From Bowmanella denitrificans (GTDB lineage: Bacteria; Pseudomonadota; Gammaproteobacteria; Enterobacterales; Alteromonadaceae), in assembly GCF_002887595.1 (NCBI RefSeq), contig NZ_PEBU01000018.1, positions 1 through 64,000 on the forward strand: 64,000 nt of DNA, written 5' to 3'. The notes beneath the pieces are model-generated. The model had not been told where the DNA came from, ran no database searches, and saw only the letters and a program-made list of their open reading frames with translations. A program made the position numbers and the translations under genes. Shown here piece by piece: positions 1-64,000 of this stretch (its first letter is position 1; each line of letters opens with the position of its first letter).

Positions 1-77
1 AACTGCCAACTGCCAACTGCCAACTGCCAACTGCCAACTGCCAACTGCCAACTGCCAACTGCCAACTGCCAACTGCC
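1..77. repeat. Heptamer tandem repeat (AACTGCC) x 11
   Basis: Eleven uninterrupted, identical copies of AACTGCC run from the first base of the window to base 77, and the array probably continues upstream. The last copy abuts the stop codon of the neighbouring minus-strand GGDEF-like gene at 78. A period of 7 is not a multiple of 3, so copy-number change would shift any frame reading through it. No gene is seen inside it. It is a candidate variable-number repeat; function unknown. Confidence 0.95.
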
Positions 78-800
78 CTAAGCCTCACGAATATACCGGG
101 CATGTGACAGATACAGGGCATCTTCCAGTTGTTCCAGACCAAGTTGAAGCTTGGCCCTGCTTTCTACTACCACGCTGACACAGATAAAGTGAATATCGGC
201 AGGCCCTTCTGGAGATAAACTGATAGAAAGGTTGCCAATGGCCTGCTTCAGCTCGCGGCGCCTGTCATCGTTAATCGCCGGGGCAAACAGCATTAATTGT
301 TCACTGCTCCAGTGGCCCAGCAGTTCATTACTGTGAAGTCGCTCGCTGACTTGCTGCATGACTTTTTCCAGTAACTCATCACCCATAGACAGCCCATAAT
401 TCATGGTGGCCTGTCGCAAGCCGATGATATCGATCATCAGTAGTGTGAGTGGAAAATCGCTTTGTCGAACTTTACTGACCAGTAGCCTGTCCAGTGCTCT
501 GCGATTGGGGTAGCGGGTAATACTGTGACGAAGTGATTGCTCTTCACTTAACCGGGACAAGGTTTGCACATCACGCCATCGGCGGATAGAGAAGAAACAT
601 AACGCCAGAATCAGGTAAAAACCAGTGGGTACCAATTCATCCAATTCCCAGGATTCATACTCTCTGGAATAATGATAAATCAACTCAAGCATATCGATAT
701 TGCCCAGCCAGGCAAACACCGCAGCAGTAGTAATAACGACAAACAGCAAATCCGTATAAAAACGCCGTCGGATCCGTTGCTTTAACTTATCCAGGATCAC
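78..800 (-). CDS. Membrane protein with degenerate GGDEF domain
   Basis: Protein of 240 residues. Two hydrophobic segments (about residues 16-32 and 58-70) anchor it in the inner membrane, and the rest resembles a diguanylate cyclase domain. The helical linker, the start of the domain near YPNRRALDRL and the metal-site region LLMIDIIGLRQ are visible. The signature GG(D/E)EF is replaced by WSSEQL, so cyclase activity is unlikely; it may bind nucleotide or act as a partner protein. The start is GTG, preceded by AAGGGA at a good distance. The gene ends directly at the heptamer repeat array. Family assignment is from motif pattern. Confidence 0.7.
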   Translation of the reverse strand: MILDKLKQRIRRRFYTDLLFVVITTAAVFAWLGNIDMLELIYHYSREYESWELDELVPTGFYLILALCFFSIRRWRDVQTLSRLSEEQSLRHSITRYPNRRALDRLLVSKVRQSDFPLTLLMIDIIGLRQATMNYGLSMGDELLEKVMQQVSERLHSNELLGHWSSEQLMLFAPAINDDRRRELKQAIGNLSISLSPEGPADIHFICVSVVVESRAKLQLGLEQLEDALYLSHARYIREA

Positions 801-924
801 TGCTACATCCCTTCTGCCGGAGTTAACGTTCCTGTGGCGGCAGCTTTGCTACTCAGCCTCCTGGCCAAATAGGTTGAAACAAAGATGCCGACGTAACTCA
901 CGTCGGCATCCAACTCACTTAGTT

Positions 925-2547
925 TTAACGTTGGAACTCACTGGTCGGCAGCCACTTTGGCCAGTCCTGGCTGTCGGCGATATCAAAACCAACTTCGAAG
1001 AACATCCTTGTGTCCTGTTCTACACCGCTAAAGTCCCAACTCTCGCGAAATTGATCGCACACCTGATGGTAGCAACCGCGGGTGATGACTTGCGTGCGTT
1101 TGCGATAGTTGGCTGTCTCTTCATCCCAACTGTCAACGCCGCCTTTGGCATACAATGCTGGTATGCCCTTTTTGGCCAGGCTGAAATGATCAGAGCGGTA
1201 GTAATAGCCCGCTTCAGGGCGATCTTCCTGGGTCAGATAACGGCCCTGGCCCTTTACAGCCTTGTCCAGATAATTTTCCAGTTCAGACTTACCTTTACCC
1301 ACCACGGCAACATCTTTGGTACGGCCGAGAATATTCATGGCATCCATATTCAGGTTAGCAACGGTCTTATTCAATGGAATAACAGGGTGTTCTGCATAGT
1401 AAGCTGAACCCAGCAAGCCTTGCTCTTCGGCCGTCACCGCCAGGAAAGTCACAGAACGCTCAGGGGCTTGTTCTAAGGTGGTGAAGGCTTCGGCCATTTC
1501 CAACAACGCAGCGGTGCCAGTGGCATTGTCATGGGCGCCATTGTAAATATGGTCACCATTGAGGCTGTCGTCTTTACCCAGATGGTCCCAGTGAGCCGTA
1601 TAGATAATATGCTCATCCGGGCGCTTGCTGCCGGGCAGGGTGGCGATAACGTTATTGCTGGTAGAGCGTTTAAGGGTACTTTTTACGGTGACCGAGGTTG
1701 TGAGTCCTAAGGGTTTGGCAAACGGACCCTGCTGTGCTTGGGATTTCATTCGCGCAAAGTCTAGGCCTGCTTCTGTGAATAATTTTTTCGCGGCTTCCAG
1801 GTCAATCCAGCCTTCAACGGCCACGCGTCCAGCGTTACCATCTGCGGATGCCAGACTATATTGTGGACCGCTCCAACTATTTCCTACCACTGACCAACCG
1901 TAAGAAGCGGGCTCGGTTTCATGGATAATTAACGCGCCAGCTGCGCCCTGACGACTGGCTTCTTCATATTTGTAGGTCCAGCGCCCATAATAGGTCATGG
2001 TCTTACCCTGGAATTTGCCACTATCCGGGTTTTCGAATCCGGGATCGTTAACCAGGATCACCACGGTTTTACCTTTAACATCCAGGCCTTGGTAGTCGTT
2101 CCAGTCATATTCCGGTGCATTTACCCCATAGCCGACAAACACCAGCTCAGAGTTATGTAAAGAAACCGTTTCTTGTTCGCGTTTGGTGGCGACCACCATA
2201 TTTTCTTTGTAAGTCAGGGTCTGACTGCCAAGTTGCAGGGAAACATTTGGGTCGGCGGTAATTTCCAGCAGATTTACCGGTTGCAGATAGCTATCACCAT
2301 TACCGGGTTTAAGGCCCAAACGTTTAAACTCGCTGACCAGATAATCCACGGTTTTTTGTTCACCTAATGTGGTTGGCAAGCGGCCTTCGAATGCATCAGA
2401 TGCCAGCACTTTGGTATGCTCAGCCAACTCGGCGGCGCTGATGCTGTCATAGGCGGCGGGAAAATTATTTGGTGTTGTCGTGGTAGAAGTGCAGCCAAGC
2501 GCCATAAAAAGTGGTGCAATGGCTACAGCCAGTAGGTTTTTTTTCAT
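925..2547 (-). CDS. M28 family zinc metallopeptidase, predicted lipoprotein
   Basis: About 540 residues. The start chosen is the ATG followed by a Lys-Lys hydrophobic leader ending in MALGC, a lipoprotein signal; the open frame extends 43 codons further upstream, but that part would bury the signal. A PA-like domain region lies around residues 100-260. The M28 catalytic part then shows the five zinc ligands in order: HWDHLG, HDNATG, TAEEQGLLG, NMDAMN and SDHFSLAKKG. Such enzymes are secreted or envelope aminopeptidases that trim peptides with two zinc ions. It is divergent from the DUF3025 gene, with about 70 bp between them. Confidence 0.88.
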   Translation of the reverse strand: MKKNLLAVAIAPLFMALGCTSTTTTPNNFPAAYDSISAAELAEHTKVLASDAFEGRLPTTLGEQKTVDYLVSEFKRLGLKPGNGDSYLQPVNLLEITADPNVSLQLGSQTLTYKENMVVATKREQETVSLHNSELVFVGYGVNAPEYDWNDYQGLDVKGKTVVILVNDPGFENPDSGKFQGKTMTYYGRWTYKYEEASRQGAAGALIIHETEPASYGWSVVGNSWSGPQYSLASADGNAGRVAVEGWIDLEAAKKLFTEAGLDFARMKSQAQQGPFAKPLGLTTSVTVKSTLKRSTSNNVIATLPGSKRPDEHIIYTAHWDHLGKDDSLNGDHIYNGAHDNATGTAALLEMAEAFTTLEQAPERSVTFLAVTAEEQGLLGSAYYAEHPVIPLNKTVANLNMDAMNILGRTKDVAVVGKGKSELENYLDKAVKGQGRYLTQEDRPEAGYYYRSDHFSLAKKGIPALYAKGGVDSWDEETANYRKRTQVITRGCYHQVCDQFRESWDFSGVEQDTRMFFEVGFDIADSQDWPKWLPTSEFQR

Positions 2548-2620
2548 TATCATCTCGTTTTGCATCACGTAAAATTCGGCCCAAGTATAGGTAAATACAA
2601 GGATCAAGACCAGACAGCCT

Positions 2621-3475
2621 ATGTTGGACAACCGACCAAAACCAGCCCATTGTGCGACCAATGCTATAAAAAACAAGCCTACTGCCAGGCGATTTGCCGA
2701 TTCATTGCCTCAGCAATGGATGCCAGAGGTGTTTAAGTACGCGCCATTTTCCTGGCTGGCGTCGTTGTTTGCATTGCGTGAGATCATGAATTGGCCAGAT
2801 TATCAATGGCTTAATCAAGATGCTAAGTTGTCAGTGGCCTTTGTGCCGCAGCACTGCCTTGACCTGCAATCTTTATGTTACGAGTCTTTTATTGCGACTC
2901 ATAGCAAGGTACCGACTCGCCAGCACAACTGGCATGACTTTTTTAATGCCCTTATCTGGCGACAGTTTCCGTTAAGCAAATCAGCACTGAATCGGTTGCA
3001 TATGGCAGACATCAAGGCGCACGGCACGTTGCAACGCACCCCCAGACGTAACCGCATTACCCACTTTGATGAATGTGGCGTATTGCTGGTATACAGTGAC
3101 CCTGTCATTGCCCAGTTATTAAAGGACCATCAATGGCTTGAGGCCTTCTGGCAACATCGTTCAAGCTGGGGAAAACAGGTGCAGGCGCTGATTTTTGGCC
3201 ATGCTAACTATGAAATGCTATTAAATCCCTACATCGGCCTGACAGGTAAGTGGCTGGGGATTCAGGTGCCGGCATGTTATTTTGACTGGCCGCAATGGGA
3301 GCAGTTGAGGTGGGTTGATCAGCACTTGCAGCATCGCTTGGCACAAGAAAACTGTCTTGGCGAGAAAGGTGTATTGTCACCCTTACCGCTGCTCGGCGTG
3401 CCTGGATGGTGGTCAGATAATCAACAAGCAGACTTCTACCGCAATAGCGATTACTTCATGCCGAAAAGAAAATAA
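2621..3475 (+). CDS. DUF3025 family protein
   Basis: Protein of 284 residues. It carries the pattern seen in DUF3025 proteins: a central segment HDFFNALIWRQFP followed by K..LN..H, then THFDECGVLL and a C-terminal part with GHANYE and PLLGVPGWW. No signal peptide or membrane span is evident, so it is probably cytosolic. The biochemical role of the family is not known to me. The start is an ATG at 2621; a later ATG at 2720 is possible but would remove a basic N-terminus. Confidence 0.75.
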   Translation: MLDNRPKPAHCATNAIKNKPTARRFADSLPQQWMPEVFKYAPFSWLASLFALREIMNWPDYQWLNQDAKLSVAFVPQHCLDLQSLCYESFIATHSKVPTRQHNWHDFFNALIWRQFPLSKSALNRLHMADIKAHGTLQRTPRRNRITHFDECGVLLVYSDPVIAQLLKDHQWLEAFWQHRSSWGKQVQALIFGHANYEMLLNPYIGLTGKWLGIQVPACYFDWPQWEQLRWVDQHLQHRLAQENCLGEKGVLSPLPLLGVPGWWSDNQQADFYRNSDYFMPKRK

Positions 3476-3588
3476 AAAATCTGTTATTTATTTTGTTGGC
3501 GCAAGACTATAGCTGCTGTGATGCTGATCTTCACAAGATTTACCAAACATAATAATAAGCACTGAAGGGAAAAGGAGAACTGTCGTTT

Positions 3589-4368
3589 ATGATTGAAATA
3601 AGAGGGTTAGCCAAAAAATTTGTGGTGGAAAACCTCAAAAAGCTCAGCGACCAGGAGAAGCTGGATCCGCGCTTAAAAGGCCGATTTTTTCATTCGGTTG
3701 AAGATGTCAGCTTCAATTGTGAAGAAGGGCAGGTGTTGGGTTTGCTTGGCCCCAATGGGGCGGGTAAAACCACAACTTTGCGTATGTTATCCACTGCCAT
3801 TAAACCAACCAGTGGGAGCGTCAGTATCCGGGGCACAGACGTATTAGCTGAGCCTTTGCTGGCCAGACGAAAAATAGGCTTCTTGTCAGGCTCCACCGGT
3901 TTGTATGGCAGATTAACCGGCCGGGAAAATATCCAGTATTTCGGGCGTTTGCACGGTGTCAGTGAAAACGACCTGGCACAACGTATCAATGAGCTGGCTG
4001 ATCTGCTGGATATGCATAGTTTTCTGGACAGGCGCAGTGAGAGCTTTTCGACTGGCATGAAGCAGAAAACCTCCATTGCCAGGGCGGTCATACATCAACC
4101 CGAAGTGGTTATTCTGGATGAGCCGACTACCGGGCTGGATATTATGGCTACGCAAACCGTGCTGGATTTTATACGTCGTCTCAAAGCCCAGGGCACGCCG
4201 GTGATTTTTTCCACTCACCATCTGGATGAAGTCGACGAGCTGTGTGACAAGGTAACGGTGATTGATCAAGGTCGTACTCGTTTCGATGGCAGTCTGCTTG
4301 ACTTTAAAGCGCTGTCATCCGGCTCTATGCATGAGTCTTTTCTGGCGACATTAAAAGGAGCTGCATAA
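3589..4368 (+). CDS. ABC transporter ATP-binding protein, NatA-like
   Basis: Protein of 259 residues, a single nucleotide-binding domain. Walker A is GPNGAGKTT near residue 55, the ABC signature is FSTGMKQK, Walker B is VVILDEPTTGLD and the switch histidine is in STHHLDE. AAGGAGAA lies just before the ATG. The stop codon overlaps the ATG of the permease gene by one base (TAATG), so the two are translationally coupled and form one exporter. Closest known architecture is NatAB, a sodium or drug-type ABC-2 exporter in the inner membrane; the true substrate cannot be read from sequence. Confidence 0.88.
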   Translation: MIEIRGLAKKFVVENLKKLSDQEKLDPRLKGRFFHSVEDVSFNCEEGQVLGLLGPNGAGKTTTLRMLSTAIKPTSGSVSIRGTDVLAEPLLARRKIGFLSGSTGLYGRLTGRENIQYFGRLHGVSENDLAQRINELADLLDMHSFLDRRSESFSTGMKQKTSIARAVIHQPEVVILDEPTTGLDIMATQTVLDFIRRLKAQGTPVIFSTHHLDEVDELCDKVTVIDQGRTRFDGSLLDFKALSSGSMHESFLATLKGAA

Positions 4369-5564
4369 TGTGGTTAGTATTTAAAAAAGAGTTACTGGAA
4401 CTGCTGCGCGACCGCAAAACCTTGTTTTTTATGATCGCTCTTCCGCTGTTGTTGTTTCCACTGATTTTCGGTGCGTTTGGCTTTTTTGCCAGTAAAGCGT
4501 TTAAGGAGGCCGAAACCAAAGTGCTGAAATATGCCATAGTTGGCGGGGAATACGCCCAGGGGTTAAGCGCCTCGCTGGCTGCCGCCACCGATAAGTTTGA
4601 ATTAGTGGATGTGTCGCCAGATGCAGACTTGAAGCAATTGATCCGTGATGAAAGCATTGATTTTGCCCTCAAAGTGCCCAGCAACTACGACCAGCCATTG
4701 CTGGAAGGTGGCCAGGCGACTCTGATACTGGTCTTAAATGATGCGGGCTTAAATATGGTGCAGTCTCGGGTCAAGGATCTGGTTGATAACCAGGTTGAGT
4801 ATAAGCGCCGCCAGGCCTTTGATGCCCTGACATTAGATGATGCTCAGCAAACGGCATTGCTTAAACCTGTAGTCATTGAGAAAGATGATGTGGCCGACAG
4901 CCGCGAGAACTGGGGGGAAAAAATCGGCGGTTTCCTGCCCTATATACTCTTTATCCTGTGTTTGCAGGGGGCGATGTATCCGGCCACCGATATGGGGGCG
5001 GGTGAAAAGGAACGTGGCACCCTGGAAACCTTACTGACTTCACCCACCGAACGACACAAACTGGTACTGGGCAAATTCCTGACCATTGCCTTTGCCGGGG
5101 TAACCTGCGCACTGATTACCATACTCAGCATGGCTATTTGGGGCGTTGTGCTCAGCCAGGGCATGGCGATTAAGGTGGTAGGGGAGTTTATGAGCGCCAT
5201 CAGTGCACTGGACTTTGTGCTGATGTTCCTGATGCTGGCGCCCATTGCAGCCATTTTTGCCGCTTTGCTGCTGAGCTTGTCTATCTATGCACGCAGCTTT
5301 AAAGAAGCACAAAGCTATATGGGCAGTCTGATCATGGTGGCCATTCTGCCTATTATTATGGCCATGATGCCGGGGGTTGATCTTAAAGGTGGCTGGGCCT
5401 GGGTGCCTATTACCAATGTGGCACTGGCGATTAAAGAACTGATCAAAGGCACCATGGATTATGTATCGCTGTTTGCCATCTTTGGCTCCAGTATGTTGAT
5501 TGCCGGCGCGCTGATCGCATTTTGTGTGTACTGGTTTAATCAGGAAAAAGTTCTGTTCCGCTGA
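4368..5564 (+). CDS. ABC-2 type transporter permease, NatB-like
   Basis: Protein of 398 residues. One membrane helix at the N-terminus (after FKKELLELLRDRKT) is followed by a periplasmic domain of about 130 residues and then five to six C-terminal helices. The segment GERGTLETLLTSP-like (here EKERGTLETLLTSP) is the hallmark of ABC-2/NatB permeases. It partners the ATPase encoded one base upstream. Substrate unknown; sodium extrusion is only an analogy with NatB. The 387 bp that follow contain no gene but hold a distant inverted repeat and the Fur box. Confidence 0.86.
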   Translation: MWLVFKKELLELLRDRKTLFFMIALPLLLFPLIFGAFGFFASKAFKEAETKVLKYAIVGGEYAQGLSASLAAATDKFELVDVSPDADLKQLIRDESIDFALKVPSNYDQPLLEGGQATLILVLNDAGLNMVQSRVKDLVDNQVEYKRRQAFDALTLDDAQQTALLKPVVIEKDDVADSRENWGEKIGGFLPYILFILCLQGAMYPATDMGAGEKERGTLETLLTSPTERHKLVLGKFLTIAFAGVTCALITILSMAIWGVVLSQGMAIKVVGEFMSAISALDFVLMFLMLAPIAAIFAALLLSLSIYARSFKEAQSYMGSLIMVAILPIIMAMMPGVDLKGGWAWVPITNVALAIKELIKGTMDYVSLFAIFGSSMLIAGALIAFCVYWFNQEKVLFR

Positions 5565-5671
5565 TATCGTTTCGCGGCAGGGACGCCGCGCTACTGTATG
5601 GGCAAAGGCCATCTTGGCCTGATAAAAGAAAAAACATTGATAGGCTAATGCGATGACTATGCAGGGTAGAG

Positions 5672-5758
5672 CTGGCGTGTTCAGTCCTGCAACCAACCGT
5701 TGGTAAGCCTTACATCAACAACACCAACCAATTTCCCCTTCTTTTCAGAACACGCCAG
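5672..5758. repeat. Widely spaced inverted repeat in intergenic DNA
   Basis: CTGGCGTGTTC (5672-5682) and its perfect complement GAACACGCCAG (5748-5758) flank 65 bp between the ABC permease and the siderophore receptor genes. A smaller hairpin, AGGCCA-TCT-TGGCCT, lies near 5605-5619. Neither is followed by a T-run, so neither is a convincing intrinsic terminator. Function unknown. Confidence 0.4.
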
Positions 5759-5868
5759 TTCCATCTGTGTTCGATTTGTAAACTTTTGAGAAATAAAAGG
5801 TTTCCAGTATCGGCCTGGTCGATGTTTGTAATGTGCCGCTCCGTTATAAATCCCAGTTGTTTGAATTA

Positions 5869-5887
5869 ATGAGAATCGTTACTATTC
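5869..5887. promoter_or_regulatory. Fur box (ferric uptake repressor operator)
   Basis: TGAGAATCGTTACTATTCG fits the 7-1-7 Fur pattern tgAnAATnATTnTCA with a few mismatches. It lies 65 bp upstream of the TonB-dependent receptor ATG, where the promoter of an iron-regulated operon would sit. Iron-replete Fur would repress the receptor and the downstream small membrane proteins and PepSY gene. Assigned by eye. Confidence 0.6.
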
Positions 5888-5951
5888 GCTTCGGGTTTTT
5901 TGCCGGGCGATTTTGCTGGCACATACTTAAACACACAGGAACACGTGAATT

Positions 5952-8273
5952 ATGGAAACATCCAGGCTTCAATCCACCGCTACCAAGGCTTATCAATTAT
6001 CACTCAGTCCCATTATGCTGGCCATTCTGGCCTTGTCTGCGCCGGTGATGGCTGCTGAAGACTTGTCTGCAACTGGCGCCGATAAAAGTCAAAATGCCCT
6101 AAATGATCCCGACGGTACCAGTAAAACCCGCGCCCAGGAATATGAACGTATTTATGTTACCGCATCCACAGAAGGCAATTATTCTGACGCCGCCACCAAG
6201 TCAGCGACCAAAATGATTTTGTCACTGCGCGAAACACCACAGTCGGTGTCGGTGATCACCCGCCAGTTTCTGGAAGACTGGAACACGGTTAATATCAAGG
6301 ATATTTTGCAGCACAGTACCGGCGTATACACCAATTTTGGCGCAGGTGAAGAGCGCCCTTCATTTATGGTACGGGGTGGTGAAGCGAATCTGATTCAAAT
6401 CGATGGCGTACAGCAATTTCCCGGTGGTCGCCGCCCTGACGTAAACGGTGATTCCGTCGCCTTTGAACGGGTGGAGATACTGCGCGGTGCCAATGGTTTG
6501 ATGACAGGGGTGGGCGATCCCACCGCCACCGTCAACCTGGTAAGAAAGCGTGCCGTGAGTCGACATACCGATGCTCATGTGGGGATCAGTGGCGGACGCT
6601 GGGGCTATCAGCGTATCGAAGCAGATGTGGCCACTGCGCTGACCGAAGACGGTGATGTGCGAGCCCGCATTGCCGCAGCCCATTACGACAGGGATTCTTA
6701 CATTGACCGCTACGGTCAGAAGAAAACCTCGGTTTATGCCACGGTGGAAGCGGATTTGGGGGATGCCACTTTAGTACGCGGCGGGATTGAATATGCTGAC
6801 ACTGCGTCCCGCGGCGTGATTAACACCCACGCGGTGCACTATTATTACGCCGATGGCAGTCTGGTCAATCCCAGCCGCAATATGACCGGTATGTCTGCTG
6901 ACTGGAGCGCCTGGCCGATTAAGGAGAAAACCTACTTTGTTGGTGTCGATCATGCCTTTGACAATGGCTGGCAGTTAAACGCCATTGCCACTTACAACAC
7001 TATCGATATGCAGGGCGGCGAGCTGTTCTTTGTGTATCCAGAGGATTATATGGATCCCGATGGCAGCAGCCGTCTGGGCTTTGGTTACAGTGCCGTGATC
7101 AGCAGCAGTGAAGACCAGCAAAAAACCTTTGATGTGACCCTGCAGGGCACTTACGAGTTACTGGGACGTGAGCATGACTTAGTCCTGGGCTACAGCTACT
7201 TTAACCGCGACAGGACCAGTTTTGGCAACCAAGCCGACCAGACCACGATTTCACTGGAAGGCCTGAATTACAATACCTGGACCGGGGATGTAGCGCGCTA
7301 CCCCTTTGAAGATTCTGGTCGCAGCAGTCTGAATAAAAACAGCAGCGGCGGTGCCTTTATTGCCACCCGTCTGCACTTTACCGATGAACTGAAGTTGATC
7401 ACCGGCGCCAGGTTGACTAACTGGCAAACCCGCACACATATGTATGATCCCAACAGCGGTGAATATCGCATGACCCGCAGTGAATATGAGGTTGACCGGG
7501 AACTCACCCCCTATGCCGGTTTAGTCTATGAGGTAAATGATAATGTCAGCCTGTACGCCAGCTATACCGACGCCTTCAGACCGCAAAATTACTATGATGC
7601 CAACGACGATATTCTCGATCCTGTGAGCGGCCGCAGCTATGAAGGTGGCGTAAAGGCAGAGTTTGATTTACTGAACCTGTCAGCCGCCTACTTTGAATCC
7701 GAGCAGGACAACGTGGCGGAGCGCGATACGTCATTTCCGCTCGACTATCTGACACCAGGCGGTAATACCCCATATCGCAGCAGCGGCAAAGGCAATAAAA
7801 CCCAAGGTTACGAGCTGGAAGTATCAGGCGAGGTGGTACATGGCTGGAACGTGTTTGGTGGCTACGCTTATGCTAAAACCGAAGACAACCAGGGACAGGC
7901 GATCAGAACCGAGATACCGCGCAAACTGTTCAACTTAAACACCACCTATCAACTCCCTGGTGCCTGGCATGATCTGGTATTGGGAGCCGGTATTCACTGG
8001 CAGTCCGCCTATTTCGTTAATAGTAAAAAACCAGCAGGTCTTGGCCGGGATGAGAACGGCTATGTGATTACTACTCCCGAGCGCCGCGAGCAGGGAGCGG
8101 TTGCTCTGGTCAATCTGATGGCCAGATACAGGCTGACGGAACAGATTAGCCTGTCGCTGAACATCAACAACCTGTTTGATAAAGCGTACTTTAACAGCAT
8201 CTCGTCCTGGGATGGCAGTGTCGTATGGGGAACACCGAGAAACTGGACCCTTAGCGCCAGATACGACTGGTAA
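5952..8273 (+). CDS. TonB-dependent siderophore receptor (FhuE/FpvA type)
   Basis: Protein of 773 residues, an outer-membrane ferric-siderophore receptor. A signal peptide ends near PVMAAED. The TonB box region lies around ERIYVTA. The plug domain shows RETPQSVSVITRQ and FMVRGGEANLIQIDGVQ, typical of hydroxamate-type siderophore receptors. The rest is the 22-strand barrel, ending in the aromatic residue of ARYDW as required for barrel insertion. No N-terminal signalling (STN) domain is present, so it should not work through a FecR/sigma pair. It is preceded by a Fur box and followed by an iron-uptake membrane gene cluster. Exact ligand not determinable. Confidence 0.92.
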   Translation: METSRLQSTATKAYQLSLSPIMLAILALSAPVMAAEDLSATGADKSQNALNDPDGTSKTRAQEYERIYVTASTEGNYSDAATKSATKMILSLRETPQSVSVITRQFLEDWNTVNIKDILQHSTGVYTNFGAGEERPSFMVRGGEANLIQIDGVQQFPGGRRPDVNGDSVAFERVEILRGANGLMTGVGDPTATVNLVRKRAVSRHTDAHVGISGGRWGYQRIEADVATALTEDGDVRARIAAAHYDRDSYIDRYGQKKTSVYATVEADLGDATLVRGGIEYADTASRGVINTHAVHYYYADGSLVNPSRNMTGMSADWSAWPIKEKTYFVGVDHAFDNGWQLNAIATYNTIDMQGGELFFVYPEDYMDPDGSSRLGFGYSAVISSSEDQQKTFDVTLQGTYELLGREHDLVLGYSYFNRDRTSFGNQADQTTISLEGLNYNTWTGDVARYPFEDSGRSSLNKNSSGGAFIATRLHFTDELKLITGARLTNWQTRTHMYDPNSGEYRMTRSEYEVDRELTPYAGLVYEVNDNVSLYASYTDAFRPQNYYDANDDILDPVSGRSYEGGVKAEFDLLNLSAAYFESEQDNVAERDTSFPLDYLTPGGNTPYRSSGKGNKTQGYELEVSGEVVHGWNVFGGYAYAKTEDNQGQAIRTEIPRKLFNLNTTYQLPGAWHDLVLGAGIHWQSAYFVNSKKPAGLGRDENGYVITTPERREQGAVALVNLMARYRLTEQISLSLNINNLFDKAYFNSISSWDGSVVWGTPRNWTLSARYDW

Positions 8274-8289
8274 CCATTAATGGAGCAGT

Positions 8290-8307
8290 CCGCAGGTCAG
8301 CCTGCGG
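8290..8307 (+). other. Intercistronic hairpin
   Basis: CCGCAGG-TCAG-CCTGCGG is a perfect stem of 7 bp with a 4-base loop between the receptor stop codon and the next gene. There is no T-run. It is likely an RNA stabiliser or attenuator that lowers expression of the downstream membrane proteins relative to the receptor (inference). Confidence 0.45.
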
Positions 8308-8329
8308 GCTGAGTGTAAGGATAATAAGA

Positions 8330-8602
8330 ATGATGTTGTGTGCATTTCTACTCAATCTAAGCGGTTGTGTGTTGTTTTATCTGAGCCTGAACAACCAGCA
8401 GTGGCTGGCGAGACCTTTATCGGCTCGTCCCTGGCGCTGGCTTTCCTGGCTGGTGTTGGTGGCGTCTTTTGCCCTGTGGATGTGGATGATGGACGCTAAG
8501 GCCGGATTTTTCGCGGCGCTGGTGTGCACCATGTTGCTGCTGGGCTTGTTGCCCTTTGTCAGTTTGCTTATTCACAAAGGAGAGCAACATGGCAAGGCGT
8601 GA
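8330..8602 (+). CDS. Small membrane protein of iron-uptake operon (DUF3325-like)
   Basis: Protein of 90 residues with three hydrophobic segments (about 3-20, 36-53 and 60-80). Size, layout and position between a siderophore receptor and a PepSY gene match DUF3325-type proteins that accompany TonB receptors. The start is an ATG with AAGGATAA upstream. The 3' end overlaps the next gene by 14 bases, which indicates coupling. Biochemical role unknown; participation in siderophore-iron handling at the inner membrane is inferred from context. Confidence 0.6.
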   Translation: MMLCAFLLNLSGCVLFYLSLNNQQWLARPLSARPWRWLSWLVLVASFALWMWMMDAKAGFFAALVCTMLLLGLLPFVSLLIHKGEQHGKA

Positions 8603-8891
8603 GCGTATTCAGCCGCATTGGTGGAGCAAAAGTCTGGCTGGCGTGTTGCTGGGTTTTGTCCTGGCTATAGGGATTACCGGTTTGTTTGCCTGGCTTGGCC
8701 CGGGTGGTCTGCATGCCGATAACAAAATACAGTTTAATATGTGGATCAGTGCGCTTATCTGGATGGTGCTGTTCGCCTGCGTTTATTTGTTCAGTACCGG
8801 TCTTAAGGCCTGGTTATGGCTGGGCGGTGCCAGCATTGCGGTGTGGAGTTTGTTAGTTGCTACTCAGTTGTTGATGCAAGGAGGCGCCTGA
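8589..8891 (+). CDS. Small membrane protein of iron-uptake operon
   Basis: About 100 residues with three predicted membrane helices. The segment SLAGVLLGFVLAIGITGLF, the following AWLGPGG and the later LKAWLWLGGAS resemble a small family (DUF3649-like) found beside PepSY proteins in Fur-controlled operons. The start was set at the ATG at 8589 because AAAGGAGAGC precedes it; an earlier ATG at 8556 is in frame but lacks this site. The stop TGA overlaps the ATG of the PepSY gene. Specific function unknown. Confidence 0.6.
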   Translation: MARRERIQPHWWSKSLAGVLLGFVLAIGITGLFAWLGPGGLHADNKIQFNMWISALIWMVLFACVYLFSTGLKAWLWLGGASIAVWSLLVATQLLMQGGA

Positions 8892-10528
8892 TGCGCGGTG
8901 ATATTCTTAAGACCTATAAAACCCTGCATACCTGGACAGGGTTGATTGGCGGTATGGCACTGTTTATCTGCTTTTTTGCCGGTGCCCTGACCATGTTCAA
9001 ACCCGAGCTGGATCGCTGGGTTAGTCCGCCAGTGCAGCAACTGCCCTGGGTGGAAGAAAGTCGGTTGTCTCTGCTGGTGGAAAAAGCCATTGCTGAACAC
9101 CCGCAAGCTGCCAACAGCTTCACTTTGCATGTGCAGCACAACGAAGGGGTTGAGGCGCCCATGAGCTGGCGGATACGCAGCAAAGACGATAGCAGCACCT
9201 ATTGGCTGGCCAGCCTGGATGCGGATAACCGCCTGATGGTGCGCCAGCATGAACCCTCCCAACTGGCCCATCTGGTGGACATGCTGCATCAGACCGCTGG
9301 TATACCCGGTGAAGGCCACCATATGTGGGGCGTGTATGTGATGGGAGCCGTGTGTTTCCTGTATGGACTGGCATTGCTATCCGGGGTTATTTTATTGCTG
9401 CCTTCCCTGGTGAAGGATTTCCTGCTGCTCAGGCGGCAGAAAACCAGCAAACGCTTCTGGCTGGATGCCCACAATGTTATCGGCATTACCAGCTTGCCGT
9501 TTCATATCCTGATTGCCTGGACTGTGGTGGTATTCGCCTTCCATGACCAGATTTATGACGGTCTGGAAGCGCTGGTGTATCAGGGCGAACCTGCGTTTGC
9601 CCGTGCCGAAGCTGACCCGGATGCGCCTGTCTTTAATACCGCGGAGTTGCTGATGCCGACGCAAATGGCGCCGGTCATTACTAAATTGTCAGCAAACTTC
9701 CAAATATACGAAGCCAGTTATTCCAGGGTGCAGGGTAACACGCCGTCGGTACGCATTGCTGGCAGTGATAAAGCGCATATGGTACGTGCTCCGTCGTTTG
9801 GCTTTGTCAGCTTGCAGCCATACACCGGCGAGGTACTGGATAAGGATTACCTGCCAGGTTATGAAGATGGCTGGCTGGATATGGTAATCGCGGTATTTGC
9901 CCTGCATTTTGGCAGCTACGGTGGTGACACCATCCGTTGGGTGTACTTCATGCTGGGCTTATCCGGTGCCTTTATTTTCTATAGCGGTAACCTGCTTTGG
10001 ATTGAAAGTCGCAGGCGCAAACAGCGCGAAGCCGGACAAGTGGTAGAGCAGCAAAAAAACGCCCGTTTAATGGCCTCGGCCACCGTAGGCGTTTGCTGGG
10101 GCTCGGTTGCCGGTGTCGCCTTGGCGATGAGCATAGGTAAGTGGGTAAGTGCCACCGGCGGTGATGCCAACAGCGCCTATCTGTGGGTGTATTATCTGGT
10201 GTTTTTAAGTGCGCTGGCCTGGGCCTTTATTTGTGGCCCGGCCAAAGGGGCTGTGCATATACTGGTGCTTTGTGCCCTGGCTTGCCTTAGCATTGTGCTA
10301 AGTGCTTTGGCTGCCTGGCTGATTGGCCCGCCACATTGGTGGCATGCCGGATTGGCGATGGTGGAGGTGACGGCCCTGCTGTTTAGTCTGATATTTGCCA
10401 ATATGGCGATAAAGATGCACCGGCGCGCACGCTGTGGTCCACAGGACAGTGTCTGGGCCTATGCTGAGCGGCCTGTTGCAACCGAATTACCCGCAGGTAT
10501 AAAACCCGTGTCTGCCAGTAAGCCTTAA
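8891..10528 (+). CDS. PepSY-associated transmembrane protein
   Basis: About 545 residues. The N-terminus KTYKTLHTWTGLIGG is the typical first helix of PepSY_TM proteins, followed by a periplasmic PepSY region and further helices (HNVIGITSLPFHI, then FYSGNLLWIESRRRK), with four extra C-terminal helices. Histidines within the helices suit haem or iron binding. Such proteins are thought to be inner-membrane ferric-siderophore reductases that release iron after uptake. The start at 8891 follows AAGGAGGCGCC and overlaps the preceding stop codon. It is the last gene of the receptor operon. Confidence 0.8.
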   Translation: MRGDILKTYKTLHTWTGLIGGMALFICFFAGALTMFKPELDRWVSPPVQQLPWVEESRLSLLVEKAIAEHPQAANSFTLHVQHNEGVEAPMSWRIRSKDDSSTYWLASLDADNRLMVRQHEPSQLAHLVDMLHQTAGIPGEGHHMWGVYVMGAVCFLYGLALLSGVILLLPSLVKDFLLLRRQKTSKRFWLDAHNVIGITSLPFHILIAWTVVVFAFHDQIYDGLEALVYQGEPAFARAEADPDAPVFNTAELLMPTQMAPVITKLSANFQIYEASYSRVQGNTPSVRIAGSDKAHMVRAPSFGFVSLQPYTGEVLDKDYLPGYEDGWLDMVIAVFALHFGSYGGDTIRWVYFMLGLSGAFIFYSGNLLWIESRRRKQREAGQVVEQQKNARLMASATVGVCWGSVAGVALAMSIGKWVSATGGDANSAYLWVYYLVFLSALAWAFICGPAKGAVHILVLCALACLSIVLSALAAWLIGPPHWWHAGLAMVEVTALLFSLIFANMAIKMHRRARCGPQDSVWAYAERPVATELPAGIKPVSASKP

Positions 10529-10537
10529 TTAGCGATA

Positions 10538-11497
10538 TCAGGCGCGCTGATACAGCATCAGGGTATTTAACGTGGGATCACCTGGCTGACGCAGCATCTG
10601 GCCCTGCTGTTTAAAACCAAACTGATGCATAAATTGCTGCAACTCTGTCAATGCGTAAAAGTGCCGGCGCTCGTCGGCATTGTATTGCCAACTTTCCATG
10701 GTACCCATATTAAACACATCATGGGCCAGCGCCACCAAATGCCACATATGGCGGTTATGCACATCATGATCGCGCAGGATCAGGCAGCCACCGGGTTTAA
10801 GCTTGTCCCGCAAGCCACCGATAAACTGTTCACGCAAATCGACAGGGCAATGGTGAAAACCGATATACACGGTAATCAGTTCCAGTGACTGATCTGCTAT
10901 CTGGTCAAGCGCCGGTGCGTAGTCATTGAGTGCAAGCCAGTCTCCGGCCTGGGGGACTTGACCACGGTCCAGCATATCCGCCAGTGAATAGCCGGGGGCC
11001 CGCTCACTGATAAAGAGCCGCTGGCCCTGAATATCCAGTACTTCTTCCAGACTGTCGATATAGCGGCCACTGCTGCCGATTTCCAGGTATCCCTCAAAAC
11101 GCTTATCCGGCAATAAGCTACGGGTTTGCTCGGCCATCACCTGCTTTTGTTTTTGCAGGGCGGGTAAGGCGTAGCGTAAGTCAGCCAGCAGCGGACGGAT
11201 TTCATCCAGTTGCTGCTGTAAAAAGCCATATACCTGTTTGTCACTGCCAAATTCTTGCACCGCCTGATGAATCAATGCCTGCAATTGTTGTTCGGGGTAA
11301 AGGTGAAAGACATTTTGTAAAAACGGCAGGAATTCTTCGCGGCGGGTTTTATCGGCGTAGATATAACGAAAGTTACCGACTAATTGCTCGGCCTTGCCCA
11401 CGCTGCCGGACGCGGTAGCTTTTGCCGATGCCCGGGTGGCCATACCGGCCAGTATCAGGGCCGATAATTCAAGAAACTGGCGCCGGTTCAACCGCAT
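10538..11497 (-). CDS. SAM-methyltransferase-like protein with twin-arginine signal
   Basis: About 319 residues. The N-terminus has NRRQFLELSA followed by a hydrophobic stretch ending in ASAKA, which reads as a Tat signal peptide. The body has a class I methyltransferase-like fold: glycine motif YLEIGSSGRY near residue 118, then a region ending LKPGGCLILRDHDVHN. The start at 11497 has AAGGGA at good spacing; an ATG nine codons upstream is less supported. A secreted SAM enzyme would be odd because SAM is cytosolic, so the domain may have another role or the signal may be a false match. Divergent from the FAD oxidase gene. Confidence 0.6.
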   Translation of the reverse strand: MRLNRRQFLELSALILAGMATRASAKATASGSVGKAEQLVGNFRYIYADKTRREEFLPFLQNVFHLYPEQQLQALIHQAVQEFGSDKQVYGFLQQQLDEIRPLLADLRYALPALQKQKQVMAEQTRSLLPDKRFEGYLEIGSSGRYIDSLEEVLDIQGQRLFISERAPGYSLADMLDRGQVPQAGDWLALNDYAPALDQIADQSLELITVYIGFHHCPVDLREQFIGGLRDKLKPGGCLILRDHDVHNRHMWHLVALAHDVFNMGTMESWQYNADERRHFYALTELQQFMHQFGFKQQGQMLRQPGDPTLNTLMLYQRA

Positions 11498-11548
11498 GTT
11501 AATATCCCTTGCTGGAAGCTGCATAAATCATATCAGAAGGACCGCCGC

Positions 11549-13984
11549 ATGGGCACTGTGCTGAAAAAACTTCTCAAGCTGCCATTAAAGTTGCTGAAAT
11601 GGGGCGGAATCGCAATTTTGTTGCTGGGTATTGCTACCACCGCGGTGATCTGGTCAAGTGGTGACAGCCATTTTCTGCCGGAGCCGGGCCAACCCCTGGT
11701 CACCGATGTGACCCAGTTAAATCCGGCGGCGGTCACCAAAGTGATGACGCCACGCACCATCGAAGACATTGTCAGCGCGCTGCAGGACAGTCAGGGGCCG
11801 GTGTCCATCGGTGGCGGCCGCTTTAGTCAGGGCGGTCAGGTCAGCTATCCCGACAGTTTGCATCTGGATATGCGCCAGTTTAAGCAGGTGCTGAATCTGG
11901 ATGTGCAAGCCAAGGAAGTGACCGTACAGCCGGGTATTACCTGGCGTGACTTGCAGGACGTCATCGACCCGCATGATTTGTCCATACGTATTATGCAAAC
12001 CTATGCCAATTTCACTGTGGGTGGTTCAATCAGCGTCAATGCCCATGGCCGCTATATTGGCGAAGGGCCGCTGGCCCATTCGGTTAAGGCTTTAAAGGTG
12101 GTGCTGGCCGATGGTTCATTGATCAGCGCGTCCAGAGAGCAAAATCCTGATGTGTTTTTTGGTGTGATAGGCGGTTATGGCGGCTTGGGGGTGCTGGTGG
12201 AAGCCACCTTGTGGCTGACCGACAACAGCCGGGTCGAGCGCCAGGATCAGAAAATGCCTCTGGCCGATTATAAGGACTATTTCTTTGCCACACTGCGTGA
12301 TGATGCCAATCTGGTTTTTCATAACGCCGATATTTATCCACCGGATTTTACCCGGGTGCGGGCGGTCAACTGGCTGAAAACCGACAAGGCTCTGACCGTC
12401 AATGAGCGGCTTATTCCCAAGCAGGATAACTACTATTGGACACCGAAGCTGGCAAGCATTGTGGCGGATTACGACAGTGGCAAGTGGCTGCGGGAGAATC
12501 TGATTGATCCCCTGGTGTATGCATCGGACAAAGTCGAGTGGCGTAATTACGAAGCCAGTTATTCGGTGATGGAACTGGAGCCGCAGGACAGGCAGGATGT
12601 CACCTATGCGCTGCGGGAGTACTTTGTGCCGGTGCAAGAGTTTGATCGCTTCGCCGCCAAAATGGCCGAGATTTTTCAGCGCCACCAGGCCAATATTATC
12701 AATGTCTCTATCCGTCATGCCAAGGCCGACCCTGGCAGCCTGCTGGCCTGGGCCAGAACCGAAACCTTTGCCTTTGTGGTGTATTACCAGCAAGGTACCG
12801 ACCGCGAGGCGATGAAAAAGGTGAAGGCCTGGAGCCGCGAGATGATTGATGCGGTGGTATCTGTGGGTGGCAGTTACTATTTGCCTTATCAGGTGTTTGC
12901 TGACGAAAACCAGTTTCTGGCAGCGTATCCGCGCGCACCTGAATATTTTGCCCTCAAGCAGCGACTCGATCCGAATTATCGCTTTCGCAACAGTTTGTGG
13001 CGACAGCATTATCCGGGCGAGGCTATTCGTGGCAATCAGCAAGCCCGCTTTGCCCAGTATCAGCGCGGCGAGGAACAAACCTTACTGACCATTCCCGAAT
13101 GGTACCTGGTGTTTAATCCTAAAGAGTACGCCGCGTTTCTGGCATCCGCTCAGCATCCCAGTGAGTTTCCCTTTTTGGACAGCATCGACCGTTACTGGAC
13201 GCTGTACGATAGGGTGGTGGCCATGACAAAGGACAGGTATCCGCACAATGACGAATATCTGACCATGCTGCAGGTTATCGGCGTCAGCACCACAGTGGAA
13301 TATCTGGTTAAATGGGCCTACGAGCAAAGCATCGGCCGTTTCAGCCATTGGACCGCCAGCGCGCCGACTCCCGAAGAAGCGGTAATCGCCAACGCCCATC
13401 AGGCCTACAGCGAGCTTATTTTTGACAAGGCCTGGTATGAGTTTGACTTTGCTTACTGGATAGACAAAGTCTGGCAGGATACCGATTTTTGGGGCGAGAA
13501 TTTTATTCGCAAGCTGGAACGTAAGCTGGCCTTTACCCTGGAGTTTGGTTTTAAGCAGGGCTATGCGGCGTTAATTGGCTACGCGGCGGCGGCTACCTAC
13601 GAGCCGGCCGAAGGGCTGGTATATTTGTCCGCCTATGTGCCGGAACATATTCAGCTACCAGACAAGGTCAAGATTCTATACCAACAGGATGATGCCGCTA
13701 TTTTGAGCCTGCCAAGGTGGGGGGATTTTAGCCGCCTGATGCCGGACTTAGCCGCTGCTGGGGTGCGCTTTATTGATATTTCCGGCAATAAGCGTATTAG
13801 TGTGTCGGTGCTTATGGATGGCGAAATGCCGCTTGAGCATGGCAAACTGATGTTCAGCCTGCCGATGGTGGCCACGGCCGATACGCGGCAAGCCTATTTG
13901 TGGGTTCAGGTTGAACAACTGCATGCGCTGCTGAATGAACTGGCGCAAAAGCAGATCCGGCTTGAACACATTTATGATTTCTAG
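11549..13984 (+). CDS. Membrane-anchored FAD-linked oxidase with C-terminal extension
   Basis: Protein of 811 residues. One membrane helix (about 17-36) anchors it. Residues about 60-230 form a PCMH-type FAD-binding domain, with PVSIGGGRFSQGG, VTVQPGITWRDL and ANFTVGGSISVNAHG. An oxidase C-terminal region follows to about residue 500. The last 300 residues (from LLTIPEWYLVFNP) form a second globular region that I do not recognise, with a segment VSTTVEYLVKWAYE. The substrate is unknown; relatives oxidise sugar lactones or alcohols. It is divergent from the methyltransferase-like gene, 51 bp away. Confidence 0.75.
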   Translation: MGTVLKKLLKLPLKLLKWGGIAILLLGIATTAVIWSSGDSHFLPEPGQPLVTDVTQLNPAAVTKVMTPRTIEDIVSALQDSQGPVSIGGGRFSQGGQVSYPDSLHLDMRQFKQVLNLDVQAKEVTVQPGITWRDLQDVIDPHDLSIRIMQTYANFTVGGSISVNAHGRYIGEGPLAHSVKALKVVLADGSLISASREQNPDVFFGVIGGYGGLGVLVEATLWLTDNSRVERQDQKMPLADYKDYFFATLRDDANLVFHNADIYPPDFTRVRAVNWLKTDKALTVNERLIPKQDNYYWTPKLASIVADYDSGKWLRENLIDPLVYASDKVEWRNYEASYSVMELEPQDRQDVTYALREYFVPVQEFDRFAAKMAEIFQRHQANIINVSIRHAKADPGSLLAWARTETFAFVVYYQQGTDREAMKKVKAWSREMIDAVVSVGGSYYLPYQVFADENQFLAAYPRAPEYFALKQRLDPNYRFRNSLWRQHYPGEAIRGNQQARFAQYQRGEEQTLLTIPEWYLVFNPKEYAAFLASAQHPSEFPFLDSIDRYWTLYDRVVAMTKDRYPHNDEYLTMLQVIGVSTTVEYLVKWAYEQSIGRFSHWTASAPTPEEAVIANAHQAYSELIFDKAWYEFDFAYWIDKVWQDTDFWGENFIRKLERKLAFTLEFGFKQGYAALIGYAAAATYEPAEGLVYLSAYVPEHIQLPDKVKILYQQDDAAILSLPRWGDFSRLMPDLAAAGVRFIDISGNKRISVSVLMDGEMPLEHGKLMFSLPMVATADTRQAYLWVQVEQLHALLNELAQKQIRLEHIYDF

Positions 13985-14075
13985 ATGGCACATGTTGGGC
14001 GGCGGAAATTCGGTAGGCAAAGCCATGTAAATGCGGCATGCTAGTTATCTGTAGTATCTGCTATCGTGTGAAGGT

Positions 14076-15377
14076 GTGACGCAACACATTCAAACCCTTG
14101 TGAGTGGCATTGTTGACCAGTTATTGGACGCCGTCTGTGTGGTGGACGAGCAGGGCCGTTTTTTGTTTTTAAGCGCAGCCTGTGAAGATATTCTTGGCTA
14201 CAACCAGCAGGAATTACTGGGCCGTCCTATGCTTGAGCTGGTTCACCCTGACGACCGTCAACGTACTTTGGATGCAGCGGGTGAGATTATGAATGGTCAA
14301 CCCAAGCGTCATTTTGAAAACCGCTATATCCGCAAGGACGGCCGCGTCATTGATATTATGTGGTCTGCCCGATGGTTGGAGCATGAACGGGTGCGCGTTG
14401 CGGTGGCTCGGGATGTCACTGTGATTAAACGGGCTGAGCGGGTTAAGGCGGCAGTCTACAAGATTACTGAAACCGCTTACGGTGTGCAGGACCTGCAATC
14501 CATTTATCACAGTATTCATAAGGTGATTGCTGGTTTATTGGAGCAATGTGAGTTTTCTCTGGCGTTATTAGATACCGCCAATCATCAGTTAAAGTTGGTG
14601 TATGCCGGCGATGAACAGGGACCACAAGATGCTTCCGTGCTTAAACTGGATCCGGCCGTGTATCAGGTGGTAGCCAGTGGTGAACCACTAGGACGGCATC
14701 GACAACAACCGGGCAGTTCCATTCCTGCAGACTGTGACTGGATAGCCCTGCCATTGCGTGCCCAGGGCCAGGTGTTGGGAGCGTTAATCGTCAGTTGCCA
14801 TAATCATCTGTTGGGAAGGGATGAACAGCAATTACTGCAATTTGTCTGTACCCAGGTTGCCGCTACTATTGCCCGCAAACAGGCCGAGGAGAAACTGGTT
14901 TATCTGGCCAGTCATGATATTCTTACCAATCTGCCCAACCGTATGCTGTTTATGGACAGGTTTGATATGGCTTTAAAACAAGCGTCCCGCGCACAGTCAA
15001 GGCTCGGTTTATTGTTTTTTGACCTGGACAAGTTCAAACAGGTCAATGATGCCTTTGGCCATGATGTGGGCGATATGTTGCTGGTGGAAACCTCGCGCCG
15101 ACTGGAACAGGCGGTACGTAGTTCGGATACAGTGGGGCGTATGGGCGGCGATGAATTTACCCTATTGCTAAGCTTTATCAAAGATCAAAGTGATGTGGAG
15201 CTGGTGGTAGAGAAGATCCTGGAAGCCATGCAAACGCCATTCATATTAGGAGAGTTACAACTGCACATGTCTGCCAGTATTGGCATGGCTATTTATCCTG
15301 ATCATGGTGATTGTAAAGAAACCTTATTGCGGGTGGCTGACAGCCGCATGTATCAGGCCAAAAAAGCCCGTACATGA
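14076..15377 (+). CDS. PAS-GAF-GGDEF diguanylate cyclase
   Basis: Protein of 433 residues with no membrane helix, so probably cytosolic. A PAS domain (about 10-120, with CEDILGYNQQELLGRPM) is followed by a GAF-like domain (130-270) and a GGDEF domain (280-433). The active site is intact: FFDLDKFKQVND and GRMGGDEFTLLL. An allosteric I-site, RSSD, lies five residues before GGDEF, so product inhibition by cyclic di-GMP is likely. The start codon is GTG with AAGG close upstream. No EAL domain follows. The input ligand is not known. Confidence 0.88.
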   Translation: MTQHIQTLVSGIVDQLLDAVCVVDEQGRFLFLSAACEDILGYNQQELLGRPMLELVHPDDRQRTLDAAGEIMNGQPKRHFENRYIRKDGRVIDIMWSARWLEHERVRVAVARDVTVIKRAERVKAAVYKITETAYGVQDLQSIYHSIHKVIAGLLEQCEFSLALLDTANHQLKLVYAGDEQGPQDASVLKLDPAVYQVVASGEPLGRHRQQPGSSIPADCDWIALPLRAQGQVLGALIVSCHNHLLGRDEQQLLQFVCTQVAATIARKQAEEKLVYLASHDILTNLPNRMLFMDRFDMALKQASRAQSRLGLLFFDLDKFKQVNDAFGHDVGDMLLVETSRRLEQAVRSSDTVGRMGGDEFTLLLSFIKDQSDVELVVEKILEAMQTPFILGELQLHMSASIGMAIYPDHGDCKETLLRVADSRMYQAKKART

Positions 15378-15383
15378 CCCAAT

Positions 15384-16373
15384 TTATAAGGCATCTTTCC
15401 AGCGCTGTTTACCTACATGCAGTTTCAGCAGTTCCAGGCATTCATCCACCACCAGCAGCATTTCCTGATCCAATGCTTGCTCTTGCTGATTACTGGCACC
15501 CAGACCATGTTGTAGCAACTGGTCAATTTTATCCGGGGTAACATCAAGCAGCAGATTCGCCAAGGTTTCAATCACGATGCCCGAAACGGCGTTTTCCAGC
15601 ATTTTTTCCACGCCACTGCCCAGCACTGGTACCAGGCGTAAACGGCCAACCTGGGGATTGTCCCGCACCGCTTTGGTGACACTTTGCTGCACATGCTGGC
15701 GAATGACTTCACCGCTTTGTTCATCGGCCAGGGTGTGGCCCGAATGCACCAGTAATGCGGCCAGCCATTGGCACAACACCGGACGGCGAGCCGCCAGTAC
15801 CTGTGTCACGATATCGTCCAGCAGCGGTGAACCCTGGCGCAGGTCTTGCTGGGCATCGGATAATACTTTGATCACCACCCGGTCGCTGACTTCTTCCACA
15901 AACACCTGATAGTAGAAGGCAAAAAAACGGTACAAGGCGGTATCTCTGATATCGATGATCTTGTACTTCTGCAATCGGTACAAAATCGAAAATATGCGCA
16001 AAAAGCGCAGGATTCTGGCACCACCAACCGGGATGCAACCGACCAGATCGTACCAATGAATAAAAGGGTAAAAATACCAGCGCAGATAGTCTTTGCGATA
16101 AATCGCCACCGCCCAGCGCAATACAAACTCACTAAGGAAGATACCGACAAACACCAGATCGATAAGAATAAAGTTGGCATGCACAGGTTTGTACCAGTCC
16201 AACAGGGCAGGAGAAACCTGATTCAGAGAGTGGCGGACCAGCTCGGTTGCGTATAAAGAGTCGAACAGAATCAGAGTGAGATTAAGGATCAACAAACCCA
16301 GCATCACTAAGTCCAGCAAAAGCCAGGTGCCTTCATGGCTCTCCTTTAATCGCTTTAAACTGAAGTTAAGCAT
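15384..16373 (-). CDS. Voltage-sensor-like membrane protein without pore domain
   Basis: Protein of 329 residues. The first 150 contain four helices laid out like a voltage-sensor domain. S2 has LSEFVLRW, S3 has WYDLVGCIP, and S4 has ARILRFLRIFSILYRLQK with basic residues at roughly every third position. No pore loop or S5-S6 pair follows; instead there is a soluble helical region of about 170 residues. Such proteins are often labelled ion transporter, but a stand-alone sensor, proton channel or regulatory protein is equally possible. The gene is convergent with the GGDEF gene, with only 6 bases between their ends. Confidence 0.65.
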   Translation of the reverse strand: MLNFSLKRLKESHEGTWLLLDLVMLGLLILNLTLILFDSLYATELVRHSLNQVSPALLDWYKPVHANFILIDLVFVGIFLSEFVLRWAVAIYRKDYLRWYFYPFIHWYDLVGCIPVGGARILRFLRIFSILYRLQKYKIIDIRDTALYRFFAFYYQVFVEEVSDRVVIKVLSDAQQDLRQGSPLLDDIVTQVLAARRPVLCQWLAALLVHSGHTLADEQSGEVIRQHVQQSVTKAVRDNPQVGRLRLVPVLGSGVEKMLENAVSGIVIETLANLLLDVTPDKIDQLLQHGLGASNQQEQALDQEMLLVVDECLELLKLHVGKQRWKDAL

Positions 16374-16468
16374 GCTTGTTTACTCTACTTTCGCAGAGCA
16401 CACAGAGTTAAGAGCTTTTGTTACTCCGAGTCCTCTGCGGCTTTGCGGTGAACAATGTATTGTCTCAC

Positions 16469-18127
16469 TCAGATCCTGGTGACATCCACATGGACTTTGA
16501 GTTTCTGACCGGGTTGCAGATATTTGTTGGCGTTGAGCTGGTTCCAACGGGCCAGATCGTCAATCGCCACCTTAAACTTACCGGCAATACGTGCCAGTGA
16601 ATCACCGTTTCTGACCGTATAGGTGACGGTACGCATAATGGCATTGTCAGACTGCGTACTGGACACTTTATTCACCCAAATCACCAGCTTTTTACCCGGT
16701 ATTAAAGGATCTGTGGGGGCCATACCGTTCCATTTGGCCAGGCTACGTACATTGACGTCATACTTGCGGCTAAGATCCCATAAGGTATCGCCACTTTTAA
16801 CCTGATGGCTTAGTTGGTAAGAAGCACGAGGCTTAGCCTGGGTTTCGGCCAGACGCTGCTCGGCCGACAGGCTGTAATAGTCCATGGACTTCAGAGCGAC
16901 TGGAATAAGCAGGTGATCGCCAGCGCGGATCATATTGCCGTCCACTTCATTGACCTGCTGAATCACATCGACCGAGGTGTGATACTTTTTCGCCAGTTTC
17001 AGCAGGCTGTCGCCGCTTTTGACCTGATGGCGTACCCAGTTAAGGCGTTTGGATTCATCCAGATCATTGAGGGCAATCATAAAACTGTCGACCTTATCTA
17101 TAGGCAGCAGCAGGGTATGTGGGCCCTTCGGATCGGTGGCCCAGCGGTTATAGCCCGGATTCAGGGCATGTAGTTCTTCGACGCTCAGGCCAGCCATATC
17201 GGCCGCCAGGGCCAAATCAATTTGTGAGCCGACATCCACCACACCTGTAACCTGGCGATTTTCAATGGGTAGCCATTTGGCATCCCACTCGTCAGCCTTT
17301 TTAAGGATATTGGCCAGGGCCAGCAGTTTAGGCACATATGCCCGGGTTTCCCTGGGCAAGTCAAGTGACCAGAAATCGGTGCTTTTGCCTTTTCGTTTGT
17401 TGTCTTTAATTGCCCTTGCCACTCTGCCTTCGCCACTGTTGTAGGCTGCCAGAGCATGCAGCCAGTTGCCATCAAACATCTCGTTCAGATATAGCAGATA
17501 ATCCATTGCCGCCGTGGTGGATGCCAGAACATCACGACGACCGTCATACCACCAGCTTTGGCGCAGACCAAAACGCTTGCCTGTCCCTGGAATAAACTGC
17601 CACATACCGGCAGCCCGGCCATGGGAATAGGCGAATGGATCAAAGGCGCTTTCCACTATCGGCAGTAAGGCCAGTTCCATGGGCATATTGCGCTTTTCCA
17701 ACTCTTCGACAATCAGGTACAAAAAGGGCGCCGCGCGTTTACTGACTCTGTCCATATAGGCTGGATGTTTAAGATACCAGTCCTGCTGCACCTTAACCCG
17801 TCTGTCATCCGGTACTTCAAAGCTCAACTGCGAGCCGATACGCGACCATAGGTTAGTGATCTGTTGCACTTCTTCGGGATGATCAATCAGCTCAGGCACC
17901 GTTTCGATAGGATGGTTAATCTCTTCCACCGGATGGGTGATCGGAATCGTGCCTTCCTGTGCCACCTGACAACTTTCACTGTTGTGCTCAGCTTCCTCGC
18001 AGGCTTGCAGAACCTGAGCGGCAATTTCCAGTTCCTTGTCCTGCTGAATGTCCGACTGGCTGGTTTGCACCGTGGATACACAGGCGCTTAAACCCAATAG
18101 TGGGAAGATAAATAACAGCTTTTTCAT
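16469..18127 (-). CDS. mltD: Membrane-bound lytic murein transglycosylase D
   Basis: About 552 residues. A lipoprotein signal with lipobox LSAC lies at the N-terminus. The SLT domain (about 110-270) has the catalytic glutamate in PIVESAFDP plus GMWQFIPGTG and ALAAYNSGEG. Three LysM peptidoglycan-binding repeats follow, each beginning V(K/R)xGD(S/T)L. It cleaves glycan strands with formation of 1,6-anhydro-muramyl ends in the periplasm. The start was placed at the ATG of MKKLLFIF; a TTG 11 codons upstream is unlikely. The order mltD, gloB, yafS matches E. coli. Confidence 0.93.
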   Translation of the reverse strand: MKKLLFIFPLLGLSACVSTVQTSQSDIQQDKELEIAAQVLQACEEAEHNSESCQVAQEGTIPITHPVEEINHPIETVPELIDHPEEVQQITNLWSRIGSQLSFEVPDDRRVKVQQDWYLKHPAYMDRVSKRAAPFLYLIVEELEKRNMPMELALLPIVESAFDPFAYSHGRAAGMWQFIPGTGKRFGLRQSWWYDGRRDVLASTTAAMDYLLYLNEMFDGNWLHALAAYNSGEGRVARAIKDNKRKGKSTDFWSLDLPRETRAYVPKLLALANILKKADEWDAKWLPIENRQVTGVVDVGSQIDLALAADMAGLSVEELHALNPGYNRWATDPKGPHTLLLPIDKVDSFMIALNDLDESKRLNWVRHQVKSGDSLLKLAKKYHTSVDVIQQVNEVDGNMIRAGDHLLIPVALKSMDYYSLSAEQRLAETQAKPRASYQLSHQVKSGDTLWDLSRKYDVNVRSLAKWNGMAPTDPLIPGKKLVIWVNKVSSTQSDNAIMRTVTYTVRNGDSLARIAGKFKVAIDDLARWNQLNANKYLQPGQKLKVHVDVTRI

Positions 18128-18242
18128 AGGCTCACGGATTCTCTTGTTGTTGTGACGCAACCAGGCAATTCCTTGGAATCTTATCGGCCGTCAATTTCTG
18201 TGCTTCACTTAGCAAAGGCGAGTTGTGAAGCCATTGTAAAGA

Positions 18243-19013
18243 TTAAAAATGATCTTTCCAGTCCCTGAGTGCAGCAAAAACCGCCTCTGGTGTGGGTAAC
18301 GTTATCCCCCGGTATTGTTCTGCCTGTTGGCGTATCTGTGCTGAAGTACAGCGCAGGAAGGGGTTGATTGCCCGCTCTTGGCCAATGCTGGAGGGCAAAC
18401 TCGGCAACTGCTTGCTGCGCTGCTGGTCCACCCAGTCACTGTACCGGGCCAGGGCCTGATTGCCTGGCTCCACGGTTTTGGCAAAGCGCAGGTTTGCCTG
18501 GGTGTATTCGTGGGTACAATAAACCTTAGTCTCGTCCTTTAGTGCCGACAGTCTGCTTAACGAGCGATACATTTGTTCTGGCGTTCCTTCAAACAAACGG
18601 CCGCAGCCGCCACTAAACAAAGTATCACCGCAAAACAGGCCCACTTCCTGATGATAAAATGCAATATGGTCGCGGGTATGTCCGGGCAGCAGCAACACGT
18701 CAAATGTCAGCCCCAGGCTTGGCAAATAGCAGTTTTCTTCCGGCACAACAACCTGGCTGACTTGCGGCACTCTGGGGGATTTCAGCCCATGTACCACCGT
18801 ATCAGGATATATATCGAGCAACGCATTGATGCCACCAATATGGTCGGCATGATGATGGGTTACCAAAATATCAGTAAGTTGCAGATTGTGAGCTTGCAGA
18901 TACACCAGGGCAGGCCGCGCTTCACCAGGGTCGACTAAAATGGCTTTGCCTTTGTCCTGCAAGCACCAGATGTAATTGTCGGTAAAGGCTGGAATAGCGA
19001 CGACGTTGAGCAT
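18243..19013 (-). CDS. gloB: Hydroxyacylglutathione hydrolase (glyoxalase II)
   Basis: Protein of 256 residues, the usual glyoxalase II length. It is a metallo-beta-lactamase fold with the two-metal site THHHADHIGG, followed by LPGHTRDH, FCGDTLFSGGCGR and CTHEYT. It hydrolyses S-D-lactoylglutathione to lactate and glutathione, completing methylglyoxal detoxification in the cytosol. Its neighbours mltD and the yafS-like methyltransferase are the same as in E. coli, which strengthens the assignment. Transcribed divergently from the methyltransferase gene, with about 100 bp between. Confidence 0.94.
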   Translation of the reverse strand: MLNVVAIPAFTDNYIWCLQDKGKAILVDPGEARPALVYLQAHNLQLTDILVTHHHADHIGGINALLDIYPDTVVHGLKSPRVPQVSQVVVPEENCYLPSLGLTFDVLLLPGHTRDHIAFYHQEVGLFCGDTLFSGGCGRLFEGTPEQMYRSLSRLSALKDETKVYCTHEYTQANLRFAKTVEPGNQALARYSDWVDQQRSKQLPSLPSSIGQERAINPFLRCTSAQIRQQAEQYRGITLPTPEAVFAALRDWKDHF

Positions 19014-19116
19014 AAATTGGCAGGTATCCAGGTAAAAAACATATAGGCTAACAGCGTAACAGGGAATAAAACTGATATGCTAGGCCTTATGACTGCGCCA
19101 ACATGTATCGGTTCCC

Positions 19117-19839
19117 ATGAAGCCGGCTCTGACCAGCAAAAAGCCCAGATATCCTAACACCTGGCAAGAATTGCCAAGTGGTGAGCTATTGCAGAATGTG
19201 GTAGCCGAGCGCTTGCTTGAGCCGAGTCGCCAGTGGTTTGGTTATCATTTGTTAAAAGTCGGGCAACTGAGCGCCGAGCTGTGTTTTCCTGATTGCCCGA
19301 TTAAACATCAGGTCTCTTTGCATAACGGATTGGGGAGTGCGCCCGGGGTTAAAGCGAAAACCCGCCAGTTACCGATTCTTGAGCGCAGTATAGATGCCTG
19401 TGTACTGGCATTTGAACTGGACTTTGCCCAGGATCCACACCAGATTTTACGTGAGGTCAACCGGGTGATGATGCCGGATGGTCACCTGGCCCTGATTGGT
19501 TTTAACCCTATGAGCCTGGCAGGTTTGGCCAAGTACATTCCCTTGCGTGGCGACAGTTTACTGCACGATGCCCGCTGCTTTTCCATGATGCGGATCAAGG
19601 ACTGGATGAACCTGCTGGGCTTTGAAATTATTCAGGAGCAGTGCCTGCTGCATACAGAATTGTTGTTTGAGCGTCAGGTTAATCCGGACAATAAATTTCA
19701 GCGCTGGGCCAGTCACTACTGTCGTTGGTTTGGTTCTGTTTATATTTTAATTGGCAAAAAGCGTGAAATACCGCTGTCGCTGCAAAAGCCCAAGTGGGCA
19801 CCCAAGCCGGCTTTTATTGCCAAGCAGGCCAATATATAA
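19117..19839 (+). CDS. SAM-dependent methyltransferase, YafS-like
   Basis: Protein of 240 residues. A C-terminal class I methyltransferase core is seen (VLAFELDFAQDPHQILREV, then RVMMPDGHLALIGFNP), while the usual glycine-rich motif I is weak, as in YafS. The location directly upstream of and divergent from gloB, with mltD beyond, copies the E. coli mltD-gloB-yafS block. The substrate is not known. The gene ends in a terminator shared with metG, to which it is convergent. In E. coli rnhA and dnaQ follow; here they are absent and metG follows instead. Confidence 0.75.
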   Translation: MKPALTSKKPRYPNTWQELPSGELLQNVVAERLLEPSRQWFGYHLLKVGQLSAELCFPDCPIKHQVSLHNGLGSAPGVKAKTRQLPILERSIDACVLAFELDFAQDPHQILREVNRVMMPDGHLALIGFNPMSLAGLAKYIPLRGDSLLHDARCFSMMRIKDWMNLLGFEIIQEQCLLHTELLFERQVNPDNKFQRWASHYCRWFGSVYILIGKKREIPLSLQKPKWAPKPAFIAKQANI

Positions 19840-19841
19840 AA

Positions 19842-19861
19842 AAAGCGCCCTGAGGCGCTTT
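19842..19861. terminator. Bidirectional intrinsic terminator
   Basis: AAAGCGCC-CTGA-GGCGCTTT is a perfect 8-bp stem with a 4-base loop, with an A-run before and T-rich sequence after. It sits in the 24 bp between the convergent ends of the yafS-like gene and metG and can serve both strands. Confidence 0.85.
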
Positions 19862-19863
19862 GA

Positions 19864-21894
19864 TTACTTTACTTTCATTCCTGGCTGGGCACCGCTGTGG
19901 GGCTCCAGGATCCACAAATCTTTCCCGCCGGGGCCGGCGGCCAGTACCATACCTTCTGACAGGCCAAAACGCATCTTACGCGGGGCCAGGTTGGCCACCA
20001 TCACGGTCAGCTTACCTTCCAGATCTTCCGGCTGATAGGCTGATTTGATCCCGGCAAATACCTGACGGGTCTCGCCACCCAGATCCAGTTGCAGGCGCAG
20101 CAGTTTGTCAGCACCTTCCACGTGCTCGGCTTTAGCGATTTTGGCAATACGCAGGTCGACCTTGGCAAAATCCTCAAAGCTGATGGTTTCTGTAATGGGA
20201 TCTTTGGCCAGGGGGCTGTCCGGTGCTGGCCCAGTTGCTTTGGCTTGCAGATTTTCTTTGGAGGCGTCAATCATGGCATTTACCTTGTCGGTGTCGACGC
20301 GCTGCATCAGGGCTTTAAACGCATTGATGTTGTGGTCGGTCAGCACTGACTGAGCGGAGGCCCAGGTCAGTTGGTCATTTAAAAACAGCTCGGCCTGCTC
20401 AGCCAATTTTGGCAGTACAGGTTTTAAGTACACCAGCAGGATACGGAACAGGTTAATGCCCAGTGAACAGACCTGTTGGGTTAGCAGCTGTTTGTCTTCG
20501 TCCTTAATGGTCACCCAGGGGGCCTGGGCATCGATATATTGGTTGGCCTTATCGGCCAGCGCCATAATTTCGCGAATTGCGCGATTGTACTGGCGTTTTT
20601 CATAAGCCTGGGCAATGGAATCGCTGGCAGCCTGGAACTCGGCAATTAAGGCCGGTTCGGGCAACGTTGCGGCCAGTTTGCCGTCGAACTTTTTGCTGAT
20701 AAAGCTGGCACAGCGGCTGGCGATATTGACCACTTTGCCGACCAAATCTGAGTTGACCTTTGTCACGAAGTCTTCGAAATTCAGATCAATATCGGTGACC
20801 CCTTCGTTTAGCTTACTGGCGAAGTAATAACGCAGATACTCTGGGTTCAGATGATCCAAATAGGTGCGACCTTTAATAAAGGTACCGCGCGACTTGGACA
20901 TTTTGGCGCCGTTGACGGTCACAAAACCATGCACGTTGACGCCGGTAGGCTTACGAAAGCCAGCGCCTTCCAACATGGCTGGCCAGAACAGGCAATGGAA
21001 ATAGGTGATATCCTTGCCGATAAAATGATATAGCTCAGTGTCAGCGCCTTTGTTCCAGAAACTGTCAAAATCCACACCATGGGTATTACAGTAGTTTTTA
21101 AAGCTGGCCATATAACCAACCGGCGCGTCTACCCACACGTAGAAGTACTTTCCTGGCGCATCGGGAATTTCGAAACCGAAATAGGGTGCATCACGGCTGA
21201 TGTCCCATTGTTGCAGGCCGTCTTCGAACCACTCCTGCAGCTTATTGGCCATTTCTTCCTGAATGGCACCGCTTTTCAGCCAGTCTTTGAGCATGCCTTC
21301 AAATTGTGGTAGGTCGAAGAAATAGTGTTCTGAGTCTTTCAGAATCGGCGTCGCGCCTGATACCACTGAACGGGGATTCTTGACTTCCGTTGGGCTGTAA
21401 GTGGCGCTACATACGTCACAACTGTCGCCGTTTTGATCTTCTGCACCACAGCTAGGGCAGGTGCCTTTGATAAAGCGGTCCGGCAGGAACATCTGTTTTT
21501 CCGGGTCGTATAGCTGGCTGATGGTGCGTTTGCTAATATAGCCACCATCGTTCAGGCGGCGGTAGATCAGTTCCGACAGTTCGCGGTTTTCCGGCGAGTG
21601 CGTGACATAATAGTTGTCATACTCTACATGGAAATCGAGCAGATCCTGATGGTGCTCGGTACGGGTTTGTTCCACCATCTGCTCAGGGCTGATACCCAGC
21701 TCCTGGGCTTTGAGCATCACCGGTGTACCATGCGCATCGTCGGCACAGACGCTGTAGCACTGATGGCCGCGCATTCGCTGAAAACGGGTCCAGATGTCCG
21801 TTTGAATATGTTCCAGCAGGTGGCCCAAGTGAATGGAGCCATTTGCATAGGGAAGGGCACTGGTAACCAGAATTTTACGTTGCGAATCTGCCAT
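19864..21894 (-). CDS. metG: Methionyl-tRNA synthetase
   Basis: About 676 residues, close to the E. coli enzyme (677). The HIGH-type motif is SIHLGHL, the zinc-binding loop has CPSC and CDVC, and the KMSKS loop is KMSKSRG. The last 110 residues, from [11 protein letters not shown], form the C-terminal tRNA-binding/dimerisation domain. It charges initiator and elongator tRNA-Met in the cytosol. The start is the ATG of [19 protein letters not shown] at 21894; 25 upstream in-frame codons do not belong to the family. Divergent from the Mrp/ApbC gene, as in E. coli. Confidence 0.97.
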
Positions 21895-22001
21895 AACCGC
21901 CTTAAGAATCGTGTTAGAGAGTGGAGTTTGAAAAGACGCAAATGTTACCCAAAACTGCGCCCTAATCATAGTTCTCTATTGTTGTAATAAGGAGAGTTGC
22001 G

Positions 22002-23051
22002 TTGTTTTTTAAAAAACGCCAAGACGCTACGGATATTTCTGCCCTGGTTGAGTGTGTGGCAAACTTTTTTGGGATGCCACAACAGACCGTCAATGGCTGG
22101 TTTATGCAGGATGGTGGGCAGCTAAGCCTGAATCTGCCATTTGCCTGTGCATCCCGCCATCAGGCGCTACGAGATGCGTTGAACAACCTTGATGGGGGCG
22201 ACAAGGTGCAAATCCGGCAGAATGTTGCGTTTGGCGGTGATGCTAAGCGGGGCCATCGTGGTATTCGCAATTTGCTGGCGGTGGCCTCTGGCAAAGGTGG
22301 GGTGGGGAAGTCGACCACTACGGTCAATCTAGCCCTGGCCCTGCGCCGTGAAGGTGCACGGGTCGGTATTCTGGATGCCGATATATACGGCCCCAGTATT
22401 CCGCTGATGCTGGGGAATGCCGGGATGCAGCCGCAGTCCAGCGACAATCGGCATATGCAGCCCCTGCAGGCGCATGGTTTGGTGGCCAACAGTATTGGTT
22501 ATCTGGTGCCTGCTGATGATGCTGCTGTTTGGCGTGGCCCGATGGCCAGTAAAGCACTGCAACAACTGCTGAATGAAACCTTGTGGCCACAACTGGATTA
22601 TTTACTGATTGATATGCCGCCAGGCACCGGGGACATTCAATTAACCCTGGCACAGCAGATCCCGGTGTGTGGTGCGTTGGTGGTAACGACCCCACAAAAT
22701 ATCGCTCTGGCGGATGCACAAAAAGCGATTGCCATGTTTAACAAGGTCAATGTGCCGGTATTGGGGGTGCTGGAAAACATGAGTTATCACCAATGCGAGC
22801 AGTGCGGCCATAAGGAATTTTTGTTTGCCCAGGGGGGCGGTGAACAAATCAGCCAGCAAAACGCAGTGCCGCTGCTTGGCCATATTCCTCTTGATATTCA
22901 TATCCGCGAATATACCGATGCGGGCAAGGCGCTAATAGTGGAAAAACCGGATAGCCCTATCAGTCAAGCATACGCTCAGGCTGCCAGGGCTCTGGCTATG
23001 CAGTTGTATCAATCCGGACTCAATCGTGTACAGGCCATAGATATTGGATAG
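22002..23051 (+). CDS. apbC: Iron-sulfur cluster carrier protein, Mrp/ApbC family
   Basis: Protein of 349 residues. A short N-terminal region precedes a P-loop ATPase with the deviant Walker A GKGGVGKSTT at about residue 95, followed by ILDADIYGPSIP and IDMPPGTGD. A CEQCG motif holds the cluster at the dimer interface. It carries and transfers 4Fe-4S clusters to apoproteins in the cytosol. The start codon is TTG, supported by AAGGAG eight bases upstream. The divergent pairing with metG is conserved in enterobacteria. Confidence 0.92.
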   Translation: MFFKKRQDATDISALVECVANFFGMPQQTVNGWFMQDGGQLSLNLPFACASRHQALRDALNNLDGGDKVQIRQNVAFGGDAKRGHRGIRNLLAVASGKGGVGKSTTTVNLALALRREGARVGILDADIYGPSIPLMLGNAGMQPQSSDNRHMQPLQAHGLVANSIGYLVPADDAAVWRGPMASKALQQLLNETLWPQLDYLLIDMPPGTGDIQLTLAQQIPVCGALVVTTPQNIALADAQKAIAMFNKVNVPVLGVLENMSYHQCEQCGHKEFLFAQGGGEQISQQNAVPLLGHIPLDIHIREYTDAGKALIVEKPDSPISQAYAQAARALAMQLYQSGLNRVQAIDIG

Positions 23052-23205
23052 TCAGCAAAAAATCACCGATTAAATGATTGAAGCAAGCTGACTTGGCGGG
23101 AATAATAGTGCCAACACTTTACTTACCTGCCAGCAAGCCTTTAACAGGCACCTTGTGTTTTGCATTTAGACGGCAATTAACAGCATTTCCAAATGGGACA
23201 TCCTA

Positions 23206-23799
23206 ATGCGCTTGTGCGACAAAGATATTAAAACCTGGTTAAACGACGGCAAGATCCAGATAGTACCTGTGCCGGAAGATAATATGATCAGCGGGGTGAC
23301 CGTGGATATCCGGCTGGGAAGTAAATTCCGGGTATTTCAGGATCATGCTGCCCCTTATATCGATTTAAGTGGTCGCCGGGAAGAAATGGAAGCGGCGCTG
23401 GAATCGGTGATGAGCGATGAAATAGAAATTGCCGAGGGTAAAGCCTTCTTCCTGCACCCGGGTGAACTGGCACTGGCAGTTACGCTGGAGTCGGTAACGC
23501 TGCCAGCTAATGTAGTCGGCTGGCTGGATGGCCGCTCGTCTTTGGCCCGATTGGGACTGATGGTGCATGTTACAGCCCACCGTATCGACCCAGGTTGGTC
23601 AGGGAACATTGTGCTGGAGTTTTTTAACAGCGGTAAGTTACCACTGGCGCTCAGACCGAATATGAAGATTGGCGCGCTTAGCTTTGAAGTGTTGTCGGAC
23701 TTTGCTGAGAAACCCTATAACGCGCGCCAGGATGCGAAATACAAAGATCAGAAAGGTGCTATCGCCAGCCGTATCAGTTCTGATGGTAGCCGTAGCTAG
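23206..23799 (+). CDS. dcd: dCTP deaminase
   Basis: Protein of 197 residues (E. coli 193). Signature segments are [25 protein letters not shown] and IVLEFFNSG, which build the trimer-interface active site with its catalytic glutamate. It converts dCTP to dUTP, the main supply of dUMP for thymidylate synthesis in proteobacteria. It lies about 150 bp downstream of the Mrp/ApbC gene. The 293 bp after it, up to the tRNA, contain no gene. Confidence 0.95.
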
Positions 23800-23950
23800 T
23801 GGCATAAATCAAAGGGTTGTATATGCAAAGGGCGTCGGTGTGTTATCACTGCCCAGCGCCTTGCTGGCGACCAATGTGCAAATAGCCGACATAATCCGCG
23901 TTTTTTAACCGATATGCCTATAAACTCAGCAATCAACCACTGAGGCGGAT

Positions 23951-23972
23951 ATTTTGCTTGATTAAGCAAAAT
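23951..23972. other. Perfect dyad in the dcd-tRNA intergenic region
   Basis: ATTTTGCTT-GATT-AAGCAAAAT is a 9-bp perfect inverted repeat. It lies within the 293-bp stretch (23,800-24,092) that holds no gene. Without a T-run it is not a clear terminator; it may be a protein-binding site or an RNA hairpin after dcd. The rest of the stretch, apart from AT-rich sequence just before the tRNA, shows nothing else I can name. Confidence 0.35.
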
Positions 23973-24092
23973 GAATTCCCTACCATACGCGGCGCTGGAT
24001 GGTCAGGGTCAGACAAATGGCTCTTAAAAGTTCAGCAAGCCGCATTGTTATTTTTATCGTTTAGTTAAAAAAGCGGCTAAAAAACAGAATTA

Positions 24093-24180
24093 GGTGAGGT
24101 GTCCGAGTGGCTGAAGGAGCACGCCTGGAAAGTGTGTATACGGCAACGTATCGAGGGTTCGAATCCCTCCCTCACCGCCA
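24093..24180 (+). tRNA. tRNA-Ser (anticodon GGA)
   Basis: An 88-base class II tRNA with CCA encoded. The acceptor stem GGTGAGG pairs with CCTCACC, the D arm includes GAGTGGCTGAAGGAGC, the anticodon loop is CTGGAAA (anticodon GGA, reading UCC and UCU), a long variable arm follows as required for serine tRNAs, and the T loop is GGTTCGAATCC. A strong terminator begins three bases after it. Confidence 0.97.
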
Positions 24181-24183
24181 TAT

Positions 24184-24225
24184 AAAAGAAAAAGCCCCGT
24201 CCTGTTGGACGGGGCTTTTTCTTTT
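24184..24225 (+). terminator. Intrinsic terminator of tRNA-Ser
   Basis: A 19-bp perfect inverted repeat with loop TGTT. The core is AAGCCCCGTCC / GGACGGGGCTT with flanking A and T runs. It ends the tRNA transcript and could also stop transcription coming from the prophage side. The prophage terminus starts about 15 bp beyond it. Confidence 0.93.
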
Positions 24226-24251
24226 ATATCCCGTGCAGGGTGTAGCCGCGC

Positions 24252-24288
24252 GGGTAATTTGAGGCCTTTCGCGGGGTAATTTGAGGCC
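24252..24288. repeat. Paired transposase end-binding repeats near prophage terminus
   Basis: GGGTAATTTGAGGCC occurs at 24,252-24,266 and again at 24,274-24,288, an exact 22-bp period (two helical turns) in the same orientation. They lie 11 bp inside a TGTAG sequence at 24,241 that would be the phage end. MuA-type transposases bind tandem sites with this spacing at phage ends. The adjoining host pentamer CAGGG (24,236-24,240) would be the target duplication; the other copy is outside the window. Confidence 0.65.
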
Positions 24289-24295
24289 GCGCCTA

Positions 24296-24610
24296 TTAGC
24301 CGTAATCACAGTATGGTGGGGTGACCCCTGCGGCGAGCATGGTTAGCTCTACTATTGCATGGCCATGGAACTGGCCTGTTTCGTCCTGCCGCAATACCAA
24401 CTCTTTAGCTGAATCCAGTAGCGCCAGTCTGGCGGTGTTAATGCCTGGCAGGGTGGCTCGTTCGTACGTTTCCCAAATGAACCAAAAAACCTTGGCCACC
24501 TGGCTGGCATCGCGGTTGTTTAAACCGTGGTTAAACGCTGCATGAGCGCACCTTAAAAGGAATTTAACTTCGGCCAGGGGTAGGTGCTGCATGCCTGCTG
24601 TTGCTGTCAT
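24296..24610 (-). CDS. Hypothetical prophage protein at right end
   Basis: About 104 residues, not recognised. It has no signal or membrane helix. It is helical, with LAEVKFLLRCAHAAFNHG and KVFWFIWETYERATLPG. The start at 24,610 was chosen for the AAAGGG site nine bases upstream; the frame stays open to 24,739 but those codons cover the operator-like dyads. It is the last gene before the prophage terminus and is transcribed divergently from the XRE gene, so it may belong to the same accessory block. Confidence 0.6.
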   Translation of the reverse strand: MTATAGMQHLPLAEVKFLLRCAHAAFNHGLNNRDASQVAKVFWFIWETYERATLPGINTARLALLDSAKELVLRQDETGQFHGHAIVELTMLAAGVTPPYCDYG

Positions 24611-24692
24611 TGTTATTGTCCCTTTGGTGTTTGATGCAGACCCTAGCGCCGTTTCGGCTTGGACGCCATACAGCAAACTGTACAGATGGGAA

Positions 24693-24750
24693 CACATAAA
24701 AATGTGGTCCAATATTCTGGACGAATTGCAGGTGATCACATAAAAATATG
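24693..24750. promoter_or_regulatory. Paired operator-like dyads in divergent promoter region
   Basis: CACAT-AAAA-ATGTG at 24,693-24,706 is a perfect dyad, and a near copy CACAT-AAAA-ATATG lies at 24,737-24,750, exactly 44 bp away. They sit between the divergent hypothetical gene and the XRE gene. A possible plus-strand promoter follows (TTTACT at 24,751, 17-bp spacer, TACATC). They are probable binding sites for the neighbouring XRE regulator (inference). Confidence 0.5.
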
Positions 24751-24804
24751 TTTACTTGGCTGGTGGTGTGGGTTACATCACGTAACGAGTGAGGGGAGGA
24801 ACCA

Positions 24805-25131
24805 ATGAAGAAGGATAAACCAATAGACTGGGACGCCGTTGACTGGGACGCCGTTGAGGGGCAGCGCCAGGCGGGTGAACTGCTGAGACTGAGAAGGCGG
24901 GCGCGCCTTAGTCAGGAGAAAATGGCTGAGCTGTGCGGGTGTAGCCGTACGACGATAAGCGCGATGGAAACCAATACTGCAAATACCACGCAGTACTTAA
25001 TCAACCGCTACAGGGCCATTGCCATTGTGACGGCAGAAAAAGACCAGATTGCAGCCATAGGCGATGCTGTGAAGGACACTTTTGCTGTCACTGCTGTAAA
25101 GCGCCTAAAACAGCTGTTAGGAGGCCAATAA
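24805..25131 (+). CDS. XRE-family helix-turn-helix regulator
   Basis: Protein of 108 residues. The N-terminus carries a perfect duplication DWDAVDWDAVE. The HTH (about 28-75) shows LRLRRRARLSQEKMAELCG and TTISAMET, then a short helical tail. GGGAGGAACC precedes the ATG. Its stop overlaps the ATG of the following membrane protein gene (TAATG), making a two-gene unit. It probably controls its own promoter through the paired dyads upstream. It is on the opposite strand from the late operon, as expected for an accessory (lysogenic) gene. Confidence 0.75.
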   Translation: MKKDKPIDWDAVDWDAVEGQRQAGELLRLRRRARLSQEKMAELCGCSRTTISAMETNTANTTQYLINRYRAIAIVTAEKDQIAAIGDAVKDTFAVTAVKRLKQLLGGQ

Positions 25132-26009
25132 TGGAGTTGCTAAAAATTACCTTGGGCCAGCCATACCGGCTGGTGAGTTTTGCGGTACTACTGGTGATTT
25201 TCTATGTGTTTGGGCCTGACTATTTGCTGACCTGGCCGGAAACTGTGGAAGACCCCACTGAGTGGGATTGGATCTCGTTGGTCAGCTTCCACATATACTG
25301 GATGGCCATCTTCCTTGTAGGCATTTATGCCAGAGGATCCAATAACAAAATGGTAGCTGCTTTGTTTGCTGGCACTGCAACTATTGAATACGCCATTTAC
25401 TTTACGCTGGCTGATGTCGTTAAAGACAACCTTTATATGTTGCTTAGCGTGCAGGTACTGGCCTGTTGCCCGTTCTTTTTAATCGCATTTTACCGGGTTG
25501 ATGTAGTGTGCTGGTTGGCCAAGAACCTGGGCAAGTATGGCCATTATTTTGACTATGTGCTGAAGCCGTTTTCAGCACTGCCAATATTTGGGCACCGGGT
25601 TACCCGCATGATTGCCGCCAGACCGGCGCTGGCCTACCGGATACTGACCCGCACCAGGGTAACAGAGCTGGAGCTGATGATCATGGGGATCATGCGTTTG
25701 TTTCTGGTTTGCTACATAGTGATAGCGGCATGGCTTTATGTATATGCCATGGGTATGGGACTGGGCATAGAAGACCGGGTGTATGCAACTGTTATGCAGT
25801 TTGAAAACGCCACCTACCTGATTAATGATGGCATGCTGCGCAACGCATTGGGCTGGTACTGGGGGCCGTTGCATGCCCTGTTTGCAGCTGGACACCCCAG
25901 TTACCTGGTACTGGATGCCATACTTAGCAACTCGGTTGGGCTGTGGTGGATTATTGCAGCATATCGGATGGTTAAACTAGAAGCGCGACAACCCGACGCT
26001 CTGCTGTAA
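25131..26009 (+). CDS. Polytopic membrane protein of unknown function
   Basis: Protein of 292 residues with about six or seven hydrophobic helices (around 14-31, 50-66, 75-92, 100-120, 185-208 and a C-terminal helix). No family recognised. A charged cytosolic stretch (about 140-180) includes RVTRMIAARPALAYR. It is translated in coupling with the XRE gene and closed by a terminator. A regulator plus membrane protein expressed from the lysogen could serve superinfection exclusion or host-surface change, but nothing in the sequence proves this. Confidence 0.65.
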   Translation: MELLKITLGQPYRLVSFAVLLVIFYVFGPDYLLTWPETVEDPTEWDWISLVSFHIYWMAIFLVGIYARGSNNKMVAALFAGTATIEYAIYFTLADVVKDNLYMLLSVQVLACCPFFLIAFYRVDVVCWLAKNLGKYGHYFDYVLKPFSALPIFGHRVTRMIAARPALAYRILTRTRVTELELMIMGIMRLFLVCYIVIAAWLYVYAMGMGLGIEDRVYATVMQFENATYLINDGMLRNALGWYWGPLHALFAAGHPSYLVLDAILSNSVGLWWIIAAYRMVKLEARQPDALL

Positions 26010-26033
26010 AAAAGGCGCTTTAAGCGCCTTTTT
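26009..26033 (+). terminator. Intrinsic terminator after the XRE/membrane pair
   Basis: AAAAAGGCGC-TTTAA-GCGCCTTTTT is a 10-bp perfect stem beginning at the last base of the membrane protein gene's stop codon and ending in a T-run. The A-run on the other side means it could also stop the minus-strand transcript of the 38-residue peptide gene. Confidence 0.88.
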
Positions 26034-26053
26034 CTTTGGTTTTTAAAATTGTC

Positions 26054-26170
26054 TTAAACGCGCACTGAGCGGGGTTTAATATGTGATGGATCCTGACTTG
26101 TATCTGCCGGTGCTGCAACAACAGCGCCAGCAAACATGGTAACCAGCATTAGTGCAATCAATTTTCTCAT
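26054..26170 (-). CDS. Small predicted secreted peptide (38 residues)
   Basis: A short reading frame with a strong ribosome site, AAGGAGAATCAC, just before ATG. It encodes MRKLIALMLVTMFAGAVVA, a clear Sec signal peptide, followed by a short hydrophilic tail containing PADTSQDPSHIKPRSVRV. Cleavage after AVVAA would release an 18-residue peptide with no cysteine. It lies downstream of the late tail genes on the same strand and is bounded by a terminator. No homologue is known to me; it could be a signalling, lysis-related or envelope-acting peptide. Confidence 0.55.
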   Translation of the reverse strand: MRKLIALMLVTMFAGAVVAAPADTSQDPSHIKPRSVRV

Positions 26171-26293
26171 GTGATTCTCCTTTGTTTAAACACTCATTGA
26201 ACAGTTGTTTACGTGTTGCATTACCTCCGTCGATTTATTGACGTAGCCAACTGAACCCATTTTCCCTTCAAAAATCGGGCCATGTGCTACACT

Positions 26294-26355
26294 TACCTTT
26301 GTCCTTGGGACACCTTCTATTCTTGTCATGCCCCGCGACGTTGGCGGGGCTTTTC
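26294..26355 (+). ncRNA. Possible small RNA with terminator
   Basis: An extended -10 element, TGCTACACT (26,285-26,293), is followed by about 60 bases holding a small hairpin GTCC-TTG-GGAC and a terminator hairpin GCCCCGC-GACGTTG-GCGGGGC (26,330-26,350) with a TTTTCTTT tail. No open frame with a start site is seen in this segment. Transcription would be opposite to the late operon and would end at the 3' edge of the PKD gene. The call rests on sequence layout only. Confidence 0.35.
26330..26354 (+). terminator. Intrinsic terminator near end of late operon
   Basis: Stem GCCCCGC / GCGGGGC with a 7-base loop is followed by TTTT on the plus strand only, so its polarity points against the tail operon. 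Together with the upstream -10 element it suggests a short plus-strand transcript. Confidence 0.6.
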
Positions 26356-26356
26356 T

Positions 26357-27598
26357 TTATACGTCGGCGACAATTAGCTTCACTTTGCGGTTGATGCGAC
26401 GGCCTGCGCTGGACGTTGCCAGTACGTCGATGGTGTGGGTGCCTGGCGTGCCGCCTGATAGGCGCACTGCGGCGACTGTGCTGTCGATTTCCTGAACCTG
26501 ACCATCTTTGTTCAGCCCTGTCTCCGGGGGCACAGTGAACACGACAGTGGCCAGCGTTTCGCCAACCAGCCAGTCGTCAAATTCAACTGGGTAAAACTCT
26601 ATGTTTTGCGGGTCATGCTGTATCTTCCACGTTCGATCAACGTCTACGATGTTGACTGGCGTGACAAAATAACGCTCGGGCATGATGATGCCTCCTGAGT
26701 CGGGATTAACAGTTAACTGCATGGTGTCGATAGTGCTGGACTCGGTGCCGTCGTGTGCCACCAGGCCGAGCACGTAAACACCAACCGCATCGGGGGTGAA
26801 CTGCGCTGACTGTTGCGTTGCGCCGGTGATTTGCGCCAGGCTGCCCTGGGGGGCGCTTTGGATGCTCCAGATGTATGTCAGGGTATCGTTGTCGGCGTCT
26901 GTGCCGCTGCCTGTGAGGGTGACTGAGGCACCTATCTGTATGGTTTGGTCAGGGCCTGCATTGGCAATCGGGGCCACGTTGGCGCTTTGTACTGTGATTG
27001 TCAGTACATCCATGGGGCTATCAATTGTGCCGTCGTTGACTACTAGCCCAATCGCGTAGCTACCCAGTACATCTGGTGTTATTGATGCAGTTGCAGCATT
27101 AGCATTTGTGATTGTCGCCGCGCTGCCCGCCGGGGCTGATTCTATGGTCCATGCATATGTGAGGCTGTCGTTGTCCGGGTCGCTACTTGCGGTACCGTCT
27201 AGTGTCACAGCCTGGCCGAGGGCGATTGTTGTGTCAGTGCCTGCCTGTGCGACTGGGGCCTGATTGGGTGGCGGTATGTCCTGCACTGTTACTCTGATGT
27301 CATCCGTTGCCGTCGCGCCATCATCGTCTGTCACGGTCAATCTAAACACAAAATCTGTGTCAGCCGTCACCAGCGGAGCGGTAAAACTGCCGTCTGCCGT
27401 ATTGGCGTTGTTGATAGTCACGGCAGGGCCAGATAGCTGCGTCCATGCATAACCAACAATGCTGCCATCGCTGTCTGAGCCTGCGCCTGTCAACGTAACC
27501 GTTGCACCCTCAGTAACTGATTTGTCAGCACCAGCGTTTGCTACTGGCAACTGATTAGACTGTTGCAGTGCGTTCCAGCCTGCCGATTCGTTCCACAT
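26357..27598 (-). CDS. PKD-repeat tail fibre or tip protein
   Basis: About 413 residues. Three consecutive Ig-like PKD/cadherin-type domains (about 15-105, 110-200 and 205-300) each begin with a variant of APVANAG.D and contain DxDNDxLTYxW and a closing GxYxxGLVVxDG. The last 100 residues form a different beta-rich domain (MPERYFVTPVNIVDV onward). Such repeats on phage particles bind polysaccharide or cell surfaces. The start at 27,598 overlaps the stop of the esterase-like gene (TAATG). It is the last gene of the tail operon. Confidence 0.75.
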   Translation of the reverse strand: MWNESAGWNALQQSNQLPVANAGADKSVTEGATVTLTGAGSDSDGSIVGYAWTQLSGPAVTINNANTADGSFTAPLVTADTDFVFRLTVTDDDGATATDDIRVTVQDIPPPNQAPVAQAGTDTTIALGQAVTLDGTASSDPDNDSLTYAWTIESAPAGSAATITNANAATASITPDVLGSYAIGLVVNDGTIDSPMDVLTITVQSANVAPIANAGPDQTIQIGASVTLTGSGTDADNDTLTYIWSIQSAPQGSLAQITGATQQSAQFTPDAVGVYVLGLVAHDGTESSTIDTMQLTVNPDSGGIIMPERYFVTPVNIVDVDRTWKIQHDPQNIEFYPVEFDDWLVGETLATVVFTVPPETGLNKDGQVQEIDSTVAAVRLSGGTPGTHTIDVLATSSAGRRINRKVKLIVADV

Positions 27599-29580
27599 TA
27601 TTCGGTGACTCCGGTTACTCCGCACCCGTCAGCAGGCGCATTGTCACCCGCCCAGTACCCGAACAGTCTGACCCCAGCGGGTACAAACAAGCCGGTTACT
27701 TGTGCAGTTTCACCAGTAAACGTTACGCTACCGGCAAATACCCGTGTTTCGGCGTAATCCAACACTAACCTGTGCTGCCCATCTGGTATGCCTGCGATAG
27801 TTAAATTGAGCTGCGCAGGGCCTGCCACTGTGCCTTGTGACGGCATAACTGGCAGGCCATTACTGATTAATAGGTTGCTAACATCGGGGTTGCTGCCAAA
27901 CAGCAGCCTGTAGTGGCTAACCGTCGCGGATGCATGCGTAACCGTCAGCTGATTACTGGCAGACCCGCTGACATCGCCCACAGTCACATCAAATGTGGAC
28001 CCGTCAGCAGATAGCGTTACCCCTGTGATTGCTGTAGCAGCCGACACATCGTCTGCATCCCCCAAATCCAGCGTAAGCACCGTATGAGTGGAGTCAGTTT
28101 GCACAGCACTTAATATACGTGGGTGCTGCCATGGAGCATTACCGCCTAGCACCTGATCAATAATCGCATTTGCGAAGCGCGTGCCCAGGATTGGGTAGCC
28201 AACGGCGCTGGGGTGCACTGCGTCCTGTCTGTCTACATCAAGGTGGCACACGTACCATAAGTTATCCGTGGCATCGAATGCAGCTTGTTGGGCCATAACA
28301 TGTTGGCCGTAAGCCTCACTATCTGGTGCTGACGTATGCACGCCTGCCAGGCTGGCGAAAATTGGTAAATCGGCCCTGGTATCGGCGCGCAGTTGCGCAA
28401 AGTGATCTACATAAACCTGATAGTACTCAGCGGGGGTGGAGTTGGCATAGTAACTATCGTTTGCTCCCACCAATAGTATCATCGCTATCGGCTCACCGCC
28501 CACGGCATACGCAGCGAGCAGATTGTTGTAGTTGGCCGTTGGAGTAACGGCGTTGTGCATGTAGTTTGCCGCATTGTTTACAGGCAGCATCGCCATGCCG
28601 CCACTGCCAGATGTAGCTACAACTACGCCGTAACCTGTAGCGGCTGCGAGCAGATTAGCCGCCGTCACGTTACCATCACCTGCAGCTGGAACTGACAGCG
28701 CGCCAGTGTCACGGTCAATATAATACACGCCTGGCGCCGGGGTCACTGCGCTGCCAACCAGCGCCATATCACGGGCCAAGCTTTCGCCGTACACTACGAT
28801 TTTAACGGCAACCACCGTCGAGTTGGTGGTGCCAATCACCGCTGTTTCGTTGCTAAATCGCACCGCAGCGTAATAGCCGCGCGTGGTAGACGGCAGCACA
28901 ATAGGGGCACCACTAAACTCACCGTCAGATGGGCTTGCAATATACGTTGCCCAATCAAAACCTGGCACTACGTCGTCATTGTCGGCGTAATGCATCCGCA
29001 TCTGCAAAGATGCGGGGCTGCCCGTATATGTGCCGCTCAGTGCAATCGTAATTTGCCCTGTCAGCCGGTTACGCACATGCGCAGCTGGAATGTTGTTTAG
29101 GGTAACTTGATCACCACCACCAACCCCGCCAGTCGATTTCAATTGGTAGTTAATGCTGTAATTGAGTTGTGCTGACAAACCGACGCTAGGGATATCGGCA
29201 GAAATGTCACTCGCGCCGCTATAGCGTACCCCAGCCGTTGCCCCTGCCGCCGCTGACAACTGCAACGCGCCCGGAGATGGCACAAAAAAAGCAATAATAT
29301 CGCCAACCACCAGGTTTAGGGGCGTGTCTAGCGGCACATCTGTATTAGTCGTTGCTAAATCCGGTAGTGTAGATTCGGCAATGTAAACGAGTTGTCCGGC
29401 GTTTGGCCGCCACTGCTTTACTTTAAGCCCGCCGCCACCGGTTGGGAGAGGGATGTCTAAGAGGCTCGCTGTCCCGGCTGTTGCTACGGGGTTCGCGAAA
29501 TCAAAAAATGTGCGGCCCGGCGAGGCCCCACCGTTTAGCGGCGCAGAGTGTGCGCCCAGTGCACCAACTAATACTGTCAT
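27598..29580 (-). CDS. Tail protein with SGNH/sialate-esterase-like domain
   Basis: Protein of 660 residues. The N-terminal third is a beta-rich tail segment. From about residue 265 a hydrolase-like region has YGESLARDM (candidate nucleophile block), LLVGANDSYY and a catalytic-dyad-like DAVHPSAVGYPILG near residue 460. A C-terminal beta region follows. The layout suggests a carbohydrate O-acetyl esterase on the tail, used to deacetylate the host surface polysaccharide. The nucleophile motif is not a canonical GDSL or GQSN, so activity is unproven. Overlaps its upstream neighbour by 4 bases (ATGA). Confidence 0.65.
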   Translation of the reverse strand: MTVLVGALGAHSAPLNGGASPGRTFFDFANPVATAGTASLLDIPLPTGGGGLKVKQWRPNAGQLVYIAESTLPDLATTNTDVPLDTPLNLVVGDIIAFFVPSPGALQLSAAAGATAGVRYSGASDISADIPSVGLSAQLNYSINYQLKSTGGVGGGDQVTLNNIPAAHVRNRLTGQITIALSGTYTGSPASLQMRMHYADNDDVVPGFDWATYIASPSDGEFSGAPIVLPSTTRGYYAAVRFSNETAVIGTTNSTVVAVKIVVYGESLARDMALVGSAVTPAPGVYYIDRDTGALSVPAAGDGNVTAANLLAAATGYGVVVATSGSGGMAMLPVNNAANYMHNAVTPTANYNNLLAAYAVGGEPIAMILLVGANDSYYANSTPAEYYQVYVDHFAQLRADTRADLPIFASLAGVHTSAPDSEAYGQHVMAQQAAFDATDNLWYVCHLDVDRQDAVHPSAVGYPILGTRFANAIIDQVLGGNAPWQHPRILSAVQTDSTHTVLTLDLGDADDVSAATAITGVTLSADGSTFDVTVGDVSGSASNQLTVTHASATVSHYRLLFGSNPDVSNLLISNGLPVMPSQGTVAGPAQLNLTIAGIPDGQHRLVLDYAETRVFAGSVTFTGETAQVTGLFVPAGVRLFGYWAGDNAPADGCGVTGVTE

Positions 29581-29843
29581 GATGCCCTCCCAATATTAAT
29601 GCGATGCAGACTCATGCTGCCGTCTGGCTCCAGTCGCTCAAACCGCAATATGCTGTGCCCACGCTCACGCAGATAGGCAAATAGCGTTGAGCTGATGCGC
29701 GGGTTTAATTTGCCTGCGCCGAGCCACACCCAGGCGTGGTCCGAGCGAGGGGTGACGATGCAGACAAACTGCGCCCCGCCGTCGTCTGTGCAGACGCGAA
29801 CTGCTGTGGAGCCTGGCGGGATTTGTTGGGCAACTATTTTCAT
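29577..29843 (-). CDS. Hypothetical small tail-module protein
   Basis: About 88 residues, not recognised. It has a compact alpha/beta composition: MKIVAQQIPPGSTAVRVCTD, then HAWVWLGAGKL and FAYLRERGHSILRFERL. The start was chosen for the ATGA overlap with the upstream peptidase gene. Position between the NlpC-like peptidase and the esterase-like protein suggests a tail-tip or assembly role. Confidence 0.6.
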   Translation of the reverse strand: MKIVAQQIPPGSTAVRVCTDDGGAQFVCIVTPRSDHAWVWLGAGKLNPRISSTLFAYLRERGHSILRFERLEPDGSMSLHRINIGRAS

Positions 29844-30229
29844 TTGCTCACCATCCAGCAATGCTCAGGGGTAACGCGATTACGGCGATTGGGCCGAAAC
29901 AGGCCACTGCAGTACGCTACCAGCTCGCTACAAAACCAGCGGTTATGGTCGTCCCATTTCCCCCAACGAATACCCAGCACCCCGCCCCAATCGTAGGGTT
30001 TACCTAACTGGTCTATCGCCAGGTGCGCTGTACCCGGCATTGTGCAGATTTGATAGGTAGGGTACTGGCGCACAAACTCGGTTAGGGGCTGGCAAACTAC
30101 GCCCTGGGCGGCGGTGGCGTGGATGACGTCGCCATCCAATACGATGCCGCAGTGACTCCAGCGGCTCCAGGTAAACCAGCGCACAAACAGGCTGAGGGGA
30201 TGATTGTTGCGGCAATAAATGACTTGCAT
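29840..30229 (-). CDS. Permuted NlpC/P60 (YiiX-like) peptidase
   Basis: About 129 residues. The catalytic histidine block RWSHCGIVLDG comes first and the nucleophile cysteine block RWFCSELVAYC comes later, the order seen in circularly permuted papain-like NlpC/P60 enzymes such as YiiX. Between them is YDWGGVLG. In a tail-tip operon such an enzyme could cut peptidoglycan cross-links during DNA injection or process tail proteins. The start at 30,229 is two bases after the preceding gene's stop codon; a longer frame to 30,325 is open but overlaps that gene. Confidence 0.65.
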   Translation of the reverse strand: MQVIYCRNNHPLSLFVRWFTWSRWSHCGIVLDGDVIHATAAQGVVCQPLTEFVRQYPTYQICTMPGTAHLAIDQLGKPYDWGGVLGIRWGKWDDHNRWFCSELVAYCSGLFRPNRRNRVTPEHCWMVSK

Positions 30230-30231
30230 AG

Positions 30232-30807
30232 CTACACCAACATCACCACGTTGGCGCGCTCGATACGCCAATCGGCGTTGATGGCGGCCAGGGCCAAATT
30301 GATGCGGTCTATCAACAAATACCAACTGCCGCTGCTGGGGATGGTGCCGGTAGCGGTCACATGGCCATTGACCAGGGTTACGTCAAAATACACCTCGTCG
30401 ACCAGTGTGCCGTTAGCGCCGCCTGCGATCTTTTGCACCGGCATTTTCAGGACTGGGGGGTAGCCCAGGGCCGCTGCGTCTATGTCGGTTTGCACTGCGC
30501 CATGCTCATCAACCAGGTCTGCACTAAACTGCGTGACCACCGCGGCTGTACCGTAGTAGGTATTGCCAAAGCCCTGGGCGGCATTGCCGTCAACGGTAAT
30601 GGCCTCGGCGGCGGTGTGGTAGTGCGTGATGGTTGGTGGGCTGTTGGTTTGTTGGTCAACAAACTCCGTGCCGTTGTAGTACATGCCCAACAGTTCGGTC
30701 TGCTCAGATTGCAGCGCAACCGCGTTGGGGCCGGTATACTCATCGGTGCGGCGTTGTACGCTGTAAACAACGCCAGCATCATTCAGTAGTGCGTAGTAAT
30801 GCCACAT
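30232..30807 (-). CDS. Tail-module protein of unknown function
   Basis: Protein of 191 residues, beta-rich, not recognised. It contains TDEYTGPNAVALQSEQ near the start and GSWYLLIDRINLALAAI near the end. Placed between two tail-tip genes with minimal spacing, it is probably a fibre or tip component. No membrane helix or signal peptide. Confidence 0.6.
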   Translation of the reverse strand: MWHYYALLNDAGVVYSVQRRTDEYTGPNAVALQSEQTELLGMYYNGTEFVDQQTNSPPTITHYHTAAEAITVDGNAAQGFGNTYYGTAAVVTQFSADLVDEHGAVQTDIDAAALGYPPVLKMPVQKIAGGANGTLVDEVYFDVTLVNGHVTATGTIPSSGSWYLLIDRINLALAAINADWRIERANVVMLV

Positions 30808-30816
30808 AGTGCCCCC

Positions 30817-31608
30817 TTATACGAATTCGAGTAGTTGCCAGTAAATAATGGGAAAGGTATCAAGCTGGCCATGGTACGACCCTCTCTGAATGTCTATGGC
30901 GGTGCTGCTGGCTAGATGCACACTGGCTGAGATGCTCATCGCGTACGAGTTGGTGCCCTCATTTATACTGTGGCCGCTGCGGTAGGTTGCCAATACAACG
31001 GTTTTGTTGACATCAACCGGGCTAATTGAGATTGCTCCTGTGGAGCCTGCCGATACAACCCCACGCTGCACAGGCTTAATGACGCTAGTTGGCAACAAGT
31101 CCAGCCGCGCTTTAATCAAGCTGTACAGACTGCCCGCCGTTTCGCGCACAAGCTCGGCCATCACGGCATCGCGCGCCTGTTTAACGGTGATGCCGTCTTT
31201 AACGCTGTCTCTGGCGCTGTTAATCACCGATGACAGCAAGGCGTAGAGGCTACCGCCCGTGGTGCGGCTCAGCTCGTTGATAATGTCGGTTTTCGCAGTG
31301 GTGACCTGTGCCGGGGTGGCGCGCGAGGATGTGGCTACATCCGTGCGCTCGGCAATGGTGTTGATTTTGGCGGCAGCGGCGGCGTTAATGTCGCTGGCAA
31401 TGCCTGCCAGGATGGCAATGTCAACCGGGTCGCTGGCCGGTGTGAGGGCGCTGATGCGATTCTGCAGCTCTGTTTCAAATGCGGCGATGTTAGCCCCAAC
31501 CCGGCCAGTGATGTACAACTGCCCCAGGGCGGGGGTGCTGAGCGCGCTGAGGTTACCCCCGGCGATGCTGGCCGCAACGGATACAATATTGCTGGTGTTT
31601 AACGGCAT
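30817..31608 (-). CDS. Putative tail fibre protein, alanine-rich
   Basis: Protein of 263 residues. The first 160 are helical and low in charge, with two related segments (LSRTTGGSLYALLSSVI and LVRETAGSLYSLIKARL) that look like an internal repeat, suggesting a coiled shaft. The C-terminal 90 residues are beta-rich (GVVSAGSTGAISISPVDVN). AGGAGGGT lies before the ATG. Likely a structural fibre or tip protein by context; no family recognised. Confidence 0.6.
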   Translation of the reverse strand: MPLNTSNIVSVAASIAGGNLSALSTPALGQLYITGRVGANIAAFETELQNRISALTPASDPVDIAILAGIASDINAAAAAKINTIAERTDVATSSRATPAQVTTAKTDIINELSRTTGGSLYALLSSVINSARDSVKDGITVKQARDAVMAELVRETAGSLYSLIKARLDLLPTSVIKPVQRGVVSAGSTGAISISPVDVNKTVVLATYRSGHSINEGTNSYAMSISASVHLASSTAIDIQRGSYHGQLDTFPIIYWQLLEFV

Positions 31609-31616
31609 GGACCCTC

Positions 31617-31859
31617 CTAAATAAACATGGCCAGCGTGGCGACATCGGTGGCTTTTTTAACGTCTGCCTCTGTGGCTACGTTACCGCCGACCAGGGCTTC
31701 CAGATCCTGGCCAATGTCCAGGGCGGCCTGGATGTTGATGCCCAGGGCGGCAAAGTCGTCAATCAAACCATTGAATGTGTCAATCAGGGTGTTGAGCTTT
31801 TGCACATACTCATAATCAGGGACTTTAAAGCGCCCGGATTCGGGGATTTTTGCTGCCAT
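31617..31859 (-). CDS. Small helical tail-module protein
   Basis: About 80 residues, fully helical: MAAKIPESGRFKVPDYEYVQ, then LNTLIDTFNGLIDDFAALG and a C-terminal helix. The start at 31,859 overlaps the preceding stop codon (TAATG); an earlier in-frame ATG at 31,940 lies inside the neighbouring gene. Unknown function, probably a tail-tip adaptor. Confidence 0.55.
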   Translation of the reverse strand: MAAKIPESGRFKVPDYEYVQKLNTLIDTFNGLIDDFAALGINIQAALDIGQDLEALVGGNVATEADVKKATDVATLAMFI

Positions 31860-32704
31860 TAAGCCTCCCTCAGCACATACGGCTGCTGGTAGTTGTTGTG
31901 ATAATTGCCGGTGGTATCCGGCAGGGACTGAAATTTGCACAGCATGCTGTAATCACGGCGTTTAGCGCCTGGCGTGGCTGGGTATACAGAAATATAGATA
32001 TCCCGGTGTCTGCCCACGTACATGAGTTGCTCAAACCATGTGCTGCGCTCGCTCTCGTCCAGATGGGCCAGGGTAAAATTCAGCACTCTGGCGGGTTGCT
32101 CTGCCACACTGTGCAGGCTCTTATCCTGGGTGCGATGGGGCGCGGTGTTGCTGCCGTCAAAACCCAGGCTATGGCCATAGTTGATATTGAAACGCGGCGT
32201 GAGATAACGCCCGGCGTGGATGCGGTCTATCTCGATGTAACCCTGCGGATTGTCTGGGTCATTGATGATGATTTCGAAGCTCTGTACAACTACTGCCTCA
32301 TCTAGCCAGATAGCAGTTGAGGCCCACTCCCAGCGCAGATACTCGGTTTCGCCAAATGGGTCCAGACCAAAGATAAAGTCACCCAACGGCTTGTACCGGC
32401 CTGCAGGTACAACCCCGGTATCAAACATAATGTCACCACCCCGGCCCGGCCCGCTGTAACCTCTGATCTGGATGGTGCCCAGGGCGCTGATGTTGTGTCT
32501 GTCCAGATTCCAGCCGCTGATAAACATGGGGCGGGTAAAATCGCCGAGGATACGCGCGCCAGTTAGCGTGGGCGTCACAAAGCGTTTGCTATGACCATAT
32601 TTTTGCAGATGATGCACCGGTGCCTGGGCAATGGCTGTTGCATCAGCCAATACCAGGGCAGCCTGATCAAACAAATTATCCATGATGATGCGCACGTTGC
32701 TCAT
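31859..32704 (-). CDS. Tail-tip structural protein
   Basis: About 281 residues, beta-rich and aromatic. Recognisable blocks are RPMFISGWNLDRHNI, IQIRGYSGPG and WLDEAVVVQSFEIIINDP. The start at 32,704 overlaps the stop of the upstream gene (ATGA). The location after the tape measure and the next tail gene is where distal tail/hub proteins lie in siphophages of this group. Assigned from position; no family name can be given safely. Confidence 0.6.
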   Translation of the reverse strand: MSNVRIIMDNLFDQAALVLADATAIAQAPVHHLQKYGHSKRFVTPTLTGARILGDFTRPMFISGWNLDRHNISALGTIQIRGYSGPGRGGDIMFDTGVVPAGRYKPLGDFIFGLDPFGETEYLRWEWASTAIWLDEAVVVQSFEIIINDPDNPQGYIEIDRIHAGRYLTPRFNINYGHSLGFDGSNTAPHRTQDKSLHSVAEQPARVLNFTLAHLDESERSTWFEQLMYVGRHRDIYISVYPATPGAKRRDYSMLCKFQSLPDTTGNYHNNYQQPYVLREA

Positions 32705-34191
32705 CGCAGCACCTCTAACTGACATGCATCGCGGCTCAGCTCGTCGCTCAAGCGCGTGACACAACAATACTTTCCGCCCGCAAACGTGCCAGGGTAGTCA
32801 ATGCTGATGACCTGACCTAGCTCCATGGCAAATGGCCCGGCCGCGGCGGTTAGCTCATAGATGTTACGTGCATTTACAGCCAAACCCAGGCGGCGGCTGC
32901 ACTCTGCTGTGGCGGCGGCTTTGGTGGTGAGTAGCGTGTCGGTAGTGACGTCTGCGGCATCAAGACTTGCGGTGTTATTGTTGTCGTCGACGTAGCTGTA
33001 TTGGTTCTCAAGGCGCGTGGCCAGCACCGGGTCCGTATCGCGCACAACTTCCGCAATAGTGCTTAACGGCGACCAGTTGCGGCTGTAGCCCAGTTTGAGC
33101 GTTTTGAGCGGTGGAATGCGGCGGCGGGGGCGAAGTGAGCCGCGCTCTATTTCGCCGGATAAATCGGCATTGGTAACAGGCACAGTCACATAATTGCCGC
33201 TGCCGGGTGGCTCTTCAATCTGCAGACTACTTTCAGGGTCGGCGGGCAGCCCATTAAACCTATGCAGTTTTAACACGCTGTAACGGTCAAAATACCAGGC
33301 GGCCGCCAGCGACTTGGCCAATGCGTCAAATGCTGCGCGGTACGATAGGTCGCTGCTATCGCTGTTGAGATATAGACCTACGGGCACATTAGGCCAGCCC
33401 TGGTTAGCGGACGCTGGCAGGCCCAGGCGGGCCAGTAGCCAGTTGATAATCTGGGCGGGGTATTGCAAATAGCTGCCGGAGATAATCCCCGCCACATCGC
33501 ATGTGATTGTGCCCGCCGCAGCATTGATCAGGGTAAATTTGCCAGTGGCTAAATCCACAGTGTGTGGGATGGCGTGGCCGTTCTCGCGCACTGGCCCAAT
33601 TGCCGACACCGGGCCGGTGCTTACCTGGTATGTGTGATTGTTAGCATCAATCAGCTCAGGTTTTACGTTAAAGCAGTTACCCAGGGCCAGGGGGATCAAT
33701 CGCCCTTCACTTGGCCCGCTGGCGTATGTTTCGGTCAGGATGGGTTTATCAAATATCGCCGCTCTATCGCGCAGCTTTAAAACTGCTGTCGTTTCGCTGC
33801 TTTGCACCAGGCTATCTGCGATAGCGCCGGTAGCAATCAGGCCAAACTCAGCAAGCGGCCAAAACTTGTCCCCACAACGGATTGTTACGGACCTGCCGCC
33901 AAAGTCGGCCTCTGTAAGCAGTGGCTGGATATCGTCGGGGTGTAAAAATAGCTCAATCTCTGTTGAGCCCAGAATGCTCTGGCCGGTAAACATCTCGCTC
34001 ATCTGGCGGTCAAATGTGCCGGGGTTGAGGATGTAGTCCGGGTAGGCAGTCCAGGCCGGGGTATCCGTCGGGCCACTGCGGTATGGATGGGTTGACAGGC
34101 GCAGCGTGTGCACCGCGCTGCCAAGTTCGTACTCTGCTTCTACCAGGTAGCACCTTTCTTTGCCTAAACTCTTAATCCAGTCGGCGTACAT
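32701..34191 (-). CDS. Phage tail protein (distal tail/hub region)
   Basis: Protein of 496 residues, mostly beta structure. N-terminal part: LVEAEYELGSAVHTLRLSTHPY and DILNPGTFDRQMSEM-like text (here YILNPGTFDRQMSEM). The central part (LIPLALGNCFNVKPELID) and C-terminal part (LGQVISIDYPGTFAGGKY) resemble tail proteins encoded just after the tape measure in transposable siphophages. It probably forms the tail tip near the channel. No catalytic motif seen. Confidence 0.65.
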   Translation of the reverse strand: MYADWIKSLGKERCYLVEAEYELGSAVHTLRLSTHPYRSGPTDTPAWTAYPDYILNPGTFDRQMSEMFTGQSILGSTEIELFLHPDDIQPLLTEADFGGRSVTIRCGDKFWPLAEFGLIATGAIADSLVQSSETTAVLKLRDRAAIFDKPILTETYASGPSEGRLIPLALGNCFNVKPELIDANNHTYQVSTGPVSAIGPVRENGHAIPHTVDLATGKFTLINAAAGTITCDVAGIISGSYLQYPAQIINWLLARLGLPASANQGWPNVPVGLYLNSDSSDLSYRAAFDALAKSLAAAWYFDRYSVLKLHRFNGLPADPESSLQIEEPPGSGNYVTVPVTNADLSGEIERGSLRPRRRIPPLKTLKLGYSRNWSPLSTIAEVVRDTDPVLATRLENQYSYVDDNNNTASLDAADVTTDTLLTTKAAATAECSRRLGLAVNARNIYELTAAAGPFAMELGQVISIDYPGTFAGGKYCCVTRLSDELSRDACQLEVLR

Positions 34192-37100
34192 CAGGCAATC
34201 CTCCTGCCGCCGTCGAGTCGGTCTGACACATCTTTAAATGCGCGCGTTTGTTGCTCTGACGTGCGGTTGAGTTGTTCCAACTGGCGGACAATCTCAGGGT
34301 CCGAGACGACATTAGGCCTTGGGTCGGGTTGTTTGGGCTGCACGGGCTGTTGCTCGACCCCAGTGGATTTTTGTTGTGGCACGGTTATAACAACCGGCGG
34401 CGGTGGGGTTACCACCACCTCTACATTGATAACTGGTGGGCTATTGGCGGCTATCTCGGCGTTACTGGCTGCAATGGCCTGCAGCTCTGCAATTTGTTGC
34501 TCCTGTAGCGCCTTCAACTCGTCCTGCTTGGCCTCAAACGCCTTTTGTAGCTCATCCAGGGCGCTGGTCTGCTCGATGATGGCCTGGCTGTTTAGCTCGT
34601 CCAGGAGCGTTTGCAGATCTTGCAACTCGGTTAACGCCTGCTGCTGTACGTCCACCAATGCCGATTGCGCACTGGCAATGGCGGCGCGGGTCAGGGCTGA
34701 TTCATATTGTTGCTGTGCGTCTGCCTGCTGTTGCAGTTGCTGTGCAAGCGTTTGCAGGCCTAGTAACTCGGTCAGTTGGGCCTGCTGCAGTTGCTCCACT
34801 GCAGTTTGATGGGCTAATACTTCGCTGGGCAACTCTGATTCTTCTGGTGCATCCAGGGCACCCAGGGCGTCCTTAACCTGGTTAAACAGGGTGTTGTATT
34901 CGGCACTGCCTGCCCCATAGTAATCGCGGAGCAGTGTCAGGTAGTCAGACGATACGCCCTGTAGTTTACCCGCCGCATTGGCATCACCCGCCTGGGTTTT
35001 GCCCAGCAAATCATTGTACTGGGCGGCCAGCAATGCCAGTTGATCACCTGATTTCAGGTTGCTTAGATTGCTAGTGCCCAGGCCTGATGCAAATTCGTTA
35101 AGGCCGCTGATAGCGTCGCGCAGACGATTGAAGCGCTCAAGCTCGGCGTTCGCCAGCTCCTGTTGCTGGGCAATCTGCGCGTCATACCATGCGTTGGTGG
35201 CATCCAGTAGTTGGTCGGCAGCACTCAAACGCTGCTCAATACTGCCGCTGCTCAGTTGCCCTTTGAGCTGGGCTACGCGCTGGGCTTGGTGCGTAATCTC
35301 ATCCCAGCCGGGCATGGCGCGGCGGACTGCCAATACCGCATCATCAACTTGGGATCTAAAGCCAGCAATGGCATTGCTAATGGCCTCATAGGCCGATTGG
35401 ATCTCGCCCAACTTTGCCTGATGATTCGCAATGGTGTCATTCAGTCCGGTTACCTGGGCGTCGTAACGGGCTATGATTGCAGACTGCAGTTGGCCAATCA
35501 GCTCTACCTGTTGCTCCAGAGTGCCGCTATCCAGTTGGCCGCGCAGTGTGCTGATTTGGCCCGTTTGGTAGCCAACCTCATCCCAGCTTGCCCCCTGACG
35601 GCGGACTTGCAGCATGCTATCTGCCAGACTCGCTGAGGCTGCGCGAATGGCATCAAACAGCTGGGTAAAACGGCTAGTTACATCTGCAACCGCACGCTCA
35701 TGCTCGGCGGCCAGTGCATCCATTTGTTTTGCGGTATCTGCGTTGATTTGCTCCAGATATTTGTCGATTACGGCCTGGCGTTTACGGCCGTGCAGTTGCT
35801 CCAGTAACGTGGTGGATGCTCCCAGCTCTTCAGCCTGGTTGATTTGCTCCTGATACCATTTATCGAGGTCGTATAGCTCCAGGGCTGCACCGTCCAGGCC
35901 GATACGGTCTAGCTGTTGCTGGATGCTGGCTAGCCACTGGGCGCTGGCGGCGGTTACGCTGTTTAGCCCGTCGCCCAGACCTGTGGTGGCATCTTTGGCG
36001 GCTTCAACTTGATCCAGATACTGGTCCATGGTCGACACCAGTTGCATCAGTTTCGCAAACAGCTCCTGCCCGGATTCGGTATTCAGGTCCAGCCCTTCGA
36101 CCAGCGAACGGAATCCAGCATGGGTTTGTGGCAGGGTTAGGCCTAACTCGTCAAAGGTGGTACTTAACTGTTGCTGCAGGCGGTCAAACTGTTCCTGTTG
36201 GCTGTAAAACTCCTGGTAATAGGTGCCGGTTAGGGCCACCAGCGCATCTAGCCCGCCCACCATCTCAACAATGCCGGTGGCGGCCAGTGCAGCAGATTTG
36301 CCAGTCAGGTCATAGGTTAGATTTAACTGCTCTGCCAGGCCTGCCATGATTTGCATATTGTTGGATACGCGCAGCAGCGTATCGCTAAGGCCCTCGCCTT
36401 CTAACTGCAGGTCAGTTAAGAATGAGCCAAACACCTGGTTAATCATCGAATCGGTGACTGACTGCACCCAGTCGGCAATAGCGGCCTCGGCCTCTTCCTG
36501 GCTCATGTCCTTGATATTAATAGTGGTGGAGCGGCTGAAATTGGCTAACCACTCTTCTATGGGAGTCTCAACATCCTGAACGATCTGGGACCAGCCCTGC
36601 CGCCAGCTGCCTACAAAATCCTCGTTAAAGCGGGTGGTCAGTCTGGTTGTAACAGATTCAATATCGAACTGGTCGGCGGCATAAAGGATCGACGCCTCGA
36701 CTTGATCAAAAATCGCGTTGATAGGGTCGTCAGATATCTCGCTGGATTCGTCTCTGTACCTATATTTCCAGAGTTTTTTCTTCCTCTCCTGGCTCCAGAT
36801 TTCGCCGTCAAAGTCGCTGCCGCCGTACTGCAGGCGGGCCTCTACCTTGTGCTGCTTCCAGTTGCCGCCAAACAACGAACCGAACGCACCACCCAGCACC
36901 GCGCCCACCGCTGCACCAATGGGGCCACCGGCAGCTAGCCCGATGGCGGAGCCCAGCGAGCCACCCAGGGCACCCTGGCCACCGGCCGTGCCACCAAACA
37001 GGCCACCGAGAATCCCAGCAGCGCCATACTGCCAGTTGGCATAGCGGCCAGCACCGGAAAACAACGTATTGCCCCAGGTGTTGGTATAAATGCCCGCGTT

Positions 37101-39506
37101 GTGACCAAGCCACAGACCACCGCTGGCCAGGGCATTACCAATACCACTGCCGCCCAACAATCCGCCCAACCCTGCCAGGCCGCCCAGTGAGCTGGCTGCA
37201 GATGCCCCGCTTAATGCCGTACCAGCCAGGCCGCCACTGCCTAAACCCAGCATGGGCATAATGGCTTGCTGGATCTGCAGCACGATGGGGCGGGTAATGG
37301 CCAAGTGCAGCATTTCGGCCAGGGTGCGCTTAAAGGCATCCAGAATGTCGTCAAAGGCGTCATCGGCGCGGCCGCTGAGCGCCTCAAACCAGGCATCACT
37401 AAAACTGCTGTCGATGCGCTCAAACGCCGATACCCAGGCCTGGCCCCAGTCGTCAACTTGCTGCTGGGCGTCATACAGCTGGCGCGCCAGGTCTGCCACT
37501 TCGCGGGCCTGGTCGGCGGTGGCGTCGGCATTTAAACGGCGCAGCGCGGTTTGCACGGCTAACTCGCGGCCCTGGTATTTGGTCAGGCCCAGTTCTTCGC
37601 GCAGCTGTTTTATATAGTCAGCATTAGCAGCGGTGTTTTTGTCCTGTTGTTTCTCGGCTTTTTTCTGTTCGGCGGTGAGTTCGGCGTATTTGCCGGTTAG
37701 CAATGTTGCCGCTTCCATATATGCGCCCCAGGACAGCAGCCCGGACTTATGCGCTTGCTCAAGCAATTCATGCTCTGCGGTGTACTTAGTCATTGCCGCT
37801 TGCGCGGGGTAGAGCGTGTCCAGCAACTTTTGCAGTTCTTTGTTTACTTCGTCGGTGCCAGTGCTGGTTTTACCCTGCTGCTCGTTCAATTGCCCCAAAC
37901 GCTGTTCCAGGAACTGGATTTTTTTACTGAGTGCGTCGACTTTGCCCTGGGCGGCGTCGAAGTAGTGCAGCGCTACTTTGTCGTCTGGGCGGGCGTGCAT
38001 GCGCTGCCGCGCTTCCTGCAGCAGTTGCACGGCAAAGTCCAGTTGGCCCTGGTACAGGGCTAGCGATGCTTCGGCTTTGGCTTTGGTGAAGCTGGCAAAG
38101 GGGTTTAACTCGCTCATGGCGCTGTTTAACCCTTCGACTTTGTTAGTTAGTTCTTTGGTTGGGTCAATGGCGTCTTCGGTGGCGTTTAGGTACTCGTAAA
38201 TGGCATAACCGGCCAGTAACGCTATACCAGCAGGGCCCCCCAGCAGTGCCAGTGTAGAGCGCAGGCCTTTACCTGCAGCATTTAGCAAATTAACGGCAAC
38301 AGTGGCGCGATTGGCCACTGGCACGGTTTGCGTCATCATCAGGTTGGCGTTGTAGACAGTGCGATTTACCGCTGTTTGGTTTACATACCAGGCACGTAAG
38401 CCGGTGACCAGTTTACCCGCCCCAACGGCCACTGCAGCCAAGCCTACGCCGTACTTACTCAGGATTAACAGCGCCGCGCCGCCACCGGCCAGGGCGGTAA
38501 TAGCGGCCGTGGCGTTTTGTAGTTCGCTGGCGTCCATTTCGTCCAGGGTGGTGGCGGCACCTACCAGCAAGGCTGCCCAGGTTTGGGTGGCACCGGTGGC
38601 CTGGTCCAGCCGGGACAAGGCCATGCCCATGGCGTTGTCGAACGTTTGGCCAGCGCGGCCCAGCGATAGCGGTATGGCGGCCATGTCGGCATTGATTTGC
38701 GGCAACTGCTGTAGGATCACGTCCAGCACGTCGCGCGACAAGAGCTTACCTTCCAGCACTTGCAGGCGCAGTTGGCCAGTGGTTTTGTCAAAGCCGGATG
38801 CAATGCGGTTGGCCAGTTCGGGTATGTTTTCCAGTACGCTGTTAAATTCTTCTGCCCTTACCACGCCGCCGCCAAGGCCCTGGCTTAACTGCAGCAGGCC
38901 GTTTTTCATGGCGTCGGTACTGCTACCGCCGATGATGCCCAGCTTTTGCACCGCGTCGGTAAAGTTCAGCATTTGCTCGTTGGTGGCCTGCAGATCTTTG
39001 CGGGCGGTAGACATGCGCTGGAACAGTTCAACGGTGCTGTCCAGGGCTGCGCCATTTTGCTGGGCAATGGCGTACATGGTCTTGCTGACTTCGTTGTAGT
39101 CGCCGGTGGCCTTGGTGGCGGTTTGTACTCGGGTTTGTAATACGTTGAAGTCGTCGGCCAGGTGGGCGAAATCTTTGACCTTTCCGGCTGCAGACAGGGC
39201 GGCGTAGAACACCGCGCCTACGCCCACCATGGCGGTTAGGTGGTCTTTAAGGTCCTGTATGTCTTTGCTAACCGCACGGGTGCCTTTGGTTAGCTCGTTG
39301 GTGCCGCGCTTGGCCTGATCTAACCCCGCTTTGGCACTTTGGCCCGCGCCCTGGGTTTGCTTTAACTTGGTGTTGGTGTCTTGCAGTGCTTCAGACATAT
39401 CACGCACGTCGCGAACGACAACTTTGCCGCCCTCGGTGGTGAATCTGATTGCTAACTGCATGTCGTTCATTGGATGCGCCGGTACGTAAATTAATGGGGT
39501 GGGCAT
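34191..39506 (-). CDS. Tape measure protein
   Basis: Protein of 1,771 residues, the largest gene of the window. The tape-measure N-terminal domain (about 100-310) has DDFNVLQTRVQTATK, FQRMSTARKDLQA and LLQLSQGLGGGVVRAEEFN. Hydrophobic helices lie near residues 340-440, and a glycine/alanine-rich stretch lies around 760-880. Long coiled coils rich in Gln fill the C-terminal half, with two related modules in DAIRAASASLADSMLQVRRQ and later text. Length sets the tail length; at about 0.15 nm per residue this would give a tail near 260 nm. The start at 39,506 follows AAGGGCAGG. Confidence 0.9.
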   Translation of the reverse strand: MPTPLIYVPAHPMNDMQLAIRFTTEGGKVVVRDVRDMSEALQDTNTKLKQTQGAGQSAKAGLDQAKRGTNELTKGTRAVSKDIQDLKDHLTAMVGVGAVFYAALSAAGKVKDFAHLADDFNVLQTRVQTATKATGDYNEVSKTMYAIAQQNGAALDSTVELFQRMSTARKDLQATNEQMLNFTDAVQKLGIIGGSSTDAMKNGLLQLSQGLGGGVVRAEEFNSVLENIPELANRIASGFDKTTGQLRLQVLEGKLLSRDVLDVILQQLPQINADMAAIPLSLGRAGQTFDNAMGMALSRLDQATGATQTWAALLVGAATTLDEMDASELQNATAAITALAGGGAALLILSKYGVGLAAVAVGAGKLVTGLRAWYVNQTAVNRTVYNANLMMTQTVPVANRATVAVNLLNAAGKGLRSTLALLGGPAGIALLAGYAIYEYLNATEDAIDPTKELTNKVEGLNSAMSELNPFASFTKAKAEASLALYQGQLDFAVQLLQEARQRMHARPDDKVALHYFDAAQGKVDALSKKIQFLEQRLGQLNEQQGKTSTGTDEVNKELQKLLDTLYPAQAAMTKYTAEHELLEQAHKSGLLSWGAYMEAATLLTGKYAELTAEQKKAEKQQDKNTAANADYIKQLREELGLTKYQGRELAVQTALRRLNADATADQAREVADLARQLYDAQQQVDDWGQAWVSAFERIDSSFSDAWFEALSGRADDAFDDILDAFKRTLAEMLHLAITRPIVLQIQQAIMPMLGLGSGGLAGTALSGASAASSLGGLAGLGGLLGGSGIGNALASGGLWLGHNAGIYTNTWGNTLFSGAGRYANWQYGAAGILGGLFGGTAGGQGALGGSLGSAIGLAAGGPIGAAVGAVLGGAFGSLFGGNWKQHKVEARLQYGGSDFDGEIWSQERKKKLWKYRYRDESSEISDDPINAIFDQVEASILYAADQFDIESVTTRLTTRFNEDFVGSWRQGWSQIVQDVETPIEEWLANFSRSTTINIKDMSQEEAEAAIADWVQSVTDSMINQVFGSFLTDLQLEGEGLSDTLLRVSNNMQIMAGLAEQLNLTYDLTGKSAALAATGIVEMVGGLDALVALTGTYYQEFYSQQEQFDRLQQQLSTTFDELGLTLPQTHAGFRSLVEGLDLNTESGQELFAKLMQLVSTMDQYLDQVEAAKDATTGLGDGLNSVTAASAQWLASIQQQLDRIGLDGAALELYDLDKWYQEQINQAEELGASTTLLEQLHGRKRQAVIDKYLEQINADTAKQMDALAAEHERAVADVTSRFTQLFDAIRAASASLADSMLQVRRQGASWDEVGYQTGQISTLRGQLDSGTLEQQVELIGQLQSAIIARYDAQVTGLNDTIANHQAKLGEIQSAYEAISNAIAGFRSQVDDAVLAVRRAMPGWDEITHQAQRVAQLKGQLSSGSIEQRLSAADQLLDATNAWYDAQIAQQQELANAELERFNRLRDAISGLNEFASGLGTSNLSNLKSGDQLALLAAQYNDLLGKTQAGDANAAGKLQGVSSDYLTLLRDYYGAGSAEYNTLFNQVKDALGALDAPEESELPSEVLAHQTAVEQLQQAQLTELLGLQTLAQQLQQQADAQQQYESALTRAAIASAQSALVDVQQQALTELQDLQTLLDELNSQAIIEQTSALDELQKAFEAKQDELKALQEQQIAELQAIAASNAEIAANSPPVINVEVVVTPPPPVVITVPQQKSTGVEQQPVQPKQPDPRPNVVSDPEIVRQLEQLNRTSEQQTRAFKDVSDRLDGGRRIA

Positions 39507-39513
39507 CCTGCCC

Positions 39514-39879
39514 TTAGCCTTCCTGGCTACTCCATGCCGCCAGGGCGGCCAGTTCCATGACTTGCAGGCCGCGCCATACGGCGTCCTTTAACTCGATTGG
39601 CAGTGCCTGGTAGTCAGGCATCCGCATGGCCCTTACATCGATAGCCGGGTAGTTCAACCCGGTGCGGGTGCCTGCCATGCCAGCGGTTAGCCACTGGGTT
39701 GACACGGCGTAAAACAGCCGCACGGTGAGCAGGTTGCCTGGCTGAATATCGGGGCCAGCCTGGGCCGTGGCCTGCTGGTCGATTAGTTCCTGTGGTGCGC
39801 CCAGCGCTTTCATGCGCTCGGCCACCACTTTGGCTTTACTGCTGCCGCTGGTAGCCCAGTACGTGGCTACTTCCTGGAG
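39514..39879 (-). CDS. Tail assembly chaperone GT extension (reached by -1 frameshift)
   Basis: This reading frame lies at -1 relative to the G-like gene and is open from the slippery site onward. Codons begin CTC CAG GAA and run without a stop into ELIDQQATAQAGPDIQPG and end near AWSSQEG. It contributes about 121 residues to a G-T fusion of about 258 residues. A GTG at 39,828 could start it alone, but no good ribosome site precedes it. In lambda-type phages the fusion recruits tail-tube subunits onto the tape measure, encoded immediately downstream here. Confidence 0.75.
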   Translation of the reverse strand, partial: LQEVATYWATSGSSKAKVVAERMKALGAPQELIDQQATAQAGPDIQPGNLLTVRLFYAVSTQWLTAGMAGTRTGLNYPAIDVRAMRMPDYQALPIELKDAVWRGLQVMELAALAAWSSQEG

Positions 39880-39885
39880 TTTTTT
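39851..39885 (-). other. Programmed -1 ribosomal frameshift signal
   Basis: On the minus strand the heptamer A AAA AAC (39,885-39,879) lies in the zero frame of the G-like gene (codons GCA AAA AAC). An 8-base spacer is followed by a perfect 6-bp hairpin GTAGCC-ACGTACTG-GGCTAC (39,870-39,851). The zero-frame stop TAG is inside the hairpin. Slippery site, spacer length, stem and -1 open frame are all present, which is a complete cassette. Confidence 0.85.
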
Positions 39886-40289
39886 GCCAGGGGATCTCCT
39901 TCGCGGGCTTCGCGGTAGGTTTGGGTAACCGCGTCGCGCACTTCTTTGCTTTGCAACAGGCGTTTAATGTTGTCGGGGGTGTTGGCCAACTGCTGGTCGC
40001 CGTCCATAAAGGGGAAATCATGTTTAGGGTGTTTTTCGAACCCTACCCAATAGGTGGCAATACGCTCATCTGCCCATGCCAGGGCTTCGCGTTCTTTACC
40101 TTCTTTTTGCAGCTGTACCAGCTTGTCCAGCTCTTCGTTAACCTGGGGCAAGGGCAGGCATTCGAACAGGCCAACAAAATGGGCGTAGGCGTAAACTGTA
40201 TGGCCTTTGCTGTCGATGTCTTCGGTAGGGATGCGTACCACTACCGGGGCTTTAAAACGTTGTTTTGCCAGGGCGTCGACTTGAAACAT
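39867..40289 (-). CDS. Tail assembly chaperone, G-like
   Basis: Protein of 140 residues ending LAKNSRK. It begins MFQVDALAKQRFKAPVVVRI, a pattern common to tail chaperone G proteins encoded between the tail tube and tape measure genes. The middle is charged and helical (NEELDKLVQLQKEGKEREA). Most ribosomes would stop at 39,867; a fraction shift at the A AAA AAC site to make the longer GT form. It coats the tape measure protein during tail assembly and is absent from the virion. Confidence 0.82.
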   Translation of the reverse strand: MFQVDALAKQRFKAPVVVRIPTEDIDSKGHTVYAYAHFVGLFECLPLPQVNEELDKLVQLQKEGKEREALAWADERIATYWVGFEKHPKHDFPFMDGDQQLANTPDNIKRLLQSKEVRDAVTQTYREAREGDPLAKNSRK

Positions 40290-40331
40290 GGGTATCTCCG
40301 GTTAGTAACTGGGTGAGGCGGCAGCGCCGCC

Positions 40332-41288
40332 TTACAGGGTGGTTAGGGTAAAGTCGCTGTTTTTGGTTAGCGGCTTGATCGTTAGGGTTAAATCCAGGTA
40401 CAGACGGCCTGCATCGTTACGGCGCGATACCTGCCCAAGTTGTGCATTGGGGATTGCCAGCAAGTGGATATTGCCGCCGTGACTGGCGGTTTTGCCACGC
40501 TGGTAGTTCAGTGCACCGGATTCGCCTTTTTTTGCTTTGGTCCAGTAGTTGATAGCGCTTGGATCCGGTTCAACAATGGAGATGCTGATAGAGCCATTGC
40601 GTTCCTCAAAGGCGATCTCTTCCTGGTTGGTGACATGCAGGTGGCTGAAGACATTGCCAAAAGTGACCTCCAGGCTGGCCATGCCGACTGGGTTGCCAAA
40701 CAAGGTCATGGTTTCCACGGTGTTGGCAGCGGTGGGCAGCGGGGCAGTTAGGCCAGACCAATCTACTGCTGGCAACGCGCCTGCTGGTTCTGGGTCTACG
40801 TCGAGGCCCATGGCGGTGCATTCGTAGTAATCCAGGGCACCTGGCTTGCTGACGTACTTAAGGCCACTGATGCGCACACCAGTTAATTTGTGCAGCACGC
40901 CATTGGCACCGCCAGCGTAGTAATACAATGTGCCGTGTTCGAATGCTTCCGACACGGGCGCATAAGCTACGTTGGTGTCGGGTGTGACGGTTTCGCTCAA
41001 GCCTGCCGCACGTAGCAGCGGCGCATGCGGCACTGGGGTGGCGGGCTGGCCATCGGCTGCGCCACGGGCATAAAACTTAAAGGTAATAGCCTGGTAGCCG
41101 GCAACGGTTTGTTCGCCTGCCGCGCCGGGGAACCCTAGCGCTTCCTGCAGCTGTTCGCGGGTAAACTCAGGGTTGTAGTTAATGTCGTAAACCGCAATGG
41201 CATTCAGGCCGGTTAGGGCTTCGTCGGTGCCATAGGCCGCCGCCTGCAGTTTGAACAGAATGTATTCTTCTTTGGCGTTAAGAGGCAT
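40332..41288 (-). CDS. Major tail tube protein
   Basis: Protein of 318 residues, beta-rich, located between the tail terminator-type genes and the G/GT chaperones, the standard place of the tail tube gene in siphophages. Visible blocks are YGTDEALTGLNAIAVYDIN, LHKLTGVRISGLKYV and RLYLDLTLTIKPL. The long length compared with about 200-250 for simple tube proteins suggests an added surface domain. The start overlaps the previous gene's stop codon (TAATG). No sheath gene accompanies it, which argues for a non-contractile tail. Confidence 0.72.
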   Translation of the reverse strand: MPLNAKEEYILFKLQAAAYGTDEALTGLNAIAVYDINYNPEFTREQLQEALGFPGAAGEQTVAGYQAITFKFYARGAADGQPATPVPHAPLLRAAGLSETVTPDTNVAYAPVSEAFEHGTLYYYAGGANGVLHKLTGVRISGLKYVSKPGALDYYECTAMGLDVDPEPAGALPAVDWSGLTAPLPTAANTVETMTLFGNPVGMASLEVTFGNVFSHLHVTNQEEIAFEERNGSISISIVEPDPSAINYWTKAKKGESGALNYQRGKTASHGGNIHLLAIPNAQLGQVSRRNDAGRLYLDLTLTIKPLTKNSDFTLTTL

Positions 41289-41425
41289 TACGCTTTCTCC
41301 TGCGGTTTGGCCTTAGCAGCTTTTTGCTTGGCCTGGGCTGTTAGGTAGTCCGCCTCGCTGACACGTTTGCCGTCTACCTGGTAGTAGCGGCCACCTTTGG
41401 CGGGGGCTGGGTTAGGGGTTGCCAT
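41288..41425 (-). CDS. Small conserved-position phage protein (45 residues)
   Basis: A 45-residue basic protein: MATPNPAPAKGGRYYQVDGK, then EADYLTAQAKQKAAKAK. It overlaps the gp37-like gene upstream by 14 bases and the tail tube start downstream by one base. It occupies the place of Mu gp38, also a very small gene, but the sequence does not clearly match that family. GGAGTAACCC precedes the ATG. Function unknown. Confidence 0.6.
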   Translation of the reverse strand: MATPNPAPAKGGRYYQVDGKRVSEADYLTAQAKQKAAKAKPQEKA

Positions 41426-41849
41426 GGGTTACTCCTTCTGCAAGGTATTGAGGGACAGCAAAGCGGTACAAATGCCACAAGGTGGCGTCTGGCATGCCAA
41501 CAGGTTCGGTGCGGGTTAAGCTGACTCGCTCGTAGTTGGGGCCAGGGTGCCAACCCAGCAGGCTGCCCAGCAGGGTTTGCTCTAGCTGGTCGATTTTGGC
41601 GTTGCCGTTTGCGCCGGTTGGGTCGTTAACCGAGCGAATACCTACCAGCACGCCAAAGGCTTTCACGCCTTTTTGGGTTAGGGGGCCTAAGTCCTGACTG
41701 CGCTCGTTGTAGGTAGATGGCAGTGGGATAACAAAGGCCTCCATGTTGCGGGCTACGCCATTTTTCATGGCCATGGCCACTGACAGGGCGCTGCCGACCC
41801 GGTCAAACACCGACAGGGCTTTTAAACGGCTTTCAAGCAGGGCCAACAT
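41412..41849 (-). CDS. Mu gp37-like protein (DUF1834), tail terminator type
   Basis: Protein of 145 residues. It matches the Mu gp37/DUF1834 pattern: MLALLESRLKALSVFDRVGS at the start, EAFVIPLPSTYNERSQD in the middle and the block NGNAKIDQLEQTLLGSLLGW, GPNYERVSL. Such proteins sit at the head-tail junction and cap the tail tube. The start overlaps the DUF1320 gene stop (TAATG). Confidence 0.78.
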   Translation of the reverse strand: MLALLESRLKALSVFDRVGSALSVAMAMKNGVARNMEAFVIPLPSTYNERSQDLGPLTQKGVKAFGVLVGIRSVNDPTGANGNAKIDQLEQTLLGSLLGWHPGPNYERVSLTRTEPVGMPDATLWHLYRFAVPQYLAEGVTHGNP

Positions 41850-42265
41850 CAGATAAACCCTTTGCTATTGCGGCGGCTGAATACCAGTTCAGAGGACTGG
41901 ATTTCTATGGCGTCGTCGGGTTGTACCGCTGGGGTTGAAGTTTCAACGCCCAGGGTAACGTCGCCTTTGGCCAGGCTTTTTAAAAAAGCCAGGGCGTCTA
42001 CCTTATTGGCGCTAACCACTTCGGAGGGGGCGTTGTCGTACAGGTAGTAACGGGCCAGATCTGCACAAAGCCTTACCAGTACGGCAGGCACAGTAGAAAG
42101 GGGGAGGGTGTAACGCCCTCCCAAGTAACCGTTAATGGTTGCCGTGGCGTCGTCTATGGCTTTTTGGGCCTTGGCGGCGTCAACCTGGCTTTGGCCGGGG
42201 TTGGTTAGGTCGACCAACTCTTGTTGTCCAAAGCGAGCAACTAAACCATCAACGGTGCAGTACAT
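41849..42265 (-). CDS. Mu gp36-like protein (DUF1320), head completion
   Basis: Protein of 138 residues. The DUF1320 pattern is clear: MYCTVDGLVARFGQQELVDL, then AIDDATATINGYLGGRY, then LCADLARYYLYDN. Members are connector or head-completion proteins of Mu-type heads. The gene directly follows the gp35-like gene, as in Mu. Confidence 0.85.
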   Translation of the reverse strand: MYCTVDGLVARFGQQELVDLTNPGQSQVDAAKAQKAIDDATATINGYLGGRYTLPLSTVPAVLVRLCADLARYYLYDNAPSEVVSANKVDALAFLKSLAKGDVTLGVETSTPAVQPDDAIEIQSSELVFSRRNSKGFI

Positions 42266-42625
42266 TTACGCGCCCGCCTGTTGGTCAGCCGCTTTGTCGT
42301 CGCCAGCTTCATCTTTGGGGGGGGCTTTGTCGGCGGCCTTGGGATTGGCGGTTTTCTTATTAGCCGCCGTTTTTTCCGCTTCGGCCTGGGCGGCGGTGTA
42401 GGCGGCCTGGTCCACAGCGTCGGTGTTGACGGTATCGGCCAGTTCTTCAAGGGCCACTTCCCGCACAGATAAACGCGGTTCTTTGTGCAACCGCTTGAGG
42501 TCGGATTCGCTGAAATAATCAAGGGGGAAGGCACTGCCTTGGTCAGTAAAACCATGGCCGCAACGGCGAAACGATGCACCCAGGGCGGTCACCACCAGGA
42601 CCTTTATTAAGGCTGATTTAGTCAT
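42266..42625 (-). CDS. Mu gp35-like protein (HI1506-related)
   Basis: About 119 residues. The N-terminal half has SFRRCGHGFTDQGSAFPLDY and LKRLHKEPRLSVREV, the pattern of Mu gp35/HI1506-type proteins (a short domain ending in L.v.ev). The C-terminal half is a low-complexity Ala/Lys/Asp tail. The start at 42,625 has GGGAG seven bases upstream; that site lies inside an ACAACTGGGAG sequence of the hexamer array. It follows the capsid gene, as in Mu. Confidence 0.72.
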   Translation of the reverse strand: MTKSALIKVLVVTALGASFRRCGHGFTDQGSAFPLDYFSESDLKRLHKEPRLSVREVALEELADTVNTDAVDQAAYTAAQAEAEKTAANKKTANPKAADKAPPKDEAGDDKAADQQAGA

Positions 42626-42637
42626 TATTTGTCTCCC

Positions 42638-42661
42638 AGTTGTCACAGTTGTAATGGTTGT
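42638..42661 (-). promoter_or_regulatory. ACAACY hexamer triplet, 9-bp period, before gp35
   Basis: On the minus strand three hexamers ACAACC, ACAACT and ACAACT occur every 9 bp (plus-strand AGTTGT at 42,638 and 42,647 and GGTTGT at 42,656). The array ends at the ribosome site of the gp35-like gene. The same array type is found at 55,531-55,583. It may be a DNA operator or an RNA-protein binding site in the leader; the binding protein is unknown. Confidence 0.6.
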
Positions 42662-42670
42662 ACCCCTGGT

Positions 42671-42700
42671 CCAGCGGCTGGCGGTTACACCAGCCGCTGG
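42671..42700 (-). other. Hairpin after the major capsid gene
   Basis: CCAGCGGCTGG-8-CCAGCCGCTGG, an 11-bp perfect stem, lies 40 bp after the capsid stop codon on the minus-strand transcript. There is no T-run, so it may stabilise or attenuate the mRNA, keeping capsid expression above that of downstream genes, rather than fully terminate it. Confidence 0.6.
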
Positions 42701-42740
42701 TTGCGTGGTGCCCTAGTGGGCTGTCGCGGGGTGTTATGGG

Positions 42741-43664
42741 TTACAGGAAGTCCGGCGAAACAACCTTAAATTGACCTTTAAGCTCGTTGCTGACCGATAC
42801 GCCGCCCTCGTCAATCATTTCGCGGGTGTTAATTTGCTTAGCCAGCTTTTCCAGTGAACTGGGCACCACCAGCGTCAGGGTGTTTTTACCCAGCCCAAGT
42901 GGGCGGCCGCCATCGGCCTTAAAGCTGCGCATCAGATTGATGGCTTCCCACAGGGTGTCGCGCGTTAATGCTTTCTTAACGCCGATGGCCATTTGCCAGA
43001 AGCCATAGCCGACGTTACAGCGACAGTCGACGCCATAACGGAAGATCTTGTTGGTGAATACGGCTTCGTCGTTGGGGTTGTCCATGGCCACAAACTGCAT
43101 GCCTTTGCGATCTTGGAATATAAGGGGTTTAAGGCTGCGGCTGGTGTCGAGCAGATACCACGCTTCACCCACGTACCCGGCATCTATAATGGCGTTGGCA
43201 TAGCTGGTGTCTGCGCCGGTGCCATCCACTTCGGCGTTTACCGGATGGTCGGTGTCAAAGAAGTACTGGCCGTCGTAACAGACAGTTGTAAAACCAGCCG
43301 CCAACATAGGAAATACCAGCTCGTCGGGGAAGACTGACGCGGCATAACCCATTTCATTGAACATAGGGGCATAGACACCGAGGTTATCGTCGTCAATGTC
43401 GTTGCGGTCTACTTCCACCGAACTTTCAAAATCTTTGTTGGTGATGCTGTAGGCGTGTTCCTTCATTGACTTCATTACACGGGGACCAATCCACTCGCGA
43501 AAGCCTGGCCATTGCCCTAACCAGCCGTAAGTATTCGATTTGCTGGAACTAGGCACCACGGTTGCCACTTCTTGGAACATGGGCTGGCCTTTGACCTTGC
43601 CGTCTTCAAAGTTCTTTTTAAAGCCGGTACGCAAGCCGTTTAACGTTGCGGACGTAATAATCAT
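42741..43664 (-). CDS. Major capsid protein, Mu gpT-like
   Basis: Protein of 307 residues (Mu gpT 305). Hallmarks: FKKNFEDGKVKGQPMFQEVA, WLGQWPGFREWIGPR, DFESSVEVDRNDIDDDNLG, and FFDTDHPVNAE with RVYLVV-type text replaced by NTLTLVVPSSLE. It builds the icosahedral head on the scaffold encoded just upstream. CAGGAGAACC precedes the start. A hairpin follows the gene. Confidence 0.93.
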   Translation of the reverse strand: MIITSATLNGLRTGFKKNFEDGKVKGQPMFQEVATVVPSSSKSNTYGWLGQWPGFREWIGPRVMKSMKEHAYSITNKDFESSVEVDRNDIDDDNLGVYAPMFNEMGYAASVFPDELVFPMLAAGFTTVCYDGQYFFDTDHPVNAEVDGTGADTSYANAIIDAGYVGEAWYLLDTSRSLKPLIFQDRKGMQFVAMDNPNDEAVFTNKIFRYGVDCRCNVGYGFWQMAIGVKKALTRDTLWEAINLMRSFKADGGRPLGLGKNTLTLVVPSSLEKLAKQINTREMIDEGGVSVSNELKGQFKVVSPDFL

Positions 43665-43702
43665 TGCGGGTTCTCCTGGTAGCTACCTGGTTGTAGGGTT
43701 AA

Positions 43703-44299
43703 TTAGGCCTGGTCGGTTGTTAGCTCTTTGGCGTAGTCGGCATGGGAAATACCCAACTGATCAGCAATGGCCTTTTGGTCAGCCGTAAGGGCCGCCGTGC
43801 CGGTTTTGTCGTCGGCGTCGGGTTTGGCCTGGGTGGTTTGTTGCTGGCCACCCAGAGCGGCGATGGCGGGGCGACTGTCCAGGGTGGCTTTAAGGGCAGC
43901 TACCCCTTGCTTTTGGCCCAGCTCTTTTAAGTAGGTCAGCTCGGCCTGGGCGATAAAGCGACCTTCCTGCTGGGCCTTATCAATGACCTGGTCAACGGTC
44001 AGGCCGTCGTTGCTGGCTTTTAGGGCGGCCATTTCAGTGATAACGGCGTTGTAGGTTTCCACCGGCACAAACTGGCTCATATCCAGTTGCCCGGCTTTGG
44101 CATTGGCCAGGTCGGCTTTGAGGGCTGCAATCTGGGTGGTTTGCTCGTTGTTGGAGTCGACCTTGGTTTTAAGCTCGGCCAGCTTCTGTTCAACTTCTTT
44201 AGATTCCAGAGTGGCTTTAAGGGCGGCGGCATCAATGTCTTTACTGGTGTCAACGTCTACACCAATAAAGCTCAGCAATAGGGCTAGGGCCTGGTTCAT
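43703..44299 (-). CDS. Internal scaffold protein (Mu gpZ-like), in-frame start
   Basis: About 198 residues, identical to the C-terminal half of the protease-scaffold. The internal ATG (MNQALALLLSFIGVDVDTS) is preceded by CCCAGGAGAAACCC, a strong ribosome site inside the longer coding sequence. Phage Mu makes gpZ from gene I in the same way. Production of free scaffold in excess of the protease fusion is expected. Confidence 0.8.
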   Translation of the reverse strand: MNQALALLLSFIGVDVDTSKDIDAAALKATLESKEVEQKLAELKTKVDSNNEQTTQIAALKADLANAKAGQLDMSQFVPVETYNAVITEMAALKASNDGLTVDQVIDKAQQEGRFIAQAELTYLKELGQKQGVAALKATLDSRPAIAALGGQQQTTQAKPDADDKTGTAALTADQKAIADQLGISHADYAKELTTDQA

Positions 44300-44911
44300 G
44301 GGTTTCTCCTGGGGGGTTGCGAAACGGTTATTCAGGGCGGCGGCCTGCATGCCCAGTACGGCTGGGTCATTGGTGATAGCGACACTGTGCAGGTCAACCA
44401 CGTCGCCGCTGCTGGTGTCGTAAATCACCACAGGGCTAAAAAAGCGGTACTCTTCGTCGGCGACATTTTGCTTGGCTCTGGGGGTGTACTTGAGCTGGGC
44501 AAACAGCCCCTGGCCGGGCCGCCATTCAAACTGTTTGCCCCAACCGCTGGCGGGGGCGTCTTGGCCGTTAACCTTGGTGAGCAGGGTTTGGTGTTCGTAG
44601 TCAAACAGCAGTTCCTGGCCCTGTGCTGCGCGGCTGTTAAGGAGCGCTGCCAGGCGGGGGCCTAACTCGTCGTTGATATTCCACTTGCGGCTGGGTACAT
44701 CTAACGGGCGGCCATCTTTAGCGGCGAATGGCTGGCCAGGCAGGATTTGCTGCCAGGACTGGTTAGGGACAATGGCAAACGAACAAGCCGCGATACCCAG
44801 CGGCTGTTCCTGGTTGGACAGGGCAGCTACAGACAAGGCCGCTGCAGGCGTTGCGGTTACATAACCGACTCCTGGGTAAGCGAAGTTGTATAGGCGTTGA
44901 TGTTTTTTCAT
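43703..44911 (-). CDS. Head maturation protease with scaffold (Mu gpI-like)
   Basis: Protein of 402 residues. The first 200 form a Mu gpI-type protease (NDELGPRLAALLNSRAAQGQ, LFDYEHQTLL, YRFFSPVVIYDTSSGDV, LHSVAITNDPAVLGM). The second half is a helical scaffold with a coiled coil (LESKEVEQKLAELKTKVDSN) and a Gln-rich tail. It directs prohead assembly and then cleaves scaffold and capsid. The scaffold half is also made on its own from an internal start at 44,299. The ATG at 44,911 abuts a hairpin and has no clear ribosome site, so control at this start is possible. Confidence 0.9.
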   Translation of the reverse strand: MKKHQRLYNFAYPGVGYVTATPAAALSVAALSNQEQPLGIAACSFAIVPNQSWQQILPGQPFAAKDGRPLDVPSRKWNINDELGPRLAALLNSRAAQGQELLFDYEHQTLLTKVNGQDAPASGWGKQFEWRPGQGLFAQLKYTPRAKQNVADEEYRFFSPVVIYDTSSGDVVDLHSVAITNDPAVLGMQAAALNNRFATPQEKPMNQALALLLSFIGVDVDTSKDIDAAALKATLESKEVEQKLAELKTKVDSNNEQTTQIAALKADLANAKAGQLDMSQFVPVETYNAVITEMAALKASNDGLTVDQVIDKAQQEGRFIAQAELTYLKELGQKQGVAALKATLDSRPAIAALGGQQQTTQAKPDADDKTGTAALTADQKAIADQLGISHADYAKELTTDQA

Positions 44912-44933
44912 AGCCCGGCCAGTTTGCCGGGCT
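44912..44933 (-). other. Hairpin directly before the protease start codon
   Basis: AGCCCGGC-6-GCCGGGCT, a perfect 8-bp stem, occupies the place of the ribosome site of the protease gene and follows the stop codon of the moron gene by 33 bases. It may act as a transcription attenuator between the moron and head genes or as a translational switch for the protease. Confidence 0.5.
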
Positions 44934-44966
44934 TTGGGGGTTAGGTTGGTTTAGTGTGGGTTTGGG

Positions 44967-45752
44967 CTATTGGGACTCTGTTACCAATACTTCCTTCCCT
45001 AATTCTATCCAGCAATGCTTCAGGGAAGCATCGTTAACCATGTAAACATTGAGTTCGCTATATATGTGATTTACAAGACCATTTAATTTTGCAATTTCGT
45101 CAAAATAAAGTATTCCGGGTATCTGGTATTTCTCCCGACATATTCTGGCTAGATCAAGGTAATGCTGAGCGATGCTGACTATTTCACCAATGCTTTGCTC
45201 AAGTAGTGCGACGTATGAATCATTACTCATAAACCAGACAAGCTCCGAATCATCATGCTGATTTGCAAGACGATCAATTGTTACCTCTTCAGCTTCTGGA
45301 AATACAGGTATGGCATTTTCATAGTAGAGAGTTTCTACTCTATCAACCAATTGACTCATTTTGCTTTTTGCGGCAGGCCAGTAGTCGTTGGCCTGTTGCA
45401 ATAGTAGTGCTCGTTCGTGAGTCAGAGCTGTTGCGTTATGTATGTTTTTGGTTTCGTTCAATGTATCTCTGGTTGCAGCTAGTTCACTTGACTGCAACCG
45501 TAACTGCCCAATCAACAAGCAGATTGTTATAAAAGACAGGAGCGGATTAAGCACACCACCAATAAAATCCCCCAAAGTGCCAAGGTCTCCCTTTAAGTAC
45601 CTGTAACAAGGGGTTTGGTCCGGCCCACATTCTGCAGATGATCCTAAATGGATCGCCAGCAGCATGCTGACAAAAAGCAGCAAACTAATTAACACCGCCA
45701 GGCCAATCAGCGGCCATTTGGGGAACCTGGTTTTGTTCTTGTTGTTTTCCAT
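44967..45752 (-). CDS. Two-helix membrane protein resembling putative abortive-infection (putAbiC) proteins
   Basis: About 261 residues. Helix 1 (about 14-35) is followed by a short loop with two cysteines, then GTLGDFIGGVLNPLLSFITI forms the second membrane segment, then RLQSSELAATRDTLNET begins a coiled coil. The remaining 150 residues are a soluble helical domain. The GDF.GG.LNP.LSF block and layout recall proteins annotated as putative phage abortive-infection proteins. The region is AT-richer than its neighbours. It splits the Mu gene pair G and I, so it is a moron. The ATG at 45,752 fits AAGGA better than the ATG at 45,758. Function inferred only. Confidence 0.65.
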   Translation of the reverse strand: MENNKNKTRFPKWPLIGLAVLISLLLFVSMLLAIHLGSSAECGPDQTPCYRYLKGDLGTLGDFIGGVLNPLLSFITICLLIGQLRLQSSELAATRDTLNETKNIHNATALTHERALLLQQANDYWPAAKSKMSQLVDRVETLYYENAIPVFPEAEEVTIDRLANQHDDSELVWFMSNDSYVALLEQSIGEIVSIAQHYLDLARICREKYQIPGILYFDEIAKLNGLVNHIYSELNVYMVNDASLKHCWIELGKEVLVTESQ

Positions 45753-45888
45753 CTGCATTCCTTGTTAATTGCTGTTTAAATCTTTCCAGAATCGTTTAAA
45801 TGGATCAATCTAAAGCAACGGTAGCTGTGCAAAGGGTTAATGCGCTTAGAATGGCGCTGAGGCGGTTGCACGGTTTTTGGGGGAGGGC

Positions 45889-46215
45889 ATGCAGAACTGG
45901 GTAGATGTGCAGCGGCGCAAACTGCGTATTTACAAAGACGGGGCGTTATGTGGCACGGTGGTTTACCAGCGGGGCCGTAATCGGCCAGAGCAGCCGTGGC
46001 TGAGTTGGAGAATAGTAGAGGTGGAGCCACGTACCTTTTCTGTGCCCTGGCCAACCTGGCATTCACCGTTGTCGGTGCAACAGCAAGTATTGCAGGATGG
46101 CGGTTATACCTGGGAGTGGGGCGAAACGCTGATTTCAGGGGGCGAAGATGCCGGATGGCAATGGCTGACAATAGATGAAGCCAAACAATTACGTACACAG
46201 GCAAAGGGGGAATAA
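45889..46215 (+). CDS. Hypothetical moron protein
   Basis: About 108 residues, not recognised, rich in Trp (WVDVQRRKLRIYKDGALCG; PWLSWRIVEVEP; YTWEWGETLISGG; WQWLTIDEAKQ). No signal or membrane helix. It lies on the plus strand against the late operon and is followed 2 bases later by the lipoprotein gene, with which it forms an operon. GGGAGGG precedes the ATG closely. Divergent from the putAbiC-like gene; the 136-bp space between them contains GTTTAAAT twice, 20 bp apart. Confidence 0.65.
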   Translation: MQNWVDVQRRKLRIYKDGALCGTVVYQRGRNRPEQPWLSWRIVEVEPRTFSVPWPTWHSPLSVQQQVLQDGGYTWEWGETLISGGEDAGWQWLTIDEAKQLRTQAKGE

Positions 46216-46217
46216 CG

Positions 46218-46496
46218 ATGAACAAGGGAACGATGCTGGTGCTGGCTTTGCTGTTAACTGGTTGTGGCAATGATCAGGAAATAGCCGCATGCCACGACAA
46301 AGTACAAGGCATGGCCAAGTACACTGCAGAGATTGTGAGTACAGATACGACTCGCAAAGGGTTGGACCTGGATATGGTAACGGGGCGGGCCAAGCTGCAA
46401 ACCGGGCGGGGAGCCTGGCGCAATTATCGTTATAGCTGCAGTTACCAGGGCAGTACTTTGACGGCCTTTGATATGCAAGAGGGCTGGGCACCTTAG
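46218..46496 (+). CDS. Predicted phage lipoprotein
   Basis: Protein of 92 residues. MNKGTMLVLALLLTGCG is a lipoprotein signal with lipobox LTGC. The mature part has two further cysteines (AACHDK and RYSCSY) that could form a disulfide, and a KxxTAEIVS region. Phage-encoded lipoproteins of this size are often superinfection exclusion factors that block receptors in the envelope, which is a hypothesis here. Its stop codon TAG overlaps the stop codon of the convergent gpG gene by two bases. Confidence 0.72.
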   Translation: MNKGTMLVLALLLTGCGNDQEIAACHDKVQGMAKYTAEIVSTDTTRKGLDLDMVTGRAKLQTGRGAWRNYRYSCSYQGSTLTAFDMQEGWAP

Positions 46497-46951
46497 TTGG
46501 TGTGCATGGCCTGTTGCAGGTGGTCCTGCAGTATGGCCAGGATCTCGTCGCTGTCTTCCCAGGGGCCGGTGGCTAAGCCCAGGAACGGGCGCGCTACGAT
46601 ACCGTCGCCTTCGCGGCCAAACTGGTGGGTTGCGCCGTATTCCAGGTTGGTGCCAAAGAGTAAGGTGTTGGCGTCGGCCTGGTAGTGCAGGGTGTCTTTT
46701 AAGATATTGGACTGTTTTAGAATTCTATCGTCGCCGCCTTTACGTTTAACGGTTTTGGGCTGCAATGGCTCCCAGGGAGTACCGTCGGGTTCTACCTCTA
46801 ATTCAAAACGCTGCTGATGCGATTCCAACAGGTATTCGCCTATTTCCTGCATAGCGGGCTTTAAATTGGTGCTGGCCGTGGCCAGTTGCTGCAGTATGCG
46901 GTTTACCTGGTCAAAACCTTGCAGGTCTACGTTGATAAAACTACCGGCCAT
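46493..46951 (-). CDS. Virion morphogenesis protein, Mu gpG-like
   Basis: Protein of 152 residues. Typical blocks are QVNRILQQLATASTNLKPAM, LESHQQRFELEVEPDGTPW and PLQPKTVKRKGG, then YGATHQFGREGDG and ARPFLGL near the end, which define the phage virion morphogenesis family (Mu gpG, tail completion/head-tail joining). In Mu the next gene is I; here a three-gene insertion separates them. Confidence 0.88.
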   Translation of the reverse strand: MAGSFINVDLQGFDQVNRILQQLATASTNLKPAMQEIGEYLLESHQQRFELEVEPDGTPWEPLQPKTVKRKGGDDRILKQSNILKDTLHYQADANTLLFGTNLEYGATHQFGREGDGIVARPFLGLATGPWEDSDEILAILQDHLQQAMHTN

Positions 46952-47163
46952 TACTGCTGGGCCTCTATTTGCTGGCGGGCCAGGGTGGAATACAGATCAG
47001 CGAAATAGGCTTTGTCGCTGGCGGGGGCCTGGGCGCGTAATTCGGCCAGGCGCTGTTCTTTTTCGGGCAGGGGTAAGTTACTGCGCAGCAATTCCTGGGC
47101 CTCTTGCAATTGTCGGCTGTACTGGGTGTTGGCGCTGGCTGCCCGTTTTAGTATGTCAGTCAT
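46951..47163 (-). CDS. Small helical phage protein
   Basis: Protein of 70 residues, fully helical and Gln/Ala/Leu-rich: KRAASANTQYSRQLQEAQEL and PLPEKEQRLAELRAQAP. It overlaps the MuF-type gene by 8 bases and the gpG start by one. Not recognised; probably an assembly factor by position. Confidence 0.6.
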   Translation of the reverse strand: MTDILKRAASANTQYSRQLQEAQELLRSNLPLPEKEQRLAELRAQAPASDKAYFADLYSTLARQQIEAQQ

Positions 47164-48580
47164 TTAATGCCTTCATGATGTTGTCAAAGTATTCGGCTAT
47201 GTCGGGGTGATGCTCTACCAGCTTGGGCCGGTTTAAGGCCCAGGCTACAAAATGCTCGGCGTGCCATTCCCATACATCTTGCCCGGCATAGCGGGTTAAA
47301 GTGGTGGGCAGGCCTCTGGCATTATAGCCCTTATCTATGACCCTGAAATGCACTTGGTGGCCAAGTTCGTGCAACCAGGTTAACACGCTGCTACCCGCTT
47401 CGCCGCTGTCACCAAAGTTGCGCACTATGCTGCTAAAGGTCCACATGGGCGCGCCGTTGGCATGGGCCACTATGCCAGCCTCTACGGCGTTTATTAGCTC
47501 GTCTACATTGGTGACATTGGACAAGCGCAAATTTGATTTGGCTTTAATAACCAAGTGGTGCCATGCGTGGGCGGTATAGCCGCCCGCTTTGCGCGCCACA
47601 CTCGGCGATACTGGCCAACTGCGCAGGGCTTTGTAGCCGTCAACCTGCAGATAATCGGCAATAGGGGCTACCAGGTCTTTTATGCGTTTACTGCTGGTAC
47701 TGATTTCGGTTGGCTTGAGGATCAGAGTTTTGATTTGGTAGCGCTTCACAAACGCGCTGACCTGTTCCAGCTCTGGGCGCTTGGTCGCAATCTCTGCCAG
47801 TATGCGGTTTAAGCCATGTATGTCCATACCTTTTACTGTGCTGAAGGCACTGGGCACCAGGCGGCGAGGTAAACGGTCTGGCAGGGCTGGCTTGGCCGCT
47901 TCTAACTGCTGTATATGCTGGGCTGGTTTGGTGCGCCCTGGGGCGTAGTCAAAGCCCGGATCAATCCCCACCGGCACATGGTGCACTTCGCCGGTGGCTT
48001 TGTCTGTCCAGGGGACGGTGTCGATTACCGGTTCTTCGCTAACCTGCCAGCCACGGCGGCGCATTTGCGCTTCGGTTACGCCATACACTTTGCATTTGCA
48101 GCCCCAGCCGTTTTGCGGGAACCAAACCTGCCAGAATGGGCTGTCTTTGGGCAGGATCAGGCCATGGTGCTTTAAGTGGTGGGGACGGGGGAAACGGCTG
48201 TCGCCGTGGGCATAGCGCCAATAAGGAAAGGCCTGTAGCTGTTCCCAGCGCCCGGCGTTGTAACTTTGACGCATGTTAGTGCCGTAGATGATATTGGCAC
48301 GCCACGCGGCACTGCCGGTGTGGTCCCAGCCGTGCTTTTTAACCAGGTGTTTAAACTCGCTTTTAAACCAGGTTAGGCTTTTGCCTTCGGCTATGGCGGC
48401 GTCGACCATTTGGCGCAGGTCGGCTATTAAATCGCGTTTGGTGGCACCGGCCACCATAAAGGCGCTGTTGTGCTGGTCGCGCCATATATCTGCCCAGCGC
48501 TCTGCGGGAACGTTTAGTTTGCTGCGGAAAAACTCAATAGCCTGGGTAAACGGCAAACTGCCGTATTGCGCTTCAGGCAT
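47156..48580 (-). CDS. MuF-type minor head protein fused to an HExxH metallopeptidase domain
   Basis: Protein of 474 residues. The N-terminal 230 residues match Mu gp30/F (WADIWRDQHNSAFMVAGATK, YGTNMRQSYNAGRWEQ, HHGLILPKDSPFW, NGWGCKCKVYGVTE). The C-terminal 200 residues are separate and contain WLHELGHQVHF (HELGH about 404-408) and a downstream EWHAEHFVAWAL that offers the third zinc ligand, a gluzincin-like site. MuF proteins fused to toxin or effector domains are known and may be injected with DNA. Here the extension could be an injected protease or a self-processing domain. Confidence 0.82.
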   Translation of the reverse strand: MPEAQYGSLPFTQAIEFFRSKLNVPAERWADIWRDQHNSAFMVAGATKRDLIADLRQMVDAAIAEGKSLTWFKSEFKHLVKKHGWDHTGSAAWRANIIYGTNMRQSYNAGRWEQLQAFPYWRYAHGDSRFPRPHHLKHHGLILPKDSPFWQVWFPQNGWGCKCKVYGVTEAQMRRRGWQVSEEPVIDTVPWTDKATGEVHHVPVGIDPGFDYAPGRTKPAQHIQQLEAAKPALPDRLPRRLVPSAFSTVKGMDIHGLNRILAEIATKRPELEQVSAFVKRYQIKTLILKPTEISTSSKRIKDLVAPIADYLQVDGYKALRSWPVSPSVARKAGGYTAHAWHHLVIKAKSNLRLSNVTNVDELINAVEAGIVAHANGAPMWTFSSIVRNFGDSGEAGSSVLTWLHELGHQVHFRVIDKGYNARGLPTTLTRYAGQDVWEWHAEHFVAWALNRPKLVEHHPDIAEYFDNIMKALND

Positions 48581-48707
48581 GGTGCCACCCGTCTAACCAG
48601 TCCTGGTGGTAGGGGCTGGTTATGGGCCAGGGGTTGGCGCTGTGGGGCTGGCCTTCAGCGGCGGCCTGTTGGCCTGCTAAAAAGGCGTCGATATTGGCCC
48701 AGGTCAT
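48573..48707 (-). CDS. Rmf/CrpP-like small protein (44 residues)
   Basis: A 44-residue frame: AFLAGQQAAAEGQ, then SANPWPITSPYHQDWLDGW. The pattern G.QA..EG...NP......WL.GW..A is the fold signature of ribosome modulation factor and the phage/plasmid CrpP family. It overlaps the upstream membrane-protein gene by 4 bases (ATGA) and the MuF gene by 8. It could modulate ribosomes late in infection. Assignment is by motif only. Confidence 0.6.
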   Translation of the reverse strand: MTWANIDAFLAGQQAAAEGQPHSANPWPITSPYHQDWLDGWHHA

Positions 48708-48841
48708 ACTGCGCCACCAAACAGGTAACCAAACAACAGATCAATCAGCCAGGCCAGCAACATCAGCCCCAGAAACAAGGCTATGCCAAGGTATTGGCGG
48801 GTGTGGGTTAGCAACTGCTGAAAGTCTTTGTCGTTGATCAC
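48704..48841 (-). CDS. Small single-span membrane protein (45 residues)
   Basis: A 45-residue frame with GTG start overlapping the zinc-finger gene's stop (GTGA). A short polar head (INDKDFQQLLTHTRQY) is followed by a hydrophobic segment of about 23 residues (GIALFLGLMLLAWLIDLLFG). Function unknown; lysis accessory or membrane anchor are options. The 4-base overlaps on both sides support that it is translated. Confidence 0.55.
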   Translation of the reverse strand: MINDKDFQQLLTHTRQYLGIALFLGLMLLAWLIDLLFGYLFGGAV

Positions 48842-48999
48842 TGGTTGGCCTCAGTAAGGTTGTAGAACGATTTACAGCCACAACGCGGGCAAACCAGATC
48901 AAACACGGCAATCTTGTATTTGGGGTTTCGCTTCTTAACCCTTTCAGACTCCAAGTGTTTGTTCTTGCATCTGCAGCACTTAACTTTGATATCAGCCAT
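48838..48999 (-). CDS. Com-like zinc-finger protein (53 residues)
   Basis: A 53-residue basic protein with two CxxC knuckles: KCCRCKNKH and VCPRCGCKSFY. Size and metal-ligand arrangement match the Mu Com class, small zinc-finger RNA-binding regulators found in Mu-like phages. Mu Com activates mom translation, but no mom gene is visible in this window. The start overlaps the stop of the portal gene by one base (TAATG). Confidence 0.65.
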   Translation of the reverse strand: MADIKVKCCRCKNKHLESERVKKRNPKYKIAVFDLVCPRCGCKSFYNLTEANQ

Positions 49000-50627
49000 T
49001 ATTGCCCCCTTTTTACGTCGTAGCGCCCGGCCAAATCAGCACTGGCCAGGGCCAGTTGCATGGCTTCGGCCAGTTCGGTTTCGCTTAACTCGCCTTCCAG
49101 ATCGAGCAGGCTTTGCAGCAGTTGTTCCAGGCTGTCGGCCTGGTCGACTTTTTGCTGTGCGCCTTTTAGCCAGGCTTCCATAGGCTGGGCGGCTTGCTGG
49201 CGGAGCTGGGTGGTTAAGTTGTCTAACTGCTGGTCGGCATTGTTGGCCTGGTTGGCTTTTAGGGCGGCCAGCATTAACCGCAGGGCGTCTTTACCCTGGG
49301 GCGGTAGTGGCTTGGTGCTGGATTGCTCTTGTTCTGGTTGGTCAGGCGCGGGTTTGCTGGCCAGGCTTAGTATTGGCTCGTTACCGTCGGGCTGGGGAAT
49401 GCGCAGCTTTTCATGGGCGTACGACAGCGGTATTTGCATACCCATGCCCACCAGCGCCGGTAAGGCGGTGGCGTAGGTGGTGAGGTCTTCCGGTTCCTGG
49501 ATGTCGAACACCAGGCGCGGTTTGCGGCGGGTGTCGCCCTTGTAGCTTTTGCCGTTGAGCATAAACAGCGGCCAGATAAGATCGCGGTTTAGAGTGCTGG
49601 CTATCTGGCTTAAGTCGTGGTCGCGAATATCCTGGCGCACCTCGTTGTGTACGTTGCCCAGGGCCTGGCTGCCGGTGCTGTCGACCTGAGCGGTTAGGGT
49701 TTGGCCAACAATGGCTTTACTTTGTACTCGTTCGCACCAGGTCATCATGGTCATGAATGGATCACCGCCGCCGCCTTTGGCTGCGTCGTGAAATTCCAGC
49801 TCCATCCCCTTGGGGATGATACCCCCGGCGTTGTGGCCAACTTCAACCACGGCACGCAGCAGGGCGCGCTTCTCCTGGTCGGTGGCACCGCTGGGGTAGC
49901 GGCCGACCCGAATGGGGATACCGTAAATTTCCAGAAACTCGGCCAGATCACGCAGGCTGTAGTTTTTAAACACAAACGGCCAGGCTAACTGGCGCACCAG
50001 GCCGATACGGGCCGGGTAGCCGGATTTTGCCTGGTGGCGGTGCTGGATCCAACCGAAGGGCTGCAGCAACTGGCCATGGCCGGAATTGTCGCGCAGTACA
50101 ATTTGGTTTTGGTCTTCCTGATGTAGTTGGAACCAGGTTAACGGCCGGTGGCCCAAAATGCTGGGTATGCGCCAGTTGTGGTACGGCTGCCACACCATTT
50201 CGGTATTGGATATGCCCTTAAGCACCGCGTCGGTCATGCCGAATAACAGGCTATGCCATTCGTCCATGTCTTTCAGGATTTGCTCTATTTCCTCGGCGTC
50301 TTTGCGTTCCTGGGCGCTAGCATTGGTGGGCGGCTCTACCATCCAGGGCACGCTGGAAACGGCCATCCGGCGTTTAAACAGTTCGGCCTGGATGTGGCCG
50401 TCTTTTTCTTCGATGTCTTCGGCCAGGTAGGCCTGCTGGATCAGGTTGCCGTGTTCGGCTTCGGTAAGTATGGCGTGCAGTTTTTGCGGGGTTAGGCCGC
50501 TGCTGGGGTGCTCTGGCCGTTCGCGCTTCAGCACCATGGTGGCAGGGCTTCTTTCAGTTTGTGACTGGCTGGGGGCAAACTTGTCGCGCACCTTAAAACG
50601 GGTGCCGTTGGTTTCGTAAAGTGGCAT
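48999..50627 (-). CDS. Portal protein, Mu gp29-like (DUF935)
   Basis: About 542 residues. Characteristic segments are LTPQKLHAILTEAEHGN, LFKRRMAVSSVPWMVE, NTEMVWQPYHNW, LRDLAEFLEIYGIPIRVGRY, and AIVGQTLTAQVDSTG. It forms the dodecameric DNA gateway at one head vertex and binds terminase during packaging. The start at 50,627 overlaps the terminase stop (TAATG); a GTG three codons earlier is also possible. The C-terminal 150 residues are helical and Gln-rich. Confidence 0.92.
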   Translation of the reverse strand: MPLYETNGTRFKVRDKFAPSQSQTERSPATMVLKRERPEHPSSGLTPQKLHAILTEAEHGNLIQQAYLAEDIEEKDGHIQAELFKRRMAVSSVPWMVEPPTNASAQERKDAEEIEQILKDMDEWHSLLFGMTDAVLKGISNTEMVWQPYHNWRIPSILGHRPLTWFQLHQEDQNQIVLRDNSGHGQLLQPFGWIQHRHQAKSGYPARIGLVRQLAWPFVFKNYSLRDLAEFLEIYGIPIRVGRYPSGATDQEKRALLRAVVEVGHNAGGIIPKGMELEFHDAAKGGGGDPFMTMMTWCERVQSKAIVGQTLTAQVDSTGSQALGNVHNEVRQDIRDHDLSQIASTLNRDLIWPLFMLNGKSYKGDTRRKPRLVFDIQEPEDLTTYATALPALVGMGMQIPLSYAHEKLRIPQPDGNEPILSLASKPAPDQPEQEQSSTKPLPPQGKDALRLMLAALKANQANNADQQLDNLTTQLRQQAAQPMEAWLKGAQQKVDQADSLEQLLQSLLDLEGELSETELAEAMQLALASADLAGRYDVKRGQ

Positions 50628-52267
50628 TAGAAACACCCTGCTTGGTTAATGTGTAGGTCGTCGTCCTGGTCTGTTTCTGACCAGCGGCTGTGTTTGTTGG
50701 GTATGGGGGTAAAGGCTATTTCGCTGCCGTCCAGGGTACTGGCAAACACCAGCATGGCACAGGCTATGGCCGCGTCGCCGTGGCGGCGTTTACCCTGGTC
50801 GGTTTTGGTGTTGGGTAAACAGGGTATGCCGCGCGCGTTGATCTGCAGGGCGCGCAGGTCGTCCAGAATGTCGGCGTCTTTGGGAATGGTGATGGTGCCG
50901 TCTTCAAAGTGGGCCTTCATACGCGGCATGTTTTCCAGATACCACTTTTCGGTAAGTTTTACCGCTTCCACCAGGCCAGTGCCGTAGCGCTCCACGGTTT
51001 GCTCAGCCAGGTAGTCACCGTTGCCGGTGGCATCCAGGGCGGCACCGGTAAAGCGTGGCAGCCTGTCCATGATGTAGTGCAAGATTTGCTCTTGCTGGCG
51101 GTAGGGTATGTTTTTAAGTTCGATGGCCAGGGGCACGGTCAGGCTCAGGTCCTGGGCAATTGTGCCTATCCAGATAACCGTTAGGTCGCCTTTGCGGGCA
51201 AAGTCTTCGCCCAGGCAATGGCGGTAAGCGGGGTCAAGCTTTTGCAGTTCTGGCAACAGGGTGCGCTGGCACCAGTCCTGTACGTCGGCAAAGCGCAAAT
51301 GCTCGGCCATTTCGTTCCAGCTTTGGCTTTGCTCATAGCGCAATACAGGCCATTCCTGGCGCATGGCCAGTTCTATCAAAGCTCGGGTTAAGTACGCACC
51401 GCCGCCTTGTTTGGGCACGCAGAAGTATTCTTCCAGGGCGTCTTCCTGGCTGGCTGTGTCGCGCAGCAGGTCGGCTTTCCATTGGTCTTCCAGTTCCTGG
51501 GTCCAGGCTTTACCCAGGCGCTGACAAATACGCTGATACAGCCCTTCGTTGCAGGCGTCGTCCAGGGTAATGCGGTGCACGCTATAGCGTTTTTTACCGG
51601 CGCGGCTGTCTTCAATCAGCTGATTAAACAGGTTGTCTATGCCGTTGTGGGTGCTAATCAGGCGTACCTTTGCGCCCCACATGGTTAACGCCAGAGCGGC
51701 TTTAAGCACCTCGGCTAACTGTTCGTGGAAGGCGGCTTCGTCAATGGTAACGTTGCCCTGCATACCCCGCAGGTTACTGGGCTTGGATGACAGCGCCTGG
51801 ATTTTAAAGCCACTGGCAAAGTGAATAACAAAGGTGAGGATTTCTTTGCCTTCCTGGCCGTCGTCTACAAATACCTCTTCCTGGATGTCGCCCGCTGCTT
51901 TGTTGAAGGCTTTGGCCCACATGGCGGCCGCGTCGATAAACTCGCGGGCCATTTCTTTGTTGCTGCCCACATAAAAGTGGTTGGTGCCCTGGGCGCTGCG
52001 GGCACGGCTGGCAGTGAGCACGGCGTCGGCAGCTTCCGCCCAGGTAATGCCGGTTCGGCGCGACTTCTCGGCAATTTTTAGCGGCGAGTCATCGGCCACC
52101 CAGCGCTTTTGGTAACCCAGCAACAGTTCGTCTGGGTCAAAGGGAATAAAGGTGGGCAGGCCAAAGCGGGTTTCCAGCCTGTCGCATTGCTCTATGGCCT
52201 GCTGGTATTGACTCTTGCTGGGCCTAATCTCAGGCGGGACGGTAGGGGCCTTGGGTGGGAGTTTCAT
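50627..52267 (-). CDS. Terminase large subunit, Mu gp28-like
   Basis: Protein of 546 residues. The ATPase half has a Walker-A-like EKSRRTGITWAEA and Walker B GNVTIDEAAFHE, followed by the coupling motif LISTHNG. The nuclease half has acidic residues in GEDFARKGDLTVIW and AALDATGNGDYLAE. It cuts and pumps headful DNA into proheads and, in Mu-type phages, cuts in host DNA flanking the integrated genome. One-base overlap with the portal gene. Confidence 0.93.
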   Translation of the reverse strand: MKLPPKAPTVPPEIRPSKSQYQQAIEQCDRLETRFGLPTFIPFDPDELLLGYQKRWVADDSPLKIAEKSRRTGITWAEAADAVLTASRARSAQGTNHFYVGSNKEMAREFIDAAAMWAKAFNKAAGDIQEEVFVDDGQEGKEILTFVIHFASGFKIQALSSKPSNLRGMQGNVTIDEAAFHEQLAEVLKAALALTMWGAKVRLISTHNGIDNLFNQLIEDSRAGKKRYSVHRITLDDACNEGLYQRICQRLGKAWTQELEDQWKADLLRDTASQEDALEEYFCVPKQGGGAYLTRALIELAMRQEWPVLRYEQSQSWNEMAEHLRFADVQDWCQRTLLPELQKLDPAYRHCLGEDFARKGDLTVIWIGTIAQDLSLTVPLAIELKNIPYRQQEQILHYIMDRLPRFTGAALDATGNGDYLAEQTVERYGTGLVEAVKLTEKWYLENMPRMKAHFEDGTITIPKDADILDDLRALQINARGIPCLPNTKTDQGKRRHGDAAIACAMLVFASTLDGSEIAFTPIPNKHSRWSETDQDDDLHINQAGCF

Positions 52268-52839
52268 CAGGCTAACCCCAGTATCTCGCGTTTAATCTGT
52301 GCTACCCCTTCGGCTGTCATACCTGCGGCGCTGGCAGTCTTCTCAGCTTGAGCTGCTGCCTCTTCAGCAAAGGCTTTACGGATTTCCTGCTGGCGTTTAT
52401 GCGACTTGGTGGCGGCCTCTTCCAGGTCTTTTACGCCCTGGGCGAGCTGGCGGATAAATTTGGGTTCTACCACTTTGTCTGATTCAGACAGCTTTAACAC
52501 CTGGTCAAAGGCCAGAGTACGCACCATTTCAATAAGGATTTTGCTTACCTCACCTGTGGGCTTGTCGCCCAACTGGTCAACCCACTGTTTGGAGACTTCG
52601 CGGGCTTCCTGAATTTTGCTGCCCACCGTGGCCATTTGGGTGGCATAGCGGTTCAGGCCGCTGCGGCTTAACTCTTCCTCTTCGGGCAAGCCTGCAGCGC
52701 GGATCATGCTGTTAACCTTTTCCAATACATAGGTTTGGGTAACCGACCTGTCGCGCAGCAGCTCGATTAACTCGGCCTTGATGTCTTCCGGGAGTTGGTC
52801 GATTTTGCTGGGTTTGCCTCTGGTGCGTTTATCGGTCAT
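52267..52839 (-). CDS. Small terminase-type protein, Mu gp27-like (DUF3486)
   Basis: Protein of 190 residues. The start region RGKPSKIDQLPEDIKAELIE is diagnostic of DUF3486, followed by a helix-turn-helix-like segment (VTQTYVLEKVNSMIRAAGLP, LSRSGLNRYATQM) and a long helical C-terminus. It likely recognises phage DNA for packaging with the gp28-type large subunit encoded directly downstream. Confidence 0.85.
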   Translation of the reverse strand: MTDKRTRGKPSKIDQLPEDIKAELIELLRDRSVTQTYVLEKVNSMIRAAGLPEEEELSRSGLNRYATQMATVGSKIQEAREVSKQWVDQLGDKPTGEVSKILIEMVRTLAFDQVLKLSESDKVVEPKFIRQLAQGVKDLEEAATKSHKRQQEIRKAFAEEAAAQAEKTASAAGMTAEGVAQIKREILGLA

Positions 52840-53108
52840 GGCTTGTCCTTTGGCATTACGCTGCCCCAGCCATCTCTGGCGATTTGTCTTGAGAACTCTT
52901 TACGCAATCTTGGAATGGCTTCCCGCAACTCATCTAACACTCTGAAGTATTGAGGGAACTGGGAACGCATATGGTTGCGGAACGCTTCGGCTTGTTCCGG
53001 GTAGTTGGGTTCCATAACGTCCTTGGCTATGTCTTCAATAACAAACGCATGAGCTAGGCTGTTCATGGCATCCACTTCGGCCTTTGTGCAGGTCTTACGT
53101 TGGGCCAT
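52836..53108 (-). CDS. Hypothetical phage protein
   Basis: Protein of 90 residues, helical (KAEVDAMNSLAHAFVIEDIA, AEAFRNHMRSQFPQYFRVLD, IPRLRKEFSRQIARDG). Not recognised. It overlaps the gp27-like start by 4 bases and follows the gp26-like gene by 2 bases, so it belongs to the packaging operon. Confidence 0.65.
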   Translation of the reverse strand: MAQRKTCTKAEVDAMNSLAHAFVIEDIAKDVMEPNYPEQAEAFRNHMRSQFPQYFRVLDELREAIPRLRKEFSRQIARDGWGSVMPKDKP

Positions 53109-53110
53109 CC

Positions 53111-53407
53111 CTAAACCCTCGGTCCTGGGCGTTTAACACCAGGTTGGGTGGCCAGGCCTTTTTCTACGTCCAGGCCGCGCTGGGTGAGTGTGGCAATGGT
53201 GTAGCTTTCGTGACTTTCCAGGGTGGCCAGGCCTTGTTCTTTTAGCCAGTGCAGGTGGGTGCCGATGCGGTCCATGGTCATCTGGTTGCCGTAGCGCTGG
53301 CACACTGCCTGAATAATGCTGTTGTTGGTGCTGTAGCCGTCCATTGCGGCCAGGCAGTGCAGTATACTGAGGCGCTGGTTTTCGGCCATGATTTGGTCCA
53401 GGGACAT
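53111..53407 (-). CDS. Mu gp26-like winged-helix protein
   Basis: Protein of 98 residues. The pattern ENQRLSILHCLAAMDGYSTN, then TMDRIGTHLHWLKEQGL, LTQRGLDVEKGLA and PGVKRPGPRV is typical of the Mu gp26 family, an ArsR-like winged helix. The exact role is unknown; its conserved place just before the terminase genes suggests involvement in packaging or late regulation. The start overlaps the stop of the gp25-like gene. Confidence 0.8.
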   Translation of the reverse strand: MSLDQIMAENQRLSILHCLAAMDGYSTNNSIIQAVCQRYGNQMTMDRIGTHLHWLKEQGLATLESHESYTIATLTQRGLDVEKGLATQPGVKRPGPRV

Positions 53408-53817
53408 TACTTTTTGCCTCCGTTGAGTTCGTTTTGGATCAGCATGTTGTCGTTGTTTAACAGCTGTTTAAACAGGGGGTTAATACCGTCGAGGCGGCCA
53501 TTTAGCAGGGCCATTTGTTCGCGTAGCTGGCCAATTTCCTTGCTGGTGGGCAGGTGCTTAATGTGGGCGTCGAGGGCTTGCACGGTTTCGCGCATGCGGG
53601 CGTGGTCTTGGCGTTGCTGCTCAAAGTCGGCCTGATGCTGGGCCAGGGCTGCGGCCTGAGCCTGCAACGATTGCTGGGTTTCCTGTCGGTGCTGGTGCAG
53701 ATCGCTTTTGGTGGCAAAGTAGCGGCTTAACCAGTACAGCAGAAAACCGCTGGCCAGGGTTATCAGCAGGCCATAGACAAATTTGTACGCTTCGATGTGG
53801 GTAAACACGGGTTCCAT
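53407..53817 (-). CDS. Membrane-anchored coiled-coil protein, Mu gp25-like (DUF2730-like)
   Basis: About 136 residues. One N-terminal membrane helix (KFVYGLLITLASGFLLYWL) is followed by a long coiled coil (KSDLHQHRQETQQSLQAQ and on) ending in LIQNELNGGKK. This matches the layout of Mu gp25/DUF2730, located between lysis and packaging genes; a spanin-like or anchoring role is possible. The start at 53,817 overlaps the DksA-type gene stop by one base; the open frame reaches 53,922 in error. Confidence 0.7.
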   Translation of the reverse strand: MEPVFTHIEAYKFVYGLLITLASGFLLYWLSRYFATKSDLHQHRQETQQSLQAQAAALAQHQADFEQQRQDHARMRETVQALDAHIKHLPTSKEIGQLREQMALLNGRLDGINPLFKQLLNNDNMLIQNELNGGKK

Positions 53818-54041
53818 TAGCGACGGCTCCTTTGTTCTTGTAGTTGTTGGCAGTCGGTGCAGTACTGGGTATGGGGCATGGCCAGGCGGCGCTGGGTTAT
53901 GTCGGCGTCGCAGCCTATGCACAGAGGCTGGCCGGTAGCGCTAAGTTTTAACGGTGCGGCCGGGGCCGGGGTGCGCACACCTGCCAGGGCCGCTTTTTGG
54001 TACTGCTCGTTAAGCAGTTGGGCGCGGTCAATGATGTCCAT
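53817..54041 (-). CDS. TraR/DksA-type C4 zinc-finger protein
   Basis: Protein of 74 residues. The C4 finger is CIGCDADITQRRLAMP followed by QYCTDCQ, which fits TraR/DksA short forms (TraR is 73 residues). These bind the RNA polymerase secondary channel and mimic ppGpp/DksA action, damping rRNA promoters. Encoded between holin and gp25-like genes with one-base overlaps on both sides. Many Mu-like phages carry one. Confidence 0.85.
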   Translation of the reverse strand: MDIIDRAQLLNEQYQKAALAGVRTPAPAAPLKLSATGQPLCIGCDADITQRRLAMPHTQYCTDCQQLQEQRSRR

Positions 54042-54601
54042 CAGGCTTTGCCCTTAAACAAACTCAGGCTGGGTTTACCCGCCTTATCCCAGGTGCGAAA
54101 GCCAAAATAGGCTAACACCGGGGCGGCGAGAACCAGGGCAATCTCCCAGTCAGCCCCAGTACCCTTACCAAAGGCATGCAAGGCTTCAAACCCAAATATG
54201 TAGGCGGTGAGTACCCAGAAGCTTCGGCGCACAATTTTGGGGCGGGTTTGGCGTACGTAGGGGTCTTCGGCGTTGTCGCCACTTCTGATGGTGTTCTGTT
54301 GTTCCTGGTGCATGCCCAGGTCGTGCTGCAGGCGCTCTTTTTCACGGGCGGCCTGAATTTGTTCACGCTCTACGGCCAGCCTTTCCAGGCCCAGCTTTAG
54401 CTCTGTTAAGGCGGCCTGGTCTACTGCTTTAACCCTGGTGGCCAGTATGTTGGCTTGCTCTGCAGGGGGTTCGCCTTTGACCAGTTCGACAACATCGGCG
54501 ATGGCCTCGGCAGTTTGTTCGACCTTGCCGCCTTTGCTTTGGCCAAACATACGAATCAGGCTAGGCCCGGCGGTAAGCAGGGTGGTCAGTATTGCGCTCA
54601 T
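54041..54601 (-). CDS. Holin, 3TM type
   Basis: Protein of 186 residues. An N-terminal hydrophobic or amphipathic helix (ILTTLLTAGPSLIRMFG) precedes a charged middle region and two C-terminal helices (RRSFWVLTAYIFGFEALHAF; WEIALVLAAPVLAYFGFRTW). The segment TRPKIVRRSFW is usual for the GTA-type 3TM holin family. It opens the inner membrane at lysis. It lies one gene from the endolysin candidate. Confidence 0.82.
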   Translation of the reverse strand: MSAILTTLLTAGPSLIRMFGQSKGGKVEQTAEAIADVVELVKGEPPAEQANILATRVKAVDQAALTELKLGLERLAVEREQIQAAREKERLQHDLGMHQEQQNTIRSGDNAEDPYVRQTRPKIVRRSFWVLTAYIFGFEALHAFGKGTGADWEIALVLAAPVLAYFGFRTWDKAGKPSLSLFKGKA

Positions 54602-54894
54602 GTGGGTTCCTTTAATCGCTGCCGGGCTGCCTGCAGGGCGGCCAGGCGGCTTTGCTGTGGTGGTGAGGATACGCTGCTGGGCGTGTGGCCAGTTTGGTTG
54701 GCGTTGATGTACTGCTGTATTTCGGCCAGCGATACGCTGTTCCAGCCTTGCCGCCAGTAGCTGTGCGCGGTGGCGTTGTGGCTGCTTAGGGGCATTTGGG
54801 TGGCGCGTTGGCTTTGCCAGGCGGTTAACTCGGCAGTAAAACGGGCCTTGCGGCCCATGTCGTAAAATTGCTGGTTGTGGCGGCTCATGACCAC
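54598..54894 (-). CDS. Hypothetical lysis-module protein
   Basis: Protein of 98 residues, not recognised: FYDMGRKARFTAELTAWQSQ, AHSYWRQGWNSVSLAEIQQY, then a Pro/Ser/Gln-rich tail. It lies between the endolysin and holin candidates with overlaps of 10 and 4 bases. The YWRQGW segment vaguely recalls the Rmf/CrpP pattern, but the match is weak. No signal peptide. Confidence 0.6.
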   Translation of the reverse strand: MVMSRHNQQFYDMGRKARFTAELTAWQSQRATQMPLSSHNATAHSYWRQGWNSVSLAEIQQYINANQTGHTPSSVSSPPQQSRLAALQAARQRLKEPT

Positions 54895-55406
54895 TTCCCG
54901 GACATTACCGCCCCTGGGGCGTACAGCAGGCGGTTGGCACTTTCGGTGTAGTGTTCCTCGGTGCCTTTGCCAAGCTCGGTGTTGTAAAAACGCTTCCAGT
55001 ACTTGGCGCGGGCGGGCAGGGTGGCGGGTATGATTTCGGGACGCAGCTTGTATTTAAGGCGGCAGCAAATCATTGACAACACCGGGTCGTCGGCCAGGTC
55101 AAGGGCAAACAGCGCATCAAGGTTATAGCCCCAGATATTGCTGAGTAATAGCTTGTCTTGTTGGCGGGTGCGCTTTTGCAAGTCGGTAAAGCCAACGTGG
55201 TCAAACTGGTTGAGGCCAAAGCCGTTGCTGGGGGTGGTGTCTGGATACTGGCCTAACTGGGTTTCAGCACTGGCGGTTTCCATCAGCAGGTTGATGGCGC
55301 AGCCGTTTACCCCGTGGCCAAACACGGAACATACTTGGGTGGCTTGGTTTAGTGCTTCCTGGTGGGAAGCTAAGCCGTAATAGAGTGTGGGATTTTCTTG
55401 GTTCAT
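54885..55406 (-). CDS. Putative endolysin, lysozyme-like
   Basis: Protein of 173 residues. The block LLMETASAETQLGQYPD followed by NGFGLNQFD resembles lysozyme/SLT folds, with Glu of METASAE as candidate catalytic residue and the glycine-rich strand after it. The later RAKYWKRFYNTELGKGTEEH is shared by a phage protein group often annotated as lysozyme-like. It has no signal peptide, so it would need the holin encoded two genes downstream. It is the first late gene after the candidate promoter. Confidence 0.55.
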   Translation of the reverse strand: MNQENPTLYYGLASHQEALNQATQVCSVFGHGVNGCAINLLMETASAETQLGQYPDTTPSNGFGLNQFDHVGFTDLQKRTRQQDKLLLSNIWGYNLDALFALDLADDPVLSMICCRLKYKLRPEIIPATLPARAKYWKRFYNTELGKGTEEHYTESANRLLYAPGAVMSGKWS

Positions 55407-55494
55407 GCCGCCATCGTAAAGGCGGCGGCGGAGTGGGCGGGTTTAGCCTGGGCTTGGGGTTCCAGGCTGTTTTTTTGCGGGTTGGTTGGGGCGG

Positions 55495-55523
55495 ATCCTG
55501 TGCTTCTAATTGGTTGCTGTCAA
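55495..55523 (-). promoter_or_regulatory. Candidate late promoter
   Basis: On the minus strand TTGACA (55,523-55,518), a perfect -35 hexamer, is followed by a 17-base spacer and CAGGAT (55,500-55,495), a weak -10. It lies just downstream of the ACAACY arrays and about 90 bp before the endolysin gene. A weak -10 next to upstream binding sites fits an activator-dependent late promoter. Confidence 0.5.
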
Positions 55524-55530
55524 GGCCGGT

Positions 55531-55583
55531 ACAACCTTAACAACTATCACAACTGTGGCAGTTGTTAAGGTTGTGTTGGTTGT
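55531..55583. promoter_or_regulatory. Facing ACAACY hexamer arrays with 9-bp period
   Basis: Plus-strand hexamers ACAACC, ACAACT and ACAACT begin at 55,531, 55,540 and 55,549. Minus-strand copies (plus-strand AGTTGT, GGTTGT and GGTTGT) begin at 55,560, 55,569 and 55,578. All steps are exactly 9 bp. The two arrays face each other, which also creates a 15-bp perfect inverted repeat (55,531-55,545 with 55,560-55,574). The stop codon of the ATPase gene lies within the right array. Probable operator for a phage regulator, such as the Mor-like protein (inference). Confidence 0.7.
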
Positions 55584-56476
55584 TCGGCCAGGTAGCTGTA
55601 GTGGCAACTGCGGCCCTTGCGGCTACAGGACCAGTGTTTGCCTTCGTAGCGGTCCAGGCGTGCCCTGGCGGTTTTGTCGTCTTTTTCGCAGCCTACCGCT
55701 TTGAGCAGGTCGGTTTTGTTGAGGGTGGGGAACTGGCGCAGGGCGGCTTTGACGTCCTGGATAAATTCCAGATCGTCTTCGCTGGCCAGGGCTTCGGTCA
55801 TGTCTTTTTCAGTTAGCGCCAGGCTGGTGGGGCAAATATCAAAGGCTTTGTTTTGAATGTTGGCGCGCTCTTTTACCGCTTCCAGCAGCACGCCAATGCC
55901 GTTGGCTTGTTCGCGCTTACGCAGGCGGTACATGTTGTCTACCGAGTTGCGAATATTGTTACTGCCCTGGTAGTTGCGGCCGTCTTTGTTGCTGTGGTGC
56001 AGCACCACAACGGTGGCCCCGGCTTCACGAATGTTCATTAGCCGGTCCATGACGCGCATAATTTGGCTGTCGTGGGCGACGTCGCCAAAGTTACGCAGGC
56101 TGTCGAAAATGAACACCATGTTTTCGTAGCGGCTGGCGGTGGCGGCGTTGGCCAGTTGTTCCAACAGCTCCCCGGCACCCAGGGCGCTTTTACTGCGTTG
56201 TATGTAATGCAGGTTGGCGTAACGGCGTACCAGCTTGCGTTCCACCCCGCGCTCGGCCAGTACGCTCAACGGGTTGTCAAAGTCCATATAAACAACGGTT
56301 AAACGCTGGGCGGCGCAGTAGTTGGCCAGGGCAAAACCAACCCAGGTTTTCCCGTTACCGCCGTCGGCAAACAGCATGGTAATTTGCCGCTTGGCCAGGA
56401 AGCCGGGCAGAATAAAATCAACGCTTTCGTTAAAGTCTTCCGGGCGCAGGGCGGCGGCTTGTAGGACTTCTAGCAT
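55565..56476 (-). CDS. RepA-like AAA (RecA-fold) helicase ATPase
   Basis: Protein of 303 residues. Walker A is ADGGNGKTW near residue 40, Walker B is MVFIFDSLRNFGD, and VVVLHHSNKDGRNYQGSNN is the third motif of RepA/DnaB-type hexameric ATPases (AAA_25). The C-terminal 80 residues are a winged-helix-like part (LRQFPTLNKTDLLKAVG). It may unwind or remodel DNA during replication. Mu itself has no such gene and uses host DnaB; this phage also has a P-like loader. Last gene before the late control region. Confidence 0.8.
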   Translation of the reverse strand: MLEVLQAAALRPEDFNESVDFILPGFLAKRQITMLFADGGNGKTWVGFALANYCAAQRLTVVYMDFDNPLSVLAERGVERKLVRRYANLHYIQRSKSALGAGELLEQLANAATASRYENMVFIFDSLRNFGDVAHDSQIMRVMDRLMNIREAGATVVVLHHSNKDGRNYQGSNNIRNSVDNMYRLRKREQANGIGVLLEAVKERANIQNKAFDICPTSLALTEKDMTEALASEDDLEFIQDVKAALRQFPTLNKTDLLKAVGCEKDDKTARARLDRYEGKHWSCSRKGRSCHYSYLAEQPTQP

Positions 56477-56478
56477 AC

Positions 56479-56823
56479 TTAAAATGCCTCCCGCTTTGAT
56501 TTTCTTTGCAGCCTATCGATTTCAGCGGCCAATAAGGCCCCCGCTTTAGTTAGTTCTCGGATGCGACTGGCATTGGAATCGTCTTGGCCGGGTTTCCACC
56601 ACTCTCTATCCCAAGGCCAATAATTTGGAGGCATCCCTAGTAGGTAAGCCTGATTTCTGATTCGTTCACGCATCTCATTGCCGCTCCCAGCAACAGTTGC
56701 GTAACAAATGGCGGCAGTAGTTAAGGTTCCAGGCTTGTATGCGTCGTCTAACTCAGCGCTACGCCCTTCTTCGTCAATCTGCCTTTGTCGTTCATCGGCA
56801 ATTAGTTGTGAGCCTGTTTTCAT
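56479..56823 (-). CDS. Conserved phage protein of unknown function
   Basis: Protein of 114 residues. The pattern LIADERQRQIDEEGRSAELDD, then AAICYATVAGSG and PPNYWPWDREWWKPGQD, then LTKAGALLAAEIDRLQR recurs in many phages and prophages. Helical with conserved Glu/Asp that could bind metal, but no activity is established to my knowledge. Spacing of 2 bases to the ATPase gene. Confidence 0.7.
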   Translation of the reverse strand: MKTGSQLIADERQRQIDEEGRSAELDDAYKPGTLTTAAICYATVAGSGNEMRERIRNQAYLLGMPPNYWPWDREWWKPGQDDSNASRIRELTKAGALLAAEIDRLQRKSKREAF

Positions 56824-56832
56824 GCTTCTCTC

Positions 56833-57069
56833 CTAGTAATAACGGGTTTGGTCAATTAACGGGTTGCAAACGCTGGCTATCAGCTCATCTTCGCCGCGCA
56901 TGGCATAAATGTGCTGCAGGGCTTCGCGCAGCCTGCCTATCAGGCGGCTTTGGTCTTCGATTGTGATATTGGCCAGTTGCAGTGCTTGTTCTGGTGGAAT
57001 GGGTGCAGCCAGGTCGTCTCCAGTCGGGCTGAAGATGTCCTGGCGCTGGGTAGTTGTTTTAATGCTCAT
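56833..57069 (-). CDS. Hypothetical phage protein
   Basis: Protein of 78 residues, not recognised. The helical core is PIPPEQALQLANITIEDQSR and LIGRLREALQHIYAMRG. No membrane helix. It belongs to the minus-strand middle operon of small genes. Confidence 0.6.
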   Translation of the reverse strand: MSIKTTTQRQDIFSPTGDDLAAPIPPEQALQLANITIEDQSRLIGRLREALQHIYAMRGEDELIASVCNPLIDQTRYY

Positions 57070-57078
57070 TGTTCCACC

Positions 57079-57222
57079 CTATCCGAAAGCGAAGCCGCTG
57101 AGCTTTACCACCAGTAGGTCGTAAATTACCCAGGCAAACTGGCTGCCAAGAGCAAGCTCGGTCCCAAACCAAAAGCCAGCGGTAAACCAGCTTTTTACAC
57201 CTGCGGGTTTTAGCGATAGCAT
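57079..57222 (-). CDS. Small hydrophobic protein (47 residues)
   Basis: A 47-residue frame starting MLSLKPAGVKSWFTAGFWFG and ending DLLVVKLSGFAFG, largely hydrophobic with one possible membrane span (about 12-40). It fits the 156-bp space between two genes on the same strand, three bases after the stop of the upstream gene. No clear ribosome site beyond GGGGTAAGCC. Unknown function. Confidence 0.45.
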   Translation of the reverse strand: MLSLKPAGVKSWFTAGFWFGTELALGSQFAWVIYDLLVVKLSGFAFG

Positions 57223-57225
57223 GGC

Positions 57226-57498
57226 TTACCCCTCGTCTATAAAGTCTGCGGGCACCTGGGTAGCCACTAGCTGCAGTTGAGTTGGTTGGCCGTTAACCAT
57301 AGCGGTGCCCAGCCACAGTCTGGCTTCTTTGCCTACTGCTACTGGGGATTCGACAAACTCCACCTCTTCAATGACGTTGGTGGCGCACTCTGCGAACACC
57401 CAGGACTGTTGGGCGCACATGTGCATGGGTGCATCGTGGTCGTAGTCTGGATGGGTTTGTGTGCCCAGTTTTTCTAACCAAAGTGGGTGTTTAGTCAC
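57226..57498 (-). CDS. Hypothetical phage protein
   Basis: Protein of 90 residues, not recognised. It is acidic with LGTQTHPDYDHDAPMHMCAQ and VIEEVEFVESPVAVGKEARL. The start overlaps the preceding small membrane protein gene by 8 bases. Probably cytosolic. Confidence 0.6.
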   Translation of the reverse strand: MTKHPLWLEKLGTQTHPDYDHDAPMHMCAQQSWVFAECATNVIEEVEFVESPVAVGKEARLWLGTAMVNGQPTQLQLVATQVPADFIDEG

Positions 57499-57673
57499 GG
57501 TACACCTCCACCAACCCCTTGAGACTGTGCAAGGCTTTAACCTGCGACAGTTCGCGGGTTAAGGCGTCCATCCGGGTAGTGTGTTTGCTGAGCTTTTCAT
57601 GCTGCACATAAATGGCCAGGCAGGCCAAAAACAGCAGCACAAACAAGGTGACGATGAGCAATTCAATTATCAT
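57491..57673 (-). CDS. Small membrane protein with helical tail
   Basis: Protein of 60 residues. One membrane helix (IELLIVTLFVLLFLACLAIY) is followed by a basic helix with heptad character (HEKLSKHTTRMDALTRELSQ). A strong site, AGGAGAACACC, precedes the ATG. Function unknown; anti-host or membrane-sensing roles are possible for such middle-operon peptides. Confidence 0.65.
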   Translation of the reverse strand: MIIELLIVTLFVLLFLACLAIYVQHEKLSKHTTRMDALTRELSQVKALHSLKGLVEVYRD

Positions 57674-57686
57674 GGTGTTCTCCTGG

Positions 57687-58121
57687 TTAAAGTAAACGGC
57701 CCTGCACTTTGGCGCGGTATTCTTCGCGCTTGTGTTGCAGGATTTTGTAGACCTGGATCTGGTTTAGCTCCGGGCAGTACTCTTTGTGGATGCGGGCAAC
57801 CGGCCAGTTGTGCTGGTTCCAGAGCCGGAACATGTGCATGTCGCGCAGTTCCTGGCGCAGTTTGTCGCCGCGCGGCAGGTAGCGGCACTCGCCGCCCTGG
57901 TAGTGGGCAATTTCGGCAATGGTTTCGCAGGCCAGCTTGTAGGCTTGTTTTGAGTCAATACCGTTTTTGGCCAGGCGACGTTCTATTAGCAGTAGCAGCG
58001 TCCACAGGTGTTCTTTGTAGGCGGCCATGGCCCGTTGCTGGTCACTGGCCAGAGCGGGCAGGTGGTCCAGTAACTGGTCAAAGCCGTCGTCTAAAAACAG
58101 CAGTTGTTGTTCTTCAGTCAT
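57687..58121 (-). CDS. Mor-like transcription activator
   Basis: Protein of 144 residues. The N-terminal part is helical and mediates dimerisation in Mor. The C-terminal part shows YQGGECRYLPRGDKLRQELR, then IHKEYCPELNQIQVYKILQH, the helix-turn-helix pattern of the Mor/C family. In Mu, Mor and C turn on middle and late promoters without a -35 contact. Only one family member is seen here, so it may drive the late operon, possibly through the ACAACY arrays. It overlaps the P-like gene by 8 bases. Confidence 0.75.
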   Translation of the reverse strand: MTEEQQLLFLDDGFDQLLDHLPALASDQQRAMAAYKEHLWTLLLLIERRLAKNGIDSKQAYKLACETIAEIAHYQGGECRYLPRGDKLRQELRDMHMFRLWNQHNWPVARIHKEYCPELNQIQVYKILQHKREEYRAKVQGRLL

Positions 58122-58818
58122 GGGCGGGGCCTCGTTGCTGGGTGCGCAGACTGGCCAGACGTTTTTGCAGTTGGCAGTCTTCGTCTATCCATTGCTGGGG
58201 GATCACTGGCGGCAGTTTGCGTGCGATGTTGTAGCTAAGCAGTGGGCGCGGCTCTGGCAGGGTGCCTGCTTTAAACTGGGTGATAATCCGTTTCCATTCG
58301 GTGTTAAACCGCCGCTCGAAGCTGCTGGCCGCTTCCTGGGTAACGTGGTGGCCGATATGCTGGTTGATAACCTCTACCACTCTGTGCAACCAGGTGAACT
58401 GTTCGACAAAGCGGTACTTGCCGTGGCGGTCAATGATTTGTTGCAGGGCCTGGTGTTTTTCGGGCAGGCCCAATGCTTGAGGGTCGTCACACAGGTTTAA
58501 AAACTCTGGTAGCTCTGGGGGCCATTCAAGCTTGGCGCTGATAATGCGCTGGATGGCGTGGGCCACTTGTTCTGGCTTTATGGCTTCCTGGATAAAGGCT
58601 TTTGCCCACATGCGCTTGGTGGCGTCCAGTTCGTTCTTGCTGGTGAAGCGGCTGGCATACTTGCGGCCAAAAATAAGCTGCAACTGGCCAAATGCTTGGT
58701 TGATTAAGGGCGCTACCTGTTGCATGGCGGTGTCACTTTGCCCAGTCGCTGTTGTCGACTTGCAAGAGGGCGTGGCCAATGTCTTGGCGATGTGTTGCAG
58801 ATCTTGCGGGCTTTTCAT
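58114..58818 (-). CDS. Replication protein P-like helicase loader
   Basis: Protein of 234 residues. From residue 32, QQVAPLINQAFGQLQLIFG, then RMWAKAFIQEAIKPEQVAHA and LPEFLNLC follow the lambda P sequence pattern (VAQIINGVFSQL, WVLAFRENGIT, FVAWC). Lambda P captures host DnaB and loads it at the origin. GGAGCCAACC precedes the ATG at 58,818, which lies 86 bases inside the 3' end of the upstream gene in another frame. Unusual in a Mu-type phage. Confidence 0.75.
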   Translation of the reverse strand: MKSPQDLQHIAKTLATPSCKSTTATGQSDTAMQQVAPLINQAFGQLQLIFGRKYASRFTSKNELDATKRMWAKAFIQEAIKPEQVAHAIQRIISAKLEWPPELPEFLNLCDDPQALGLPEKHQALQQIIDRHGKYRFVEQFTWLHRVVEVINQHIGHHVTQEAASSFERRFNTEWKRIITQFKAGTLPEPRPLLSYNIARKLPPVIPQQWIDEDCQLQKRLASLRTQQRGPAHD

Positions 58819-59218
58819 GGTTGGCTCCGGTTGGCAATTGCAGGGCGGTGCTTAGGTTCTGGTCCCAGCCGGGCAGGCTGTGCAGCACTTTTTTCAGGTA
58901 GTTGTGGTTGCTGAGTGGCTTGGCGTCGCCACTTTCATTGCGCCTGGCACTGATTTGCTGGGTGGTTTGTTCCAGGGCCTGGGTTAGGGCCTGGCGGTTG
59001 ACGGTGAGCGCCTGGACTTCGCTGATCAGCCGCAGGGCGCGACTGTTGGCCAGGTCGCTTTTAGCCGGGCGAAACAGCGCCAGGTAACCCACTAGGGCGG
59101 CGGCCTGTTCGGTGGACAAGGCGGCCACAGTACCAAGCAGGGTTTTACCGGCTGTGTCTTGCACCAGGGCGTCTAGGTGCAGGCCTGTGCGACAGACCGG
59201 GCAGCGGCCTAACTTCAT
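58733..59218 (-). CDS. Hypothetical zinc-knuckle phage protein
   Basis: About 161 residues. The start MKLGRCPVCRTGLHLDALVQ has one CxxC pair; the rest is helical (LSTEQAAALVGYLALFRPAK, then LTVNRQALTQALEQTTQQIS). The N-terminus overlaps gemA by 4 bases (ATGA), and a longer frame to 59,296 is not needed. The last 86 bases also encode the start of the P-like protein. Not a recognised family, but CxxC-headed proteins next to gemA occur in Mu-like phages. Confidence 0.62.
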   Translation of the reverse strand: MKLGRCPVCRTGLHLDALVQDTAGKTLLGTVAALSTEQAAALVGYLALFRPAKSDLANSRALRLISEVQALTVNRQALTQALEQTTQQISARRNESGDAKPLSNHNYLKKVLHSLPGWDQNLSTALQLPTGANHEKPARSATHRQDIGHALLQVDNSDWAK

Positions 59219-59814
59219 GGTTTTGCCCCCTGGCCTTCTATGTGACCGTGGTAGGCGGCTGAAACATAGTCGTACGGGGCCTGGCTGGTGGACCACATGC
59301 GCTGCTTGTAACCCACCAGGTGGGTGATGCCTTTGGCGATTAGTTGTTTGGCCATCAGGCGCTTGTGCCAGGCTTTTATAGATTCGAGGTTGCTTAGTGC
59401 CATGCCACCGGATTGCCAGGCTACCGACTCAACGCCAACACCGTTGTTGGCTTTGGCGGTTTGGCGTTTGATCCAGGCGTCCAATGCGGCTTCTGAGCCG
59501 TCGCGAACAAAACCCTGGCGGGCCATGTCGATCCAGATGGCGCGGATTTTGTCGACTTCGGCCAGACGGCTGTTGCCGCTTTTGGGTGACTGGCGGCGCT
59601 GGCCGGTTTTGCTTGGTTTAAAGCCTTTGCTTTGCATGTGCTCAAGCACGTCATGCAATTGTTTTGGGCGCAGAGCGGCCGCGCTGTTGTGGCCGGTTAT
59701 TTGTACCAGCATGGCGCGGTAGGTGTCGTCGTCCAGCCCCAGTTTGGCTTTGCCGACATGTACCTTGGCAATCAGCCGTTTGCGGGCGTCTTGTATGGCT
59801 TTATTGTGTTGCAT
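59215..59814 (-). CDS. gemA: GemA/gp16 family regulatory protein (DUF1018)
   Basis: About 199 residues. The DUF1018 pattern is clear: KRLIAKVHVGKAKLGLDDDTYRAML (split as KRLIAKVHVGKAKLG and DDDTYRAML), TGHNSAAALRPKQLHDVLEH, then KIRAIWIDMARQGFV and AYDYVSAAYHG-like ending. In Mu, GemA affects host gene expression and DNA topology. The start at 59,814 follows GAGGTCAAC. Two hairpins lie in the 72 bases upstream. Confidence 0.83.
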   Translation of the reverse strand: MQHNKAIQDARKRLIAKVHVGKAKLGLDDDTYRAMLVQITGHNSAAALRPKQLHDVLEHMQSKGFKPSKTGQRRQSPKSGNSRLAEVDKIRAIWIDMARQGFVRDGSEAALDAWIKRQTAKANNGVGVESVAWQSGGMALSNLESIKAWHKRLMAKQLIAKGITHLVGYKQRMWSTSQAPYDYVSAAYHGHIEGQGAKP

Positions 59815-59837
59815 GTTGACCTCGTTTTGCTTAATCG

Positions 59838-59881
59838 AAGCCCTGCTTGGCAAGGCTTGGATTAAGCCCCTCGTAAGGGGC
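59838..59881 (-). other. Pair of hairpins upstream of gemA
   Basis: AAGCCCTGC/ GCAAGGCTT-type imperfect stem (59,838-59,858) and GCCCCT-CGTA-AGGGGC (59,866-59,881, perfect) lie between the 56-residue gene and gemA. No T-run follows on the minus strand. They may attenuate or protect the transcript. Confidence 0.4.
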
Positions 59882-59886
59882 GGGGT

Positions 59887-60057
59887 TTAGTTGGCTGGTT
59901 CGATTTCCAGCCATTTTTCGTCGGTGTCTTCGGCGTGGTAGACGTTGACCTGGTAAAGGGTTTCCAGGCCGTCTATGTCGCTGGGAAGGCTGGCTAACAA
60001 GGTGCGTAAGTCTTTTACGCTGCCAATGTGGTGGGTTTGTTTTTTGGGTGCGTTCAT
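59887..60057 (-). CDS. Small hypothetical phage protein (56 residues)
   Basis: A 56-residue frame: MNAPKKQTHHIGSVKDLRTL, then LPSDIDGLETLYQVNVYHA and KWLEIEPAN. The start overlaps the DUF3164 gene stop by 4 bases (ATGA), the usual coupling in this operon. Not recognised; no membrane helix. Confidence 0.6.
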   Translation of the reverse strand: MNAPKKQTHHIGSVKDLRTLLASLPSDIDGLETLYQVNVYHAEDTDEKWLEIEPAN

Positions 60058-60716
60058 GCGGATTGCTCCAGGTTATTGATGGATGCCATATCAAGGGGAA
60101 GTTGGTGGTACACGCCCTGGTCGTCGCGGTAGTAAACCCGGAAGTATTCGGCGGTGGAGTCGTATTCCAGGGCGTCGGCCAGGGCTTCCATGGCGGCTGG
60201 CCAGTTTGGATCATCAATTTTCAGGCGGCGTAAGGACTGCAACTTGGCCACGCTGTAACAGCCTTGACTGTCCAGTCGTAAATAGCCTTTAACCACGGCT
60301 TGCAGATTGCGATTGCTGCCCTTTGTCCAGGACTCAACGCATTGCTCTATCAGCTTTGCCGCAATTAGCATGCGTTCGTTAGCGGCCAGGCGGGTTTGAC
60401 GGGCGCGTTCAATCTTGATGCGGCGGTCAAAACTAAACAGCGTGACATTTCCCTTTTTGCCGCCTATGTTTTTGCCGTATTCAGCAAAGGACTTTTCAAC
60501 CAGAGCAGCTACTTCGGTACGCAGAAACTTGGCTAGGGCCTGCATTTCGTCACTAATCACCACACACCCTTTAAACAGCTTTTTAACGACTTCGTCGCGG
60601 GTCTTGTCGATGTCTTTTATTCGGTCCAGGCGCATGTGGTTGCCGTCTGCATCGAGCATAAAGCCGGGAGGGGCGTTGTTTTCGGTCAGTTCGTAGAGCT
60701 TTTCGATAGTTTTCAT
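60054..60716 (-). CDS. DUF3164 family phage protein
   Basis: Protein of 220 residues. The family pattern is APPGFMLDADGNHMRLDRIK near the start and KIERARQTRLAANERMLIAA in the middle, with LKIDDPNWPAAMEALADAL later. DUF3164 proteins are standard in the early operon of Mu-type and other transposable phages; the role is unknown, possibly DNA-binding or recombination support. Encoded 10 bases after the 86-residue protein gene. Confidence 0.83.
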   Translation of the reverse strand: MKTIEKLYELTENNAPPGFMLDADGNHMRLDRIKDIDKTRDEVVKKLFKGCVVISDEMQALAKFLRTEVAALVEKSFAEYGKNIGGKKGNVTLFSFDRRIKIERARQTRLAANERMLIAAKLIEQCVESWTKGSNRNLQAVVKGYLRLDSQGCYSVAKLQSLRRLKIDDPNWPAAMEALADALEYDSTAEYFRVYYRDDQGVYHQLPLDMASINNLEQSA

Positions 60717-60725
60717 GGGGGCCTC

Positions 60726-60986
60726 TTATTGTTGGTTGGGGGCGTTCCAGCGCACGGTAATGCCGTTGATGCGGCAATGGGTTTGGTAGGCGCGTCCGTG
60801 CTGCGTACCTATGACGGTTTCGTAGGTGCCGACCAGGCTGCCCTTGGGTGGGGGCAGAATGTCGATGATGTCGCCGCTGTCGCCAATGCTGATGCCGGTA
60901 ATGGCGCAGTTGCGCTTTACCAGGAGTTCCAGCACTTTGCCGACGGCGTTGACCTTGTTGCGTATAACGGTGTTGTAGCGGTTCAT
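60726..60986 (-). CDS. Hypothetical early phage protein
   Basis: Protein of 86 residues, not recognised. It begins MNRYNTVIRNKVNAVGKVLE and contains ISIGDSGDIIDILPPPKGS, beta-rich at the C-terminus. It overlaps the HTH gene by 4 bases. GGAGCAAAAGGCC precedes the ATG. Confidence 0.62.
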   Translation of the reverse strand: MNRYNTVIRNKVNAVGKVLELLVKRNCAITGISIGDSGDIIDILPPPKGSLVGTYETVIGTQHGRAYQTHCRINGITVRWNAPNQQ

Positions 60987-61297
60987 GGCCTTTTGCTCCG
61001 GTTGTTGGGGCAGGTTTGGCAGGCGCGAAACAAGGCCACCCGCTGGGGGTTACTGGCTGAGAACGGGCGGATTTGTTCGCTATGACAGCGCTTGGCCGAG
61101 ATTTCCTCCAGAATGGGGCACTGCACCATCTGGTGGGTGTAGGTTTCCAGTACCAGGCGCTGGATGTTTTCAAGGTTGCCGGGGTATTTGCTGTTAAGTA
61201 CCTGCGACAGGGTGGTTTTGCTGACGCCCAGGTCGGCTTCGACCTGACGGCGGCCCAGCTCGGCGGCTTTACTTTGCAGTAGTTCAAGCCATTGCAC
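60983..61297 (-). CDS. HTH regulator with four-cysteine C-terminus
   Basis: Protein of 104 residues. The N-terminal HTH is ELGRRQVEADLGVSKTTLSQ, followed by VLNSKYPGN. The C-terminal part has four cysteines at positions 60, 71, 93 and 96 (spacing 10, 21, 2), suitable for a metal ion or an iron-sulfur cluster. The start codon is GTG with AAGGAG seven bases before it. It overlaps the upstream gene by 14 bases. Probably a regulator of early phage genes; metal dependence is inferred. Confidence 0.68.
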   Translation of the reverse strand: MQWLELLQSKAAELGRRQVEADLGVSKTTLSQVLNSKYPGNLENIQRLVLETYTHQMVQCPILEEISAKRCHSEQIRPFSASNPQRVALFRACQTCPNNRSKRP

Positions 61298-61877
61298 GGT
61301 GATTCTCCTTGCCGATCTTCAGCTCGACCAATTGCTTGCGGTTTTGGTCCCACAGGCCGTTGGGGCGAATAATCGGGTACTTGTAGCCGGTGTTTTCGAG
61401 CAGCATGTACACCACCTTTGAGCCTGTACGCACCGCCATACTGGCGCGACGGCGCTGGGGCTGGCTGATGACAACATAGCCATAACAAATTAAGTCGCTT
61501 AGGTACTTTTCAACGCTGGCGCGGGTTGCTTCGGCGCTACCGGTTAAGTCGTCGACGGTGAACTTGCGCAAAAAACGCATGGCCTGCCATATGCGCTGAC
61601 GGGCGCTTTTGGGCTTAGGCGAGGTGCGGTTTTTACCGGGTAGTATGGGTTTTACCCCTTTAACCCGGCTGTAAAGCACGGGGTTAAAGGTGGCGTTAAC
61701 GGTTTCAACTGCGCCCAGGCTTTTGAGGTAATCAATAGCCATTTGGGCCTGGTGCAGGGTGATGTTTAGCGCATGCACCAGGTCGGTGGCGTGAAAGCTT
61801 GGCTGTGTCTGGATCCATTCCCAGCTGGTTTGGCTTGTCGTCCTGTTGCCTGTTGTAGTGTTATTGGCGGTGGACAT
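61284..61877 (-). CDS. Winged-helix-like early phage protein
   Basis: Protein of 197 residues. Two helix-turn-helix-like segments are seen: WIQTQPSFHATDLVHALNIT with AQMAIDYLKSLGAVE, and MRFLRKFTVDDLTGSAEAT with VEKYLSDLICYGYVV. A basic linker (GKNRTSPKPKSARQR) separates them. It likely binds DNA. It follows the MuB-like gene by 9 bases. Specific role unknown. Confidence 0.65.
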   Translation of the reverse strand: MSTANNTTTGNRTTSQTSWEWIQTQPSFHATDLVHALNITLHQAQMAIDYLKSLGAVETVNATFNPVLYSRVKGVKPILPGKNRTSPKPKSARQRIWQAMRFLRKFTVDDLTGSAEATRASVEKYLSDLICYGYVVISQPQRRRASMAVRTGSKVVYMLLENTGYKYPIIRPNGLWDQNRKQLVELKIGKENHRAMA

Positions 61878-61886
61878 TGCTACCCC

Positions 61887-62594
61887 TTACTGCGCACTTG
61901 GGAAGAACGCCTGATTGCCCCACTGTTCAGCGGTAACGCTGGTCAGTTTGTTGGCTTTGGCGAACTTTTCGATTTTGTCCAGGGCGGTATGGATACGGCG
62001 ATACGAGCCCTTACTGACGTCCAGCAGTTGCGCGGCCAGACAGTCGGCGATGCTGCAGTTTTCCAGCAGCGCTTTGGCCATTATGGCGATGTCGCCAGAG
62101 TTTGCGGGCTTGAACTCGACATGCTGGGCCACGCGGCTGTCTAACTGTTCGAGACGTTTGATTTTGCGGGGCAGTTCGGCGTAACCAATCATGATGATCG
62201 GCACGTTGGCCATGTCGTAAATGTCGCGAATGGTTTCCAGAATTTCGGGCTTGTCGGCGATGTAATCGCATTCGTCAATAAACAAGGGCAGGCGGGTAAC
62301 GCACAGCTCTTTAATGATGAAATTAAAGGTGTCGACTTTGCTCCAGCGTTTGTCCAGGCCCAGTTCCTGGCCTATGCGTTCCAGAAAACTGCGGGGGCTG
62401 TCGGCCTTCAGGCAGCGCACAAGCAGGCCATTTGCCTGGGCGAACAACCAGACACCTGCAGTGGTTTTGCCGTAACCGGCTTTGCCAGTGAACATGCCGA
62501 TAGCTGGGGAGCCAGACTGGGCGGCGTCCATCAGGTTCTGGAAGGCTTCAAAGGCTGCCATGACGTTGCTGGTTCTTGCTACTGTGGATTTCAT
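61887..62594 (-). CDS. MuB-like AAA+ ATPase, transposition target activator
   Basis: Protein of 235 residues. Walker A is GKAGYGKTT near residue 37, Walker B is LPLFIDECDYI, and an arginine-rich sensor region follows in LPRKIKRLEQLDSRVAQ. It matches the short MuB/TniB-type ATPases that bind target DNA, choose insertion sites and stimulate the transposase. The C-terminal part is helical. It overlaps the transposase gene by 4 bases (ATGA). Confidence 0.87.
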   Translation of the reverse strand: MKSTVARTSNVMAAFEAFQNLMDAAQSGSPAIGMFTGKAGYGKTTAGVWLFAQANGLLVRCLKADSPRSFLERIGQELGLDKRWSKVDTFNFIIKELCVTRLPLFIDECDYIADKPEILETIRDIYDMANVPIIMIGYAELPRKIKRLEQLDSRVAQHVEFKPANSGDIAIMAKALLENCSIADCLAAQLLDVSKGSYRRIHTALDKIEKFAKANKLTSVTAEQWGNQAFFPSAQ

Positions 62595-64000
62595 TGGTGT
62601 TGCTCCTTTTTCAGGTCTTCTTCAAATAGCGTTTCCAAGAGTTGGAATTGCCGGGGTTGCGCACGTTGATACTGGTGCAGCCAGGCCCGTTCCTCTGGGG
62701 TTGCGGTGCCGTTTAAACGGCGTTCAAAGAGGTAACGTGCCTGGTGGTGCTCGTTGCGGAAAATGGGGGTGCTGTCTTCAGCCAGGGCTTGTTCTGCCGC
62801 CTGCAGTTGCTGGCGCTTGGCTTCAAATTCGCTGAGCTGCTGTTCGCTGTACTCGCTGTACTCGCTGGCTTGCTGACTTTGCTCTATGGCTTGCTGCGTG
62901 GCGTTGATTAGCGCACTGTCGGCCTGGCTGGCAGGTTTGGGGAAAGCGGCCAGGCTTTCAAACTGCTGCTTTTGGTGGGCCAGGATTTGCTGGGCGATGT
63001 CTTTCACCGAATGTTTTTTAGCAGTGTTGGCCAGTGCCTGGCGCTGTTCGCGCAGTTTGGCGCGCTGCAGTTCTTTGGCTTGGCGGGCGATGTCTTCGAG
63101 ATTGACGGTGCCGTCTGACAGCTCTGGGTTAACTGCTTCACAGATAAAGTGGTGGTGCAGCGCATGGAACACGTAGATTTTGCTGATGTCTTTGGGGTTC
63201 CAGCGGCAATACACGCGCTGGCCTATGTAGCCGCCCAATTCGGGGTGCACGTAACACATGTTTTCGATGCGGATGCCGTCTTTTTTGCTGACGGTGCGCT
63301 GGCCGTTGTTGCCGGGGATGGGGGCCAGCAGTACGTCTAGTACATGGTGGTTGTCTAACCGGCGTATGGTGGCTTTACTGTTGGTAAAGCGTTCAAACGG
63401 GCTGCAATTCAGTTCACTGTGGACCTTGGTGTGGTATTTGTAGTCGATCCAGTCGTTGATGAACTGTTGGAACTGTTCTGCTGACAATTCAACGTTGATG
63501 GCTTCTTTGTCGCGGCCTTTCAGGCGGCGTTCCATCAGGCGTTGATGAAATGGTATGCGCTTGCTGATTTGCTCGCGGTCAGCCACGCTGTGGCCAACGT
63601 AGCCTTGCAGCAGTTCGGCTATGCCATGGGAAAAAGTGCGGAAAAACCGTTCTATAAAAGGCTTTTGCCAGCCGCTGTAAGGCTGGGTGAGTTCCTGCTC
63701 TATACCCAGGGCGTCAAACACGCTGGTGATATGCACGCTGGTGTAGTCGCTGCCGTTGTCGGTGCGGGCGATGTCGGGCAAGCCCCATTCCAGGATGGTT
63801 TCGCGCATTAGCAGGGCGATACCTTCGGAGTTTGAGGTTTTCTTAAGTACGCATTTAACGCGGCGGGTGTAGATGTCGATTACGCCAATAATGGAGTAAC
63901 GGCCATCCAACAACATTACGTCGGCCGGGGTGCTGTCAAATTCCCATATATGGTTTATGTGCAGGGCTTCGGCGGCTTTGTTGCCGAAAGCGGCCATGTA
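62591..64000 (-). CDS. DDE transposase (MuA-like), N-terminus outside window
   Basis: At least 469 residues are visible; the frame continues past base 64,000, so the start is missing. The RNase H-type catalytic core has Asp in WEFDSTPADVMLLDG, Asp in ARTDNGSDYTS and Glu in YSGWQKPFIERFFRT. A Mu-C-type beta barrel follows (GGYIGQRVYCRWNPKDISKI), then a long Gln/Glu-rich helical tail that would contact the MuB-like protein. It cuts and joins the phage ends during integration and replicative transposition. DNA-binding domains that recognise the end repeats lie upstream, out of view. Confidence 0.92.
   Translation of the reverse strand, partial: YMAAFGNKAAEALHINHIWEFDSTPADVMLLDGRYSIIGVIDIYTRRVKCVLKKTSNSEGIALLMRETILEWGLPDIARTDNGSDYTSVHITSVFDALGIEQELTQPYSGWQKPFIERFFRTFSHGIAELLQGYVGHSVADREQISKRIPFHQRLMERRLKGRDKEAINVELSAEQFQQFINDWIDYKYHTKVHSELNCSPFERFTNSKATIRRLDNHHVLDVLLAPIPGNNGQRTVSKKDGIRIENMCYVHPELGGYIGQRVYCRWNPKDISKIYVFHALHHHFICEAVNPELSDGTVNLEDIARQAKELQRAKLREQRQALANTAKKHSVKDIAQQILAHQKQQFESLAAFPKPASQADSALINATQQAIEQSQQASEYSEYSEQQLSEFEAKRQQLQAAEQALAEDSTPIFRNEHHQARYLFERRLNGTATPEERAWLHQYQRAQPRQFQLLETLFEEDLKKEQHQ

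Follow-up and report, generated by a model that had tools for sequence, protein, structure and literature searches.

Facing arrays of a 9-bp ACAACY unit accompany a RepA/RadA-like ATPase gene in Mu-type phages and are a probable protein-binding site

The window, a stretch of 64,000 nucleotides from contig NZ_PEBU01000018.1 of Bowmanella denitrificans, contains a Mu-type prophage with its genes running leftwards, from MuA/MuB-like genes through Mor and a RepA/RadA-like ATPase to lysis-type genes and then packaging, head and tail genes. Two facing arrays of the unit ACAACYNNN lie at the end of the ATPase gene, and among the relatives compared the array largely co-occurs with that gene. Even viruses that are only distantly related have the arrays next to this gene, so its product, the ATPase, probably lands there. 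The coordinates of the features are listed in Table 1.

Table 1. Features of the prophage region in the window
Feature	Position	Strand	Remarks
MuA-like gene	62591-63997		prophage read leftwards
MuB-like gene	61887-62594		prophage read leftwards
Lambda P-like replication protein	58114-58818	-	PF06992, E 5.6e-15
Mor-family late activator	57687-58121	-	PF08765, E 4.5e-14
RepA/RadA-like ATPase gene, proposed binder	55565-56476	-	AAA_25 PF13481, E 2.3e-10; phrog_6357, E 3.4e-101
Stretch coding the ATPase C-terminal domain, about residues 226-299	55580-55801	-	NKTDLL..G..KDDKTARARLDRYEG..W; common to Rha-family proteins of relatives
Array 1, facing arm	55560-55583	-	exact match; ACAACCAAC ACAACCTTA ACAACT; ATPase stop codon inside
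Array 1, plus arm	55531-55554	+	exact match; ACAACCTTA ACAACTATC ACAACT
TTGACA, promoter-like, 5' of next gene	55518-55523	-	9/12 matches with 17-bp spacer; weak, reached by 6% of shuffles
Next gene (first lysis gene of the initial annotation)	54885-55406	-	phrog_3108, no known function; no Pfam match
Gene with weak holin match, after the 54885-55406 gene	54041-54601
Gene for Mu-like major head subunit (gpT), adjoining array 2 on its upstream side	42741-43664	-	PF10124, E 2.4e-117
Array 2, single (ACAACYNNN)3	42638-42661	-	exact match; between major capsid and FluMu_N-like genes; abuts Shine-Dalgarno-like GGGAGA
FluMu_N-like gene, downstream neighbour of array 2	42266-42625	-	ATG 42625-42623; PF17891, E 6e-05, just under cut-off

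The facing arms of array 1, described in the initial annotation as (ACAACYNNN)3 on opposite strands, are both exact, and the TTGACA element described on the minus strand is present as well. The arms form a 21-bp inverted repeat (90%), which corrects that annotation, and on the ATPase coding strand the plus arm appears as RGTTGT. The arrays had been placed between genes; they are not purely intergenic, as one arm overlaps the end of the ATPase gene (TAA, 55565-55567). A third exact array, array 2, had been overlooked in the same prophage. These three are the only exact arrays in the whole 5.48-Mb host genome, and no array occurred in 100 dinucleotide shuffles of the window. The Lambda P-like protein was found within a Mu-type prophage; homologues are present in the relatives G567, G568, G572 and G573, and tblastn gave no match for it in G569, G570 and G053.

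The ATPase contains a P-loop and matches AAA_25 (PF13481) with 40.9 bits against a cut-off of 27. Only ATPase-type Pfam matches were above cut-off, none of them a primase domain, and comparison of the whole protein with NCBIfam gave nothing above cut-offs. The best match among PDB profiles was RSF1010 RepA, which is weak (E 0.016). Tandem short repeats adjoin the gene, and its product may act as an initiator. A class-wide profile search of 369 genomes at E 1e-20 found the ATPase only in its own genome, and the order-wide search gave strong protein matches in three of 295 genomes. A single exact array occurs in 12 of 295 genomes of the host family, and facing pairs were observed only in G000 and G053, both of which carry the gene. 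Among plasmids, one record, from Campylobacter coli, gave a match at 39% identity.

Relatives of the ATPase were collected by protein (six loci in genome_contigs, 34 in viral_contigs, two phage records, plus genomes) and by the C-terminal domain (61 loci). Clustering at 85% identity gave 32 groups, one of which was dropped as a frame misread, leaving 31 clusters. No cluster depends on a record that only the array pattern had brought up, and some representatives are pieces of records that were also fetched by pattern. The array was scored over its 15 core bases from 150 bp before to 700 bp after the ATPase stop codon. A three-unit array at 14-15 of the 15 core bases is present near the gene end in 21 clusters, a level (at least 14/15) reached in one of 1240 shuffles of the same gene-end stretches. 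Two perfect units were found in five clusters (L143, L246, L283, L294, L299), and neither array nor two units in the remaining five (L217, L239, L276, L277, L280). Array-bearing clusters extend to 31% identity with the ATPase of the window. Retention of the array with its flanking gene, asked of close relatives in the initial annotation, holds for many relatives, and the protein-binding reading of the array proposed there is upheld as probable. In locus L306 (7736-8631) the ATPase match is in two pieces, with facing arrays present, and the gene may be broken or misread.

The converse scan of viral_contigs used exact (ACAACNNNN)3, a gap of 2-32, and (GTTGTNNNN)3. It returned ten stretches, the phage of the window among them. 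In every one the facing arrays are preceded, on the same strand, by the ATPase gene or its C-terminal domain, at a distance of about 50 bp or less in eight and about 590 bp in two; in L307, one of the ten, only the domain end is visible, since the fetched stretch begins there. A wider arrangement was observed in L145/G567 (31377-31720), with the facing arms separated by about 300 bp.

The ATPase ends in a stretch of ~70 residues (NKTDLL..G..KDDKTAR..LD.YEG..W) that is found again at the C-terminus of a second protein. In seven phages (L145/G567, L221/G568, L149/G572, L146/G573, L154, L174 and L244) this protein matches the Rha family (PF09669). In G568 and G569 the Rha-family gene lies past array 1 and begins about 300 bp from it; L244 has the ATPase and Rha-family pair without a clear array. 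No profile of Pfam or PDB matched the C-terminal domain above cut-offs, and as no library named it, a winged helix is only a guess. Two cases in which the motif and the array change together are suggestive only: in CAM-P21 the domain has no KDDKTAR and no array was found in the 29.5 kb examined, and in a Helicobacter prophage the motif is KGDKWAR and the units are ACAACACNT, with the sixth base changed. Clusters L239, L276, L277 and L280 have an intact KDDKTAR or KTDKTAR yet no adjacent array; three of their records have arrays elsewhere.

Binding of the array by the C-terminal domain of the ATPase is considered likely. Linkage in both directions, the domain shared with the Rha family, the phasing of the gaps and the polarity (both below), the two motif cases and the AAA_25 match support the following reading. 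The facing arrays would be read as double-stranded DNA by the C-terminal domain of the neighbouring RepA/RadA-like ATPase, each 9-bp unit (ACAACYNNN) seating one domain, and in some relatives the Rha-family protein with the same domain would read them as well, as a competitor or regulator. We infer a stoichiometry in which six subunits gather on the facing 3+3 site and three on a single array; the match of six units to the six subunits of a ring-type ATPase is attractive but unproven. The likely outcome would be that the ATPase assembles on, or is loaded onto, the phage DNA in an ATP-dependent manner, much as happens at an iteron origin. The full account, in which an iteron-like DNA site read by the C-terminal domain serves ATPase loading or as an origin, is put at slightly short of an even chance. 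Points against loading are the four intact-motif clusters without adjacent array, three off-phase gaps, the records without a distal array (10 of 30), the missing array between the capsid-side genes of G053, the ATPase without primase domain and the absence of a skew switch. GC skew, tried as a sign of an origin, gave nothing: in five phages the skew did not switch at array 1. No origin requirement is known for transposable phages, another point against.

The region had been named a late control region, and an operator or enhancer for phase-specific transcription is the first alternative: either the ATPase or the Rha-family protein, possibly together with Mor, would bind the array and so regulate the promoter from which the late or Rha gene behind it is transcribed. 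This is rather unlikely. In its favor are the Mor gene of the prophage, the description of Rha in Pfam as a phage regulatory protein, and TTGACA with a 17-bp spacer within 160 bp of an arm in six of 21 scored loci (the window, L138, L146, L149, L150, L154; two further loci had no arm to score), with TTGACA also adjoining the second arm in L145/G567. All six belong to the Alteromonas-type lineage, and against the operator, 1-21% of shuffles yield a promoter-like site as good as theirs. The other 15 scored loci are without TTGACA within that distance; nine of them have the next start codon at a distance of 16-34 bp, and in none of the 15 is a promoter-like site clearly better than shuffles. In L142 and L307 the facing arrays are flanked by the ATPase gene on one side and a GemA gene (PF06252) on the other, and several phages have distal arrays inside coding genes. 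On the GemA position, the loci without TTGACA and the distal arrays in coding genes, late control alone was rejected as a general account; promoter control is conceivable only in the Alteromonas-type lineage. In L138 (~6965-7060), and likewise in L149 and L154, a G+C-rich stretch resembling a hairpin and then a T-run come after the TTGACA unit by array 1 (by eye), possibly a short RNA or attenuator.

Arrays with no more than one mismatch in 15 were counted as distal if they lay over 1 kb downstream of the ATPase gene; 20 of 30 records have such an array, and the ten without include some fragments. In the window, G567, G568, G569, G570 and G572 a single array, 12.7-14.7 kb away from array 1, separates the capsid gene from the gene that follows it. 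Both capsid-side genes are present in G053, with no array of at least 16/18 between them. More distant phages have the distal array at other sites, several within coding genes of the head module, and in G667 it is inside an unnamed long gene 19 kb away. ACAAC is on the sense strand of the ATPase in 24 of 25 distal arrays (hand tally), and for all arrays in 19 of the 20 records; this polarity follows the ATPase gene even in G574, G672 and G680, whose head or packaging neighbours run the opposite way. The sole exception is G683, where the array follows the local gene direction. The records are not all independent, G569, G576 and G577 being near copies. Side features noted near such arrays were a perfect 11-bp inverted repeat in the window (42671-42700), lying between the capsid gene and array 2, and, by eye, hairpin-like stretches on the other side of array 2 in some relatives. 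Arrays also lie within or beside a MuA-like gene in Helicobacter prophage L218 (469-495) and in L236 (G471; 18520, 19284).

The fixed orientation of the distal array relative to array 1, kept despite reversed neighbours, favors a second alternative, in which a polar pair of sites would hold or order the genome of the phage, by looping, segregation or domain formation, instead of serving replication, and the ATPase tracks or clamps the DNA between array 1 and the distal array. We regard this as unlikely: the polarity is opposite in G683, a third of the records (10/30) have no distal array, the distances range from 1 to 19 kb, and the near copies are not independent. Pairing of RNA between array 1 and array 2 was rejected, as the spacers of the two arrays differ in the window, G567, G569, G570 and G572; only in G568 are they the same.

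The initial annotation also allowed for binding on RNA, which fits poorly. Facing arms could form a hairpin in the ATPase mRNA, acting on stability, termination or translation of the next gene, and the hairpin of the window folds at -35.3 kcal/mol (z -6.3). Sixteen facing pairs were chosen with both arms at 13/15 or better, so pairing of the units is built in (perfect in 12 of 16). Some pairing of the spacers is seen, little above that of permuted arms: the three spacer bases pair at 0.51 within phages versus 0.45 with arms permuted among phages (P 0.055), and with the sixth base included at 0.54 versus 0.48 (P 0.029). In seven of the 16 pairs, the window among them, the three-base spacers pair at no more than one third of positions. 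The gaps between facing arms (0, 6, 6, 7, 7, 11, 11, 17, 17, 17, 18, 28, 28, 29 and 29) fit best a period of 10.5 bp (n=15, R 0.62, P 0.004; n=11, P 0.01 with related phages collapsed), against a null of uniform gaps of 0-32; gaps 0, 11 and 11 are off phase. Since the spacers pair weakly and the gaps follow the helical repeat of DNA, the hairpin of the window appears to be a by-product. It has no T-run after it, and many relatives have a single arm only, so that an RNA element is improbable.

Chance or a codon-repeat artefact has a negligible probability of accounting for the arrays: beyond the shuffles of the window and of the gene ends, and the ten of ten exact facing arrays beside the gene or domain, the core GTTGT/ACAAC repeated three times at period 9 occurs 18 times with zero mismatches in nine phage records (296,847 bases, including the window from 28001 on), against a mean of 0.08 over all 5-mer cores. 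The other nine arrangements of the letters of GTTGT do not occur at all, and the cores that rank next, TACAA (3) and AGTTG (2), both overlap GTTGT/ACAAC. A chance origin of the facing arrays is refuted. Single arrays are less specific. At least 120 loci in viral_contigs have an exact one; among the matches listed, four match any of 28 window proteins and two (one contig) are of this phage group. The reversed control pattern also matches, 11 versus 45 at up to two mismatches in the first record set and 9 versus 39 at up to one mismatch in the second. As this control is not silent at those mismatch levels, lone distal arrays with one mismatch could be chance matches. One viral contig, L089, has thirteen overlapping exact (ACAACYNNN)3 at 5-113, a long tandem array, with no match to window proteins in the 2.7 kb examined.

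Several known systems resemble the proposed ATPase-binding site. Alpha of phage P4 is an SF3-type helicase, and the P4 origin needs a second repeat region (crr) at a distance. Both systems have an ATPase, a separate recognition domain (putative here) and short repeats. Alpha reads the origin repeats by a winged helix and has a primase domain (PMC4234260); here, in a transposable phage, the ATPase is of the RepA/RadA type without primase domain, and it would bind through its own terminal domain. In RSF1010, whose RepA is the weak best structural match given above, a separate RepC reads the iterons for RepA (PMC4234260), whereas the putative reader domain here seems fused to the ATPase. Proteins of the pRN1 type are described there as assembling downstream of their own gene, with a C-terminal winged helix in the pRN1 protein (PMC4234260). 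The pRN1-type replicons and Bordetella phage BIP-1 share with the present phages a site directly downstream of the initiator gene (a putative initiator here); their sites are large stem-loops without iterons (PMC4234260), in contrast to the fixed 9-bp unit arrays found here. The late promoters of phage Mu, served by Mor/C, are similar in their position before late genes in the lineage of the window, where Mor is present, but the array is not promoter-linked across relatives. The element would work like the replication systems named here and possibly belongs with them.

No paper in the open-licence literature was recognised as describing the array, and its two-site polarity and the Rha twin are the unusual parts. 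The phrog_6357 family (a PHROG of unassigned function), the unnamed C-terminal domain and the Rha family are tied here to one defined DNA site, and because of that link all three are testable by simple gel shift. Tentatively, and with some doubt, the arrays may be a polar two-site system in transposable phages of Alteromonas-type and Campylobacter-type hosts, in which an ATPase with its own reader of 9-bp units would assemble on the facing 3+3 array beside its gene and on the polar partner array, in many cases among the head genes, a Rha-family twin would compete, and a site-specific ATPase would be directed onto DNA during replicative transposition. To our knowledge, the Mu model has no such site-specific ATPase-loading step. 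If the site loads the ATPase, Mu-type phages of at least two bacterial phyla would have one.
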